A stretch of DNA of 50,205 bases from Sedimentisphaerales bacterium (GTDB lineage Bacteria; Planctomycetota; Phycisphaerae; Sedimentisphaerales; Anaerobacaceae). The DNA lies in NCBI GenBank assembly GCA_016933295.1, contig JAFGBG010000085.1, positions 1 through 50,205 of the forward strand, given 5' to 3'. A model generated the notes under the pieces. It did not search any database. It was not told where the DNA came from and saw only the letters and a program-made list of their open reading frames with translations. The position numbers and the translations under genes are program-made. Position 1 is the stretch's first letter. Every line of letters begins with the position of its first letter. Shown here one piece after another: positions 1 through 50,205 of this stretch.

Positions 1-60
1 ACCTTGACAGAGATGGAAATGGAAACGATAGTACTTGCCGGTGATTTCTGGAAGGGATAA
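1..60 (+). CDS. C-terminal end of an unknown upstream gene (partial)
   Basis: From base 1 the first frame is open for 19 codons and ends in TAA at 58-60, giving a tail that finishes ETIVLAGDFWKG. The stop lies four bases before the ATG of the next gene, and the Shine-Dalgarno of that gene (GGAAGGG, about 50-56) sits inside the last codons. This is the usual arrangement of two genes in one operon. The fragment is too short to assign a family, and chance openness over 20 codons is possible. The call rests mainly on the spacing. Confidence 0.45.
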   Translation, partial: TLTEMEMETIVLAGDFWKG

Positions 61-64
61 AGAA

Positions 65-1051
65 ATGAATTCAAAACACCGTATCATCTTAGCATTAATA
101 ATGATGTCGGCACTAACTTTAGCATCTCTACCCTGCTCTTTTGCCCAGGACGTTAATGACAGAAACGCAAGTAACGAAGACGGCATAAGAATGTCAAGAC
201 CGGGCCAGGGACTCGGACCTCGACAAGGTGAACGAGGAATGAGAGAACGAGATGACGGCGGTGGCAGAAGGTCGGGGGGACGAGGAGGTCCCGGAGGACA
301 AGACAGGGACGGGGGACGGAGAGGCCCCAGAGGAGGACAAGATAGGCCGGGACGAGGACCGGATATTGGATGGAGACGACCGGAGCTAACTGATGAAAAT
401 TATGACCAGATTTTATTGGAATTGGAAAAACGTGATCCGAATTCTGCGAAGGAACTATCCGATCTGCGTAAAAAAGATCCGAGAAAATTCGAGAGTCAGC
501 TAAGAAGGATTGCATGGCCGGAAATGAACAGGGTAATTATAAAACTCTGGGATGGTATCAGACGCAAGGAATTCCTCGAATGGCTGGAAGAATATATACC
601 CGAAAAAGCGGCTGAATTAGCTCGCTTAAAAGAAAATGAATCCGATCTTTACAACGAACAATATGAACTAATCAGGCAACAATACATCCGAATTTATGAT
701 AGAGCAAGGTGGAATCCTGAACTGACGAAAGTCCTCATAGCAGATTTGCAATTAACCGAAAGAGAAAGCGAGTTGCTTAAAAGAATCAAATCCACCGATT
801 CCGAAGAAGAAAAAAGCATGCTCATGGCGCAACTGGAGGATTTGGAAGGTGATAGATATGATTTAATTGTAAGAAGAAAGCAAATAGCTTATGAACTATT
901 GCTCAAGCGGCTTCAAGCATTGCAAAATGAGGTCAAGGCAAGTATCGAAGATATCAATAAATCAATGGATGAAGAAGTTAAAGCAAACACCGTGAAGGAA
1001 CGAATGAAAGAATTAACAGAGGGAAAACCCCGAGGATTTGGATGGTATTAA
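65..1051 (+). CDS. Secreted Arg/Gly-rich protein with helical C-terminal domain, function unknown
   Basis: The 328-residue protein starts at the ATG at 65, which follows GGAAGGG and begins a good signal peptide (MNSKHRI, a hydrophobic stretch, then SFAQD). A start 30 bases upstream is open but would bury the signal peptide. After the leader, residues of about 35-110 are a low-complexity tract of Arg, Gly, Asp, Gln and Pro (RGGPGGQDRDGGRRGP). The rest is strongly charged and predicted helical, with many Glu, Lys, Leu and Arg residues, so it may form coiled coil or a helical bundle. I recognise no catalytic motif. It probably acts outside the inner membrane, perhaps binding a polyanion. It is the last gene before a strong terminator. 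Confidence 0.8.
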   Translation: MNSKHRIILALIMMSALTLASLPCSFAQDVNDRNASNEDGIRMSRPGQGLGPRQGERGMRERDDGGGRRSGGRGGPGGQDRDGGRRGPRGGQDRPGRGPDIGWRRPELTDENYDQILLELEKRDPNSAKELSDLRKKDPRKFESQLRRIAWPEMNRVIIKLWDGIRRKEFLEWLEEYIPEKAAELARLKENESDLYNEQYELIRQQYIRIYDRARWNPELTKVLIADLQLTERESELLKRIKSTDSEEEKSMLMAQLEDLEGDRYDLIVRRKQIAYELLLKRLQALQNEVKASIEDINKSMDEEVKANTVKERMKELTEGKPRGFGWY

Positions 1052-1183
1052 TTCTTCTAAAGATATTATTTATATCTACTTTGCAAAACGCTAAACAAAG
1101 AAGTTTTTAAGAAAATAGAATAATTTATATTTTTGCTGCCCAAGGATGGCACCGACTTAACACTCTTGGTGCCAATCCATACC

Positions 1184-1215
1184 TACCCCGCAAGTTCTTT
1201 GCGGGGTACTTTTTT
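1184..1215 (+). terminator. Rho-independent terminator
   Basis: A perfect 10-bp stem (TACCCCGCAA with TTGCGGGGTA) closes a 5-base loop and is followed after one C by six T residues. It points along the plus strand, ends the Arg/Gly-rich protein operon and shields it from the convergent lepB gene. A second, imperfect stem (GGATGGCACC with GGTGCCAATCC, 1144-1179) lies just before it. Confidence 0.88.
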
Positions 1216-1259
1216 AATATCACAAATAATTACAATTATACCTTATCCTGATGATATGA

Positions 1260-1961
1260 TCATTTAAGAGAACCAAAAAATCTTTTGAACCTGGGCTGGT
1301 ACTTGTCTTTAATATCGAAAGAACCAATCACACCCTTTGCTTTTCCTATGATCAATTTTCTTTCCACGAAGCCAAAAAATCTCGAATCCTTACTACAATC
1401 CCTGTTATCTCCCATCACAAAATACTCGTCATCCGGCACTATAACGGGGCCAAAATTTCTCATTGCACGAATCGAAGGAACATTCATAACGGCATGAACG
1501 GAGCCGTCGATATCTTCCATTGCCAATAAGCATTTCCTCTTGAGCTCATCGGACAGATATTCTGTATATTTCGGCTCAATTTCAGTGTAACTGAGAGCTT
1601 CTTCATTGATGAAAAGCAAGTTATTTTTCATTTCGATTTTATCACCCGGCAAAGCTATTACTCTCTTAATCAATCGCGTGCCATCGTCGGGGGAAAAACA
1701 AATTACAATATCCGCCCTTTTCGGATCCGACCACTTGGCAAGCCTATGCAGTGTCAGTGGAAATCTAAGGTCATACGCCAGTTTATCCACATAAACCAGG
1801 TCTCCTTCGAGTATAGTCGGATTCATAGAACCTGAAGGCACCCAATTCCAATCCGCCAGGCTTGATTTGACGGGTATGACTATAAAAATAACAATAAAAG
1901 CAGTTAGCCGCCACTCTCTCCATAAACCGTAAAAAAACTTTCCCAACTTTTGTTTTTTCAT
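1260..1961 (-). CDS. lepB: Signal peptidase I
   Basis: Type I signal peptidase, which removes signal peptides from exported proteins at the outer face of the inner membrane. With the start at 1961 the protein has 233 residues. A single N-terminal membrane helix spans about residues 18-33. The catalytic serine lies in PSGSMNPT (Ser45), the catalytic lysine in RLIKRVIALPGD (Lys99), and the conserved GDNRDCSKDSRFFGFV box is complete. The ATG at 1961 is preferred because CAGAGGA lies 5-6 bases upstream. A TTG at 1976 is also in frame but lies within that ribosome site. It stands alone, convergent to the preceding operon and divergent from the histidine kinase. A TATAAT on its strand (about 1999-2004) may be its -10 box. 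Confidence 0.95.
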   Translation of the reverse strand: MKKQKLGKFFYGLWREWRLTAFIVIFIVIPVKSSLADWNWVPSGSMNPTILEGDLVYVDKLAYDLRFPLTLHRLAKWSDPKRADIVICFSPDDGTRLIKRVIALPGDKIEMKNNLLFINEEALSYTEIEPKYTEYLSDELKRKCLLAMEDIDGSVHAVMNVPSIRAMRNFGPVIVPDDEYFVMGDNRDCSKDSRFFGFVERKLIIGKAKGVIGSFDIKDKYQPRFKRFFGSLK

Positions 1962-2061
1962 TTTTTTCCTCTGCAATTAATTATCGGCATGAATTTGTAT
2001 TATATACGTTAAAAATCGGTTTAAGTTCCCGATAGAGACAAGAATTTCTATAAATCTAATA

Positions 2062-2090
2062 TTGACATATTTTGGCTAATCTGTTATTAA
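2062..2090 (+). promoter_or_regulatory. Possible sigma-70 promoter for the histidine kinase operon
   Basis: TTGACA at 2062-2067 is followed after 17 bases by TATTAA at 2085-2090. The spacing is ideal and the -35 box is perfect; the -10 box matches four of six. It lies about 125 bases upstream of the sensor kinase start. Confidence 0.4.
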
Positions 2091-2214
2091 TGGATAGATT
2101 ATAACTAAAAGTATAGAGGAACACTAAGCCTTAATAATAAAAAATCACTAATTTAGACATTAGAAAGCCGGTGTGTTTCTAAATTTGATATATTGAGGGG
2201 AGAAGGAATGAACC

Positions 2215-5200
2215 ATGCGGGATAGGCGGAATACCGAAGCGGAATCGTCACGGGAAACAGATATTTCACATAATCCTTCCACTCGAGATGAGCAAACAGA
2301 AATTCAGCGCAAAAAACAGCAACCTCAGCTTTGCGACCATATTTTCGAGACTATTTTTAATAATACCGCCGATGGAATACTTGTAGCCGACGTGGAAAAC
2401 AAGTCATTCTTCATGGCCAACGCAAGATTGTCTAAAATGCTCCTTTATAGCTCTAACGAGATTAAGAATCTTGGTATTATTGATATTCATCCCGAGAAAG
2501 ACTTGCCATATGTTATGGAACAGTTTTCCCTACAAGCACGGGGTGAACACAGTCTTGCTAAAGATATCCCAGTTATGAGAAAAGATGGGACAGTTTTTTA
2601 CGCAGACGTTAATTCTCTGCCAATAACTTTGGACGGCAGAAAATTTCTAATTGGCATTTTCAGAGACATCTCTGATCGTAAAAAAGCAATAGAACAAATA
2701 AACATGCTGGCAAGGTTCCCATCAGAAAATCCAAATCCCGTCTTGCGGATATCTGGAGATGGAAAGATCCTTTATGCTAATCAAGCGTGTTCCGATCTTC
2801 TTGAATTCTGGAATTGCGAGATCGGTAATATCTTACCGCCAGAACTTTCCGATACCGCCACAAAATCGCTAAAAACTGCCGAGCTTCAGCGAAGTGAAAT
2901 TAACTGTGGAGGAAAAATTTATGAGTTAGTTTTCACGCCGATAAAAAATGTCAAAATTATAAACATATACGGTTATGATATTACAGAGCATAAAAAAGCA
3001 GAAGATGCACTGAAGCAAAGTGAAGAGAAGTTTCGACTGGCTATGGAAGCAACCAACGATGCCCTGTGGGACTGGAATATGGTAACTGATGAGGTCTATC
3101 GTAATCCACGTCATGCAACAATGTTAGGTTATCAGCCCAAAGAACTGAGCACATCACAAGAAGAATGGGAAAAGCGAATTCATCCCGACGATAAAGATTA
3201 TGTTTTCCAAATCATTGAGGAATACGCAAAAAATGAAAGGACAAACCCATTTGAGATTGAATATCGACTTAAAACAAAAACTGGAGATTATATATGGGTT
3301 TTAGGCCGCGGAAAAATAGTATCATACAACAATGAAGGCATGCCATTAAGGATGATCGGAACAAACACCGATATCAACGAACGCAAGAAAACGGAAAATG
3401 AACTCAAGAAGTTTAAAGCGATTGCCGACAGAGCCGGTTATGGTGTGGGTATATGCAACCTTAAAGGTAATATTACCTATGTTAATAAATCAATGGCACA
3501 AATGTATGAGACTACTACGGAAGAAGCAATGGGCAAAAACCTTTCCTTTTTCCACAGCAAAGAACAATTGGAAAATGTAAACAGACTCAACAAAAAACTC
3601 ATTGAAAAAGGCAATTATGTATTCGAAGAGTTATGGCGCACCGGAAAATCCGGCCGGGACTTCTGCGCTCTAATGAACGGCACGCTTATAAAAGATAGCA
3701 AAGGTCAACCTCAGTTAATGGCGTGCACTGCCATCGACATTACCGAACACAAGAAGATGGAGGAAGAACTTTTCAAAGAAAAAAACAGACTTCAATCCAT
3801 ATTGGAGGTAATGGACAGTTTCGTTACTATTCGAGATTTGAATTATACAATTCTTTATCAAAACGAGGCCGTAATGAGACTATTAGGCAATCAAATCGGA
3901 AAGAAATGTTACAAAGCCTATGAGAGAAAAGAAAGCATATGTGAAGGTTGTCCCGTAGAATTGGCATATACAGACGGCAAATCTCATATTTCGGAAAGGA
4001 AAGTAATGTTACCTTCAGGCAAATGGATATACCTGGAGAATATTGCTAATCCAATGAGAGATGCTAATGGTAAGATTTTTGCTTGCCTCGAAGTTGCGAC
4101 AGATGTAACCGAACGTAAGAAGGCAGCAGACACTCTCCGTGAAAGTGAGGAAAAATACAGAACACTCGTGGAAAGTGCCGGTGAGGCTATAGCCACTGTG
4201 GATGCAAACGGCAGATTCCTGTTTATGAATCAAACAGCGATCAAACGCCTTGGAATCGCTCCGGAAAACTACATGGGAAAAACAATGTGGGATTTGTTTC
4301 CAAAACAGTATGCTGACAACCAAGCGTCAGATATTCAACAAGTAATCAAATCGGGACAGGGAATGAATCGGTTCGTGGCATCTGAGATTCAAGGTGAACA
4401 AAGATGGTATAACACAACAATAGAACCGTTAAGAGACGCAAGGGGAAATGTCATAGCCGCGACGGTCATAGCAAGGGACATCACAGAGATTAAGCAGACG
4501 CATGAAAAACTTGATAGATATCGTGAAGAAATGGCTCGGGCAGAACAACTTGCTTCAGTAGGTACATTGAGTGCCACGGCAGCCCATGAATTGACACAAC
4601 CTCTAACAGTCATTCGTCTTTTGATCGAAAATGCCCTGAAAAAACTGGAGACTATCGGCTCCGATCAGGCGATTACAGAAAAACTCAAAGACAGCCTGGA
4701 TGAAGTCTCGAATATAACTTCAGTAGTCGAGAGATTGCGCAGATTCGCGAGAAAAACATCGGGCAAAATTTCCAAGGAAGTGGATTTATATCTTGTTGCC
4801 TCAAAAATTATAAATTTGTTATATGGAAGTGCTCAACAGACAGGTTTTACCATACATCCTGAAAATATGGAAAAACTGCCGCATATATATTCCAACGATA
4901 AAGATATGGAGCAACTCTTTTTTTCGCTTATTGATAATGCTATACAGGCGAGTCAGAACAAACAAAATCGTAAACTTATAATCAGCGGCACCTGCCTAAA
5001 GAACAAACAGATTGAATTATCTTTTCGTGATAACTGCGGTGGTATTTCTACTGAGAACCTTGAGAGGATATTCGAGCCCTTTTTTACCACTAAACCACCA
5101 GGCCAAGGAACCGGTCTCGGTCTTTGCATTGTACAAGATATAGTATCTCGCGCCGGCGGTAAAATACGTGTCGAGAGCAAACTCGGTGAAGGTACGACAT

Positions 5201-5238
5201 TTATAATAATCCTCCCGATAAACGATGAGGATGCTTAG
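2215..5238 (+). CDS. Cytoplasmic multi-PAS sensor histidine kinase
   Basis: Sensor kinase of 1007 residues with no membrane helix or signal peptide, so it should sense an intracellular cue. I count six PAS/PAC units: about residues 43-155, 160-265, 268-395, 396-520, 521-640 and 643-765. Each ends in a D-I-T/S-E/D-x-K-K linker. The fifth carries a cysteine motif (CEGCP). The transmitter has the H box AAHELTQPL (His791), N box LIDNAIQAS, G1 DNCGG, F box FEPFFTTK and G2 GTGLGL, all intact. This end resembles FixL-type kinases. GAGGGGAGAAGG precedes the start; an out-of-frame ATG lies seven bases earlier. The response regulator follows after 12 bases. The ligands of the PAS domains cannot be read from sequence. 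Confidence 0.93.
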   Translation: MRDRRNTEAESSRETDISHNPSTRDEQTEIQRKKQQPQLCDHIFETIFNNTADGILVADVENKSFFMANARLSKMLLYSSNEIKNLGIIDIHPEKDLPYVMEQFSLQARGEHSLAKDIPVMRKDGTVFYADVNSLPITLDGRKFLIGIFRDISDRKKAIEQINMLARFPSENPNPVLRISGDGKILYANQACSDLLEFWNCEIGNILPPELSDTATKSLKTAELQRSEINCGGKIYELVFTPIKNVKIINIYGYDITEHKKAEDALKQSEEKFRLAMEATNDALWDWNMVTDEVYRNPRHATMLGYQPKELSTSQEEWEKRIHPDDKDYVFQIIEEYAKNERTNPFEIEYRLKTKTGDYIWVLGRGKIVSYNNEGMPLRMIGTNTDINERKKTENELKKFKAIADRAGYGVGICNLKGNITYVNKSMAQMYETTTEEAMGKNLSFFHSKEQLENVNRLNKKLIEKGNYVFEELWRTGKSGRDFCALMNGTLIKDSKGQPQLMACTAIDITEHKKMEEELFKEKNRLQSILEVMDSFVTIRDLNYTILYQNEAVMRLLGNQIGKKCYKAYERKESICEGCPVELAYTDGKSHISERKVMLPSGKWIYLENIANPMRDANGKIFACLEVATDVTERKKAADTLRESEEKYRTLVESAGEAIATVDANGRFLFMNQTAIKRLGIAPENYMGKTMWDLFPKQYADNQASDIQQVIKSGQGMNRFVASEIQGEQRWYNTTIEPLRDARGNVIAATVIARDITEIKQTHEKLDRYREEMARAEQLASVGTLSATAAHELTQPLTVIRLLIENALKKLETIGSDQAITEKLKDSLDEVSNITSVVERLRRFARKTSGKISKEVDLYLVASKIINLLYGSAQQTGFTIHPENMEKLPHIYSNDKDMEQLFFSLIDNAIQASQNKQNRKLIISGTCLKNKQIELSFRDNCGGISTENLERIFEPFFTTKPPGQGTGLGLCIVQDIVSRAGGKIRVESKLGEGTTFIIILPINDEDA

Positions 5239-5250
5239 AAAAGAATTGTA

Positions 5251-5868
5251 ATGCCAAGTTTCAGAAATCGAAATATTTTTTTTGTTGACGATGAACCCAA
5301 GGTACGTGAGGTGGTTGGAGAAACCCTCGAACAGCTTGGCTCAAAAGTCAGATGTTTTGCAAAAGCCTCTGAATGCCTTGAACAAATTGAAACACAAAGA
5401 TGTGATCTGTTAATTACCGATGTAAAAATGCCGGAAATGAACGGCATAGAACTGTTAATTAAAGCAAAGCGTATAGCTCCATGGCTTCCAGTATTAATTG
5501 TAACCGGTTATGGTGATATTCCAACTGCTGTAACCGCGGTGAAAGCCGGGGCAGTAGATTTTATTGAAAAACCTTTAGAAACCGAAACCTTTTTAAGAAA
5601 AGTAAAATCGTTATTAAAACATAATTCAGTACTAAACTTCATAAAAGATAATCCCCTAACCAGGAGTGAGATTAAAATACTAAGACTGGTAATCGAAGGA
5701 AAAAGCAGCAAGGAAATTGCAAATATACTTCATCGTTCGATTAGAACCGTTGAAGTGCATCGTTCCGGCATAATGCATAAGCTTGGTGTCGACAATCTTG
5801 TCGACCTTGTCAAACGTGCCGCAGCAATGGGTTTGATAGATCTTCTTGATGAACAAAAAACAGATTAA
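5251..5868 (+). CDS. FixJ-family response regulator
   Basis: DNA-binding response regulator of 205 residues, the expected partner of the kinase just upstream. The receiver domain (residues 8-125) has the acidic pair DD13-14, the phosphorylated aspartate Asp57 in ITDVKMPEMNG, the switch threonine in VTGYGD and the lysine in EKPLE. The stretch VKAGAVDFIEKP is typical of FixJ proteins. A LuxR-type helix-turn-helix follows at about 145-200 (LTRSEIKILRLVIEGKSS, then VEVHRSGIMHKLG). Such proteins activate transcription once phosphorylated. Its targets are unknown. The Shine-Dalgarno is weak (AGAAAAG), so translation may depend partly on coupling to the kinase gene. Confidence 0.93.
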   Translation: MPSFRNRNIFFVDDEPKVREVVGETLEQLGSKVRCFAKASECLEQIETQRCDLLITDVKMPEMNGIELLIKAKRIAPWLPVLIVTGYGDIPTAVTAVKAGAVDFIEKPLETETFLRKVKSLLKHNSVLNFIKDNPLTRSEIKILRLVIEGKSSKEIANILHRSIRTVEVHRSGIMHKLGVDNLVDLVKRAAAMGLIDLLDEQKTD

Positions 5869-5894
5869 GTCCCGGCTATTCCAGTTAATATGGC

Positions 5895-6467
5895 CTACTC
5901 AGTCTTGTCCCATCCGGCGAAATAAGATCCTTTCTCTCCCGTCGGAGTATCACACCAAATTCGAAATCTTTTTGGTTTCATTTTATAAGGATCAAAACGA
6001 GTTTCATCCTGCCTTACAAATTCGGTTGCTCGTATCCTTTGCTCCTTTCCCGCAGGCATTCTGGGTATTTCAATGCTATAATTCCTTCCATAAGGTTCCA
6101 ATATTATTTGAAGTTCGACATTAGTCCAATCAAACGTGTCATTATTATATATAATAAATTGTGTTCCCGTAAAAGTCACCTTGGTATTCAAACGGACTGT
6201 CGATTCTTCGGATGGTTTAGCTTTACCCATTTTGGAATTTTTCGTCGAAGAACTCGATAATATAGAAATACAAATTAAAATTACAGCAATAACCTGTAAA
6301 GTGAACGGACACCTTGTCTTATGAAAAGACTTCTTAACATCTTCTATGCGAAGCTGCTCAAGACGCTTTTCAATCGCTTCCTCGTTCAACTGAACTCCGC
6401 AGAAGAAGCACTTTGCAGCTTCGGTGTCGATTTCCTGTCCACAAAAAGGACATTTTTCCGGTCCCAT
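5895..6467 (-). CDS. Membrane protein with N-terminal zinc ribbon
   Basis: The 190-residue protein opens with a zinc ribbon (CPFC at residues 6-9, CFFC at about 20-23), then a charged helix and one membrane segment at about residues 55-72. A domain of about 110 residues follows, probably outside the membrane, with a beta-rich look (TFTGTQFIIYNNDTFDWTNVEL). Zinc-ribbon-plus-anchor proteins are common and mostly uncharacterised, and I cannot name a function. AGGAGAG lies about seven bases before the start. The gene converges on the response regulator with 26 bases between stops. Confidence 0.8.
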   Translation of the reverse strand: MGPEKCPFCGQEIDTEAAKCFFCGVQLNEEAIEKRLEQLRIEDVKKSFHKTRCPFTLQVIAVILICISILSSSSTKNSKMGKAKPSEESTVRLNTKVTFTGTQFIIYNNDTFDWTNVELQIILEPYGRNYSIEIPRMPAGKEQRIRATEFVRQDETRFDPYKMKPKRFRIWCDTPTGEKGSYFAGWDKTE

Positions 6468-7317
6468 CTCCGCTCTCCTGAATAAAAACCCTTTTTGTTA
6501 ACATTCAGCATGTCAGAACGAAGAATACATTAATACATATAAATTTTAACAAAAATCTTAATTTCTGTCTATTATTGTTTCGATAACCTATCACTCTACA
6601 GTAATAATCCTTGTTTTTAACGTAAAAATCAGGTTTTTGCACGAATAAAGACAGAAAAAAATCACAATAACTAAAGAAGTATTTAATTCTGAAATCTATC
6701 CATATTTTACCGTCCGACTTTTTTGTTATTATGTGATATTATCAAGAATTCCGCTGATGAGCTGATGGCAAAAAAAATATAAAAACCAGAATGATATCCT
6801 CGTATCCGGGATTATTTGACAAATTCCACTTCTGTCTTAATTATTGCACTTTTAGACCAGAAAAAGTTATGATTTAGTTACTTCCAAGACCTCGCCTCGG
6901 GATTTTATAGGACTATAAAAATAGTTATAATAACAAACTGGTACACATAAATTTGTCATTCCAGGTGTTTTAACAGAAATAACAGATTTTTCGGTTTTAA
7001 TTCTTAAGAATCTAATAACCTACATAGTAAAAAAATTAGATCTCGAGTAAAAAATACTTGAGATATCAGATAGACAGAGGGAATTCATTTCTAAATGTAC
7101 GGAAAAGAGTCAAAAATGATTCAATTTAAGTCAAATAAATACCTTAGTTATCTTCCCCACCGATTATAGAAAAAAACAAGACTTCTTTGAAAACCAACCG
7201 CCGTTTTACCGATAATATCCTTATACGGAATAATAGGATATAGTAAAATCATTTTATATGTTTCTATAAATGCTAACTTAGGAAATTTTAATCTTTTTAC
7301 AACATCGGGATAATAAC
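6468..7317. other. AT-rich intergenic region, 850 bases
   Basis: No convincing gene is seen on either strand. The region should hold the promoter of the zinc-ribbon gene on the minus strand and that of the adaptor/TolC operon on the plus strand. An imperfect hairpin (TCTCGAGTA, five A, TACTTGAGA) lies at 7041-7063. No tRNA, repeat array or transposase remnant was found. It is the longest gene-free stretch in the window. Confidence 0.6.
7187..7216 (+). promoter_or_regulatory. Possible promoter for the adaptor/TolC operon
   Basis: TTGAAA at 7187-7192 and GATAAT at 7211-7216 are 18 bases apart and lie about 100 bases before the adaptor start. Each box differs from consensus by one or two bases. 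In such AT-rich DNA a match of this quality can arise by chance. Confidence 0.3.
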
Positions 7318-8130
7318 ATGAACATAAATAAAATTTCATTTTCACTCGCTATTTGTAATTTGGTTTTTGCACCTGTATTTGCAAGTGGAATTACCGCTTT
7401 CACAAAACCGAGCGCGGATGTAACGCTGTCTTTTATTCAGCCAGGTCGTATTCAAAAAATCAACTACCGGAAGGGAGACTCGGTTAAAGTAGGAGATGTG
7501 CTTGTTCAACTGGATGATTCCGTTGAGCAAGTTCGACTGGCACAACTTGAAGCTGAAAGCAAAGATAAAACACAAATAGAGGCCAGCGAAGCAAAATTAG
7601 CCCAAAGCAGGGTGGATCTTGAAGAAAGAGAAAAAATCCCCAAAGCGGTGACACCTTTGGAACTGGAATATGCGAGGCTGAATTTAAAGATCGCCGAACT
7701 GACACTTCGAATGGCGATATTTCAAAACGAGCAGGCACAGAGAAAATACGAAGAAGCAAAGCTCCAGATTGAACGTATGCGTCTGAAAAGCCCGATAGAC
7801 GGAAAAATCGAAGCCATAAAAGGTATTGAAATAGAAACAGGTGAATCGGTTAACGCACTGGAAGATGTAGTTAGAGTTGTTCGCATTGATCCTCTATGGA
7901 TAGATGTTGAAGTACCGTTAGATCAAACAACCAATTTAAAATATGGTCGCAAAGCCGTTGTAGAGTTTCCCGATCCCAAAAGCATGTCTATTGAGGGTAC
8001 TGTTATATATATTGCCGCAGTTGCAGATGCTGCCAGTGATACATTAAATGTATGCGTTCAAGTGCCCAACAGTACCAACCGCCCCGCCGGTGAACACGTA
8101 ACAGTTACTTTCCCAACTTCAAGTGAATAA
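7318..8130 (+). CDS. Periplasmic adaptor (HlyD/RND membrane-fusion family)
   Basis: The 270-residue protein has an N-terminal signal sequence (to about FAPVFAS) and then the standard adaptor layout. The first half of a lipoyl-like domain reads FIQPGRIQKINYRKGDSVKVGDVL. A helical hairpin of about 95 residues rich in Ala, Glu and Lys follows. The second lipoyl half reads LKSPIDGKIEAIKGIEIETGESV, and a beta-barrel ends the protein. Adaptors of this family bridge an inner-membrane pump and a TolC channel. The TolC-like gene follows after 12 bases. No RND or ABC pump is encoded next to it. The nearest possible partners are the two HlyD fusions in the convergent operon. Confidence 0.88.
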   Translation: MNINKISFSLAICNLVFAPVFASGITAFTKPSADVTLSFIQPGRIQKINYRKGDSVKVGDVLVQLDDSVEQVRLAQLEAESKDKTQIEASEAKLAQSRVDLEEREKIPKAVTPLELEYARLNLKIAELTLRMAIFQNEQAQRKYEEAKLQIERMRLKSPIDGKIEAIKGIEIETGESVNALEDVVRVVRIDPLWIDVEVPLDQTTNLKYGRKAVVEFPDPKSMSIEGTVIYIAAVADAASDTLNVCVQVPNSTNRPAGEHVTVTFPTSSE

Positions 8131-8142
8131 GGAACACAAGCC

Positions 8143-9912
8143 ATGAGCTTTCAAGGAAGATTCAAAAATACTATTGATAATAAAAAAACTTTCAATACAG
8201 GATTTGTTATTTTTACTGACTATAAGAATGCATCCCTTAATGTCGTTTTGTTTGCTTTCGCCGCACTCTTATTGACCGGTTGTGTTTCGGACAAAACCAA
8301 TGAAGACGGCATTTTACTCTCCTATCAGCAGATTTTGGCAAATCAGGACTACAAATTTATCGATGACACAGATAGTAACCAACCTCTGGATATATTTAAA
8401 ACTACATATCCGGCGGCGAATAATATATACGATGTAGAAATTACAACAGATCCTAATACAGGGCAGCGCAACGTCAATCTTTCTATCGAACAGGTTTTAG
8501 TTAGAACACTTGCCAATAGCCCTGAAATCAGAGTAGTCAGCTTTAATCCCTCGATAAAAAAACAAAACATAACCAGGGAGACTTCGCAATTCGATCCCAC
8601 AGCTTTTAGCGAGCTAAACTACGAAAAAGACGACAATCCGGCAAACAGTATTTATCAATCCGGTCAATCAGACGAACGTTCTTTACAAACAGGCATCAAA
8701 CAAAAAAGCATTACAGGTTCGGAGTGGACACTTAGTTACGCGTATACTCGAACATGGGACGACTTGTCGGGCAGGACTCTATCCACCCGCTATGAGCCGA
8801 TACTCAGTTTTAAATTAAAACAGCCGCTTTTACGCGATGCCTGGCAGGAAATAACCCTCGCGGGAGTCGATGTGGCAAAGCTCAACTATAAGACCTCTTT
8901 ACTCGCGTTCCGGCAAAAAGCCGAAGAGGTCGCCGTAGGAGTGATTTCAGCTTACTGGCAACTATTACAGGCTCAACGTAATATGGAAATCCACCAGAGA
9001 TTATTAGATAGTACACTTGAAACATTAGAGAAAGTGACACGAAGAAAAGAAATTGATGCTACAGAGCTTCATATAAAGCAGACAGAAGCTTCCGCAAAAG
9101 CACGTGAAGCTGCGTTGATTAAGGCAAAAAAACAGGTTATCGATGCACAGGATGTACTGCTAAGACTTATGGCGGACGCCCAATTGAGTGTACTCGATAA
9201 TTTCAATATCATACCCGTAAGTGAACCTATACAGGAATGTGAGAAATTCGACTGCTCGAAACTTATAGAATCTGCATTGATTAACAATCCCATTATTCAA
9301 CAGGCGAAACTCGAGATTGAGATTGCAGATATTAATATCCGAATAGCTGAAAATCAGGATATGCCGCGATTGGATATGCTGGCTTCGGCCAGAGTGCAGG
9401 GATTGGATAGAGGCCCGGATAACGCTTATGAGAATTTTACCAACGGTGATTACTTCAGTTACGGTCTCGGTCTTTCTCTTGAATATCCTCTTGGTAATCG
9501 CCAGCGAGAGGCAGAATTAATCCAGAGAAGATTCGAACGCCGACAGGCTGTTACAGTTCAACAAAACGTCTCTTATCAGGCGGCTCAATTAATCAGGGAA
9601 AGAGCAAGAAGGGTGGAAACGAGTTATTCGGAAATCCAGGTTCAAAAAGAGGCTGTTGAAGCCGCACGTATCCATCTTGAAGTTCTCGAAGACACTGAAA
9701 CAATTCGAGAGCAACTGACACCCGAGTTCCTGTTAGTTAAATTACAAGCCCAGGAAATACTGGCAAATGCACAAATGGCGGAAGCAAAAGCAATCGCAGA
9801 TTTAAATATCGCCTTTGCTGAGTTGGCCCAAACTATGGGCACTGTTTTGAACCTTCATCAGGTCGAAAACTCATTGCTACAGATTTCGGAGATTAGTGCA
9901 ACCTCCGAGTAA
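8143..9912 (+). CDS. TolC-family outer-membrane channel, probable lipoprotein
   Basis: Outer-membrane efflux protein of 589 residues. It has the two long helical repeats of the TolC family with alternating Gln/Ala/Glu-rich coils (for example ALIKAKKQVIDAQDVLLRLM and QAAQLIRERARRVETSYSE) and beta segments such as YSYGLGLSLEYPLG. The N terminus is unusual. About 30 mostly polar residues precede a hydrophobic stretch that ends in a lipobox, LLTGC (Cys47). This suggests lipidation, as in OprM-like channels, with an extended n-region or a misplaced start. AAGGA lies eight bases before the ATG, which supports the long form. It should form the outer channel for the adaptor gene upstream. It ends 27 bases from the convergent SecA-like gene. 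Confidence 0.87.
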   Translation: MSFQGRFKNTIDNKKTFNTGFVIFTDYKNASLNVVLFAFAALLLTGCVSDKTNEDGILLSYQQILANQDYKFIDDTDSNQPLDIFKTTYPAANNIYDVEITTDPNTGQRNVNLSIEQVLVRTLANSPEIRVVSFNPSIKKQNITRETSQFDPTAFSELNYEKDDNPANSIYQSGQSDERSLQTGIKQKSITGSEWTLSYAYTRTWDDLSGRTLSTRYEPILSFKLKQPLLRDAWQEITLAGVDVAKLNYKTSLLAFRQKAEEVAVGVISAYWQLLQAQRNMEIHQRLLDSTLETLEKVTRRKEIDATELHIKQTEASAKAREAALIKAKKQVIDAQDVLLRLMADAQLSVLDNFNIIPVSEPIQECEKFDCSKLIESALINNPIIQQAKLEIEIADINIRIAENQDMPRLDMLASARVQGLDRGPDNAYENFTNGDYFSYGLGLSLEYPLGNRQREAELIQRRFERRQAVTVQQNVSYQAAQLIRERARRVETSYSEIQVQKEAVEAARIHLEVLEDTETIREQLTPEFLLVKLQAQEILANAQMAEAKAIADLNIAFAELAQTMGTVLNLHQVENSLLQISEISATSE

Positions 9913-9939
9913 TTACAATAATGTTGTTGAAATCATGAG

Positions 9940-11925
9940 CTATTCACTTCCGGCAAAGCCCAGTTGCTCATCGAGCCAATTATCGGTTCTTAGTACATTT
10001 TTTCGCCGACGCATCGCCAGCCTTTCCGCACGGCTCTGGCTCAGATGAAAAATGCCGCGAATCAACGGCGAAGAAATATCATCAGTGGAATGAGCATGTC
10101 TCTTTTTGAAATATGCAACAGTATTCCTGGCATATCGAGATACAATCTCGTCATCCAGAGAAAATATACCCTGGGCGCTACCGGGATCGCCCTGACGAGC
10201 ACATCGACCGAATAACTGCCGGTCTATCCTGGCGGATTCATTTGGCTCTGCGGCAATAACATGAAGACCTCCCAATTCAGTAACTCCCCTGCCGAGCTTG
10301 ATATCCGTTCCCCTTCCGGCCATATTGGTAGCAACTGTAATTTTCCCGAGCTTACCGGCTTCAGCAACAATCTGCGCTTCCATGCGATGGTGAACTGCAT
10401 TCAAAACCTGGTGTACCAGATTGGCAGATTTAAGCATTCCACTAAGGTGCTCACTGGCAAGGACACTTCGTGTTCCGATCAGAATCGGTCTGCCGGTAGC
10501 ATTAATCCGGCCTATTTCCTGTACGATTCTCGCCCATTTTGATGCATTATTGGACAAAATAATATCCGGCAGATTCTTTCTTTTACAGGGACGATTCGTC
10601 GGAATCGTTACTACAGGCAGGTGATAAATCTGCCAGAATTCGGAAGCGGCTTCGGCTGCCGTACCTGTCATTCCCGACAAGCGATCATACATCCGAAAGA
10701 AACGCTGAAAACTTATACGGGCATAAGTATCTTTCGGCGGATTTACATTCAAGGCTTCTTTGGCCTCAACTGCCTGATGAAGACCATCCCGCCAGGTTCT
10801 GTCCGGCATTAAACGGCCCGTGAATTCATCAACAATAACTATCTTACCTTTATCAATCACGTAATGATGATCCCGCACATATAAATCCTTAGCGGTCAAA
10901 GCACGGTTGACAATTTCCTGAGAACGACGATTTCCCTGCCACAGCCCGCCTAAATCGCCAGTGATTGCGGCTAAATGTTCTTTGCCTCGTTCGGTTAGTT
11001 CTATATCTCTGTAGCGGTGGTCTATTCGATAATCGATTTCCTGCTTCAACTGTCCGGCGATAACCGCCGCCTGACGGAACGACTCAACCTGTTCCGGATT
11101 TGGGGCATTTCCAGAAATAATAAGCGGTGTCACTGATTCGTCAATAAGAACGGAATCAGCCTCATCAACAATAGCGCAATTTAATCCCCGTTGTATGAGC
11201 CTGTCGGTGAGATTTTTCGCACCACCGGCCATTTTTGAAACCAGGGCCGAGCTTAAACCTCTCAAACGACCCAAAGTGATTCGGTCTCGCAAGAAATCGG
11301 CCGCAACTTCTTTGTTCGTACAATATGTAATATCGGCCATATATGCGGCTTTTCTCCGGGCAGGAGGCATTTGCTGTTCTATGTAGTCAACGGTAAGGCC
11401 GCAAAAACGATATATTTGCCCCATCCATTCGGCATCTCGCCTGGCCAAATAATCGTTGACGGTAACAACGTGACAACCACGACCGCGCCAGCCGGCTACG
11501 GTTACATACATTGTAGAGGTAAGAGTTTTACCCTCCCCGGTCGCCATTTCGGCAATACAGCCGCCCTCGAGAGCCATGGCTCCGGTTATCTGAACGGGAA
11601 AAGGTTTTTCTCCGATTTTACGAAAAGCAACTTCTCGAACAATAGCAAATGCGGTTTCAATATCCGACGGCTTGTCACGCTGACAACGAAATATTTCGCG
11701 TATCTCGGCGGCAACCTGACGTAGCTTAGAATCCGTCATTTCAGAGATTTTTTTTTCAAGAGACAGGATTTTCTCTGTCCGTCGTAGAAAACGCTTATAT
11801 CGCGGCACAGCCCTTCCAACCAACCCGATACCGGTATCCCATGCTGCATCAAGCCCCTTCGGAAGAGACTCGCCGGATGTTCGTTGTCCGAGCATTTGCC
11901 ATGTTGCACTGGGGATCCCTGCCAT
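9940..11925 (-). CDS. SecA-like ATPase lacking the C-terminal third
   Basis: SecA relative of 661 residues, against about 800-900 for housekeeping SecA. Present are the Walker A ATGEGKT (128-134), the DEAD-like VDEADSVLIDES (253-264), a preprotein-crosslinking-like insert after PLIISG, the EFTGRLMPDRTW and MTGTAAEAASEF motifs, TNMAGRGTDIKLGRG, and an arginine-finger region FGRCARQGDPGSAQ where ordinary SecA has GRSGRQGDPG. The protein stops within the first helix of the scaffold domain (ERLAMRRRKNVLRTDNWLDEQLG). The helical wing, two-helix finger and zinc tail are therefore absent. One base separates it from the M50-HlyD gene upstream (TGATATG), so the two are probably co-translated. I infer an accessory motor dedicated to this operon, not the general translocase. 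Confidence 0.92.
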   Translation of the reverse strand: MAGIPSATWQMLGQRTSGESLPKGLDAAWDTGIGLVGRAVPRYKRFLRRTEKILSLEKKISEMTDSKLRQVAAEIREIFRCQRDKPSDIETAFAIVREVAFRKIGEKPFPVQITGAMALEGGCIAEMATGEGKTLTSTMYVTVAGWRGRGCHVVTVNDYLARRDAEWMGQIYRFCGLTVDYIEQQMPPARRKAAYMADITYCTNKEVAADFLRDRITLGRLRGLSSALVSKMAGGAKNLTDRLIQRGLNCAIVDEADSVLIDESVTPLIISGNAPNPEQVESFRQAAVIAGQLKQEIDYRIDHRYRDIELTERGKEHLAAITGDLGGLWQGNRRSQEIVNRALTAKDLYVRDHHYVIDKGKIVIVDEFTGRLMPDRTWRDGLHQAVEAKEALNVNPPKDTYARISFQRFFRMYDRLSGMTGTAAEAASEFWQIYHLPVVTIPTNRPCKRKNLPDIILSNNASKWARIVQEIGRINATGRPILIGTRSVLASEHLSGMLKSANLVHQVLNAVHHRMEAQIVAEAGKLGKITVATNMAGRGTDIKLGRGVTELGGLHVIAAEPNESARIDRQLFGRCARQGDPGSAQGIFSLDDEIVSRYARNTVAYFKKRHAHSTDDISSPLIRGIFHLSQSRAERLAMRRRKNVLRTDNWLDEQLGFAGSE

Positions 11926-11926
11926 A

Positions 11927-14125
11927 TCAAATATGAAACCTCCGCTGGAATAACTGCCTTATATCTGACCACCATTGAAACAAAAGCGGTCTGTCGGGCA
12001 TCTGGATTCTCGCCACGACCCGCTGCCCGGACCTTAACTGGTCAGGTTTATCAAAATGCGGCTTAATGCGGACTTCAAAAAATCTCTCTGCGGCATGCAA
12101 ACCTTTGGGATCATCTATAAGTGTTGGTATGGAACCACCGACAGCATATCCCATTGCCTGGTACGGTAATTGCTCTTTACCTGCAGGCAAAATCTGCTCA
12201 ATTTGCCCGCTCAGCGTCACATCGGGGCGTCCTTTGACTCTAATTTCCACATTTGTTTCGGCAAAGTTCCCCGTGTGATTTATGAGCATTGCCGCAAGCT
12301 CCTGACCGGCGGCTGCACGGACAAACACATTATCCAGATCAGCTACCAAACCAATCATCTGGCCACGACTCAAATACAATCCCCTGGCCTTATCAATATC
12401 AGGAGAAATCCATGTGCCTTCCAAGCTCGCTTTAATATCCAACGCGGCCAGCTCGTAATCTATACGAGCGATTTTTTCATTCAATGCCTCTATTTGCTCA
12501 TCCAGCATCTGCACTTCAGCCATATCACGCGTTTGTGCGATACGCCGTTTAGCCTGAAAGCCCCGCAGTTCGGCAAGCAATCCCTTTTTTTCCGCTTCCA
12601 ATTCAGGATTCGACGCCGTAATAAGTGACTCTCCATCCGGTGACACTGTTTGATTCGAAAGCAGGAAATCTGAAACGAAACCATCGCTCTCGGCATAGAC
12701 GACAGCCATGTTTAACGGCTCAACAATCCCTTCGATTCTGAAATACTCTGGAACTTTAAGAATTCCAACAGAAATAACTATAAGAGCCATCGCCGCTAAA
12801 GTCGAGCTTACTGCCACACCACGAGACCTGGCCAGCTCTCCACTGGTAGCCAGATAACGAATAAACTTGCCAATAGGGACGACAATCCAGGCAATGACTG
12901 CCGAACCGGCGAAAATCGGCACAAGTACGAATAATTCCTCGGGCAGTCTGTCATTCAAGAACAGCAGGATTCTTATACAAATAAAAACTCGGTAAGCAGT
13001 TGAGGCAATACCATAAAAAAGGAACCATATTTTCTCGCCGGAACTGTGAGCCGGATTATAGGCGGATTTCAGTTTCCAGCAATATTTTTTAACTAGATAG
13101 TAAATATAATTTTTTGATCGCTGGCTTAAATTCGGTATCTCTATCAGATCGGATAAAACATAATAGGCATCGAACCTCAAGAGAGGATTTCCGTTAAAAA
13201 TAAGCGTGGAAACGCTGGCAAGGAATATAATATTATAAGAAATAATATGCAGGGTTCCCGTAGAGGTATTGACCCAGATAATTGCCGCTACAGCGGCACA
13301 GAAAAGCTCGATCATGACACCTGATAAACCGACAACTACTCTATGCCACTTCTTTCGAAACGCCCATGCACTCGAAGCATCAACGTAAGGCAGCGGCACA
13401 AACACCAGAAACATAATACCTATTACGTGTACTTCTCCGCCGCTTCCGTTGAGCCTGCCGAACCTCTTGCATGCAAAAGCATGGCCAAATTCATGAAAAA
13501 TCTTGATAATGACCATACTCAGATATAAAAATATGAAGTTATCCGGATTAAGGATATCGGTACTTTGAAAAAACAGCTCTTTTATATTGCCGACAATAAA
13601 ATACAGACCGGCAGATATTACCACCAGCCACAACAACAAGCCAAACCAGCTAAATATTAATCCGAACAGACCAACCCACCTGCTAAGAAAATGATCCGGA
13701 TCGATAAGCGGTATATGAATAAACAACAAGTTTGAAAAAAAGCCTTGTATTCGCCGCTTGATGCGCGTGTGATAGCGATTGAACAGACTTTCAGCATCGG
13801 GCGCAAGCTCCGCATAAAGAAGATTCGAGCAATACAAATTACCAAGAAGCTGTATAACCTCCGGCTGTGTCGGCGCATAATCACCGTATCTCTCATTACA
13901 AATCCGCCAGACCTCCGCCACTGTTTTTCTGCCGTCAAGTAAGCCAATGAAATGATATGCATCGCTACTGACGCGCGAAAATTCGTTACTTGAAGGATTC
14001 TCCAGGACGTACCACATTTGCCCCCGAAAATGCTGTCTGTAAACCTGTACACTTGACAGAAGTCTCGGCCTAAGTTGTGCGACACGGAACCATGATTCAT
14101 GAAAAGTAGGACGCTCAACAGCCAT
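11927..14125 (-). CDS. PqqD-like / M50 metalloprotease / HlyD adaptor fusion
   Basis: The 732-residue membrane protein has three parts. Residues of about 30-108 resemble PqqD or RiPP-recognition domains (MWYVLENPSSNEFSRVS, then GLLDGRKTVAEVWRIC). A polytopic site-2-protease-type domain follows, with HEFGH (His211, Glu212, His215), PYVDASSAW (246-254) and NGNPLLRFD (311-319, Asp319 as third metal ligand); it is apparently catalytically complete. From about residue 465 a periplasmic HlyD-like segment begins (VVYAESDGFVSDFLLSNQTVSPDGESL), with a coiled coil and a beta-barrel. The layout matches proteins annotated as peptide zinc metalloprotease (YydH-like), which occur with exported peptides. 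It lies 15 bases after the GAF-HlyD gene and one base before the SecA-like gene. Confidence 0.9.
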   Translation of the reverse strand: MAVERPTFHESWFRVAQLRPRLLSSVQVYRQHFRGQMWYVLENPSSNEFSRVSSDAYHFIGLLDGRKTVAEVWRICNERYGDYAPTQPEVIQLLGNLYCSNLLYAELAPDAESLFNRYHTRIKRRIQGFFSNLLFIHIPLIDPDHFLSRWVGLFGLIFSWFGLLLWLVVISAGLYFIVGNIKELFFQSTDILNPDNFIFLYLSMVIIKIFHEFGHAFACKRFGRLNGSGGEVHVIGIMFLVFVPLPYVDASSAWAFRKKWHRVVVGLSGVMIELFCAAVAAIIWVNTSTGTLHIISYNIIFLASVSTLIFNGNPLLRFDAYYVLSDLIEIPNLSQRSKNYIYYLVKKYCWKLKSAYNPAHSSGEKIWFLFYGIASTAYRVFICIRILLFLNDRLPEELFVLVPIFAGSAVIAWIVVPIGKFIRYLATSGELARSRGVAVSSTLAAMALIVISVGILKVPEYFRIEGIVEPLNMAVVYAESDGFVSDFLLSNQTVSPDGESLITASNPELEAEKKGLLAELRGFQAKRRIAQTRDMAEVQMLDEQIEALNEKIARIDYELAALDIKASLEGTWISPDIDKARGLYLSRGQMIGLVADLDNVFVRAAAGQELAAMLINHTGNFAETNVEIRVKGRPDVTLSGQIEQILPAGKEQLPYQAMGYAVGGSIPTLIDDPKGLHAAERFFEVRIKPHFDKPDQLRSGQRVVARIQMPDRPLLFQWWSDIRQLFQRRFHI

Positions 14126-14140
14126 AAAACGCCTTAATAC

Positions 14141-16102
14141 TTAAAGCCATAATTTCATCCGTACCCAGTTCACGATTTTTCGCGACCATATCCAGGCATA
14201 GTGGCGTCGGCCGATAGATACTTTTGCCACTCCTTCCATTCCCGGCCGCATCCAGTCGTGCGTTTCAATCAGTTTCACACGAACCTTAAATATATTTCGC
14301 TGGTTTACAACTTCAGCTATCGGGCTAATGCTTTCAACGACAAAATTAATTCGCTCACCGGGATACGAAGCGGTTGCCAGCCGCCCTTTCTGTCCGATCT
14401 GAATATCTTTAACTTGATCTTCGGGGACAAACAATTGTGCACGTAAGGATTCAAGAGGACAAACCTCAAAAAGAACATCTCCAACTTTAACCGGAGCTCC
14501 GATCTGGCGTTTGAGGTCACCCTGGACAACAACGCCGCTGATAGGAGATACAAGACTGGCCTGACTAATCTGATATTCCAATAACTCAATTTGCGCATCG
14601 GCCTGATCCGCTTTTGCCAGGGCAATCTGGCTTTGTGCGGTCTCGCCGCTGCTCCTGTAGGCATCGGCTTCTTTGATATAACCGGCTTTTGCCGCTCGTG
14701 CCGTAGCAAGTTTAAGATTAAGCTCCGATATATCAAGGCATCCGAGAATGGTATTACCGGCTTCAACCTTATCACTTACTTCAACTTCAACACTTTTGAT
14801 ATACCCGTCGAAAGGCGCCGGAATGACCTGTTGAACAGTTGCCTCAAGCACAAAAGGCGCCTCGGCCCGGAACTGGCCTTTGCCGAAGATTAAAAACAAT
14901 ATCGCCGCGCAGCACAGAATCGCCGCCAATTTTATCCACGTATATTTCGGTCCTAAAAAAGCAGCGGCAAATTTGCGGCTTTTTGCCGCTATTACTGCTC
15001 CGATCCATCTGTCATACTCATACAGATTACCTAACCTGGCAGTACACAACTCACAAGCCAAACGGACTGATTCAATTTCATCGGGAGAGAAGGGTTTATC
15101 CGCCGGACGCTCAAGAGTCACAACTGCGATAATGTTACCATCCGACCTTAGAGGCAAGCTCAATACGGCCAGCGGGCCGTAACGATTGGAAAGATTCTGT
15201 GTGGCACGATTTATAAAAGCCGACTCCTTAGGAGCGGGACTGATAATTTCAGTATCCTGATCAAGACATTCCTCCATTGCAGATTCTATATCCTGAACTA
15301 CTTTCATCTTGCGGCTGAAATCCTCGGTGTGGCTCATTGCCTTGAGCTGAACATATTTTCCCTTGAGAAAACCAAGACTTGCCCGTTCGCATTGCCATTT
15401 AGCCGCAATTTCATTGCAAAAAGCCATTGCCGCACCGGCAAATCTTTTCTGCCGGTTGACGACAGATAAAGTCTCCAGAGATTGTTGCAATCTAAGACAA
15501 TTACGCCGCCAATTAATTAGAGAAGGATCCTTCTTAGAACACACCAACATTCCTAACGACAGTTGCAGTCTTTGCGAACAAATTTCGAGAGCCTCTTTGT
15601 CCTCGGCAAGGATTAAAAAAACGGCAACAGTTCTTTCCATCTCAAGCGGCGTTCTCGGTATAATTATTACATACGCTTTGGCGGAATGATGCTCGCGTTG
15701 CTCAGGTTCATTCAAATGCTTGATAATAACCTTGTTTGAGGAGATAGCCTCACGACCGAAAGCTACCGATTTAGCCAGCCAATCCGGCGAAGAAATATCC
15801 TTACTCAACTGCGGATACAACGCGAGGACATGAACACTCGATTCTCGATCCATTTTAAGAATCGCACCTGCGTCAGCCCCGCAAAGCAGGCACTGTACCT
15901 TCAACATAATGCGCAGGAATTGCTCATGGCTTTTATCCGACTTGTAAAGTTGCTCGAGTATCTCGGTAACGGCCACGTTACTTAGAAGCTGGAATTGATT
16001 TTTTTGTAAACGATCCACTTTTTTTCGGGCTGCTTCATCCGGCCCGAGCCTCGCTGTTTTTTTGTAAGCCCAGGTTCTTTGAATTCCCGTTCGTATCGAC
16101 AA
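14141..16102 (-). CDS. Tandem-GAF sensor fused to a periplasmic HlyD-type adaptor
   Basis: The 653-residue protein has two GAF domains in its cytoplasmic half (about residues 45-190 and 215-360; the second includes RYGPLAVLSLPLRSDGNIIA). One membrane helix follows at about 389-406, then a periplasmic adaptor with lipoyl halves (APFDGYIKSVEVEVSDKVEAG and VSPISGVVVQGDLKRQIGAP), a short coil and a barrel. A ligand bound by the GAF domains could act directly on the periplasmic part, because no kinase or cyclase domain is present. The start is uncertain. A TTG at 16102 directly follows an in-frame stop, and the next methionine is near residue 66, inside the first GAF. It is the first gene of the operon. 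Confidence 0.88.
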   Translation of the reverse strand: MSIRTGIQRTWAYKKTARLGPDEAARKKVDRLQKNQFQLLSNVAVTEILEQLYKSDKSHEQFLRIMLKVQCLLCGADAGAILKMDRESSVHVLALYPQLSKDISSPDWLAKSVAFGREAISSNKVIIKHLNEPEQREHHSAKAYVIIIPRTPLEMERTVAVFLILAEDKEALEICSQRLQLSLGMLVCSKKDPSLINWRRNCLRLQQSLETLSVVNRQKRFAGAAMAFCNEIAAKWQCERASLGFLKGKYVQLKAMSHTEDFSRKMKVVQDIESAMEECLDQDTEIISPAPKESAFINRATQNLSNRYGPLAVLSLPLRSDGNIIAVVTLERPADKPFSPDEIESVRLACELCTARLGNLYEYDRWIGAVIAAKSRKFAAAFLGPKYTWIKLAAILCCAAILFLIFGKGQFRAEAPFVLEATVQQVIPAPFDGYIKSVEVEVSDKVEAGNTILGCLDISELNLKLATARAAKAGYIKEADAYRSSGETAQSQIALAKADQADAQIELLEYQISQASLVSPISGVVVQGDLKRQIGAPVKVGDVLFEVCPLESLRAQLFVPEDQVKDIQIGQKGRLATASYPGERINFVVESISPIAEVVNQRNIFKVRVKLIETHDWMRPGMEGVAKVSIGRRHYAWIWSRKIVNWVRMKLWL

Positions 16103-16158
16103 CTAATCAGGCTTAAATCAATCGTCAATAGCCTAAATTAACAATATTCCATAAAACT

Positions 16159-16187
16159 ATCATAGCATATAGCTATGTATCCGGCAA
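16159..16187 (-). promoter_or_regulatory. Promoter for the GAF-HlyD/M50/SecA-like operon with an overlapping inverted repeat
   Basis: On the minus strand TTGCCG (16187-16182) is followed after 17 bases by TATGAT (16164-16159), about 50 bases upstream of the TTG start. The spacer and the edge of the -10 box contain CATAGC-ATATA-GCTATG (16161-16177), a 6-bp inverted repeat that could bind a dimeric regulator. Both are sequence matches only. Confidence 0.5.
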
Positions 16188-16237
16188 TCTTTTTTTGCAT
16201 TTCTTGAAAGCCTCTCTTTCGATACACAAGGACAATC

Positions 16238-16265
16238 TTGTGCTCGAATGAACTGATGTTATAAT
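16238..16265 (+). promoter_or_regulatory. Possible promoter for the GH43 gene
   Basis: A perfect TATAAT at 16260-16265 is preceded at 16 bases by TTGTGC (16238-16243). It lies about 70 bases before the GH43 start and diverges from the promoter of the secretion-like operon. Confidence 0.42.
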
Positions 16266-16334
16266 ATCCATATTTATATTTGAGTCTTATAAAAACAAAC
16301 ATAGACAGTATTGTAAATCGGAAGGATATTTTTT

Positions 16335-17300
16335 ATGAGCTTGAAAATTTTGATTAGCCTAATACTTGCAACGGGCGTTCTCGGCAACGCAGGCACATCG
16401 GAAAAAAACGAGACAAAAACCAAAGAAAACTATCTATTCTCATCGTTCAGAGGCAACGGCGAAGACGGTCTTCATCTGGCATACAGCCACGATGGATTAG
16501 AATGGATTGCATTAAATAACGACACTTCCTTTCTCAAACCCGAAGTTGGAACCAAGCTAATGCGTGATCCCTGTATCTGCCGGGGGCCTGACGGTACTTT
16601 TCACATGGTCTGGACCAGCGGCTGGTGGGACAAAGGCATAGGAATTGCTCATTCTAAAGACCTCATAAAATGGTCCGAACAAAAATGGCTGGGTGTGATG
16701 GAGCATGAACCGACAGCGGCAAACTGTTGGGCGCCTGAAATATTTTACGACAAAGAAAGTAAAAAATACATAATCTACTGGTCAACAACAATCCCGGGGC
16801 GATTTCCTGATACTGAAAATACCGGCGACAGCGGCAATAACAGAAAGCTTAACCACAGAATATACTATATAACAACCGAGGATTTCGAGAACTATTCCAA
16901 AGTGGCACTTCTTTACGATGACGGATTCAACGTGATAGATGCGACTATCGTTAAAGACAAAGACAGATATGTTATGTTCATAAAGGATGAGACAAGACTA
17001 CCGATAGCTAAAAAAAATATCCGGATCGCTTTCAGCGACAAACTCGAAGGTCCATACAGCCATGCTTCGGAGCCGATTTCGCCGGATTGGGTCGAAGGAC
17101 CGACAGTACTAAAAATCGCCGATACGTGGTATTTGTACTACGACGGCTATCGACACCATCGGTATGAGGGAATCAGATCGAAGGATTTAAAAAACTGGGA
17201 GACGATTACTGATAAGCTGGTTTTTCCCAAAGATACCAGGCACGGAACCGCATTTAGGGCACCAGATGATATATTGGAAACGCTTCTTAAGCTAAATTAA
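16335..17300 (+). CDS. Secreted glycoside hydrolase, family 43-like
   Basis: The 321-residue protein has a short signal peptide and the five-bladed-propeller sequence pattern of GH43 enzymes, which mostly remove arabinose or xylose from plant polysaccharides. The three acidic positions expected of the family are visible: Asp78 in MRDPCICRGPDG as base, Asp202 in VIDATIVKD as modulator and Glu254 in WVEGPTVLK as acid. All three assignments come from motif position, not alignment. AAGGA lies about eight bases before the ATG. The gene is a single unit, divergent from the secretion-like operon and convergent with pilT. Exact substrate is unknown. Together with the GH127 enzyme it suggests growth on arabinose-containing polysaccharide. 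Confidence 0.85.
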   Translation: MSLKILISLILATGVLGNAGTSEKNETKTKENYLFSSFRGNGEDGLHLAYSHDGLEWIALNNDTSFLKPEVGTKLMRDPCICRGPDGTFHMVWTSGWWDKGIGIAHSKDLIKWSEQKWLGVMEHEPTAANCWAPEIFYDKESKKYIIYWSTTIPGRFPDTENTGDSGNNRKLNHRIYYITTEDFENYSKVALLYDDGFNVIDATIVKDKDRYVMFIKDETRLPIAKKNIRIAFSDKLEGPYSHASEPISPDWVEGPTVLKIADTWYLYYDGYRHHRYEGIRSKDLKNWETITDKLVFPKDTRHGTAFRAPDDILETLLKLN

Positions 17301-17347
17301 AGCAAAGGGACATCGGTTAAAAACGATATACCATACACGATAAGTTA

Positions 17348-18418
17348 TCATTTAGCAGTCTGACGGAGCAACTTTTCCATCTTTCCACGGTTATTTGATC
17401 TTAATATCGCCTCTTCCCTGTCAATCAAACCATTCACACACAGCTCTGCAATACTATTATCCATTAAGTGCATACCAAAACGGCGTGACGTTTCGATAAT
17501 ATTCGGTATCTCGTATATCCGGTTCTCACGGATACAGTTTCTGACCGCGGAAGTACATAACAATATTTCCGTACCGGGAACCATACCGGGCTGGTCAACC
17601 CTTCTGAACAGAGTTTGTGAGACTACGGCCTGCAGAGCGTTAGCCAGCATAGTACGAGCCTGAGTCTGCTGATTTGCGGGGTAGATATCTATGACGCGCT
17701 CTATCGACTGTGAGGCATTTACCGTATGCAGGGTGCTGAAAACCAGATGCCCGGTTTCCGCCGCGGTTAGTGTAAAGCTTGTGGTCTCAAGGTCGCGCAT
17801 CTCGCCTACCATAATAATATCTGGATCCTGTCGGAGAACATGTCTGAGGCCGGTTGCAAAGTTCGGGCAATCCGAACCGACTTCACGCTGCTCTATCATA
17901 CACTTATTGTTGGTTAACCAATATTCGATTGGATCTTCAATGGTGATAATTCGTTTACTGTATTTGCTGTTAATCAAATTAATAGTCGAAGCAAGAGTCG
18001 TGCTTTTCCCGGCGCCGGTATGCCCTGTAACCAAAACCAATCCCCTCGGCAGGTCGGCGAAGTCTTTCATTTTCTCCGGCAGATTCAACTCTTCTACTGA
18101 AGGAATACGATCAGATATCAATCTGAATGAAATCCCGATTGTGTCACGCTGATAGTGTGCATTAACACGGAAACGCTGATCCGGATCGGTAATGCTGGTA
18201 GAAAAATCCAGGTCTCTTCTCAACTCCAGCTTTTCAAACCTTTCCTGACCAACCAGAGAAATAACTATGTCCTTTGCATCATTATCGGTAATTACCGGAA
18301 ATTCGGTGTTTACGAGTTCCGTATTTATCCGCAAAATGGGACGCAACCCGACGTTGATATGAACATCGCTCGCCTCTTTCTCTACCGCTTCAACTAAAAC
18401 ACTTCTTATATCTGCCAT
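17348..18418 (-). CDS. pilT: Type IV pilus retraction ATPase PilT
   Basis: PilT-family hexameric ATPase that depolymerises pili at the inner membrane. With the start at 18418 it has 356 residues. Visible motifs are the Walker A GHTGAGKSTT, the Asp box IITIEDPIEYW, Walker B QDPDIIMVGEMRD, the His box TGHLVFSTLHT and, near the C terminus, AVRNCIRE. The last is the PilT signature (AIRNLIRE in model proteins) needed for retraction. The ATG at 18418 follows GGAAGGG; a start 36 bases upstream is open but has no ribosome site. The gene is last in the pilus locus. Its presence argues for a true, retractable pilus and against a pure type II secretion system. Confidence 0.94.
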   Translation of the reverse strand: MADIRSVLVEAVEKEASDVHINVGLRPILRINTELVNTEFPVITDNDAKDIVISLVGQERFEKLELRRDLDFSTSITDPDQRFRVNAHYQRDTIGISFRLISDRIPSVEELNLPEKMKDFADLPRGLVLVTGHTGAGKSTTLASTINLINSKYSKRIITIEDPIEYWLTNNKCMIEQREVGSDCPNFATGLRHVLRQDPDIIMVGEMRDLETTSFTLTAAETGHLVFSTLHTVNASQSIERVIDIYPANQQTQARTMLANALQAVVSQTLFRRVDQPGMVPGTEILLCTSAVRNCIRENRIYEIPNIIETSRRFGMHLMDNSIAELCVNGLIDREEAILRSNNRGKMEKLLRQTAK

Positions 18419-18604
18419 TTTAACACGCCCTTCCAAGCTTCTCGATATAATCACTCAAACAGCCAACTCAGATCGCAAAATAGCCTATCTGAACTGCTTT
18501 CGAAGAATCCGGGCCCCACAACCGAGATTTATTAAGGGCTGAATTCCTCGTATCACGGTTTTAGATATAAAACATCAATTTTATAATCTATAAAAATCGT
18601 CTGT

Positions 18605-20095
18605 TTACTCAGTCGCACCGGCCTCTTCCGACCTGCGGATTTCCCTTGTAGCAGGATCAATTATCGCAGATGGCAATACCGGACTAACAACCTCAGTCGC
18701 TCCGAGATATTGTTGTTCGGCTTCCGTCAGCACAGGTTCTTCTATAATCCTCGGTGTTATGAAGACAACCAGCTCGCTGTTAATTGTCTCTTCGCCTTCA
18801 TAAGTAAATAACCAACCTAAAAGTGGAATGTCGCTTAGCAACGGCACTTTAGTGATTAACTGAGTAACAGTTTGCTTACGGAGACCTCCTATTACGACTG
18901 TCTGACCGTCTTTAACCAGTGCTATGGTATTGGCTTCACGTTTATCCACCACCGGCTGGGGACTTGTAATACTTGCACCACCTGTCCCGATGGTTGTTAT
19001 CTCAACCGTATCGACCTGAACACTGAAAACAGGTATTATGTGCAGCCTTACCATACCGTTTGTTGCAAGGTGAGGCGTTACTTCAAGCTCGACACCTACT
19101 TCTTTGAATTCGGTTGTCCCAAAACTCTGGTATCCGCCCTGCTGAAGTCGCTGATAAGGAATTTCTTCGATAGCCTTGAAAGAGGCAGTTTCATTGTCAA
19201 GCACGATGATTCGTGGATTGGCCAGTAACTTCGCAGAGTCCTGCTGTTGTATTGCACTCATTAATATATCTACATCGACATGTCTTGTAATTAAACCTAA
19301 GTCGAGCGTTCCCGTTGAACCGACCTGCTGAGTAGTGCTGTCGAAAGTACTTGTTACATACGGGGCTGTTCTGCTGTAGCCGGTTATCGGTCCCCCGGTC
19401 GCTTGTGTGCCATACCCTGAATTTCGTCCAGCGGCCCACTCAACGCCCAACTCAAGCTCGTCCGTATTCTTCACATCATAGATCCTGACCTCAACAAGTA
19501 TCTGAGGTGTTACGCGATCAATCTCCGTAATAAATTCGTCAATCGCTTTAATTTTACTTTCCGTATCAGTCACAATAATATTACTGCTACCGGGACTGGA
19601 CGCTATCGAGCCGCGTTTGGAGATGACTTTTGTCAAAGCCTGCTCAACCTGCTTGACATCAGCATAAGTAATTCGATAAATCTTACTGATGGTCCTTTCC
19701 GTCTCTTCCGTAAGCTGTGAGGCCGGAACAATCCTGATAACATTTTCACTTGCCACAAAACCACAACCGTAAGCAGTGAGAATTTGATTCATCGCTTCTT
19801 CAAGCGGCACATCCGTCAAAGTTGCCGTAACCTCTCCGGTAATATCCGGACCTTTAACAATATCCAGGTCTGCCTGCATAGCCAATGCTCTAATGACTTC
19901 ATCAATTGGAGTTTTACTGAAATCAACGCTGACTCTCTGCAACATTTTCTGTTGAACGACCGTCATGTCTTTCTCTTCTGCTTCAACTGCCTGAGCATCC
20001 TGCGCCGCTCGGGTTATACCGGTCATGCCAAGCCCCAGAAACAGTATCAGAGCGACTAACATTATGAACCGTTCACAATTATAAAAATTCCTCAT
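18605..20095 (-). CDS. pilQ: Type IV pilus / type II secretion secretin (PilQ/GspD-like)
   Basis: Outer-membrane secretin of 496 residues with a signal peptide. Periplasmic domains N0 (about residues 50-120, SVDFSKTPIDEVIRALAM) and N1 (about 135-200, KIYRITYADVKQVEQALTKV) come first. The secretin domain then runs from about VEVRIYDVKN to ELVVFITPRII and includes the conserved TVVIGGLRK and KVPLLSDIPLLGWLF stretches. The start at 20095 is chosen because AAAGGAGAT lies just before it and the signal peptide begins there. An in-frame ATG at 20149 would add 18 polar residues. It follows the PilP/GspC-like gene and precedes pilT. The C-terminal tail of about 45 residues might bind a pilotin. Confidence 0.93.
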   Translation of the reverse strand: MRNFYNCERFIMLVALILFLGLGMTGITRAAQDAQAVEAEEKDMTVVQQKMLQRVSVDFSKTPIDEVIRALAMQADLDIVKGPDITGEVTATLTDVPLEEAMNQILTAYGCGFVASENVIRIVPASQLTEETERTISKIYRITYADVKQVEQALTKVISKRGSIASSPGSSNIIVTDTESKIKAIDEFITEIDRVTPQILVEVRIYDVKNTDELELGVEWAAGRNSGYGTQATGGPITGYSRTAPYVTSTFDSTTQQVGSTGTLDLGLITRHVDVDILMSAIQQQDSAKLLANPRIIVLDNETASFKAIEEIPYQRLQQGGYQSFGTTEFKEVGVELEVTPHLATNGMVRLHIIPVFSVQVDTVEITTIGTGGASITSPQPVVDKREANTIALVKDGQTVVIGGLRKQTVTQLITKVPLLSDIPLLGWLFTYEGEETINSELVVFITPRIIEEPVLTEAEQQYLGATEVVSPVLPSAIIDPATREIRRSEEAGATE

Positions 20096-20152
20096 AACAT
20101 CTCCTTTCAAACTTTTACCCAGAACAATATCCTTATTTGGTATTTCCATTAA

Positions 20153-21124
20153 TTATTTTTCCCGGACTTCCTGTGTCCACTTCTGGCCATCTCGTTCGAA
20201 TTCTACGGAATCCTTATTGATTTTTATAATCTTTAAACCATTAATCTCCTCACCTTCTTTAACTATTTCCTTACCGATAATCGCATATTTCTGGTTTTCA
20301 TTATATACAATACCTACTAAATTCGGCTTCCATGTTTTAGAATAAAACTGCTGTTGGGAACTTAATAACATAGGATCTCGAATTTCTGTAGGATATTCAC
20401 TCGGGGCCGTCCAGTCAATAGCAACATCCCGCCTTCCTATCTTAGAGGACTGTTGCGTCGGCGTTCGGCCGGTTCTTGAATCACTGATTCTCCTTGGGGA
20501 TTTGCCGAAAGGTTTAACCAGCAGAAAAAAAAGAAGAATCGAAAGAGAAACGGCAAGAACAACCATCGTTGTTTGCTTGCGAGGATTTACGCCGGCTTTG
20601 GATTTAACACGCTTAATTCGCTTCTGTTTTGAGGCAAATGACACCTTTTGGGGGCCTGTTACCATCCTTTGCTCGGCAACGTTGCTTTTCGGCAGGACTG
20701 GAGAGCCTACGGCAGGCGAACTTTGAATCGCCTCAATCGGTTCCTCAATATCAGGAAGTTCAATCGCTTCATTATATGGAGCCGAGGGTTGCCCAACAGA
20801 TGGTTCCTTTATTATAGGTTTCTTATCTACAACAGGCTCGACCAGTGGTTGTTCGTTTTTTTTCTGCTCTATCGGCGATTGCGAGATAAATGATTCCTGA
20901 GCTAATGATTCCGTAACAGGAGGTTTTTCGCGTGAAATCTCAGATGGAGCAGGCTGTTTCTCAGGCGGTTTTTCAACAGGCATTTCTTCCGCCTTAACCG
21001 TCTCGGATTCAGACGATTCCGGCTTATCTTTGGTGTGATCCGGTTGCTTTTTTTTCGGTACCGGCACACCGGCAAAGATATGAGAAATATTGCTCTGCAG
21101 CCCTGACCTGGTTTTTTTTGCCAT
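20153..21124 (-). CDS. PilP/GspC-like inner-membrane protein with a long Pro/Glu-rich cytoplasmic region
   Basis: The 323-residue protein begins with about 180 residues rich in Pro, Glu, Ser and Lys, ending in a basic stretch (KQKRIKRVKSKAGVNPRKQ). One membrane helix follows (about 187-205), then a linker and a small periplasmic domain of about 70 residues (RDPMLL, NLVGIVYNENQKYAIIGKE, VKEGEEINGLKIIKINKDSVEF). That last domain matches the pattern of the homology region of GspC and PilP, which links the inner-membrane platform to the secretin. The cytoplasmic tail is much longer than in PilP. The position between the ParA-like and secretin genes fits this role. Confidence 0.75.
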   Translation of the reverse strand: MAKKTRSGLQSNISHIFAGVPVPKKKQPDHTKDKPESSESETVKAEEMPVEKPPEKQPAPSEISREKPPVTESLAQESFISQSPIEQKKNEQPLVEPVVDKKPIIKEPSVGQPSAPYNEAIELPDIEEPIEAIQSSPAVGSPVLPKSNVAEQRMVTGPQKVSFASKQKRIKRVKSKAGVNPRKQTTMVVLAVSLSILLFFLLVKPFGKSPRRISDSRTGRTPTQQSSKIGRRDVAIDWTAPSEYPTEIRDPMLLSSQQQFYSKTWKPNLVGIVYNENQKYAIIGKEIVKEGEEINGLKIIKINKDSVEFERDGQKWTQEVREK

Positions 21125-21127
21125 TAT

Positions 21128-21880
21128 TTAGCCTATCTCCTCTGCTAAAATCTTATGCTCAATTGCTCCGGTAGAATCCGGGGCATAGGAAAAAACCGGT
21201 TCATGCGCACTTGGTGCTTCGGCCAATCGCACATCCTTATGGATCACCGTATCAAATACCAAATCGCCAAAATGTTCCCTCATTTGACGCTGGACCTCTC
21301 TGCTCAATTTTGTTCTGCTTTCTACAAATGTTAATAGTACGCCGAGTATCTCCAGATTTTCATTAAAGCGGCTCTGGACAATATCCACGGTTTCAAGCAA
21401 TTGCCTCAAACCCTCAAGAGCATAATAATGCGTTTGTACGGGTATAATGACATCATCACTGGCCACAAGAGCATTTATTGTCAGCAAACTCAGTGAAGGA
21501 GAGCAGTCTATCATACACATATCATAAGATCCGTTAACTTCGCCAATCCTTTTGGAAAGAACATACTCTCTGTTTTCCATTGATGCAAGATCCAGCTCGA
21601 CACCTGAAAGCAAAATGTTACTCGGGATTAAGGAAAGCCCCTCGACATTACTGTTCGTGATCAATTCCGAGGCGGGTATGCTGGAATCTGTAAAAAGATT
21701 GTAAACAGTCTTTTCCGCACATTCCGGATCACAACCAAGTCCCAAAGTGGCGTGAGCCTGCGGGTCCAGGTCTATTAACAGAACGCGTTTGCCCGATAGT
21801 GCGAAAGCCGAGGCCAGATTCACCGCCGTGGTGGTCTTGCCACATCCGCCTTTTTGATTTGCTATCGCTAATGTTCTCAT
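21128..21880 (-). CDS. ParA/MinD-family ATPase in the pilus locus
   Basis: Deviant-Walker P-loop ATPase of 250 residues: Walker A QKGGCGKTTT at residues 9-18 with the signature lysine, switch I/Walker A' region LLIDLDPQAHAT, and Walker B CMIDCSPSLSLL. Size and motifs are those of Soj/ParA. No ParB or centromere-like repeat is nearby. The gene ends three bases before the PilP/GspC-like gene and follows pilO. This suggests it positions or counts pilus machines and does not segregate DNA, much as ParA-like proteins position chemoreceptors or flagella in other bacteria. A role in polar placement is inference. Confidence 0.9.
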   Translation of the reverse strand: MRTLAIANQKGGCGKTTTAVNLASAFALSGKRVLLIDLDPQAHATLGLGCDPECAEKTVYNLFTDSSIPASELITNSNVEGLSLIPSNILLSGVELDLASMENREYVLSKRIGEVNGSYDMCMIDCSPSLSLLTINALVASDDVIIPVQTHYYALEGLRQLLETVDIVQSRFNENLEILGVLLTFVESRTKLSREVQRQMREHFGDLVFDTVIHKDVRLAEAPSAHEPVFSYAPDSTGAIEHKILAEEIG

Positions 21881-21990
21881 AAATTAATTCTGCAAAAATC
21901 AATAAATCCCATCCAATAATATACTTTCGAACTCCTTTTTGCAAAATTCTTCTGAAAAAACATATTTACAAAAATTCTTTTACAAATACG

Positions 21991-22572
21991 TTAACCTTTA
22001 TCTTTGTTGGTCTGTTCGCCTTTTGCAACCAAAATTGCCAGTTGCATTCTCACATCATGGTTCGAATCGTCTACACGAGACTTGGCAATCGAGAAAGTAT
22101 CTACAAAGATAAACGGTTCATATCTCTCAAGAGCGTTAATAAAGATGGCAAATTTCTTAAAACTCGATGTAAAACTCACCTGGTAAAGCTGGCCTGAAAT
22201 ATACTTACATTCATCCAATGCCACTATGCTTTGTCCCGTTGGGGCAACCTGAAAAGCATTCAGCCCAATCTCGTTGGATAATCCGCTAATCTCATATGTG
22301 AGATTAGAAGTGCTGCCCGGAGATATTACAAAATTTCCCAGTGTTTTATTCAGTTCCTCAATATGTTGTTTCAGACGGTTTTTTGTTTGTACCTGTGAGG
22401 CCAGGAATGCTTCATCAGCCTGTTCTTTGACTTTCATGTAATCTTTTTCTATATGTGCCCTGTCTTTACTTTGCGGCAACAGAACCAAAAGAAAAATTAT
22501 CAAAAACACGACTAAGCAACAAAACCAAGCCAAAATCAATGCTTTAAGATATTTTCCCGTATTCGATCTCAT
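21991..22572 (-). CDS. pilO: PilO-like alignment-complex protein
   Basis: The 193-residue protein has a short cytoplasmic N terminus, one membrane helix (about residues 10-32), a periplasmic coiled coil (about 40-80) and a small alpha/beta domain containing YQVSFTSSFKKFAIFINALERYEPFIFVDTFSI. This matches PilO, which pairs with PilN in the periplasm and links the inner-membrane platform to PilP. Sequence conservation in this family is low, so the call also rests on its position directly after pilM and pilN. Six bases separate it from pilN. Confidence 0.82.
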   Translation of the reverse strand: MRSNTGKYLKALILAWFCCLVVFLIIFLLVLLPQSKDRAHIEKDYMKVKEQADEAFLASQVQTKNRLKQHIEELNKTLGNFVISPGSTSNLTYEISGLSNEIGLNAFQVAPTGQSIVALDECKYISGQLYQVSFTSSFKKFAIFINALERYEPFIFVDTFSIAKSRVDDSNHDVRMQLAILVAKGEQTNKDKG

Positions 22573-22578
22573 AAAAAC

Positions 22579-23223
22579 TCACTTTGTCTCGGATGCAAAA
22601 ATTATATTCATAATATAGGATTCAGTCTGATCGGACTCATCCGTAACGGTTTCCTTCGAGGGGATAATCTCCTTCACTCTCGACTTGAGCTCCGGTGAAG
22701 TATTCAAACGTTCCTGATAATTCTGAACAATAGTGTCATAGCTGCCCGACTTGTTGCCGCTGATATTCATCACCAGCCGCCGTTCAGGAACCGCAATAGT
22801 AACCGGTTTATTGGGATCATTGTTTCTTCTCGTTGTTTTTCTTACACTTTGACTTTGAGCCGTCAGATTTCTCATGATCATCTGGCCCGGCATATTCTCC
22901 GACAGTGTTATGAGGATAGGCGACCATTGAACAAACAATTCCAGGCTACGCGATACTTCCGACAGCTTGGAGTTCATCAGGTCGATTTCTTTTTCCAATG
23001 CTTCTTTTTGTTTTACATCGGAAGCATACATGGCAATTTTCTCTTTTGCTTTGACTATCTCCCTTTCATTCATCTCGATAGCCATTTTTGTACGCATATG
23101 CCAATCAATTATCCCCGCAACCACAATAATGGGCACGATAACGGTCACGGCCAAAACAATCAAACCTTCGGTCGTGGTTTTTGCAGGAATACCCTGGCCT
23201 TTTAGTAAATCGATTTTATGCAT
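22579..23223 (-). CDS. pilN: PilN-like protein
   Basis: The 214-residue protein starts with the short cytoplasmic sequence MHKIDLLKGQ, typical of the PilN peptide that docks on PilM (INLLP in model proteins). A membrane helix (about residues 19-40), a coiled coil (about 45-95) and a ferredoxin-like periplasmic domain follow. The coding region overlaps the end of pilM by eight bases, so the two are probably translated together. A basic and polar insert (RKTTRRNNDPNKP) in the periplasmic domain looks unusual for the family. Confidence 0.85.
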   Translation of the reverse strand: MHKIDLLKGQGIPAKTTTEGLIVLAVTVIVPIIVVAGIIDWHMRTKMAIEMNEREIVKAKEKIAMYASDVKQKEALEKEIDLMNSKLSEVSRSLELFVQWSPILITLSENMPGQMIMRNLTAQSQSVRKTTRRNNDPNKPVTIAVPERRLVMNISGNKSGSYDTIVQNYQERLNTSPELKSRVKEIIPSKETVTDESDQTESYIMNIIFASETK

Positions 23224-24268
23224 CGTATATCGACCTCATCGCAAGACCGGCGGCCACCGTCATTGCTGGGCCGTTCTTGCGCAGAATATTTTTCAGCAGC
23301 ACGCTCCGCAGGATTCGTGAATGACACTGCATCTTTTCAAATGGATTCCACAATTCAAACTTGAGCGGCAGGTGCTCGTTCAAAAGTTCCACAATCCCGC
23401 CGAACATGGCGAAACCTCCACAGACCAGAAGCCTCTCTATACGAAACGCATTCTGCTGCGCACCATAGTAGCGAATTGTCTTGTTAATGTCACCGATAAG
23501 TCCTATGCTTGCCTCGGCCAGGGATTCGTCAATGGATAGAGGAATGTCTTTTTCTTCGCCGGCGAGCGTCCTGCGGACGTCCTCCGGCGTAATGTCGTTC
23601 TGTTCGGCGATTTGCCGGATTATCTCGCTGCTGGAATAATTCAGATTCCTGACAAACGGCCAGCCGTTATTTCCCTCGATGGCAAGAGTCGTATGCTGGC
23701 TGCCAATATTCAAAACAGCAATACCGTGGTCGTTCTGCGGCTTCTCGACTTCTTTGAAGCAATTCAAAAGCGCCAGCGCTTCCACGTCCATCAAAGTGCA
23801 ACTCAGTCGCGACTTCTTGGAAAGCCGCATTTTATTCTTGAGCAGCTTATTCGTCGCCGCTACAAAATATCCGCGTGCCCGGTCTGTGCCGTTGGGGATC
23901 AATTTGTAATCAACCACAATATCCGGCGTAGTAAAGGGGCAGACCTGCTTGGCTTCCAGCAATACGGCCTTCTCCATTTCCTCGGGCGGCAGCATCGGAA
24001 ACTCGAAATTCCTTACGGCCACCTCAGGCCCACCAACCGAGCAGACAATCAGCTTTGTCTTTGATGGAATTATCCGCATGCAGTTCTGGATTGCCCTGAC
24101 GGTGTTCATCTCCCGCCGGCTCGGGCTGTCGGTGCCTTCGCCTGGAATCTCGACAATGGCCGCAGCATTAACCGCCCAGCCGCCTTTGGACCTGGACAAA
24201 TGGACAGCTTTGACTGCATAAGAGCCAATATCGACACCTACTACGTCCTTGTTAGCAAGTTTCAACAT
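23216..24268 (-). CDS. pilM: Pilus assembly ATPase-fold protein PilM
   Basis: Cytoplasmic actin-like protein of 350 residues that binds the N terminus of PilN and connects the platform to the pilus motors. The actin-fold nucleotide motifs are visible: VVGVDIGSYAVKAVHL near the N terminus, GIAVLNIGSQHTTLAI in the middle and RLLVCGGFAMFGGIVELL near the C terminus. It follows one of the PilX-like genes. Its first 96 or so residues are duplicated as a stub at 25783-26121, which shows that this copy is the intact one. The gene overlaps pilN by eight bases. Confidence 0.93.
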   Translation of the reverse strand: MLKLANKDVVGVDIGSYAVKAVHLSRSKGGWAVNAAAIVEIPGEGTDSPSRREMNTVRAIQNCMRIIPSKTKLIVCSVGGPEVAVRNFEFPMLPPEEMEKAVLLEAKQVCPFTTPDIVVDYKLIPNGTDRARGYFVAATNKLLKNKMRLSKKSRLSCTLMDVEALALLNCFKEVEKPQNDHGIAVLNIGSQHTTLAIEGNNGWPFVRNLNYSSSEIIRQIAEQNDITPEDVRRTLAGEEKDIPLSIDESLAEASIGLIGDINKTIRYYGAQQNAFRIERLLVCGGFAMFGGIVELLNEHLPLKFELWNPFEKMQCHSRILRSVLLKNILRKNGPAMTVAAGLAMRSIYDA

Positions 24269-25838
24269 ATTATTCCAATTTGCTCCCGTATTTTAAAGAC
24301 GCCGTATTATACGGGCGGGCAAAGTAAATTGCAAAATTAATTTTCGCTCCCGGCGAAGATAAAAAATCACTCCATCGATTGGCTTTTTTATCGAACTTCT
24401 CTTAATTGCAGGTTGTCATTATATACCGTATGACGGAAAGGTATATGACATTCTCGATAAACTCGAGATTTCAGATTTTAGCGTGTTACATTTTATTTTT
24501 GACAATCTTTTTTTTAAATTGCTTCTTCCCACCAGCGTTCTATCGCAAAATAGCTTGGATCTTCTACGGGATTGCTGAGGCTGGCATCAAAAAATAACTG
24601 GCCGGAATTTTTCACATCAATAGTACTACCGATAAAACTGCCGTAAACAGCTCCTGAATTTTTAATTTCAAGAGATGCATTAGGCGCATAGATCGCACCT
24701 CGGAAATCGCCGGAATTTTTAATCTCTACTTTTGTACAATTCTCCGAACCATAAACCTTCAGTTTTGTGGCATCCATGGCATCATTGTATATATATGAGC
24801 CGTTGCCGGCTATAAAATTTCCGTCCGCATACAATTCTAATGAACCTCCCTCCAAGACTCTAATCTCACCGCCGTTTTTAATATTGACATTGCCAGTAGA
24901 AATCGTTACTTCCCCATCGATATATAATTTTTCACCATTTCCTATTGTAATTGAAGGAAATCCATACGTACCTGCTGGAATCGTCGTAATTCCTCCGCTG
25001 CTCGGCGGTAATGTACTATCAATAACTTCCGGTACAGTTTTGAATGGAAATTCCATATACTCTGAAGCGGCATAAGTCGGGCCGTTAATTATGGATGACT
25101 TTTTCTGAGAAATGACACTTTCAGGATCGCTGCCGGGCCCTACTACTATCTCCCCATTAAACACGAGATTAGGATGCAATTTAATTGCACCGGGTTCGTC
25201 ACTGTCGGTCCGTATTTGGAAAACAATACTGCTGCCTTCTGGGACAACACCATGTTCAGTATAGGAGCCTAATTCTATGCTTACACGGCCATAGAATTGA
25301 TTGTCCCAAATTGACTTCAGCGTTGTCATGGCATGAACCTTTTTTACCTGGTCTCTATAATATCCTGTCGAATGAATTGTATAGCCGTTATAGTACACAG
25401 GATTAGTAGTATCATTAGGTACAACCTCATAACTATATGTCGGCTGGCTGGAGGAAGGATTTAACGGCACATCCATCGCACTTGGTAAACTGGAGAAATC
25501 AATCGGCCAGGCAAGCAACTTCTGATTCAAAAGATGCAAAGCTTCTGTGAGCCCGGCGTCGGCGGCTTCGCGGGCTACTACAATGGAGTTATTTTGTGAC
25601 GAGATAACTCTGCTGCCGAAACCCATTCGCAGCATTCCCCAACCGATAATGGCCAAACAGACGCCGATAACAAGAACAAGTCCTACAATCGAACCTCGTT
25701 CGTGTTTCTTGAAATTTTTTTCTCTTTCATTCATAATATTTCCCCTCAATTCCTCTTCAAACATCCTTATATGTGTAATTTATTATATCTTATTGCCGTA
25801 GTAATGACGGTCATTTTCAGTGTTTTTAATTTTTTCGT
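23986..25838 (-). repeat. Tandem duplication, copy A (pilW tail, pilX-like, pilM start)
   Basis: This segment and 25839-27711 are diverged direct copies. On the minus strand copy A begins in a remnant of the pilW-like 3' end (about 25785-25838). It continues through the pilX-like gene at 24514-25734 and its downstream gap, and ends in pilM near residue 96 (23986). The shared gap sequences include TTTGCTCCCGTATT and AATTGCAAAA, and the shared pilW tail includes CTTATTGCCGTAGTA. The copy boundary matches the order pilW-pilX-pilM exactly. Confidence 0.85.
24514..25734 (-). CDS. PilX-type pilus protein with beta-helix-like C-terminal domain (copy A)
   Basis: The 406-residue protein has an N-terminal hydrophobic segment (ERGSIVGLVLVIGVCLAI) followed by AREAADAGLTEALHLLNQ, the pattern of PilX-like minor pilin or tip proteins. 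The last 150 residues contain short repeats (IKNSGDFRGAIYAPNAS, IKNSGAVYGSFIGS, VKNSGQLFFD) like those of beta-helix or polymer-forming domains. I believe this class is annotated DUF7305 but cannot confirm it. The ATG at 25734 follows GAGGGG; an in-frame ATG 30 bases upstream is less likely. It is a close paralogue of 26411-27610, made by the local duplication. It may form part of the pilus tip. Confidence 0.82.
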   Translation of the reverse strand: MNEREKNFKKHERGSIVGLVLVIGVCLAIIGWGMLRMGFGSRVISSQNNSIVVAREAADAGLTEALHLLNQKLLAWPIDFSSLPSAMDVPLNPSSSQPTYSYEVVPNDTTNPVYYNGYTIHSTGYYRDQVKKVHAMTTLKSIWDNQFYGRVSIELGSYTEHGVVPEGSSIVFQIRTDSDEPGAIKLHPNLVFNGEIVVGPGSDPESVISQKKSSIINGPTYAASEYMEFPFKTVPEVIDSTLPPSSGGITTIPAGTYGFPSITIGNGEKLYIDGEVTISTGNVNIKNGGEIRVLEGGSLELYADGNFIAGNGSYIYNDAMDATKLKVYGSENCTKVEIKNSGDFRGAIYAPNASLEIKNSGAVYGSFIGSTIDVKNSGQLFFDASLSNPVEDPSYFAIERWWEEAI

Positions 25839-26121
25839 GCGGCAGCATTGGAAAATCGAAATTTCTGACAGTCACCTCAGGTCCACCGACCGAGCAGACA
25901 ACCAGCTTCGTCTTTGAATTAATTATCCGCATGAAGTTCTGGATTGCCCCGACGGTGTTCATTTCCCGCCGGCTCGGGCTGTCGGTGTCTTCGTCCGGAA
26001 TCTCGACTACAGGCGCCGCGTGAACCGCCCAACTGTCTTTGGATCTGAATAAATGGACGGCCTTGACTGTATAAGAGCTCATATTGACACCAATAATGTC
26101 CTTTTTTACGAGTTCCAACAC
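25783..26121 (-). pseudogene. Truncated pilM copy fused to a pilW tail
   Basis: The first 95 or so residues (DIIGVNMSSYTVKAVHLFRS to VRNFDFPMLPHE) follow PilM residue for residue with scattered changes. At about 25839 the sequence switches to the last 55 bases of the pilW-like gene, read in a different frame (NTENDRHYYGNKI). The nucleotide-binding glycine of VGVDIGSY is changed to VGVNMSSY, consistent with loss of function. It is the expected junction of a tandem duplication and is not a designed gene. Whether the 112-residue product is made is unknown. Its own start retains a ribosome site like that of pilM. Confidence 0.88.
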
Positions 26122-27711
26122 TATACTCCAGTTTGCTCCCGTATTCTAAAGACACTTTGTCATTATACGGTCGGGTAAATGAAATTGCAAAACTAATTTC
26201 CACCCCCGTCGAAGATAAAAACCGCCCCATCAATTTGTGTTATATAGAACTTCTCTTAAGTGCCTGTTTTTACTATATTTAGAAGGGGTATATTACATTC
26301 TCGCGAAGTCGAAACGCCGCAATACTTCGGCACTTCGGTTGTGCTTAACAAAGGGCGGGCTTTGCTCAGTACGAGCACTGTGTCTTAAATTTTGACTTTG
26401 ACGATATTTCCTAAATTGCTTCTTCCCACCAGCGTTGTATTGAAAAATAGCTCGGTTCTTCCACGGGATTGCTGAGGGTGGCATCAAAAATTAACTGCCC
26501 GGAATTTTTCACATCAATAGAACTACCGATAAAACTGCCGATATAATCTCCAGTATTCTTAATTTCAAGTGCCGCATTAGGCGCATAGATAGCACCCCAG
26601 AAATCGCCGGAATTTTTTATCTCTACTTTCGTACAATTCTCCGAACCATAAATCTTCATTCTCGCAGCTTGCATGTCATCGTTGTATATATATGAGCCGT
26701 TGTCGGCTATAAAATTCCCGTCCACATACAACGCTAATGAACCACCGGTTAAAATCCGAATCTCACCGCCGTTTTTAATATCAAAGGAGTTAGTAACAAT
26801 CGTTACTTCCCCGTCGATATATATTTTTTCGCTGTTTCCAATTGAGATCGGAGGAAATCCGTACATGCCCGCCGGAATTGTCGTAATTCCGCCGCTGCTC
26901 GGCGGTAACGTACTTGCACCTACTTCCGGCACAGGTTTATATGGAAAATCCAGATACTCAGAAGCGGCATAGGTCGGCCCGTTAATTATTGACGAGCTCT
27001 TATCGGAAATAACAACATCAGGATCGCCGCCGGGCCCTACTATTACTGCACCGTTAAATTCAAGATTAGGATGTAATTTAATCGCGCCGGGATCGTCACT
27101 GTCGGTCCTAACCGAAAAAGCAATACCACTGTCCGGAGGCACAACACCTACTCCGGCATATGAGCCGATTTCTATCGAAAACTCGCCATAGAACTGATTA
27201 TCCCAAATTGATGCCAGCGTACTCAGCGCATGGACCTTTTTCACCTGGTCTCTATAATATCCCGTCGAATGAATTAAAACCGTAGCAATACCATTAGGTT
27301 CTACCGCATAACTATATGTCGGCTGACTGTAAGCAGGATTTAACTGTACATCCGACCCATTTATACCGGAAAAATCCATCGATCCGGAAAACAACCTCTG
27401 GTTCAGAAGATGCAAAGCCTCTGTAAGTCCCGCATCGGCAGCTTCGCGCGCTACTACCGTGGAGTTATTTTGTGACGAGATAACTCTGCTGCCGAAACCC
27501 ATTCTCAGCATCCCCCAACCGATAATGGCTAAGCATACGCCGATAACAAGAACAAGCCCGACAATCGAACCACGTTCGCATTTCTTAAAACTTTTTCTTC
27601 TTTTATTCATAATCATACACCCTCAATTCCTTAACGCCCTTATATGGGTAATTTATTATGCCTTATTGCCGTAGTAGTTACGGTCATCTTAAGTGTTTCT
27701 AATTTATTCGT
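25839..27711 (-). repeat. Tandem duplication, copy B (pilW tail, pilX-like, pilM start)
   Basis: Partner of 23986-25838. It starts within the intact pilW-like gene (about 27711), covers the pilX-like gene at 26411-27610 and the gap 26122-26410, and ends in the pilM stub at 25839. By eye the coding parts agree at roughly three positions in four or better, with small length changes. The event is therefore old or fast evolving. Both breakpoints share the short sequence TCG..GCGG. Confidence 0.85.
26411..27610 (-). CDS. PilX-type pilus protein with beta-helix-like C-terminal domain (copy B)
   Basis: The 399-residue paralogue of the copy A protein has the same layout: CERGSIVGLVLVIGVCLAI, AREAADAGLTEALHLLNQ, a variable middle and the repeats KNSGDFWGAIYAPNAA and VKNSGQLIFDATLSN at the end. 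Differences cluster in the middle (residues of about 80-190), where a surface-exposed domain could vary. The start at 27610 is set by analogy to copy A; an ATG six bases upstream is equally possible. It lies directly downstream of the intact pilW-like gene, so this was the original pilW-pilX neighbourhood. Confidence 0.82.
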   Translation of the reverse strand: MNKRRKSFKKCERGSIVGLVLVIGVCLAIIGWGMLRMGFGSRVISSQNNSTVVAREAADAGLTEALHLLNQRLFSGSMDFSGINGSDVQLNPAYSQPTYSYAVEPNGIATVLIHSTGYYRDQVKKVHALSTLASIWDNQFYGEFSIEIGSYAGVGVVPPDSGIAFSVRTDSDDPGAIKLHPNLEFNGAVIVGPGGDPDVVISDKSSSIINGPTYAASEYLDFPYKPVPEVGASTLPPSSGGITTIPAGMYGFPPISIGNSEKIYIDGEVTIVTNSFDIKNGGEIRILTGGSLALYVDGNFIADNGSYIYNDDMQAARMKIYGSENCTKVEIKNSGDFWGAIYAPNAALEIKNTGDYIGSFIGSSIDVKNSGQLIFDATLSNPVEEPSYFSIQRWWEEAI

Positions 27712-28245
27712 ATTTTGCGGATTGCTTTCATTATCAAGCACTAATTCCATCCTAATAGAGACGCCTTTAATAGTAAACTCGACTAAATCAACGTTATGAG
27801 CAACTGTTAAAGTATTAAGTACCTCTTGCTTATTCCAAAACCACTGGGTACTAGTTATAACCAAATTTAAGACTCCGGTAACAACAACCAGCTCGGTATC
27901 ATCACCATTTTGAACCGTATAGAAATGTGCATACCTGTCCGGTAAAACAGCCAACGTCACATCGTTCGGATCGGAATAATAAAATACCGTAAGGTCATCG
28001 CCTTCTTCATTAATCTCAACATATTCTATTATGGACTCACGCACGATTCGGTCGAATATCCTTCTGGCTTCATAGGCGTTTCTTACTACCTCGCTATTGA
28101 TGCGTTCAAACATCGTATTGTAGTTCCTGTGACCTGATACGAGAATCCCCGAGATACCGACTACAAGTATCATCACCGCCAGGACGGCTATCATCAATTC
28201 TATGAGCGTGACGGCTCTTCTGAATTTGTATCTTTGCAAAATCAT
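27640..28245 (-). CDS. Minor prepilin, PilW/GspJ-like (set 2)
   Basis: The 201-residue protein has a short basic leader and a class III signal (KFRRAVTLIELMIAVLAVM). Glu+5 is present but an alanine stands where the prepilin peptidase normally cuts after glycine. After the hydrophobic helix, NYNTMFERINSEVVRNAYEARRIFDRIVRESI resembles the PilW/GspJ alpha-helical region, and the remainder is a beta-rich globular domain. It follows a PilV-like gene and precedes a PilX-like gene, as in minor pilin operons. Its last 70 or so bases are duplicated at about 25785-25838. Confidence 0.85.
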   Translation of the reverse strand: MILQRYKFRRAVTLIELMIAVLAVMILVVGISGILVSGHRNYNTMFERINSEVVRNAYEARRIFDRIVRESIIEYVEINEEGDDLTVFYYSDPNDVTLAVLPDRYAHFYTVQNGDDTELVVVTGVLNLVITSTQWFWNKQEVLNTLTVAHNVDLVEFTIKGVSIRMELVLDNESNPQNTNKLETLKMTVTTTAIRHNKLPI

Positions 28246-28271
28246 ATTCTACCACATCAATATTTTGCCGA

Positions 28272-28763
28272 TTAATAAATAGGAAAACCATGAAGAACAA
28301 TCGAAGCGGGACGGTCTCCAAGTCCCGAATTAGAGCTTTGCCCGTAGTCGTCCGGATTCCAGGCAACGAGCACTTCCATTTTCGGCAGCGGCTCCGAATT
28401 ATACGTTAGTTTCACGAAATACGATACACCGTTAATCTTTATCATTGGAGTACCCAGAGGGGGACTTGTGCCGGCCATCCCACCGGACGGGACAATAGTA
28501 TTAGAAGTATTAACTACAATATCTGGACTGGCCAACTGGCCCGGATCGAAAGCAGTTATGTCCACTTGGTCCGCCTTCCACGCTTCCATTACAAGCAGGC
28601 CCAGCCGTGTGGCGGTCGCCCGAACGTCCGCCGCACGGGCATTCGCGGCACAGGAATACATATAACTTATCACGCCTATCACAATCACCATAATAATCAA
28701 CAGTGAAATCAGAACTTCGATAAGCGTAAGAGCTTTCCTGAATTTGCCTGAATTATTTTTCAT
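28272..28763 (-). CDS. Minor prepilin, PilV/GspI-like (set 2)
   Basis: The 163-residue protein has the leader MKNNSGKFRKA and the prepilin helix LTLIEVLISLLIIMVIVIGVI. As in the next gene, alanine replaces the glycine before the expected cut, and Glu+5 is kept. The segment NARAADVRATATRLGLLVMEAWK matches the PilV pattern. It is the first gene of the second PilV-PilW-PilX set. It is separated by 256 bases from the set upstream, a gap that may hold a separate promoter, although I see no strong boxes. Confidence 0.83.
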   Translation of the reverse strand: MKNNSGKFRKALTLIEVLISLLIIMVIVIGVISYMYSCAANARAADVRATATRLGLLVMEAWKADQVDITAFDPGQLASPDIVVNTSNTIVPSGGMAGTSPPLGTPMIKINGVSYFVKLTYNSEPLPKMEVLVAWNPDDYGQSSNSGLGDRPASIVLHGFPIY

Positions 28764-29019
28764 TTCTCTTCAATTTCAAAATCCTAACCGGTATGAGATT
28801 TAAATTATATTATATGATTTTTTATCGGTTCTTTGTTTACTTATTTTAACAAAAAATATTGTTTTTAAATAAAATAGACTGATTTTGTCGAAAAAATCGG
28901 ATTTAAAATCCGAAAATTACATTTTCCTCCGTTTTGAAGACGAAATTGAGAGCTTTTTTCTCCCCCCTATTTTATTATATGCCCTTATTAAACGCAGTTT
29001 ACGAGAAATCCGGCGATTT

Positions 29020-30729
29020 TTAATCGGGGCTGTTTTCCAGCCGGTAATCGTGCCAGCCCGCCGGAGCGGGAACATATTTACCGCCGAACCAAATATTTCC
29101 CGGCAGAACACCCTCGAGAAGCCTGTTATCGACAGTATAATATTTGGCGTATCCGTCTAAGCCAAATAGGCCCACAGCACCCCTTACCGATTCCGAAATC
29201 GCCCCTACAAGAATAAGCTCGTCCTGCACACCGCTGGCTTCTTTTCTGCCGCCGTGACTTCCCCTCATGACGTTCTCTGCGCCCCAGCCGCCCCCGCCGA
29301 CCGTTAACGCGGCTTCGACGACGGTCGGGTCCGGCAAATACCTGTCGGTTCCGGTGCCGTTGCCGACCGGGACGTACGAATGAGTCCCTTCAACGAGCAT
29401 ATCGGGAACGCTCGGCTGGGCGGGGCCGGGATAATTATTTATCCCGCCGACAGGATAACTCGATATCCCCGGATCAATCACCTTTATAACACCCTGGGCA
29501 ATAAGTCCCAGAACGTTCTGATTATTTTTGTGCGGCAGTCCTGTCAGCCCGTGATGGGGACCATCGACAACGACCGAATCGGCAATCCAGATATTGCCGG
29601 TAGCCACTATCGTTAATTTACCTTTAACGACCATATTTTCGTAATCGGCGCTTCCTATTACAATATTTCCATCGACGAAAATCTGGCCTCCCGGCTCGCT
29701 TTCCTTGTCGGCGAACGTTTGTGTGACGTACGTATCTTCTATCGCGAACGTCAGCGGCACTTGAACATCGGGCCTGTAATGATACGCGTAAATATCGTAT
29801 TTCATAAAGTTTTCGCCGCCGCTGCCGGGCACTATACGATAATCCCAGCTTATCGCCCGCTGGTAACCCTGTACGGTGCAATTGTTCGTGGCGCGTACCA
29901 TTCCCGTTCCGGAATCAACGAAAAATTCGAGCTGCACCGCACTGTTGGGATTCGGCACAGCGGCGGTTCCGACCGGCGTAAAGACAAAGGACGGCTTGGT
30001 GCTGGCGCGAAAACGGTCGACCTTGCTCTGTACGGCGACCTCGTCGGTGATTTTTACATCCGGCTGGTCGAAACTTATGCCGCCCTCGAAATATCCCATA
30101 ATCGCCCCGTATTTGTCCGTGCTTCCGGCATAACGCGACTCGCCCATCTCGACTTCCTGCAGAAACTGAGGCGTCCCGAGGGTGTAAATATCCCTGCCGT
30201 CGGGGCTGTCGCGAAGGTCGTTTATATGAACCTTAATATCGACCACCTCGGTGTCGGTAAAATAAACAGGCGAAGTAGATGACTCGCTATAAGGAATGCG
30301 GCAGGCTCCCATATCCCAGCCGCCGATTTTCTGGACAACCAGAACATCCACGACACGGCTTGCCGAGCCGCTGTAACCGGTCGAAACTATCCTGAAGACC
30401 GGCCGCATACCGATAAAATCGTAGAACTGGACCTCGTAATTGCAGCGGCTGTTCTCGAAAACAAGAGTCCCCGACGAGCCGGAGTCGCTGTCGGCCAGGC
30501 CGCTCAATACGTCCGGCTGCCGGCTCATCCAGAATATGCCGGTCTCGTAGCCGGCCTCGGCGGCCAGCATCGATATAGTCTGTCTCTTAATTTGTGCCGC
30601 TCGTATCCGCACTCCGTAGCAGATATGTAATAATCCCGCACCAAGTAAAGTCAGAACAAGTGCCGCAACCATGGCCAGAACCAAAGCATAAGCACTGTTT
30701 CTCTTCGAATGCTTCATTATTGTTTTCAT
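29020..30729 (-). CDS. Large PilX-type pilus protein (set 1)
   Basis: The 569-residue protein has an N-terminal hydrophobic helix (SAYALVLAMVAALVLTLLGAG) followed by QTISMLAAEAGYETGIFWMS. This is the same AAEAG element seen in the two smaller PilX-like proteins and in PilX of other systems. The large remainder is beta-rich, with glycine-rich turns and repeats such as IFVDGNIVIGS and VKGKLTIVATGNIWIAD, suggesting a beta-helix domain. The region is more GC-rich than the second pilin set. It could be an adhesive or structural pilus tip subunit. GGTGAGAT precedes the ATG at 30729; a methionine four residues in is an alternative. Confidence 0.8.
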   Translation of the reverse strand: MKTIMKHSKRNSAYALVLAMVAALVLTLLGAGLLHICYGVRIRAAQIKRQTISMLAAEAGYETGIFWMSRQPDVLSGLADSDSGSSGTLVFENSRCNYEVQFYDFIGMRPVFRIVSTGYSGSASRVVDVLVVQKIGGWDMGACRIPYSESSTSPVYFTDTEVVDIKVHINDLRDSPDGRDIYTLGTPQFLQEVEMGESRYAGSTDKYGAIMGYFEGGISFDQPDVKITDEVAVQSKVDRFRASTKPSFVFTPVGTAAVPNPNSAVQLEFFVDSGTGMVRATNNCTVQGYQRAISWDYRIVPGSGGENFMKYDIYAYHYRPDVQVPLTFAIEDTYVTQTFADKESEPGGQIFVDGNIVIGSADYENMVVKGKLTIVATGNIWIADSVVVDGPHHGLTGLPHKNNQNVLGLIAQGVIKVIDPGISSYPVGGINNYPGPAQPSVPDMLVEGTHSYVPVGNGTGTDRYLPDPTVVEAALTVGGGGWGAENVMRGSHGGRKEASGVQDELILVGAISESVRGAVGLFGLDGYAKYYTVDNRLLEGVLPGNIWFGGKYVPAPAGWHDYRLENSPD

Positions 30730-30743
30730 GATATCTCACCATA

Positions 30744-31400
30744 TTATGGCCAGACATTCCGCATCAGAGTGGCGGTTTTCACCGTTATACTCCGTTCCTC
30801 TTCGGGGTCATAAAGCCGCAAGCTGAGCTTGACGCAGCCCTTTCCATCACCCGCGGCGTTTTTTGTCGTATGGCTGAATTCGATTGATTCGACGTTTTCG
30901 GCAAGAACCCGTGAATTCGAGCTGTGCCTTTTATGTCCCGACGGGCCTACGGCGCCCGGCGGATACGGCCCCCGGTCAACCATTAATTTGCCGTCATCGA
31001 CGTAGAAAAACGCATAAGCGTTGCCGGTGACGTCGGCATCCATAAAGTCGGCGTTCAATTCCTCGTCCCAGTATCGAAATTCCACCGCGTCACCGAAAAC
31101 CACCTCTTCCGGATCGAACATCGACGACGGAAGCACCGGCAAATAGGATTCGCCGGCCGAGACGTACAGCCTGTAATCCGATTTATTCGACCTTCTGCCG
31201 ACCGAGCCGAAGGCTAACATAGTCTCGAGCGAGTTTACCTGGAGATTGCCGTTGGCGTACTCGAAGGCGTCGTTCCAGCTCCTGTGACCGGAAACCAGCA
31301 AAGCACCCACCGTCAGTACGACGATAAGCGAGGCGGTCATCGCTATAACCAGCTCGACAAGAGTCAGGCCCGCCCTGAATTTTGTGTTGTTCGTATTCAT
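30744..31400 (-). CDS. Minor prepilin, PilW/GspJ-like (set 1)
   Basis: The 218-residue protein has the class III signal KFRAGLTLVELVIAMTASLIVV, with a normal glycine before the predicted cut and Glu+5. The stretch GALLVSGHRSWNDAFEYANG parallels the ILVSGHRNYNTMFERINS of the PilW-like protein in set 2, so the two sets are homologous. A globular domain with alternating beta strands completes it. The gene lies 14 bases upstream of the large PilX-like gene and 13 bases downstream of the PilV-like gene, in one transcription unit. Confidence 0.86.
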   Translation of the reverse strand: MNTNNTKFRAGLTLVELVIAMTASLIVVLTVGALLVSGHRSWNDAFEYANGNLQVNSLETMLAFGSVGRRSNKSDYRLYVSAGESYLPVLPSSMFDPEEVVFGDAVEFRYWDEELNADFMDADVTGNAYAFFYVDDGKLMVDRGPYPPGAVGPSGHKRHSSNSRVLAENVESIEFSHTTKNAAGDGKGCVKLSLRLYDPEEERSITVKTATLMRNVWP

Positions 31401-31413
31401 AATATTTTCTCGC

Positions 31414-31887
31414 CTAATCCCGGCCTTTCCTTGCGTAGGTGGTCAGGATAATAGAAGGGTCGTCGTCGTCCACGTCCCCGGAGCCGAAGTCCTGACGCCA
31501 CTGTATTTCGACGGCAAGCCGACGCAGCGTGACATGCGCGAATTCGTCTTCGTCGATATCTTCGTACGAAAGCGAAAGATGCAGCTTTATACCGTCAACT
31601 GTGATAACGTAGCTGCCGTTGTCGCCGGCAACCGGCTTCTCGAAACCGACCTCCAGAGTAGTGGCGTCGTAGTTTTCGAGATTCGGCGCGCCGGCGCCTT
31701 TCCAGTCTTCCATCAGAAGCTGACCTGCGCGGGTCGCCGCCAGTTCGGCGCGTGCGATATGGAAATGTGTCGCCCCGAGGTATTGATATGCAAGCCCGCC
31801 GAGAGCCAGAACGGCCACAACTGCTGCGGCCACCAAAGCCTCAACGAGTGAGACAGCCCTCCTGAAGCTGTGTTTTTGCGCAATCAT
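31414..31887 (-). CDS. Minor prepilin, PilV/GspI-like (set 1)
   Basis: The 157-residue protein has the leader MIAQKHSFRRA and the helix VSLVEALVAAAVVAVLALGGLAY. Alanine occupies the position before the predicted cut, as in set 2, and Glu+5 is kept. HIARAELAATRAGQLLMEDWK parallels the PilV-like protein of set 2. The C-terminal part is acidic (GSGDVDDDDPS). It begins the first PilV-PilW-PilX set, downstream of the major-type prepilin gene. Confidence 0.83.
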   Translation of the reverse strand: MIAQKHSFRRAVSLVEALVAAAVVAVLALGGLAYQYLGATHFHIARAELAATRAGQLLMEDWKGAGAPNLENYDATTLEVGFEKPVAGDNGSYVITVDGIKLHLSLSYEDIDEDEFAHVTLRRLAVEIQWRQDFGSGDVDDDDPSIILTTYARKGRD

Positions 31888-32211
31888 AATATCAGCACTC
31901 CTTTTGCCGGCCGGATTCCGTTCTAATCTGTCGGCGGCTCGAAAACCGCCCTTAAAAAACTAAACGACACCAAACAGAATCCAGCGTTTCGTTCAGCGCT
32001 AAATATCCGATTTTGCTTTTCTATAATGCTCTATATAAAACACACCCTCTCAACTGTCACTTAGCTCATATTAACTTTTTCTTTTTAATACTCTTTATTC
32101 AAAGCAAGCCAAGCTCGCTGTCTCTTCTTTTCTTACAGCTTTTTTAAAAAATCAAAAATTAATCCCAAGGAATTTGGTTCTATTTAACTATATAATCCAA
32201 TTTCCAGGATT
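31888..32211. other. AT-rich gap between the prepilin gene and minor pilin set 1
   Basis: This 324-base gap has no gene. A weak stem (AGCGAGC with GCTTGCT, near 32105-32121) might mark the end of the prepilin transcript or lower downstream expression. The gap may also carry the promoter of the minor pilin set, but no boxes of quality are seen. Confidence 0.45.
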
Positions 32212-32637
32212 TTATCTTTCAGTTCTTGTCCAAGTACCCTCATGGTCCAATTCCCAGGATGCTACTGTCGGAAAAAGGTCAGTATCATCTGAGGCAACCT
32301 GGACTGTATAATACACAGGATAGTCTGATGATGCATCTTGCAAAGCTGGTTCCACTGTAAAGCTGTAGTTAGCTATTGTAAAATACTTGCCTTGCATATC
32401 CTGGGCTGTTACATAATCTGATATCGCGATAGGCATTGTTATCCCATCTTCAAAACCGACTTCAGCAGCCATAGCACGGACGGCAGTCGCGATTGTCCCA
32501 CAACCTGCCTTTCCCTCGGACCATCTTGCCGCTTCAAGACGGGCCTGCATAAGTGGAATCAGGACAGCCGCCAGAACCGCGACAATCAGAACCACAACCA
32601 TCAATTCAATCAGTGTAAAACCTTTTCTACTTCTCAT
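32212..32637 (-). CDS. Major-type prepilin (PilA/GspG-like)
   Basis: The 141-residue prepilin has the textbook signal MRSRKGFTLIELMVVVLIVAVLAAVLIP, with cleavage expected after Gly6 and Glu at +5. The helix continues through MQARLEAARWSEGKAGCGTIATAVRAMAAEVG, and a small beta domain ends in WELDHEGTWTRTER. The start at 32637 is supported by AAGGAGAAAA upstream; an open frame extends 165 bases further but reads as unlike a protein. It is the only prepilin here with the canonical G/FTLIE site, which suggests it forms the pilus shaft or pseudopilus. It is 170 bases downstream of pilC. Confidence 0.92.
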   Translation of the reverse strand: MRSRKGFTLIELMVVVLIVAVLAAVLIPLMQARLEAARWSEGKAGCGTIATAVRAMAAEVGFEDGITMPIAISDYVTAQDMQGKYFTIANYSFTVEPALQDASSDYPVYYTVQVASDDTDLFPTVASWELDHEGTWTRTER

Positions 32638-32807
32638 GATATTTTTCTCCTTAATAAAGAACGTTTTTTCATTATAAATCCATTTTCGATTTTTAAGGTC
32701 TCCGTACTGTGGGCCATTGATTTTAATTTCATTTTCATAGTTGTCAAGTAAATTAAAAAAATCGGTTTTATTTTCTCCTTTCTTCTGTATTCTTTCTTCC
32801 ATCTCCT

Positions 32808-34031
32808 TTATACACCGCTTCTTATATCGGAAATCTGGAAAATCGGCAGATATAAAGCCAGAACAACTATCAAAACAATAATACCTACGATAATAATCAA
32901 AAGAGGCTCGAGCAGCGAGGTAATAGTAGTTATCGTGGCATCGACTTTGTCCTCGTAAAAATCCGCCGTCCTGTCCAAGGTCTTCCAGAGCGAGCCGCTC
33001 TCTTCGCCGGCGCGGACCATCTTTATGACCATATTGGGAAAGAATTTCGAGGTCGCCATGCTCAAAAAGATGCTCGTGCCGCTTACTATATTTTCCCTTG
33101 TCTTCTCCAGAGCGTTGCAGATTACATCGTTTTTCGTCATCTCGGAAAGAATCTCGAACGCCTCTAACACGGGCACGCCGCCCCGAAGCAGGTTCGACAT
33201 TGTCTTGCAGAAAGACGCTATAAAGGCCTGTTTAATCAATTTACCGAACAAGGGCACCCGCAAAAACAGCCTCGAACAGATACTGTGGAAAGTCGGCGAA
33301 TATTTATAAAGCACCACATATAAAATCACGAATAACAGCAGTCCTCCTAAAATATAAACCATATTGGAATATATCACATTATAGACGCCCATAAAAGCCT
33401 GCGTGAAAGCGGGAAGCTGCCCCGCGCCGAAGCGATCGAACAGGTCGGTGAATCGCGGTATGACCAATGTCATAATAACCGCAACGACTACAATCACAAA
33501 ACCGAAAACGAAGGCCGGATAGGCCATAGCCTTCTTGATTTTGCGGGCGAGCCTGTCGCGGTTGGTGTAATATTCGGCAACCCTGCGAAAAGCCACCGAG
33601 ATATTTCCGCCGGTCTCGCCGGCCATAATAAGCGAACAGACAAGCTTGTTGAAAACATTCGGATAATCCACCATGCTCTCGGAAACGCTTTCGCCGCGCT
33701 CGACCCTTTCGAGAATGGTCTCCAGTACCTTCTGGAGCCGGGCGTTATCGATGTCTTCGGCGATGGCGTCGAGGGCCTCGACAATTGTTATGCCGCCCTC
33801 GACCATTGTCGTCATCTGCCAGAAAACCGCCGCAAGCTCCGAAGACCGGATTCGCTGGAAAGCGGGAATATGAAGCTTCTTTCTGGTCCCGATTGAAACT
33901 ATTTCGACGGAAATCGGTGTATAGTCCTGGCCCTGAAGCCAGCTAAGAACATCCGACTCCGAAGCCGCCTTGGTTACACCTTCCTTGATATCACCGGAAT
34001 AATCTCGAGCAACATATCTGAATACAAGCAC
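32808..34031 (-). CDS. pilC: Inner-membrane platform protein (PilC/GspF)
   Basis: The 407-residue polytopic membrane protein is the platform on which prepilins are assembled. It shows the usual two repeated cytoplasmic domains (FWQMTTMVEGGITIVEALDAI and FCKTMSNLLRGGVPVLEAFEIL), each followed by a membrane segment (YPAFVFGFVIVVVAVIMTLVIP and the C-terminal LLEPLLIIIVGIIVLIVVLALYLPIF). The length is typical. The start codon is GTG at 34031 with AAGAGGA about eight bases upstream. It lies 24 bases downstream of pilB. Confidence 0.95.
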   Translation of the reverse strand: MLVFRYVARDYSGDIKEGVTKAASESDVLSWLQGQDYTPISVEIVSIGTRKKLHIPAFQRIRSSELAAVFWQMTTMVEGGITIVEALDAIAEDIDNARLQKVLETILERVERGESVSESMVDYPNVFNKLVCSLIMAGETGGNISVAFRRVAEYYTNRDRLARKIKKAMAYPAFVFGFVIVVVAVIMTLVIPRFTDLFDRFGAGQLPAFTQAFMGVYNVIYSNMVYILGGLLLFVILYVVLYKYSPTFHSICSRLFLRVPLFGKLIKQAFIASFCKTMSNLLRGGVPVLEAFEILSEMTKNDVICNALEKTRENIVSGTSIFLSMATSKFFPNMVIKMVRAGEESGSLWKTLDRTADFYEDKVDATITTITSLLEPLLIIIVGIIVLIVVLALYLPIFQISDIRSGV

Positions 34032-34055
34032 TGATAAATCCTCTTAAATTTTCTC

Positions 34056-35810
34056 TTATTCTTTTTCCCTGAACGTTACGCTGAGGACCTCCTCTGCGGT
34101 TGTCAGACCGGCAAGAACTCTGCTTATGCCGCTCTCGAACAGGCCATTATAACCTTTCCTTCTGGAAATTTCACGAATTTTCGATTCCGGCGCTCCGTCG
34201 ACAAGCTCGTTGCGAATTTCCCTGTCCAGCGCCAGAAACTCGAATATAGGCAGCCGGCCCAGGTACCCTGTGTGCCCGCACGTATTGCAGCCGGTGCCGT
34301 GATACAATACGATTTCTTTGCCCGGCTCGGGATTTATCTTCATCCGCCGCAGAACGTCCGGCTCGACTTTCACAGGCTCCTTGCAATGGTCGCAAATTCG
34401 CCGCACAAGGCGCTGCGCGATGATAAGATTGACCGTCGAGGCCAGCAGGTACGGCTCGACGCCCATGTAAACCATTCTGCTGATTGCGCTGGGCGCGTCG
34501 TTCGTATGGAACGTGCTCAAAACGAGATGGCCGGTCAGCGAGGCCTTGATTGCGATGTCGATTGTCTCCTTGTCACGAATTTCGCCGATGAAGATGATAT
34601 CCGGGTCCTGCCGGAGAATCGCACGCAGTGACAGGCCGAAGTCGAGTTCGATTTCCGGCTTGACCTGAATCTGGTTTATGCCGGACAGACGATATTCGAC
34701 CGGGTCCTCTACCGTGGTAATATTTTTTCTCGGGTCCCTGATATAATTGAGCGCCGAGTACAAAGTCGTGCTTTTGCCGCTGCCGGTCGGGCCGGTCACG
34801 ATAATAATGCCGTGCGGCTGGCAGAGGTTGTCCTTGAACTCCTGAAGAAGCGCCGGCTCGAAACCCAGCATGTCGAGGTTGTGATTAATCGCCGCCGAGT
34901 CCAGAATACGCATGACTACTTTTTCGCCGTATATGGTCGGAATGACCGAGACACGAACGTCGATATCTCTGCCGGTGGCCTTGATACGGAACCGGCCGTC
35001 CTGCGGCAGACGACGCTCGGCTATGTCCATCTTCGAGAGGATTTTTATTCTCGTCGATACCGCGGCCTGCATCCTTCTCGGCGGGGGAACCATGTCACGA
35101 AGCACGCCGTCGATTCTCATGCGAACGACCATCGAGTTTTCCTGCGGCTCGACGTGGATGTCGCTGGCCCGGCTCTTGACCGCCTGCCTCAGCAGCAAAT
35201 CGACAAACCTGATAACAGGCGCACGCGTCGCCGCTTCCTCGACGCTTATGTCCGCCTCGAGAGCGTCTTCTATCACCTCGTCCTTTTCCACATCTTCGTC
35301 TTCCAGCTCCACGAGGTCGCGCAGCCGCTGCTCGTCCACATCGGAGCCGTGATAGATGACTTCCAGCACGTGGTTAATGTCCCTTTGCGAGCTGAGGACG
35401 GGCCGGATTTCACAGCCGGTCTTGACCGCGACCGTATCGGTCGCGACCACATCGAGCGGGTCGGCCATGGCAAGTGTCAGCCGGTTGCCTTCCTTTGCGA
35501 TAGCCACAAGAGAAAAACGCTTCGCTATCGTTTCCGGGACAAGTCTCGCCGTGCTTCTGTCTATCTCGCTTACGTCCAGTCGAACGAAGTCCGTCGATAA
35601 ATGCTCGGCAAGAGCGTGCTTGACCGCCTCGTCACTGAGCTTCCTGAGCCTGACTAAAACTTCGCCGAGACGGCCGCCGTTGTTGCGCTGCTCGTTGAGC
35701 GCCTCGTCAAGGTCGCCGCTGTTCAGCAGCCCCTTGTTCATAAGCAGCTCGCCGAAGCGCATATGTGATTTCTTTTCGCCGGTATATGTCCTGTCACTTT
35801 CGGTTATCAT
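34056..35810 (-). CDS. pilB: Pilus extension / secretion ATPase (PilB/GspE)
   Basis: The 584-residue hexameric ATPase powers assembly. The N-terminal domain (about residues 17-170, MRFGELLMNKGLLNSGDLDEAL and LAEHLSTDFVRLD) is of the MshEN type, which in related proteins binds cyclic di-GMP. The motor domain has Walker A GPTGSGKSTTLYS, TTVEDPVEYR, Walker B RQDPDIIFIGEIRD and the His box TGHLVLSTFHTND. A four-cysteine metal site follows (CDHC and CNTCGHTGYLGR). GAGGGGGG lies about five bases before the ATG at 35810. It heads the pilus locus behind a near-consensus promoter and a leader of about 330 bases. Confidence 0.95.
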   Translation of the reverse strand: MITESDRTYTGEKKSHMRFGELLMNKGLLNSGDLDEALNEQRNNGGRLGEVLVRLRKLSDEAVKHALAEHLSTDFVRLDVSEIDRSTARLVPETIAKRFSLVAIAKEGNRLTLAMADPLDVVATDTVAVKTGCEIRPVLSSQRDINHVLEVIYHGSDVDEQRLRDLVELEDEDVEKDEVIEDALEADISVEEAATRAPVIRFVDLLLRQAVKSRASDIHVEPQENSMVVRMRIDGVLRDMVPPPRRMQAAVSTRIKILSKMDIAERRLPQDGRFRIKATGRDIDVRVSVIPTIYGEKVVMRILDSAAINHNLDMLGFEPALLQEFKDNLCQPHGIIIVTGPTGSGKSTTLYSALNYIRDPRKNITTVEDPVEYRLSGINQIQVKPEIELDFGLSLRAILRQDPDIIFIGEIRDKETIDIAIKASLTGHLVLSTFHTNDAPSAISRMVYMGVEPYLLASTVNLIIAQRLVRRICDHCKEPVKVEPDVLRRMKINPEPGKEIVLYHGTGCNTCGHTGYLGRLPIFEFLALDREIRNELVDGAPESKIREISRRKGYNGLFESGISRVLAGLTTAEEVLSVTFREKE

Positions 35811-36040
35811 ACAGCCCCCCTCGCATTTTCATTTGCGTAAAATTCTTTTCTTTCAATCCTCGATCCGTTAAAGTTTTGTTTCGATATGTGAGAGTGTAAA
35901 CTCATGCCGAGTCCACGTAGAGATTTCGTGCTCGCACAGAGCGTGCAGACGGGTAAAGGCAGAACCGCCGCGGCCCGGGAAATTTCCGCCGGGGCGAATG
36001 ACTTCAACGACAACAAAAAATCCTTTTTTCTCAACAACAT
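35807..36040 (-). CDS. Possible small leader ORF overlapping the pilB start
   Basis: A 77-residue frame begins MLLRKKDFLLSLKSF behind AGAGG and ends GAV with a TGA that overlaps the pilB ATG (ATGA). Its overlap with the ribosome site of pilB would suit translational coupling. The frame is open further upstream to 36181, but that part lies before the promoter and cannot be transcribed from it. No homology or domain is recognised and the frame may be open by chance. Confidence 0.25.
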   Translation of the reverse strand: MLLRKKDFLLSLKSFAPAEISRAAAVLPLPVCTLCASTKSLRGLGMSLHSHISKQNFNGSRIERKEFYANENARGAV

Positions 36041-36141
36041 ATCCTCTGCCCCCCCCTTAGATATCGTACAAACCAACCTGCGCGATTTCCCTCGGCAACC
36101 CTTCCGCGCATTAAAGAAGGGAAGCCTTCTCCCACTGTTAT
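35811..36141 (-). other. Structured 5' leader of the pilus operon
   Basis: The transcript from the promoter at 36149-36177 should carry about 330 untranslated bases before pilB. Two early stems are visible: AGAAGG-CTTC-CCTTCT (36115-36130) and GCGCG paired with CGCGC across a 20-base loop (36080-36109). I do not recognise a known riboswitch class, including the cyclic di-GMP classes, by eye. Confidence 0.4.
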
Positions 36142-36148
36142 AGGGGCT

Positions 36149-36177
36149 ATTATACAACATAGTGAATCTATCGTCAA
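36149..36177 (-). promoter_or_regulatory. Near-consensus sigma-70 promoter of the pilus operon
   Basis: On the minus strand TTGACG (36177-36172) is followed after exactly 17 bases by a perfect TATAAT (36154-36149). It is the best promoter match in the window. Transcription would start near 36142 and read through pilB, pilC and the prepilin gene. Confidence 0.72.
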
Positions 36178-36322
36178 GCAAAAATGTGCCTTATCAGTGC
36201 TGATACGGCCGTTTTCCGGGCCGAATTGACGAGATGAGTAAATATGGCGAATTTAATTTCGTTAGCTCCGATAAACCTGCGATTAATAAAGGCTTGTACT
36301 GAATTGGATTTTTTTCCCTCCT

Positions 36323-36338
36323 TCATTTCATGAAATGA
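36323..36338. promoter_or_regulatory. 16-base perfect palindrome, possible operator
   Basis: TCATTTCATGAAATGA is a perfect palindrome about 150 bases upstream of the pilus promoter, between that promoter and the end of the VIT-vWA gene. It could bind a dimeric regulator. No second copy was noticed elsewhere in the window. Confidence 0.3.
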
Positions 36339-36374
36339 TGTCCGATATAAAGACAGATTTCAACAGTGCAACCG

Positions 36375-36485
36375 CGGGTGAAAGACCGGCAAAGGTCTCG
36401 ATAAAATCACCGAAAAAAATGTCTAAAAAATATATTTAACTTTTATTACTATCCTTTCACGTCGGTTTTCGCCGGTCTTTTTTTT
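36375..36485. other. Competing hairpins downstream of the VIT-vWA gene
   Basis: GGTGA..TCACC (36377-36381 with 36407-36411) encloses GACC-GGCAAA-GGTC (36384-36397). The same GACCGGC can instead pair, as AAAGACCGGC (36381-36390), with GCCGGTCTTT (36471-36480), which runs into eight T residues on the plus strand. The region probably ends the minus-strand VIT-vWA operon. In the plus direction it has the form of an attenuator, but no plus-strand gene is attached. Confidence 0.4.
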
Positions 36486-39021
36486 ACTCCTGCACAGTGG
36501 TATCGTATCGAACGCCGTAAGGGACAGGCACGGGTACGGCAACGGTCGTGCCGTGGTCTCCGGCGGTGACGCGGCTCGAATCGACGGCGATAAAAGCAGT
36601 ATATGCCGACATCAAGCCGTATTCGAGAGCAACTTGTTTAATCTCGCCCGGCAAATCGCCGCTGTTGTCGTACGTCGCCTGAGAAGCGAGCGTCTCAATC
36701 TTCTTGCGCGCCCATACGCAGGCGATGCCGCCGTGAGTGTCACCCGAATTGCCGAGGTTGACAGGTACGGCGATTTCCTGGTCGAGGTTACCGACTTTGC
36801 CTGTGATTCGAATCGCCCCGCTGCTTTGTCCGGAGAATCTTCCTGTAATAATGAGCGGTCTTCCGACGAACAGATCAGGAACCTGTGCCGGGTAAAGATC
36901 GGTTACTTGTAAACCACCCCAGTCGATTGAGACGTCGGTAAGTGCCGGGTGGCTGATACGCTCGTAGAACAAATCGACAATCTCGCCGGCGCTTTCGTCG
37001 AGGCCGATATAAGCAACGGCGCCTTTGCCGAGCTTGGCCATCCGATCGAGCAGGTAGCGATTGACGGACGAGCCTACGCCGAAGCTGAAAATGCGGCTCT
37101 CGCCGAGGCGCTCGTGGACCGCGGCAAGAATCTGGGATTCGTTGCCGATATAGCCGTCGGTCATAAACGAGACTAAGCGGAACCTTTGCGGGTCGTGCGG
37201 GAAATCCAGAGCGGCCTTGATTCCCTCTATCATCTGCGTGCCGCCGCTGCCGTGAAGGGCTTCGACATAATCGAGTCCCCTGCGAATATTTTCAGGCGTC
37301 GCCGGAAGCGGCTTCGGACCGAGCTGAGAGGCGTTATTGGAAAAGCGTATCACCTGGAACGTGTCGCCCGGCTGGAGCTGCCTCAATGCGCGGGTGATGG
37401 CGTCTTTGGCCTTTTCAATCGGCTTGCCGCTCATACTGCCGGAGCAATCAAGCACAAATATCATTTCCATAGGCGCGCGTTTGAGAAATTTTAGGTTATC
37501 CGGCGGATAAAGCATCAGCGTAAAGAATCCGCCGCGATTGTCCTGATGAGTCACAAGGGCGGACTTGACTTTTTTACCCGCAACTTTGTACCGAAGGACA
37601 AAATCCTTGTTGGGGATGCTGTCGAGACTGCTGAGTTTTATCGTGCGTTTTTCCGCCGCGGGAGTGCTGTTGGTGATAACATGGCTGGGGCAGGCTATTT
37701 CTTCGATTGCCACACCGGCGTCGATATCGACTGCAAGAGAGATATCGTGCCCGCTGCGCCGGCCGGGCTTTAAGTACTGTACTTCGGTCTTCTGGCCGGA
37801 GATTCCTGCCCTGCCCTGCGCTACGGCGCCGACGCCGTCGGTATATCCGGGAGGATTATATCGCGGCCCGACAACCATCGGGAAAATGAATTCGTACCAG
37901 CCGTCCACGTACGCAAGGGTGCTGAAGTATTTTATATTGACATCGATTTGCTTGTTCGGCTCGATGTTCGCGACCTTCTGTGTGAAGATATTCGGCCGTT
38001 CCTGCGTTAAGAGCGAAGCGACATATCCCTGGCTTTTGGCCTCGACGTAAATTCTTTCCGCTTCCTCGCGCTCGCGGATTATGCCGCGAATCTTGCGCTC
38101 GCCGATAACCATGATGAATTCATTGACGGCGGCGTTCTGCGGCAGAGGAAAGACGTAAACGGCCTCGATTTTTTCATCGTAGGGATTGTGAAACTGCTGC
38201 GTCACTTCCACCGTGGCGATATAGCCGCTTATCTGCCCTTTGACATCGGTATGTTTGAGCGGCAAAGGAATCTCCTTTTCCTCGTCGGGCAATTTCGCCA
38301 GCATCGCGCCGGAGCCTGGAGTCTCCTCATCGGCAACAATCCCGCTCGTCTCGGCCTTGGCGATAATCCATACCTCATCGGCCGTAACTGTCGCCAGCTC
38401 ACTATAAATTCTCGTAGAAGATGGGCCTCCTAACTGTCTTATACGACGGTAAACTTCCTGACTCTTATTAGGTATGGATGTCAAAGGTTGATTGCTTTTA
38501 ACAATTCCATCGATTCCTTTGCTATCTCCTCCAGGGCGACGGCCGTCAGTCGTACTACTAATACCATAGCCACCCATACCACCACCATAGCCACGTCCAC
38601 CTCTTGTCCCTCGGAGGTCTTCTGCTTTAGTTTCGGACTCTGTCCTATATAATCCTCCGACTATTGGTATGTCGCCCATATCCGGAACTTTTGTTCTTGT
38701 ACCATTCTGAGAATCCATTGGCCTTTCAACAGATCGGTCTGATTCTGTTCCTTCCCGCCAATTTTTAGGATAGGTCAATTCGCTGGTATAAGGTATCTTG
38801 GAATCCCCGGCTTTTGATAGACTACTTAATCCTTTCTGTCTCTTTTCTTCAGTTAGCTGATTTAGAAAGTTATCGCGGTCTTTCAACGATTCTTCCACTG
38901 CTTGTGCCATAGCATCAGGTTTTTCTTCCTGATGTGTTGAACAGCCAACGAGCAAATAGCCGGTCAATATTGTTCCCAGTACACCTAAAAGGATTGATGT
39001 GATTAGTATTTTCTTTTTCAC
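36484..39021 (-). CDS. VIT domain / von Willebrand A domain lipoprotein
   Basis: The 845-residue protein has a lipoprotein signal ending LLVGC (Cys27). A disordered Gly/Arg-rich region follows (about residues 130-175, GTRGGRGYGGGMGGYG). A VIT domain lies at about 250-390 (VKGQISGYIATVEVTQQFHNP, IREREEAERIYVEAKSQGY, ERPNIFTQKVANIEP). A vWA domain with a complete metal site comes next, DCSGSMSG starting at Asp525, with later SGGTQM and TDGYIGN. The last 150 residues are a beta-rich region. This architecture resembles inter-alpha-trypsin-inhibitor heavy chains and is common but unstudied in bacteria. The GTG start overlaps the stop of the cohesin-like gene (GTGA). A role in metal-dependent adhesion at the cell envelope is likely. 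Confidence 0.9.
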   Translation of the reverse strand: MKKKILITSILLGVLGTILTGYLLVGCSTHQEEKPDAMAQAVEESLKDRDNFLNQLTEEKRQKGLSSLSKAGDSKIPYTSELTYPKNWREGTESDRSVERPMDSQNGTRTKVPDMGDIPIVGGLYRTESETKAEDLRGTRGGRGYGGGMGGYGISSTTDGRRPGGDSKGIDGIVKSNQPLTSIPNKSQEVYRRIRQLGGPSSTRIYSELATVTADEVWIIAKAETSGIVADEETPGSGAMLAKLPDEEKEIPLPLKHTDVKGQISGYIATVEVTQQFHNPYDEKIEAVYVFPLPQNAAVNEFIMVIGERKIRGIIREREEAERIYVEAKSQGYVASLLTQERPNIFTQKVANIEPNKQIDVNIKYFSTLAYVDGWYEFIFPMVVGPRYNPPGYTDGVGAVAQGRAGISGQKTEVQYLKPGRRSGHDISLAVDIDAGVAIEEIACPSHVITNSTPAAEKRTIKLSSLDSIPNKDFVLRYKVAGKKVKSALVTHQDNRGGFFTLMLYPPDNLKFLKRAPMEMIFVLDCSGSMSGKPIEKAKDAITRALRQLQPGDTFQVIRFSNNASQLGPKPLPATPENIRRGLDYVEALHGSGGTQMIEGIKAALDFPHDPQRFRLVSFMTDGYIGNESQILAAVHERLGESRIFSFGVGSSVNRYLLDRMAKLGKGAVAYIGLDESAGEIVDLFYERISHPALTDVSIDWGGLQVTDLYPAQVPDLFVGRPLIITGRFSGQSSGAIRITGKVGNLDQEIAVPVNLGNSGDTHGGIACVWARKKIETLASQATYDNSGDLPGEIKQVALEYGLMSAYTAFIAVDSSRVTAGDHGTTVAVPVPVPYGVRYDTTVQE

Positions 39022-39479
39022 TTTTGTTCTCCTTTTTCGTATGTGATTTTAGCGGGTATTTCGTTTCCGTCCGCATCGGCGGCGACAGTCAGCTCCAGCT
39101 CGTACCGAGGCTCGGCATCGCCGATTATCCGCAACTGGATTGTCGCGATTCGAGTGCGGCCTTTCGGCAGGTCCTTGTCGGTGCTGAATGCGGCGATAAT
39201 TATCCTGCCGCCGGCCAAAGCCGCCTTGTCGTAATAAGGCGGCTCCCCGAATGCCGGGTGCTCGCCGTTTTCGACGCCGACGATTTCGATTTGGCCGGCG
39301 ACTGCCTTTAGCTCGAACTGATAAGCCGCAAGGGCACGATTGCCCGAATCGAGATATATATGCAACGGTGCAAAACGAACTTTTTGCCGGACGTCGGTTT
39401 CGTACTCGTCGGATTGATGAGCAAGAACAGCAGCCGTCAGGCAGGCACTAATTAGAACAGTTAAAGTAATAATTCTCAT
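39018..39479 (-). CDS. Secreted cohesin-like protein
   Basis: The 153-residue protein has a signal peptide (to about AVLAHQ) and then one domain of about 125 residues. Its order of strands and motifs resembles a cohesin module: APLHIYLDSGNRALAAYQFELKA, IVGVENG, AALAGGRIIIAAF, GRTRIATIQLRI and a C-terminal strand. Cohesins bind dockerins, and the gene just upstream encodes a dockerin. The start overlaps the dockerin stop by one base (TAATG) and the stop overlaps the VIT-vWA start, so all three are translationally coupled. The cohesin assignment is by pattern and would need a profile search. Confidence 0.68.
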   Translation of the reverse strand: MRIITLTVLISACLTAAVLAHQSDEYETDVRQKVRFAPLHIYLDSGNRALAAYQFELKAVAGQIEIVGVENGEHPAFGEPPYYDKAALAGGRIIIAAFSTDKDLPKGRTRIATIQLRIIGDAEPRYELELTVAADADGNEIPAKITYEKGEQK

Positions 39480-39955
39480 TATATTACTCCTTTATTTAAG
39501 TGGACGGCTGTCTTGGCAATGAAATCGACGTCGCCGCGATTGACAAGGCCGTCGCCGTTCATGTCGAAACTCGAATCGATTTGCTCGGCGGATTCTAGCC
39601 GCTTGGCCAGTTTGAACGCGTCGAGAATATCCACGCGGCCGCTCCGGTCGATATCAGCACTTTGGGTTTCGGCAAAATAAGAATCCTCCGTACTCTTTTT
39701 GGACATCCTCGATAAATCCAGGCTGAAGGCAAAAATGACGACAGCCGCGGTGGCGGCGATTATACCGATCCGGCGGATAATATTGTGCCGCCATTGTCTC
39801 CGGACGAGCTTGCGCCCGGCATTGTCCAGAATCGCCATATCTACTTCCATTGGAACCGATTGCGGCGGCTCGAACATCTCAGCCAGGTCTTTTTTCAGCT
39901 CGGCGGAAATCTTCGGGCCTGAGTTTTCATCGAATTGTTCGTTTATTTTTGCCAT
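39479..39955 (-). CDS. Membrane-anchored type I dockerin protein
   Basis: The 158-residue protein has a cytoplasmic segment of about 60 residues, one membrane helix (62-80) and a periplasmic tail holding a dockerin. The two calcium loops are clear: DIDRSGRVDILD at 101-112 and DMNGDGLVNRGD at 131-142. Each is followed by the helix FKLAKRL or VDFIAKTAVHL. Dockerins normally sit on secreted enzymes, so a dockerin facing the periplasm on a membrane anchor is unusual. The cytoplasmic part (LKKDLAEMFEP, GRKLVRRQWRHNIIRR) might bind a sigma factor, since an ECF sigma gene lies upstream, but no known anti-sigma motif is seen. GGAGAAAAG precedes the ATG. Confidence 0.85.
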   Translation of the reverse strand: MAKINEQFDENSGPKISAELKKDLAEMFEPPQSVPMEVDMAILDNAGRKLVRRQWRHNIIRRIGIIAATAAVVIFAFSLDLSRMSKKSTEDSYFAETQSADIDRSGRVDILDAFKLAKRLESAEQIDSSFDMNGDGLVNRGDVDFIAKTAVHLNKGVI

Positions 39956-40550
39956 AATCTTTTCTCCGATACCTTAAGCAAACAGAAGCGGCGAAAAGTT
40001 CCCAATTTTCGAGAAATTTCAAAAAACATGTCTCGGCGAAGCCGGATTGGCTTCGTTTTGGCTTCAATTGGATTTGTTTTTTGCCATCCTGAATTTCATA
40101 TTCATTTGTCATCAAAGGACTTGCGCTTTCCAATTACGGCAAATTGGCTTCGTTTTTTCAAATTACTTCGTATTTCGTATCTTGTATCTCGTATCTGGTA
40201 TGTCGGAAAACGCGTTTTCACACATAGTCTTGTTTTATAAATACTTACGATACAGAAAGAGCAAAAATCAAAGATAAAAGAGCAAAATCACATAGTAAAA
40301 TTCAAAAATAAAGAGATGCGTAATGAATTGTTGACTGAATCCAAGCCGAAAGACCAAAATTTTAATTTTTGAACTGTAATTTTGATGTTTGATTTTTACA
40401 TTTTAATTTTACATTCCGCTACCCCCTGCGAACCCTCCTTAGTTCAATAATTATCTTACACCATCCCGGCAAAAATGCAAGGAAAATCCCCGAAGAAGCC
40501 AAAAAAGCTCCTGGCCCTAATTCTTACAGTTTTAGACGAAAGAGATTCGT
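39956..40550. other. AT-rich intergenic region with short repeats, 595 bases
   Basis: No gene is supported. The region contains a run of 8-9 base repeats, CGTAT/GTATCT (40169-40204), and a stretch rich in AAAATTCAAAAAT and TTTAATTTT words (40270-40430). It should hold the promoter of the dockerin operon and the end of the GH127 transcript. A fragment near 40444-40560 is more ordinary sequence. Confidence 0.5.
40169..40204. repeat. Short degenerate tandem repeat
   Basis: About four imperfect units of the type CGTATTT / CGTATCTT / GTATCTCGTATCTGG follow one another. Similar words (TTCGTATTTCG) occur in the gap between the two tRNA genes at the end of the window, so this looks like a genome-specific intergenic element. 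Confidence 0.5.
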
Positions 40551-43500
40551 CTATTTAAGAGTAACATCGAAATAAACAGAGTGGCGACCGTAAGTTTCAA
40601 AGAACGGTTTCAGCTCAACGCCTTCAAGGCGAAAACTCAAAGTTGCCGGATCGCCGGTAATGGATTTGCCGATATCTCCGGCATCCAGAGTCACAGGCCG
40701 CCATGTGGAAAGAGAGCCCGGCTCCTGAGCGGCCAACAAAACCGGACCGTAGAAAATACTTGCGATATTGGGCTGGTCCATGACCGGCCTCAGGTAGAAG
40801 CTAAACGGCATCTTCAGCTCGATTGTATCGCCATCTCTCCATGTCCGGCGGAGAGTCAGATATTCGCCCCGGTTAATATCGACCGCCTGGATTTGGCTGT
40901 CATTGATTTTGAAAAAGAAACCGCGTCTCGCCCATTTCGGCACACGAACTTTTATGTCAAACTTGCCGCCGCCGGTAATAGTCAGCTTGGTCGTATCGGC
41001 ATAAGGATAATTGGTGCTCTGTTTGACGACCACGTTTTGCTCGGGCCAGGTCAACGTGGAAGGCACATAAAGATTGACATACAGGGTGTTATTGTCGGCG
41101 CTCTTGAAGTAGATTGAATCCTGCAGCTTCGTATTGCTCTCCAGGGCCGTGCCGTTGCAGCAGGTAAAACCACTCATGTTCGCATTGCCGAATCTCTTGC
41201 GAGCGCCGGGATTCAGAGGGACATGATAGGTATTGCCGGCATCGTTTTCTGCCACGGAGGCAAGGATATGGTTGTACAGGCCCTGTTCGTAGTAGTCCAT
41301 GTATTTGCCATCCTGGTCGAACATAAATAGCTGTCGGCTCAGCTTGAGCAAATTATACGTGGCGCATGTCTCGTTTTGTCCGCCCTGGTTGAAGCCGTTG
41401 GTAAACAACGTATTCGGCTGAGCCGTGAAGCATTCCGAGTTGTTGGGATTTTTGGCTCCCGCGACGCCGCCGATACTATACATATAGCAGTGCGAACAGA
41501 TGTCCCAGAAATTATCCGCCACTTCGTAGTATGCTATGTCCTTTGTACCTTTGTAGGTCTCTACGGCGCCGGTTATCTGCGGTATATGCTGATTGGCATG
41601 TTTGCTGCGCATGGTATCGACATTCTTTGCAAGACCGTGGTCGTGCTCGGCATTGCCGAAGAAAAAGTCGATATTGTCAAACAGCCGGGCGCAATCGAGA
41701 TATTTCTGCTTTCCGGTTATCCTGTGCAGCCGGGCCATGACTTCGTTCATACCGCCGTACTCTCCGGCTATGTAACGATTCCACATGCTGATTCGCGTTT
41801 CCGTAGGAACGACTTTTAGCCGTTCGTACACCCAGTTGCCCATGCCTTCGGCAATTTTCAGGGCCTTTTCATTTCCGCCGACCTCGTAGCAATCGAGCAG
41901 TCCGGCAAGAATTTTATGGAGGGTATAATACGGCGCCCAAATCTGGTTGTTTCTGCCGCCGTATGTGGCGCCGTTTTCCAGCATGATGAACTGATCCGGC
42001 GGATAGGCGCTGATAAAGCCTTCGCCCCAGTTCCAGTAGTCGGTACGTATGCCGTTTTCACTGAGGTCGGAATCGTAGCCTTCTTTTCCCGGCCCGGGCG
42101 GCACTTTCGTCGGATCGGCATTAAATTCGCCTCCATCCTCGACGGGCTTGCCGGATTTCTGAGAAAACTCATACAGTGTATCTATCATATAATTCATCTT
42201 TTGCAGAAAATTGGCGTGCAGGTCCGCGTCGTAAGTAGTACTTGCATAGGCCTGCGCCATGGCGGAAAGATAATGACCGCTGGCATGGCCGCGTAAACGC
42301 GTGGTCCGGCTGTCCCAGCCTCGTAAGGGCCTGACGCCCTCCGGCTGCTCCTGGCCGAAAGCATCGCGGAAGTTGAAAAGAAAACTGTCCGGATTCGTAC
42401 CGGCCAGGGTAAGAATGAACTTGTCACGATTTTTCATAAACTGGGTATCACGACCGTCCGCATCCTGATTCAAAACCACCTGTCCCAAACCGAACGGCTG
42501 TAGATTTAGCTGCGGAGCAGAAACATCGCCAGCAGAGGCTTTCACGGTAACGGTCGCCTTGGGTTTCAAATCCGTACCAGGAACAGTTCCGGTTACCGTA
42601 TAGGTTCCCGCCTCGCGCACCTGAGAATTATCCGTAGGCGCAGGCCAGAGAACACGAACCAGCGGACCTTCGGCGCCGTCGCGATATGTGCCGGGTATAT
42701 AATACGGCAGCCGCGGCAAAACACCGATGGTTGTCTCGGCGGTTATATCAGGCACGGCAACCAACTGAAGTGCTTTGGAAGCCGCATCGCCTGTTGAAGA
42801 TTCATCCCCGGCGGCGGTTTCGTCGTCAGCAACTACCACGTCAACATCTTTGGGCGTGGCGTTATTGCGAATGGTAGCGACCTGCCTGTCCGTCAGTGCG
42901 ATGCTGTATATACGCACGTCGTGGACCTTCGCGTTGAGGTCGGGATCGGTCTCGTACTCGGACTTGCCGATATACAGCAGGTTTGCCGCGGCGTTATCCT
43001 GGTTCAGTACCTGCTCCAGGGTCAAATCCACATCGTTTTCGCGAGCGACTCTTTTTCCGTCCATATAGCTGCTTAGAGTTTGATTCGCCGTATCCAGCAC
43101 AACGGCCAAATGCACCCATTTGCCGGTTGCGACACGCGGAACCACAGGGCCTACTTCTTCATTCCATCCGGTTATTGTAACGCGGGCGCGATAACCCTCG
43201 GCAGGCTCCTCGCCGACAGGGGTGCAGAAGAAATTCCGCGTGGTATCCTGTCCGAAATCGAAGAATCTCTGCCATGCCATCTCATCCCTGAGAAAGAGCC
43301 AGCCGGTAACGCTGATTGTATCGATTCCGATTAACGCCCGGCCGGGAATTTGAAGATAGCCGCCGCTGATCTGACCCGGCAGTGACAAAACTTTACCGAA
43401 CAGGCTGTCTTCGACGTAAGCGGCCCCGTCGCCGTGCAGGGTTGCATGATAATTGTTCCGGGACCAATCCTGAGCATTGCCGTTCAATATATAGCGTGCA

Positions 43501-43634
43501 ACCAGCGCCGTCTCGCCGATACCGTCAAGAAACTGGTCTCCTCCGCCGACTTGGGCAAAAACCGGCCCGGCAAAAGCCAACAAATTCACGATAAGTATTG
43601 AAACAGAGATGAGTTTTATCGACTTTCTTTTCAT
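40551..43634 (-). CDS. Secreted beta-L-arabinofuranosidase (GH127) with LamG and Ig-like domains
   Basis: The 1027-residue enzyme has a signal peptide, then a LamG/concanavalin-like domain (about 40-255, including WVHLAVVLDTANQTLSSYMDGKRV). A short Ig-like domain follows (about 300-370, TGTVPGTDLKPKATVTVKA), then a GH127/DUF1680 catalytic domain (about 380-890) and a C-terminal beta domain. The zinc and catalytic residues known for the family are visible: Glu755 and Cys757 in NETCATYN and the pair Cys825-Cys826 in GFTCCNGT, where one cysteine is the nucleophile. Such enzymes remove terminal L-arabinofuranose from arabinans and glycoproteins. The gene lies 91 bases downstream of the ECF sigma factor and 595 bases upstream of the dockerin operon. 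It carries no dockerin itself. Confidence 0.9.
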   Translation of the reverse strand: MKRKSIKLISVSILIVNLLAFAGPVFAQVGGGDQFLDGIGETALVARYILNGNAQDWSRNNYHATLHGDGAAYVEDSLFGKVLSLPGQISGGYLQIPGRALIGIDTISVTGWLFLRDEMAWQRFFDFGQDTTRNFFCTPVGEEPAEGYRARVTITGWNEEVGPVVPRVATGKWVHLAVVLDTANQTLSSYMDGKRVARENDVDLTLEQVLNQDNAAANLLYIGKSEYETDPDLNAKVHDVRIYSIALTDRQVATIRNNATPKDVDVVVADDETAAGDESSTGDAASKALQLVAVPDITAETTIGVLPRLPYYIPGTYRDGAEGPLVRVLWPAPTDNSQVREAGTYTVTGTVPGTDLKPKATVTVKASAGDVSAPQLNLQPFGLGQVVLNQDADGRDTQFMKNRDKFILTLAGTNPDSFLFNFRDAFGQEQPEGVRPLRGWDSRTTRLRGHASGHYLSAMAQAYASTTYDADLHANFLQKMNYMIDTLYEFSQKSGKPVEDGGEFNADPTKVPPGPGKEGYDSDLSENGIRTDYWNWGEGFISAYPPDQFIMLENGATYGGRNNQIWAPYYTLHKILAGLLDCYEVGGNEKALKIAEGMGNWVYERLKVVPTETRISMWNRYIAGEYGGMNEVMARLHRITGKQKYLDCARLFDNIDFFFGNAEHDHGLAKNVDTMRSKHANQHIPQITGAVETYKGTKDIAYYEVADNFWDICSHCYMYSIGGVAGAKNPNNSECFTAQPNTLFTNGFNQGGQNETCATYNLLKLSRQLFMFDQDGKYMDYYEQGLYNHILASVAENDAGNTYHVPLNPGARKRFGNANMSGFTCCNGTALESNTKLQDSIYFKSADNNTLYVNLYVPSTLTWPEQNVVVKQSTNYPYADTTKLTITGGGKFDIKVRVPKWARRGFFFKINDSQIQAVDINRGEYLTLRRTWRDGDTIELKMPFSFYLRPVMDQPNIASIFYGPVLLAAQEPGSLSTWRPVTLDAGDIGKSITGDPATLSFRLEGVELKPFFETYGRHSVYFDVTLK

Positions 43635-43725
43635 TTTCGAGCCTTTCCAGTATATTTAGTAAGATATTTTCAGCATTTTATACCATCATTTTTGCTTTAT
43701 GTATAGTTTGTCTCCGGCACAAATT

Positions 43726-44259
43726 TCATTCGAGAAAATAATTTCTCGTTCGCTCGTCCTGACGGAGCGTTCCCAGGGCTCGATGCAGCCGGGACTTGAC
43801 CGTACCTTCCGGGATATTCAAAGCCGCGGCGATTTCCTTTAAGTTCATATCATCGACAAATCTCATGAGCAAAATCTCCCGCTGCTGCTCGGGCAATATT
43901 GCCAGAACGGCGGCCAATTCCGAACGCCCCCGAGCCGATTCTTCCGACGGGGGAACCGGGATTTCGTCCAGTTTATCTTCGCCGGACGCGAATCGGCGGT
44001 TTTTCATGGAGATATTCAGGGCCAAATGCTTGACCACCGGGTATAAAAACGTGGTCATGGACGCACTCAGGGTAAAACCGGGGAATTTACCGAGCAGGTA
44101 GGCAAAAGTCTCCTGGAGCACATCGAGCGAATCGGTATGATTGCGGGTAAATCGCCATGCAAGGTTATAGACCCAGTTGCGATATCGAAAATACAGGCTC
44201 TCGAAGGCATCGGCGTCGCCGCCGTTTATCCATTCAATAAGTTGCCAGTCCGAATCCAT
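43726..44259 (-). CDS. ECF-type RNA polymerase sigma factor
   Basis: Sigma-70 family protein of 177 residues with region 2 (about 10-80, FESLYFRYRNWVYNLAWRFTRN, DVLQETF) and region 4 (about 115-165, LPEQQREILLMRFVDDMNLKEIAAALNIPEGTVKSRLHRAL), as in extracytoplasmic-function sigma factors. The linker between them is rich in Pro, Glu and Ser. No zinc-finger anti-sigma gene follows; the nearest candidate partner is the membrane-anchored dockerin protein 4 kb downstream, on the same strand. GGGATAAAG precedes the ATG. The 91-base gap to the GH127 gene includes a stem (CGAGAAA-ATAA-TTTCTCG) without a T run. Confidence 0.93.
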   Translation of the reverse strand: MDSDWQLIEWINGGDADAFESLYFRYRNWVYNLAWRFTRNHTDSLDVLQETFAYLLGKFPGFTLSASMTTFLYPVVKHLALNISMKNRRFASGEDKLDEIPVPPSEESARGRSELAAVLAILPEQQREILLMRFVDDMNLKEIAAALNIPEGTVKSRLHRALGTLRQDERTRNYFLE

Positions 44260-44330
44260 GAGAAATCTTTATCCCGCAAATAAAATATTGCTCCTTTACC
44301 AATACTTTGCCGGGCCGTTCGCTTCTTAGC

Positions 44331-44359
44331 AGTTTAGTTCGATTAACAGAAGTTTTCAA
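44331..44359 (-). promoter_or_regulatory. Possible promoter of the ECF sigma gene
   Basis: TTGAAA (44359-44354) and TAAACT (44336-44331) on the minus strand are 17 bases apart and about 75 bases upstream of the sigma start. The -10 box is poor, so the gene could instead use its own ECF-type promoter. Confidence 0.3.
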
Positions 44360-44599
44360 TAGATAAGACGTACTTCAACGGCGAGCCATACGGATTTTTA
44401 CAAAATATTTATTATCCGCGCGAAAATTACCGTAAAAATAGGCGGGATAAGACAATTTTTGCCGCATTTCCTGCGTAAAAATAAAACGAAGATGTAAAAA
44501 TGAGCATTAATTCGATATTGTTCGGATTTTGCCTAAAGTGAAATCAGAGCCTTGCCGATATTAAAATAGCTCAAAAGAAATGATATTTTCTCCCCTCCG

Positions 44600-44642
44600 G
44601 AAAACATCGAGTAGAGAAGATTACTCGATGTTTTCTTTTTTT
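44600..44642. terminator. Bidirectional terminator-like hairpin
   Basis: A perfect 14-bp stem (GAAAACATCGAGTA with TACTCGATGTTTTC) closes an 8-base loop. On the plus strand seven T residues follow. On the minus strand the stem itself ends in four T residues and lies 14 bases after the stop of the unknown AT-rich gene, whose transcript it probably ends. Confidence 0.65.
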
Positions 44643-44655
44643 ATATCAACTATTA

Positions 44656-45321
44656 TCAATGTGATTCCGAAATGAAATTAAGGAACTCATCACCAAATTT
44701 GGTAGTATGCTTTTCTCGCCATCTATTTCCAATCATTACTGCATCCAAACTATCTCCACCCACAAGATCACGAGATAGTAAATCTTTCCATAATAAATTA
44801 AGCAACTCTCTTTTATCCCCAAGTTCAGGGATATTATATTCAATTACTCCACTTAAACTACCTATTTCACCCTTTGGCGCTGAAGGAGATTGAATAACTT
44901 TTAAAATACGAAGATGAAGTTCGGTCAATGAATCTACAAAATCGAGGTAAATATGTTGAATTGCTTCTTCTGGAGCTTGGCCTTTGGCTATGTTTATCAC
45001 AGCATTACGAAGAGCATCAAGTTTTTCTTTTTTGTGCGTTCTTAAAGCCAACTGTGATGCATGCATAACGGCAGAAATAAATACTTCGTTATTTTGAAGA
45101 TCTTCAAGTTTTTGTCCCTGTTTTTCAAGAAATTGTAACTTCTCACCGACTTGACGCATCCACTCATTAAGACGTTTCCCAAGCGGAGGTTGTATAACAT
45201 TTTGAAAAAGTTCAACTGCAGGCCCTCCAAAAACCGGAACAGATGAAAGACCAGCTTTTGCAATAGTATGCGCATAGTCACCAGCAGATTTTTTAGGAAC
45301 ATTAAGATTGTCGTTATGCAT
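44656..45321 (-). CDS. Protein of unknown function, AT-rich accessory gene
   Basis: The 221-residue protein has no signal peptide. Its N-terminal part (AGLSSVPVFGGPAVELFQNVIQPPL) is hydrophobic and glycine/proline-rich, then LNEWMRQVGEKLQFLEKQ and a largely helical body follow. The end (WREKHTTKFGDEFLNFISESH) looks like a small helical domain. I recall similar proteins of about 220-250 residues scattered over unrelated bacteria with no known function, but cannot verify this. The gene is visibly more AT-rich than ispD and the sigma gene on either side and is bordered by a hairpin and by repeat-like sequence. Recent transfer is plausible. Confidence 0.75.
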   Translation of the reverse strand: MHNDNLNVPKKSAGDYAHTIAKAGLSSVPVFGGPAVELFQNVIQPPLGKRLNEWMRQVGEKLQFLEKQGQKLEDLQNNEVFISAVMHASQLALRTHKKEKLDALRNAVINIAKGQAPEEAIQHIYLDFVDSLTELHLRILKVIQSPSAPKGEIGSLSGVIEYNIPELGDKRELLNLLWKDLLSRDLVGGDSLDAVMIGNRWREKHTTKFGDEFLNFISESH

Positions 45322-45624
45322 CGTTATTCATATTTCATTTAATATTTATAAAATTACGTCCGCCTGCTTATGTTGATTAGGGTAGCAGCTCTTTTTCGAG
45401 ATGTCAAAAGAAATAATAAGGTAAAAGTAAAAAGGCAAAAGCAAAAAGCATGCCCTGAGTGTAGCCTGCACTGAGCAAGGCCGAAGTGTCGAAGGGTCAA
45501 AAGGGAAAACTCAAAAAAAGGTTAAAAGCCGCATAGAAGCAAAGGCACAAAAGGAAAAATCAGCTTCTCGACGTAGTCGAGATTCCACAATTTTGCATTT
45601 TGATTTTTGCTATTTAATTTGCTT
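45322..45624. other. Intergenic region with repeat-like hairpins
   Basis: The 303-base gap has no gene. It contains AAAAGGCAAAAGC-type low-complexity words. A GC-richer block at 45450-45500 starts CCCTGAG and ends CGAAGGG, a word pair found in many bacterial dispersed repeats. A 7-bp stem, TCTCGAC-GTA-GTCGAGA, lies at 45566-45582. No promoter of quality was seen. Confidence 0.5.
45566..45582. repeat. Small perfect hairpin
   Basis: TCTCGAC and GTCGAGA pair across a GTA loop in an AT-rich gap. Its position about 40 bases after the ispD stop (minus strand) suggests mRNA end protection or a dispersed repeat. No T run follows. Confidence 0.4.
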
Positions 45625-46365
45625 CTACCACTGGGCCTCAATATACGGGCCGGCGGGACCTTCGGGGAGTTTCTTCGGTCGGGATTTGAGGATTGCTTCG
45701 GCGACGGCAATATCGCTCTGGCGGGTGATTTTGATATTCGAGGCGTCCGTTTCGACAATCGCGACATTCTGGCCCAACGCTTCGACGAGCTGTGCGTCGT
45801 CGCTGATTGTGCTTTTATCAAGATTTTTCAGATTCGCGTATGCTTTTTTCAGCAGCGATGCGGCAAAAACCTGAGGTGTCTGAGCTTCGTAGAGGCTGCT
45901 CCTGTCAACTGTTTTGGTTATCAGATTATCTTTGACTTCTTTTAACGTCGCAGTGACAGCAGAAGCGGGAATCGCCGCCTTACTTTTTGCCGCGGCGGAA
46001 ATTACCTGCTCAATCAGCTCGGCGGTAACACAGCACCTGCAGGCATCATGCACCGCGACAATGTCGATATCATCTTTGACAAGCTCAAGCCCTTTTTGGA
46101 CGGTATCGAAACGTTCGGCGCCGCCGATGAAGATTGAGACGCTGAAGAATTTCAAATTCGGCCCCCACTTGACGTTGACGAGTTCCTGGTCTTCGGCGGA
46201 AATTCCCAGCAGAATCTGCTTGACGTCGTCGCGCTGGGAGAAAAGCTCGACGCTTCTTAAGAAAACCGCCCGCCCGGAAACATCAACAAAGACCTTTTTT
46301 CTTTTTCCGCCGAACCGACTGCCGGCCCCTGCGGCACAAATAATAGCGGCGACTTTTGCACTCAT
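45625..46365 (-). CDS. ispD: 2-C-methyl-D-erythritol 4-phosphate cytidylyltransferase
   Basis: Third enzyme of the MEP isoprenoid pathway; it joins CTP and methylerythritol phosphate. The 246-residue protein has the nucleotide-binding start IICAAGAGSRFGGKRKKVF with the signature lysines, the VHDACRCCVT segment (usually HDAARP), the substrate-side VTATLKEV and the conserved YEAQTPQVF and SDDAQLVEALG stretches. AGGAAA precedes the ATG. The HDACRCC variant is slightly unusual. It shares the minus strand with the ABC exporter genes but is separated from them by 69 bases. The C-terminal tail is a little longer than usual. Confidence 0.93.
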   Translation of the reverse strand: MSAKVAAIICAAGAGSRFGGKRKKVFVDVSGRAVFLRSVELFSQRDDVKQILLGISAEDQELVNVKWGPNLKFFSVSIFIGGAERFDTVQKGLELVKDDIDIVAVHDACRCCVTAELIEQVISAAAKSKAAIPASAVTATLKEVKDNLITKTVDRSSLYEAQTPQVFAASLLKKAYANLKNLDKSTISDDAQLVEALGQNVAIVETDASNIKITRQSDIAVAEAILKSRPKKLPEGPAGPYIEAQW

Positions 46366-46434
46366 TTATTTTCCTTATGCTTCCAACCTAAAAGACGAAC
46401 CGCATGGGTAAATCGGTTTGTCCATTCTACATTT

Positions 46435-47646
46435 TTATTCTCTAAAGAGCACGGCTTCACGCTCGAACCACTTCGTACAGAACAAAAGCAAAGCTCCCGC
46501 AATAATAACACTCGAGCCGAGAATTGCAATCAGCATCTGATAGTTCATTGTTCCCTTGATAAGCTCCTTGATTGCAAGAGAGACGTTCGTAATCGGCACC
46601 ATCGCCCAATACCAGTCGAGCTTAACTATCGGTAGCATCGCAATAAAAGCGGGAACGATGGCCAGGAAATTAAGCGGGCCACAATACGAGCTGGCCTCCT
46701 TGAAGCTCTTGGCGTAAACGGAGACACTCAGCAGCAATGAGGCAAAAATCGCCGCCATTGGAATCAGCATCGCCGCAATCAGGACGAGATCAACCACACT
46801 TATTGAGGCAAAAACGTCGTGCAATTCTCCTGAAATTTCCTTAAGCTTTATCGTCATCATAATTCCGATGCTTGTAATGCTCAAAAGTGCCGCGGTGACA
46901 CCTGTCGTAAACACAACGAAGAACTTACCGAGTACAATCTGATGTCGCTTAATCGGCGCCAACAGAAGTGTCTCCAATGTCCCCCGCTCCTTTTCGCCGG
47001 CTCCGAGGTCTATTGCCGGATACATAGAGCCCATCAGGCAGAAAATGATAAACAGATAAGGAAGAATCCCTCCCATGCGCTCGCCGAGCATCTCTCGCTT
47101 TTTTGCAGTGCCTTTTTCTTCAATGGTTATAGGATTTATGAGATTTTCCTGCTGCTCGGAAGTATCCAGGCCGAGAGACGCAAGCCGGCTCGACCGCAGC
47201 CGATTCTCGAAACGCTGTATAACTTCGCCGGCGCGATTTCTTACCATACTGGGCAAGGAAGCATTATTATAGTATAGTTGTACGGCGACTTTTTCACCTT
47301 TTTCGAGGTTCTGTGCCGCCTTTTTAGGTATAACAAGTGCGAACCTGATTTTATTCTGTTCGATACCGGCGGGAATTTCTTCTTTGTCCGGGAAATCGAC
47401 CTTCCTGAATCTTTCGTCATTGGTAAATTCATCCGCCAGTTCCGGTAGATTTTCCGCTCCGAAAATCACATAAGTCAGAATCTCCGTCTCTGCCTTCTTT
47501 TCGGCTTTAGCCACAAAACCTATCAGGAGATTCATCAGAAGAGGCACCAAGACTATCGGCATAACCAGCATGAAGACGAGCGTTCTCCTGTCACGCAGGA
47601 CTTCCTTCATTTCCTTGAGATAGATTGTGAGAATATTAAGCCGCAT
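46435..47646 (-). CDS. ABC transporter permease, NatB-like
   Basis: The 403-residue membrane protein of the ABC-2 export type has an N-terminal helix (TLVFMLVMPIVLVPLLMNLLIG), a periplasmic domain of about 160 residues, then five or six helices. The second begins after ERMGGILPYLFIIFCLMGSMYPAIDLGAGEKERGTLETLLLAPI, the conserved stretch of this family. The coding region overlaps the ATPase gene by 11 bases. Family members export sodium ions or peptides and antibiotics in other bacteria; the substrate here is unknown. GAAGGG precedes the ATG. Confidence 0.9.
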   Translation of the reverse strand: MRLNILTIYLKEMKEVLRDRRTLVFMLVMPIVLVPLLMNLLIGFVAKAEKKAETEILTYVIFGAENLPELADEFTNDERFRKVDFPDKEEIPAGIEQNKIRFALVIPKKAAQNLEKGEKVAVQLYYNNASLPSMVRNRAGEVIQRFENRLRSSRLASLGLDTSEQQENLINPITIEEKGTAKKREMLGERMGGILPYLFIIFCLMGSMYPAIDLGAGEKERGTLETLLLAPIKRHQIVLGKFFVVFTTGVTAALLSITSIGIMMTIKLKEISGELHDVFASISVVDLVLIAAMLIPMAAIFASLLLSVSVYAKSFKEASSYCGPLNFLAIVPAFIAMLPIVKLDWYWAMVPITNVSLAIKELIKGTMNYQMLIAILGSSVIIAGALLLFCTKWFEREAVLFRE

Positions 47647-48433
47647 TATAAGCCCTTCCGGAATTTAACACGGCAAGAAAAGCCTTGTCCATACGGCTCT
47701 GGCCTGTTTGCTTGTGCATTTTTTCGATAGTTCCATCGAAGCAGACTCGTCCGGCGTCAAGAACAACGACCTTATCACACAGCCTGTCAACCTCGTGCAT
47801 GTGATGCGTACAAAAGATAACCGTTTTGCCGCGGTCTTTGCACGACTCGATAAATTTCAAAATCGCTTCCGCCGCGGCAACATCAAGGCCGGTCGTCGGC
47901 TCATCGAACATAATTACATCAGGATCATTAATAAGAGTGCGGGCGATGGAGACTTTCTGCTTCATGCCGGAGGACAAAGAATCATTCCGCTTGTCAACAA
48001 AATCTGTCATTTCCAAAACGCCGAACAGCTCATCCATGCGCTTATGAAGTCTGGAAGAATCGAGCCCGTGAAGTTTGCCGTAGTACTCGATCATCTCGCG
48101 GGCTGTAAGGCGGCCGTAAAGACCGGTATTATCCGAGAGAAAACCGATTATTTTTCGGACTTCGAGTGGATTTTTCACCAAATCGACGCCGTCTATATTA
48201 GCCGTTCCGGCGCTTGGCTTAAGCGCGGTCGAGAGCATTCGCAAAAGAGTCGTTTTTCCCGCCCCGTTCGGGCCGAGAAGTCCTAAAATAGTGCCGCTTT
48301 CAGCACAGAAACTGACGTCTTTGACGGCGAAGAACTTTTCGCTGCTTCTGAACCTCTGCAACAAACCGATAAGACTTCTGGCCTTTTTCCTGCGTTCCTT
48401 GAAAGATTTGCTTAATCCACAAACTTCTATCAT
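47636..48433 (-). CDS. ABC transporter ATPase, NatA-like
   Basis: The 265-residue nucleotide-binding subunit has Walker A LGPNGAGKTTLLRML, the Q loop region IGFLSDNTGLYGRLTARE, signature DSLSSGMKQKVSIARTL (SSGMKQ in place of the usual SGGQ), Walker B DVIMFDEPTTGLD and the H loop CTHHMHEVDRLCD. The SSGMKQK signature is typical of NatA-type exporters. It overlaps the permease gene by 11 bases and forms the transporter with it. A 19-base gap separates it from the adenosyltransferase gene. Confidence 0.93.
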   Translation of the reverse strand: MIEVCGLSKSFKERRKKARSLIGLLQRFRSSEKFFAVKDVSFCAESGTILGLLGPNGAGKTTLLRMLSTALKPSAGTANIDGVDLVKNPLEVRKIIGFLSDNTGLYGRLTAREMIEYYGKLHGLDSSRLHKRMDELFGVLEMTDFVDKRNDSLSSGMKQKVSIARTLINDPDVIMFDEPTTGLDVAAAEAILKFIESCKDRGKTVIFCTHHMHEVDRLCDKVVVLDAGRVCFDGTIEKMHKQTGQSRMDKAFLAVLNSGRAYNAA

Positions 48434-48451
48434 GTTTCTTTCTGTTCTATT

Positions 48452-48994
48452 TTAATATTCAATGCCGCGTCTTGCGGGTAGCCCATTATCGAACGGGTGT
48501 TTTACATTTTTCATTTCTGTTACAAGATCCGCCATTTCCATCAATTCTTCGGAAGCTCCTCTTCCGGTGAGTACAATTTCAACTCCGGCGGCTCTTTTCT
48601 CAATAATACGCCTGATATCCTCAATATTTGCAAGATTTTTCGAGAGGCAATAAATAATCTCATCCAGTATCAGGACGTCATAGAATCTTTTTTCCGCCGT
48701 GGCGGCGATTTTTTCAAGGACAGCCTTAATAGCCGCTTTAACTTCAGCTGCGGCTTGCTCATCTTCCAGCGATTTCGCCATATCCCAGTTTATATCAAGT
48801 GATTCGAGTCTTATTCTTACGGCCCCGAGCTGCAGCGCGAAGCGTTCGCCGATATCCAGAGACGGCGGTTTTAAAAATTGATAGATAAGGACCTTATTGC
48901 CCTGCCCTGCGGCACGAAGAGCCAGGCCGAACGCGGCGGTGGTTTTGCCTTTGCCGTCCCCCGTATAAATTTGCACAAGCCCTTTTTCTAACAT
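48452..48994 (-). CDS. Corrinoid (cobalamin) adenosyltransferase, CobO/BtuR type
   Basis: The 180-residue protein adds the adenosyl group of ATP to the cobalt of cobyrinic acid diamide or cobalamin. The P loop YTGDGKGKTTAAFGLALRA at residues 10-28 and the DVLILDEI and VLTGRGASEELMEMADLVTEM segments are characteristic. No other B12 gene is in the window, so it may serve salvage of corrinoid. It reads in the same direction as the ABC exporter genes that follow; co-transcription is possible. Confidence 0.93.
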   Translation of the reverse strand: MLEKGLVQIYTGDGKGKTTAAFGLALRAAGQGNKVLIYQFLKPPSLDIGERFALQLGAVRIRLESLDINWDMAKSLEDEQAAAEVKAAIKAVLEKIAATAEKRFYDVLILDEIIYCLSKNLANIEDIRRIIEKRAAGVEIVLTGRGASEELMEMADLVTEMKNVKHPFDNGLPARRGIEY

Positions 48995-49042
48995 ATTTTA
49001 TCAGCTTATTTCCACAAACGGATCAAAGAATCATACAAGAGA

Positions 49043-49723
49043 CTATTCTTTACCATCTCCTGAATTCTCGCTTCCGGAAGCAGATTCTCCGGGAAGCTGT
49101 CCGGCGATACCCGAATCCGGCTCGGCCATTATCGATATATCCGTTGTATAATCAGGATAGGAAAGTGAAAAAATCTTCTTGAAGGCCAGTTTCGTTTTGT
49201 CACGAAGCAAATCAAGGACATAAAACTCTTTGACGTTTTTCAATGCGTTATTTCTGGCCTCATCGTCGAGAGAAAGCACCTCATCGGAGCTGAAATCCTG
49301 AATTATATCGACTTTCCAGGGGACGTTTTCGGCCTTTTCGAGCGGCAGTTTATAGAACTTCCTGTTATATATTTCGCAACTTAATATTCGCGGGCTCGGC
49401 AGGTCAATCCGAATAGTATTCTGCGAATCGTCAACGGTATAATCCATCTGCTCGAGGTCGAAGCCTACTTTGAGTTTGGCCGTATATCTAAGCAGGCCTC
49501 TTTTCCAGCGAACCGTGATCAGGCTGGTTTTTTTTTCTTTAATCTCGGCGACACCTTCGGTGATATATTCCAGAACGGCCAGTTCCGCTATCGCCTGGAT
49601 GGATTTGATAAGAAAAGTCGTAGTCTTGGATTCGGTCACTTTTTGGGGAGCGAATTTCCTGCCGATATAGAACGCAAGCGCCCCTATGATTATGATGCAG
49701 GTAATGGAAATCGCATAATACAT
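49043..49723 (-). CDS. DUF4230 family membrane-anchored protein
   Basis: The 226-residue protein has one N-terminal helix (AISITCIIIIGALAFYIGRKF). A domain follows whose pattern matches the DUF4230 family: IKSIQAIAELAVLEYITEGVAEIKE, KLKVGFDLEQMDYTVDDSQNTIRIDLPSPRILS and a long helix ending FKKIFSLSYPDY. The tail (about 30 residues) is rich in Gly, Ser and Glu. AAAGGA precedes the ATG. The biochemical function of the family is not known to me. The gene is transcribed away from the tRNA genes at the window end. Confidence 0.82.
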   Translation of the reverse strand: MYYAISITCIIIIGALAFYIGRKFAPQKVTESKTTTFLIKSIQAIAELAVLEYITEGVAEIKEKKTSLITVRWKRGLLRYTAKLKVGFDLEQMDYTVDDSQNTIRIDLPSPRILSCEIYNRKFYKLPLEKAENVPWKVDIIQDFSSDEVLSLDDEARNNALKNVKEFYVLDLLRDKTKLAFKKIFSLSYPDYTTDISIMAEPDSGIAGQLPGESASGSENSGDGKE

Positions 49724-49901
49724 TTCATTATCCTTTCCGCTTATATTATTTTAGGCAATACAATAACTTCGGGCTAAAGCAGCGTCAAAGTAAAAATACG
49801 GGGCATAAAACGTGGCAAATATATATTTTTCAGGGATGAATCTCAAATTGTTCGAAATTGCTTGCATTATATTGCGGCATTTTGTAAATTACTGCCGTAT
49901 A

Positions 49902-49975
49902 GGCGGCGTAGCTCAGCTGGTTAGAGCGTGGGATTCATAAGCCTAAGGTCGGTGGTTCGAATCCACCCGCCGCTA
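49902..49975 (+). tRNA. tRNA-Met (anticodon CAT)
   Basis: A 74-base cloverleaf: acceptor GGCGGCG with CGCCGCT (one G-T pair), D arm GCTC..GAGC, anticodon loop TTCATAA with CAT at 49936-49938 and T arm GGTGG-TTCGAAT-CCACC. CCA is not encoded. The last anticodon-stem pair (A49933 with G49941) is a mismatch. The loop TTCATAA suits an elongator tRNA-Met, but a tRNA-Ile with modified CAT cannot be excluded from sequence alone. Confidence 0.93.
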
Positions 49976-49978
49976 TTG

Positions 49979-50000
49979 CCGATTCGCCCAGGCGAATCGG
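49979..50000. other. Perfect hairpin directly after tRNA-Met
   Basis: CCGATTCGCC pairs with GGCGAATCGG across two bases, a 10-bp inverted repeat four bases after the tRNA. No T run follows, so it is more likely a processing or boundary signal than an intrinsic terminator. Confidence 0.6.
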
Positions 50001-50002
50001 TA

Positions 50003-50121
50003 AATCCTAAAAACGAATATCGAATTTCGAAACAATAACAAATGTTTTAAATTCGAATTAGCCAAACAGTTGTTTCGAAAATTTGAATTTTGAATTTGTT
50101 TCGTATTTCGAGCTTAGGATT
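50003..50121. repeat. Imperfect inverted repeat between the tRNA genes
   Basis: AATCCTAA (50003-50010) and TTAGGATT (50114-50121) bracket two AT-rich arms (CGAATTTCGAAACAA and TTGTTTCGAAAATTTG) that are partly complementary. The words TTCGAATTT and TTTCGTATTTCG recur here and resemble the repeat at 40169-40204. Confidence 0.5.
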
Positions 50122-50160
50122 TCGGATTTCTCAAACCAAACCGAGTTTAGTTTGAGTTAT

Positions 50161-50205
50161 GCCCCCATCGTCTAGTGGCCTAGGATATCAGGTTCTCATC
50201 CTGGA
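50161..50205 (+). tRNA. tRNA-Glu (anticodon CTC), 5' part only
   Basis: The first 45 bases of a tRNA: GCCCCCA acceptor strand, D arm region TCGTCTAGTGGCCTAGGA typical of tRNA-Glu, and anticodon stem-loop CAGG-TTCTCAT-CCTG with anticodon CTC. The 3' half lies beyond the window. Confidence 0.88.

Follow-up and report, generated by a model that had tools for sequence, protein, structure and literature searches.

The 50,205 nt window analysed here (the whole stretch, positions 1 to 50,205 of contig JAFGBG010000085.1 of a Sedimentisphaerales bacterium, assembly GCA_016933295.1) appears to encode a regulatory system of ECF sigma factor, anti-sigma factor and periplasmic co-regulator, in which a calcium-dependent cohesin-dockerin contact would act as the switch, a reading to which we assign a probability of about 0.7. 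Across Planctomycetota, it seems fairly likely that the cohesin-dockerin bond serves as a periplasmic switch for a family of ECF anti-sigma factors and, as part of the same reading, that this signalling role is spread more widely than the addition of a VIT-vWA protein and reaches several classes of the phylum.

Organization of the locus

Three genes on the minus strand, for a membrane dockerin protein (DOC), a single-cohesin protein (COH) and a VIT-vWA lipoprotein (VIT), follow one another with overlaps of 1 base between DOC and COH (TAATG) and of 4 bases between COH and VIT (GTGA) (Table 1). An earlier note on this DNA had described the trio with these coordinates and overlaps, and these were confirmed. 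Because the arrangement recurs across the phylum, it is not a product of chance. An ECF sigma gene is located 3.8 kb upstream of the trio, with a GH127 gene intervening; from the position of its orthologues in relatives, the sigma gene is the first gene of a conserved cassette. Relatives have no GH127 gene between sigma and DOC, and, judged from these gene neighbourhoods, it is outside the cassette elsewhere. One genome of the same genus instead has, at this place, a gene for a DUF4349 lipoprotein.

Table 1. Positions in the window of the cassette genes, the intervening gene and the predicted protein domains.
Feature	Position	Strand	Basis
ECF sigma factor, 177 aa	43726..44259	-	matches to Sigma70_r2 and r4_2 above cut-off; in relatives, orthologues immediately precede DOC
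beta-L-arabinofuranosidase-like gene (GH127) separating sigma from DOC	40551..43634	-	PF07944, E=8e-70
DOC, 158 aa, single-pass membrane protein with outward dockerin, predicted to be an anti-sigma factor	39479..39955	-	
N-terminal region of DOC (cytoplasmic), aa 1-60, putatively sigma-binding, no zinc motif	39776..39955	-	conserved consensus
DOC transmembrane helix, aa 63-81	39713..39769	-	hydropathy and positive-inside count
Type I dockerin of DOC, aa 98-153, with its calcium loops at aa 101-112 and aa 131-142	39497..39664	-	PF00404, E=4e-8
COH, periplasmic/secreted single cohesin-fold protein (predicted), 153 aa	39018..39479	-	AF2 and fold matches
COH cohesin-fold beta sandwich (predicted), aa 32-149	39033..39386	-	AF2, VIA-align
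VIT, VIT-vWA lipoprotein, 845 aa	36484..39021	-	PF08487, PF13768, lipobox
VIT domain of VIT, aa 255-365	37927..38259	-	Pfam
vWA domain of VIT, aa 519-668, MIDAS intact	37018..37467	-	Pfam; MIDAS read from sequence

Conservation of the cassette across Planctomycetota

Conservation of the trio together with a nearby ECF sigma gene, which the earlier note had raised as a question, was surveyed. Within the order, COH was found in 25 of 148 genomes, with DOC flanking it wherever the contig allows and with VIT and an ECF sigma gene nearly always present. Scanning species genomes yielded 46 COH loci and a phylum sample gave hits in 33 of 392 genomes, and after removal of duplicates 77 distinct COH loci across Planctomycetota were retained, of which only the testable ones were used as denominators.

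Next to COH, 72/75 testable loci encode a dockerin membrane protein, and one of the three exceptions (L162) was found on inspection to have a short TM-dockerin beside COH. An ECF sigma gene is encoded next to the pair, within 2.5 kb upstream, in 59/70 testable loci (divergently in 4 of these), the GH127 gene separating them in the window; for the other 11 loci no sigma gene was found within that distance. VIT lies downstream of COH in 59/74 testable loci, and the genes often overlap. Of all pairs in the cassette, DOC and COH are the hardest to separate, and by synteny the ECF sigma gene belongs to the same cassette as the trio. Inspection of the sigma-gene upstream regions by eye revealed no obvious shared promoter, and the sigma tree was weakly resolved.

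COH is predicted to have a cohesin fold

The earlier note had likened the middle protein to a lone cohesin. COH gave no Pfam match, falling short of the PF00963 cut-off, and since a PDB sequence search with COH or with its 22-row profile returned no cohesin, a fold comparison was needed. The AF2 model, based on an alignment of 42 sequences, reached a pLDDT of 88.3 overall and about 95 over the domain. The best 30 PDB chains in a Foldseek search with this model were all cohesins, with CaCohA2, OlpC and the archaeal non-cellulosomal 2xdh at the top, and the first 46 PDB entries in VIA-align were likewise cohesins (Z up to 10.4, 115 residues, 2.7 A). A second COH member, modelled separately, retrieved the same cohesin matches. 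The COH orthologue in L164 passes PF00963 (24.8 bits vs a cut-off of 24.1), and those in L096 and L167 match it weakly, near the cut-off. On these models, a cohesin fold is predicted for COH with high confidence, and the likeness drawn in the earlier note holds at the level of the fold.

DOC carries an outward-facing dockerin with conserved calcium loops

DOC matches Dockerin_1 (PF00404) with 33.7 bits against a cut-off of 22.9 bits; 39 of 43 DOC homologues match it at E <= 0.01. Two EF-hand-like calcium loops, with ligand positions 1, 3, 5, 9 and 12, were recognized, and the ligands D101/D103/S105/D109/D112 and D131/N133/D135/D142 are present; D101, D112, D131, D135 and D142 recur in 40-42 of the 43 homologues, so that the loop conservation on which the earlier note had staked its proposal was observed. 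Conservation along DOC is highest in the dockerin, in its flanking helices as well as its calcium loops (mean majority residue 61% vs 44% and 39%). Among divergent members, the loops are reduced in L083 and L088 and lost in L093, yet COH is kept in all three, which means that calcium cannot be a universal requirement.

The single TM helix of DOC has a positive N-terminal flank, and the N side was the more positive one in 42 of the 43 homologues by the positive-inside count. The dockerin therefore faces outwards, that is, towards the periplasm as the earlier note had proposed, and DOC has the N-in single-pass topology of membrane-type ECF anti-sigma factors.

COH probably binds the dockerin of DOC

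Two relatives bear on whether the two proteins bind. In L142, one ORF (5031-6062) comprises an anti-sigma-like N-terminus, a TM segment, a dockerin and a cohesin, with a short linker. In L092, the DOC and COH genes happen to share a reading frame, and the in-frame read-through (dockerin, ~80-residue linker, cohesin; 255 residues, of which about 177, or ~70%, are ordered) was modelled by AF2 with a pTM of 0.72. Compared with the roughly 0.5 expected for independently placed domains, our own estimate from the pTM formula, this value favours docking of the two domains, as judged by pTM alone. Fold searches with the fused model matched only its cohesin half, and no single PDB chain with both domains was retrieved. 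Given how rarely DOC and COH are separated, the conservation of the dockerin, the fusion of the two domains in L142 and the pTM in L092, COH probably binds the DOC dockerin.

The same genome encodes six more dockerin domains, most of them in large proteins, and a PF00963 search of it (88% complete) returned no match, which leaves COH as the only cohesin found for them and the only single-cohesin protein. A special form of the favoured reading would follow, in which secreted dockerins displace that of DOC from COH as a shared receptor, and the sigma factor senses how much dockerin protein is crossing the envelope. However, the DOC dockerin has a conserved signature of its own (VDILDAFxLAR ... 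DVDxVAxxAVxL), which was absent from all four that were read among the other six dockerins and suggests a private pair; moreover, PF00963 misses divergent cohesins, COH included, so that the incomplete genome may hold others. We consider such competition rather unlikely.

VIT-vWA is an addition to the cassette

VIT matches PF08487 (E=1e-35) and PF13768 (E=1e-20), both well over cut-off, and has the lipobox LVGC and the MIDAS motifs DCSGS and TDG, which were read from the sequence with relatives also looked at; it is thus the lipoprotein with an intact metal-binding vWA domain that the earlier note had described. Its intact MIDAS and VIT domains, and its frequent overlapping position downstream of COH, would suit a role as the real sensor, with COH bridging VIT and DOC and mechanical or adhesive force being relayed to the sigma factor. 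This is distinctly unlikely in view of the most distant cassettes (L157-L160, L163-L167), which have no VIT but keep sigma, a cohesin and a membrane protein whose C-terminal part is a dockerin or a remnant resembling one, and in which the cohesin itself is usually a lipoprotein. Since such cassettes exist, VIT-vWA is, by gene content, not essential to the cassette core.

Distant homologues point to an anti-sigma role for DOC

On a single chain of L159, zf-HC2 (38 bits, E=1.7e-9) and Dockerin_1 (36 bits, E=7e-9) occur together. Eight distant DOC homologues share an invariant C..HxxxCxxC, and a profile of these eight finds the solved anti-sigma factors ChrR (1e-4), DdvA (2e-4) and RsiW (3e-4). 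Judged by motif and profile, the distant membrane proteins carry a genuine anti-sigma zinc finger.

For DOC of this locus, a Pfam search detected no anti-sigma domain and a search for HxxxCxxC no zinc motif. Its N-terminal region follows a conserved consensus (LxxDLxxLFxPxxxVPxEVDRAxL), whose profile matched that of the zinc-finger homologues weakly, over 28 columns with 39% probability; only the last segment (VPxEVDRAIL) resembles the zinc proteins, again weakly. Zinc-free anti-sigma domains exist, that of RseA being an example. From the orthologous position of DOC, the homology of the rest of the protein and its zinc-finger homologues, with zinc-free RseA as a precedent, we infer that DOC is an anti-sigma factor; we term it predicted anti-sigma rather than ZAS because the zinc ligands are absent and zinc-free precedents are available.

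That DOC is a mere inner-membrane anchor for COH, and perhaps through COH for VIT or others, in a static envelope tether whose operon is regulated by a sigma factor that DOC does not bind, would fit its lack of a recognisable anti-sigma domain here and L162, where a TM-dockerin without a cytoplasmic domain adjoins a lipoprotein cohesin and the search for a sigma gene found none, but is unlikely, and the least probable alternative, given the conserved N-terminal region of DOC, the true zinc fingers on its distant homologues and the retention of the sigma gene in most loci.

Proposed mechanism

In the sigma / anti-sigma / co-regulator system favoured here, the ECF sigma factor would be held at the membrane by DOC, whose N-terminus would lie in the cytoplasm and whose dockerin, beyond a single TM helix, would be loaded with calcium in the periplasm and bound there by the adjacent COH. 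The occupied dockerin would most likely keep DOC intact or in a sigma-binding state, by analogy with RpoE-RseA-RseB; when the COH contact is lost or gained, proteolysis or an altered conformation of DOC would free the sigma factor. The direction of the switch is suggested by this analogy. Calcium, envelope stress, and competing dockerin or other ligands are candidate triggers, and the VIT-vWA lipoprotein may be an accessory envelope partner or an output of the same operon. Site-2 protease genes are present in the same genome. The likeness to RseB is claimed for function only: RseB has a LolA/LppX-like fold, and an RseB/MucB fold was considered for COH and set aside, a cohesin fold having been found instead.

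The earlier note had suggested an envelope complex unrelated to cellulose, perhaps tethering or signalling. Nothing points to a cellulosome scaffold, in line with the lack of a PF00963 match in the genome, and the signalling part gained support from the synteny with the ECF sigma gene and from the zinc-finger anti-sigma domains of distant homologues, while tethering as the main role became less likely. A cellulosome with a multi-cohesin scaffoldin was also considered and rejected, one single-cohesin protein having been found in the 88%-complete genome.

Comparison with known systems

Cohesin-dockerin contacts are among the tightest between proteins and have been regarded as a means of assembling extracellular enzymes. 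If true, the coupling of one dedicated pair to a sigma factor would add a regulatory role, provide one function for some orphan dockerins of planctomycetes and point to a transmembrane switch that is sensitive to calcium and that three or four small genes would suffice to test in a laboratory host. It would also open a defined way into signalling in this phylum, which has many ECF sigma factors that are uncharacterised. The cassette was undescribed in the literature on dockerins with anti-sigma factors, ECF factors and Planctomycetes that was searched, a body which did not take in the main ECF classification or the review of non-cellulosomal cohesins.

In RpoE-RseA-RseB of E. coli and AlgU-MucA-MucB of Pseudomonas, a periplasmic partner protects the anti-sigma factor against proteolysis (PMC7400510). 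The proposed system resembles them in combining a sigma factor, a single-pass anti-sigma factor and a periplasmic binding partner, and differs in that the contact would be one between dockerin and cohesin with calcium loops. The RsgI anti-sigma factors of Clostridium thermocellum, which sense biomass, are likewise membrane anti-sigma factors whose outward domain comes from the repertoire of cellulosomes (PMC11557425); unlike this cassette, they have biomass-sensing outer domains and SigI rather than ECF factors, and the literature searched yielded no RsgI gated by a dockerin-cohesin contact. With the class I (ZAS) anti-sigma factors RsiW, ChrR and RsrA, the distant DOC homologues share C..HxxxCxxC and a match by profile, whereas DOC of this locus has no zinc ligands, and its outer domain is a dockerin. 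VIT aligns over most of the model of the marine proteobacterial sortase target TIGR03788, also a VIT-vWA family (E=3e-152), but its 508.2 bits are below the curated cut-off of 551.65, and it is a lipoprotein with no sortase motif seen at its C-terminus.

Related in setting is the planctosome proposed for freshwater planctomycetes, an extracellular, non-cellulosomal cohesin-dockerin system (PMC6461901), which together with the A. fulgidus cohesin 2xdh places cohesins and dockerins in non-cellulolytic surroundings, planctomycetes included. Non-cellulosomal pairs are already known; new, within the literature searched, is the pairing of a predicted dockerin anti-sigma factor with a cohesin. The planctosome and 2xdh represent extracellular enzyme assemblies or isolated modules, whereas the pair described here appears to be coupled to an ECF sigma factor.

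Gene neighborhood of the trio and variant architectures in other loci

Between the ECF sigma gene and DOC, the predicted anti-sigma membrane protein with an outward dockerin, lies a GH127 gene, which was observed at this position in the window's genome only and is possibly now under a regulator shared with the cassette. Directly downstream of the trio, and on its strand, type II secretion/type IV pilus-like genes were found, which also adjoin the trio in the same-genus locus L033.

In cassettes from other genomes, COH-like cohesin sequence was found tandemly duplicated within a single ORF (L069), and one ORF of L142 is a natural fusion that joins a cohesin and a dockerin to a TM helix and an anti-sigma-like region. 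In L162, a bare TM-dockerin without a cytoplasmic domain adjoins a cohesin lipoprotein; no sigma gene was found in the retrieved stretch around this TM-dockerin, which is possibly a tether-only derivative. Among the most distant cassettes, the linkers of a single family (L157, L158, L165 and L167) are long and rich in proline, and its dockerins combine an intact loop with a degenerate one; the occurrence of these features within one family suggests that the sensor is changing rapidly there.

Coordinates of features in the window and in compared loci
Feature	Location	Details
GH127 beta-L-arabinofuranosidase	window 40551-43634	also LamG and Big_4 domains
Type II secretion/type IV pilus-like genes	window 32212-35810	GspE, GspF, prepilin-like
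Secretin-gate-like peptide	window 38623-38712	VIT aa 104-133
COH-like duplication	L069:4566-5216	
Fusion ORF	L142:5031-6062	
TM-dockerin beside cohesin lipoprotein	L162:4710-5501	

A secretin-gate-like peptide in the VIT linker

N-terminal to the VIT domain, the linker of the VIT-vWA lipoprotein carries a peptide with weak Pfam Secretin and GspD matches, also present in VIT proteins of several relatives (L058, L062, L077 and L084), which resembles the secretin gate motif, VPxLGDxPxxGxLF.
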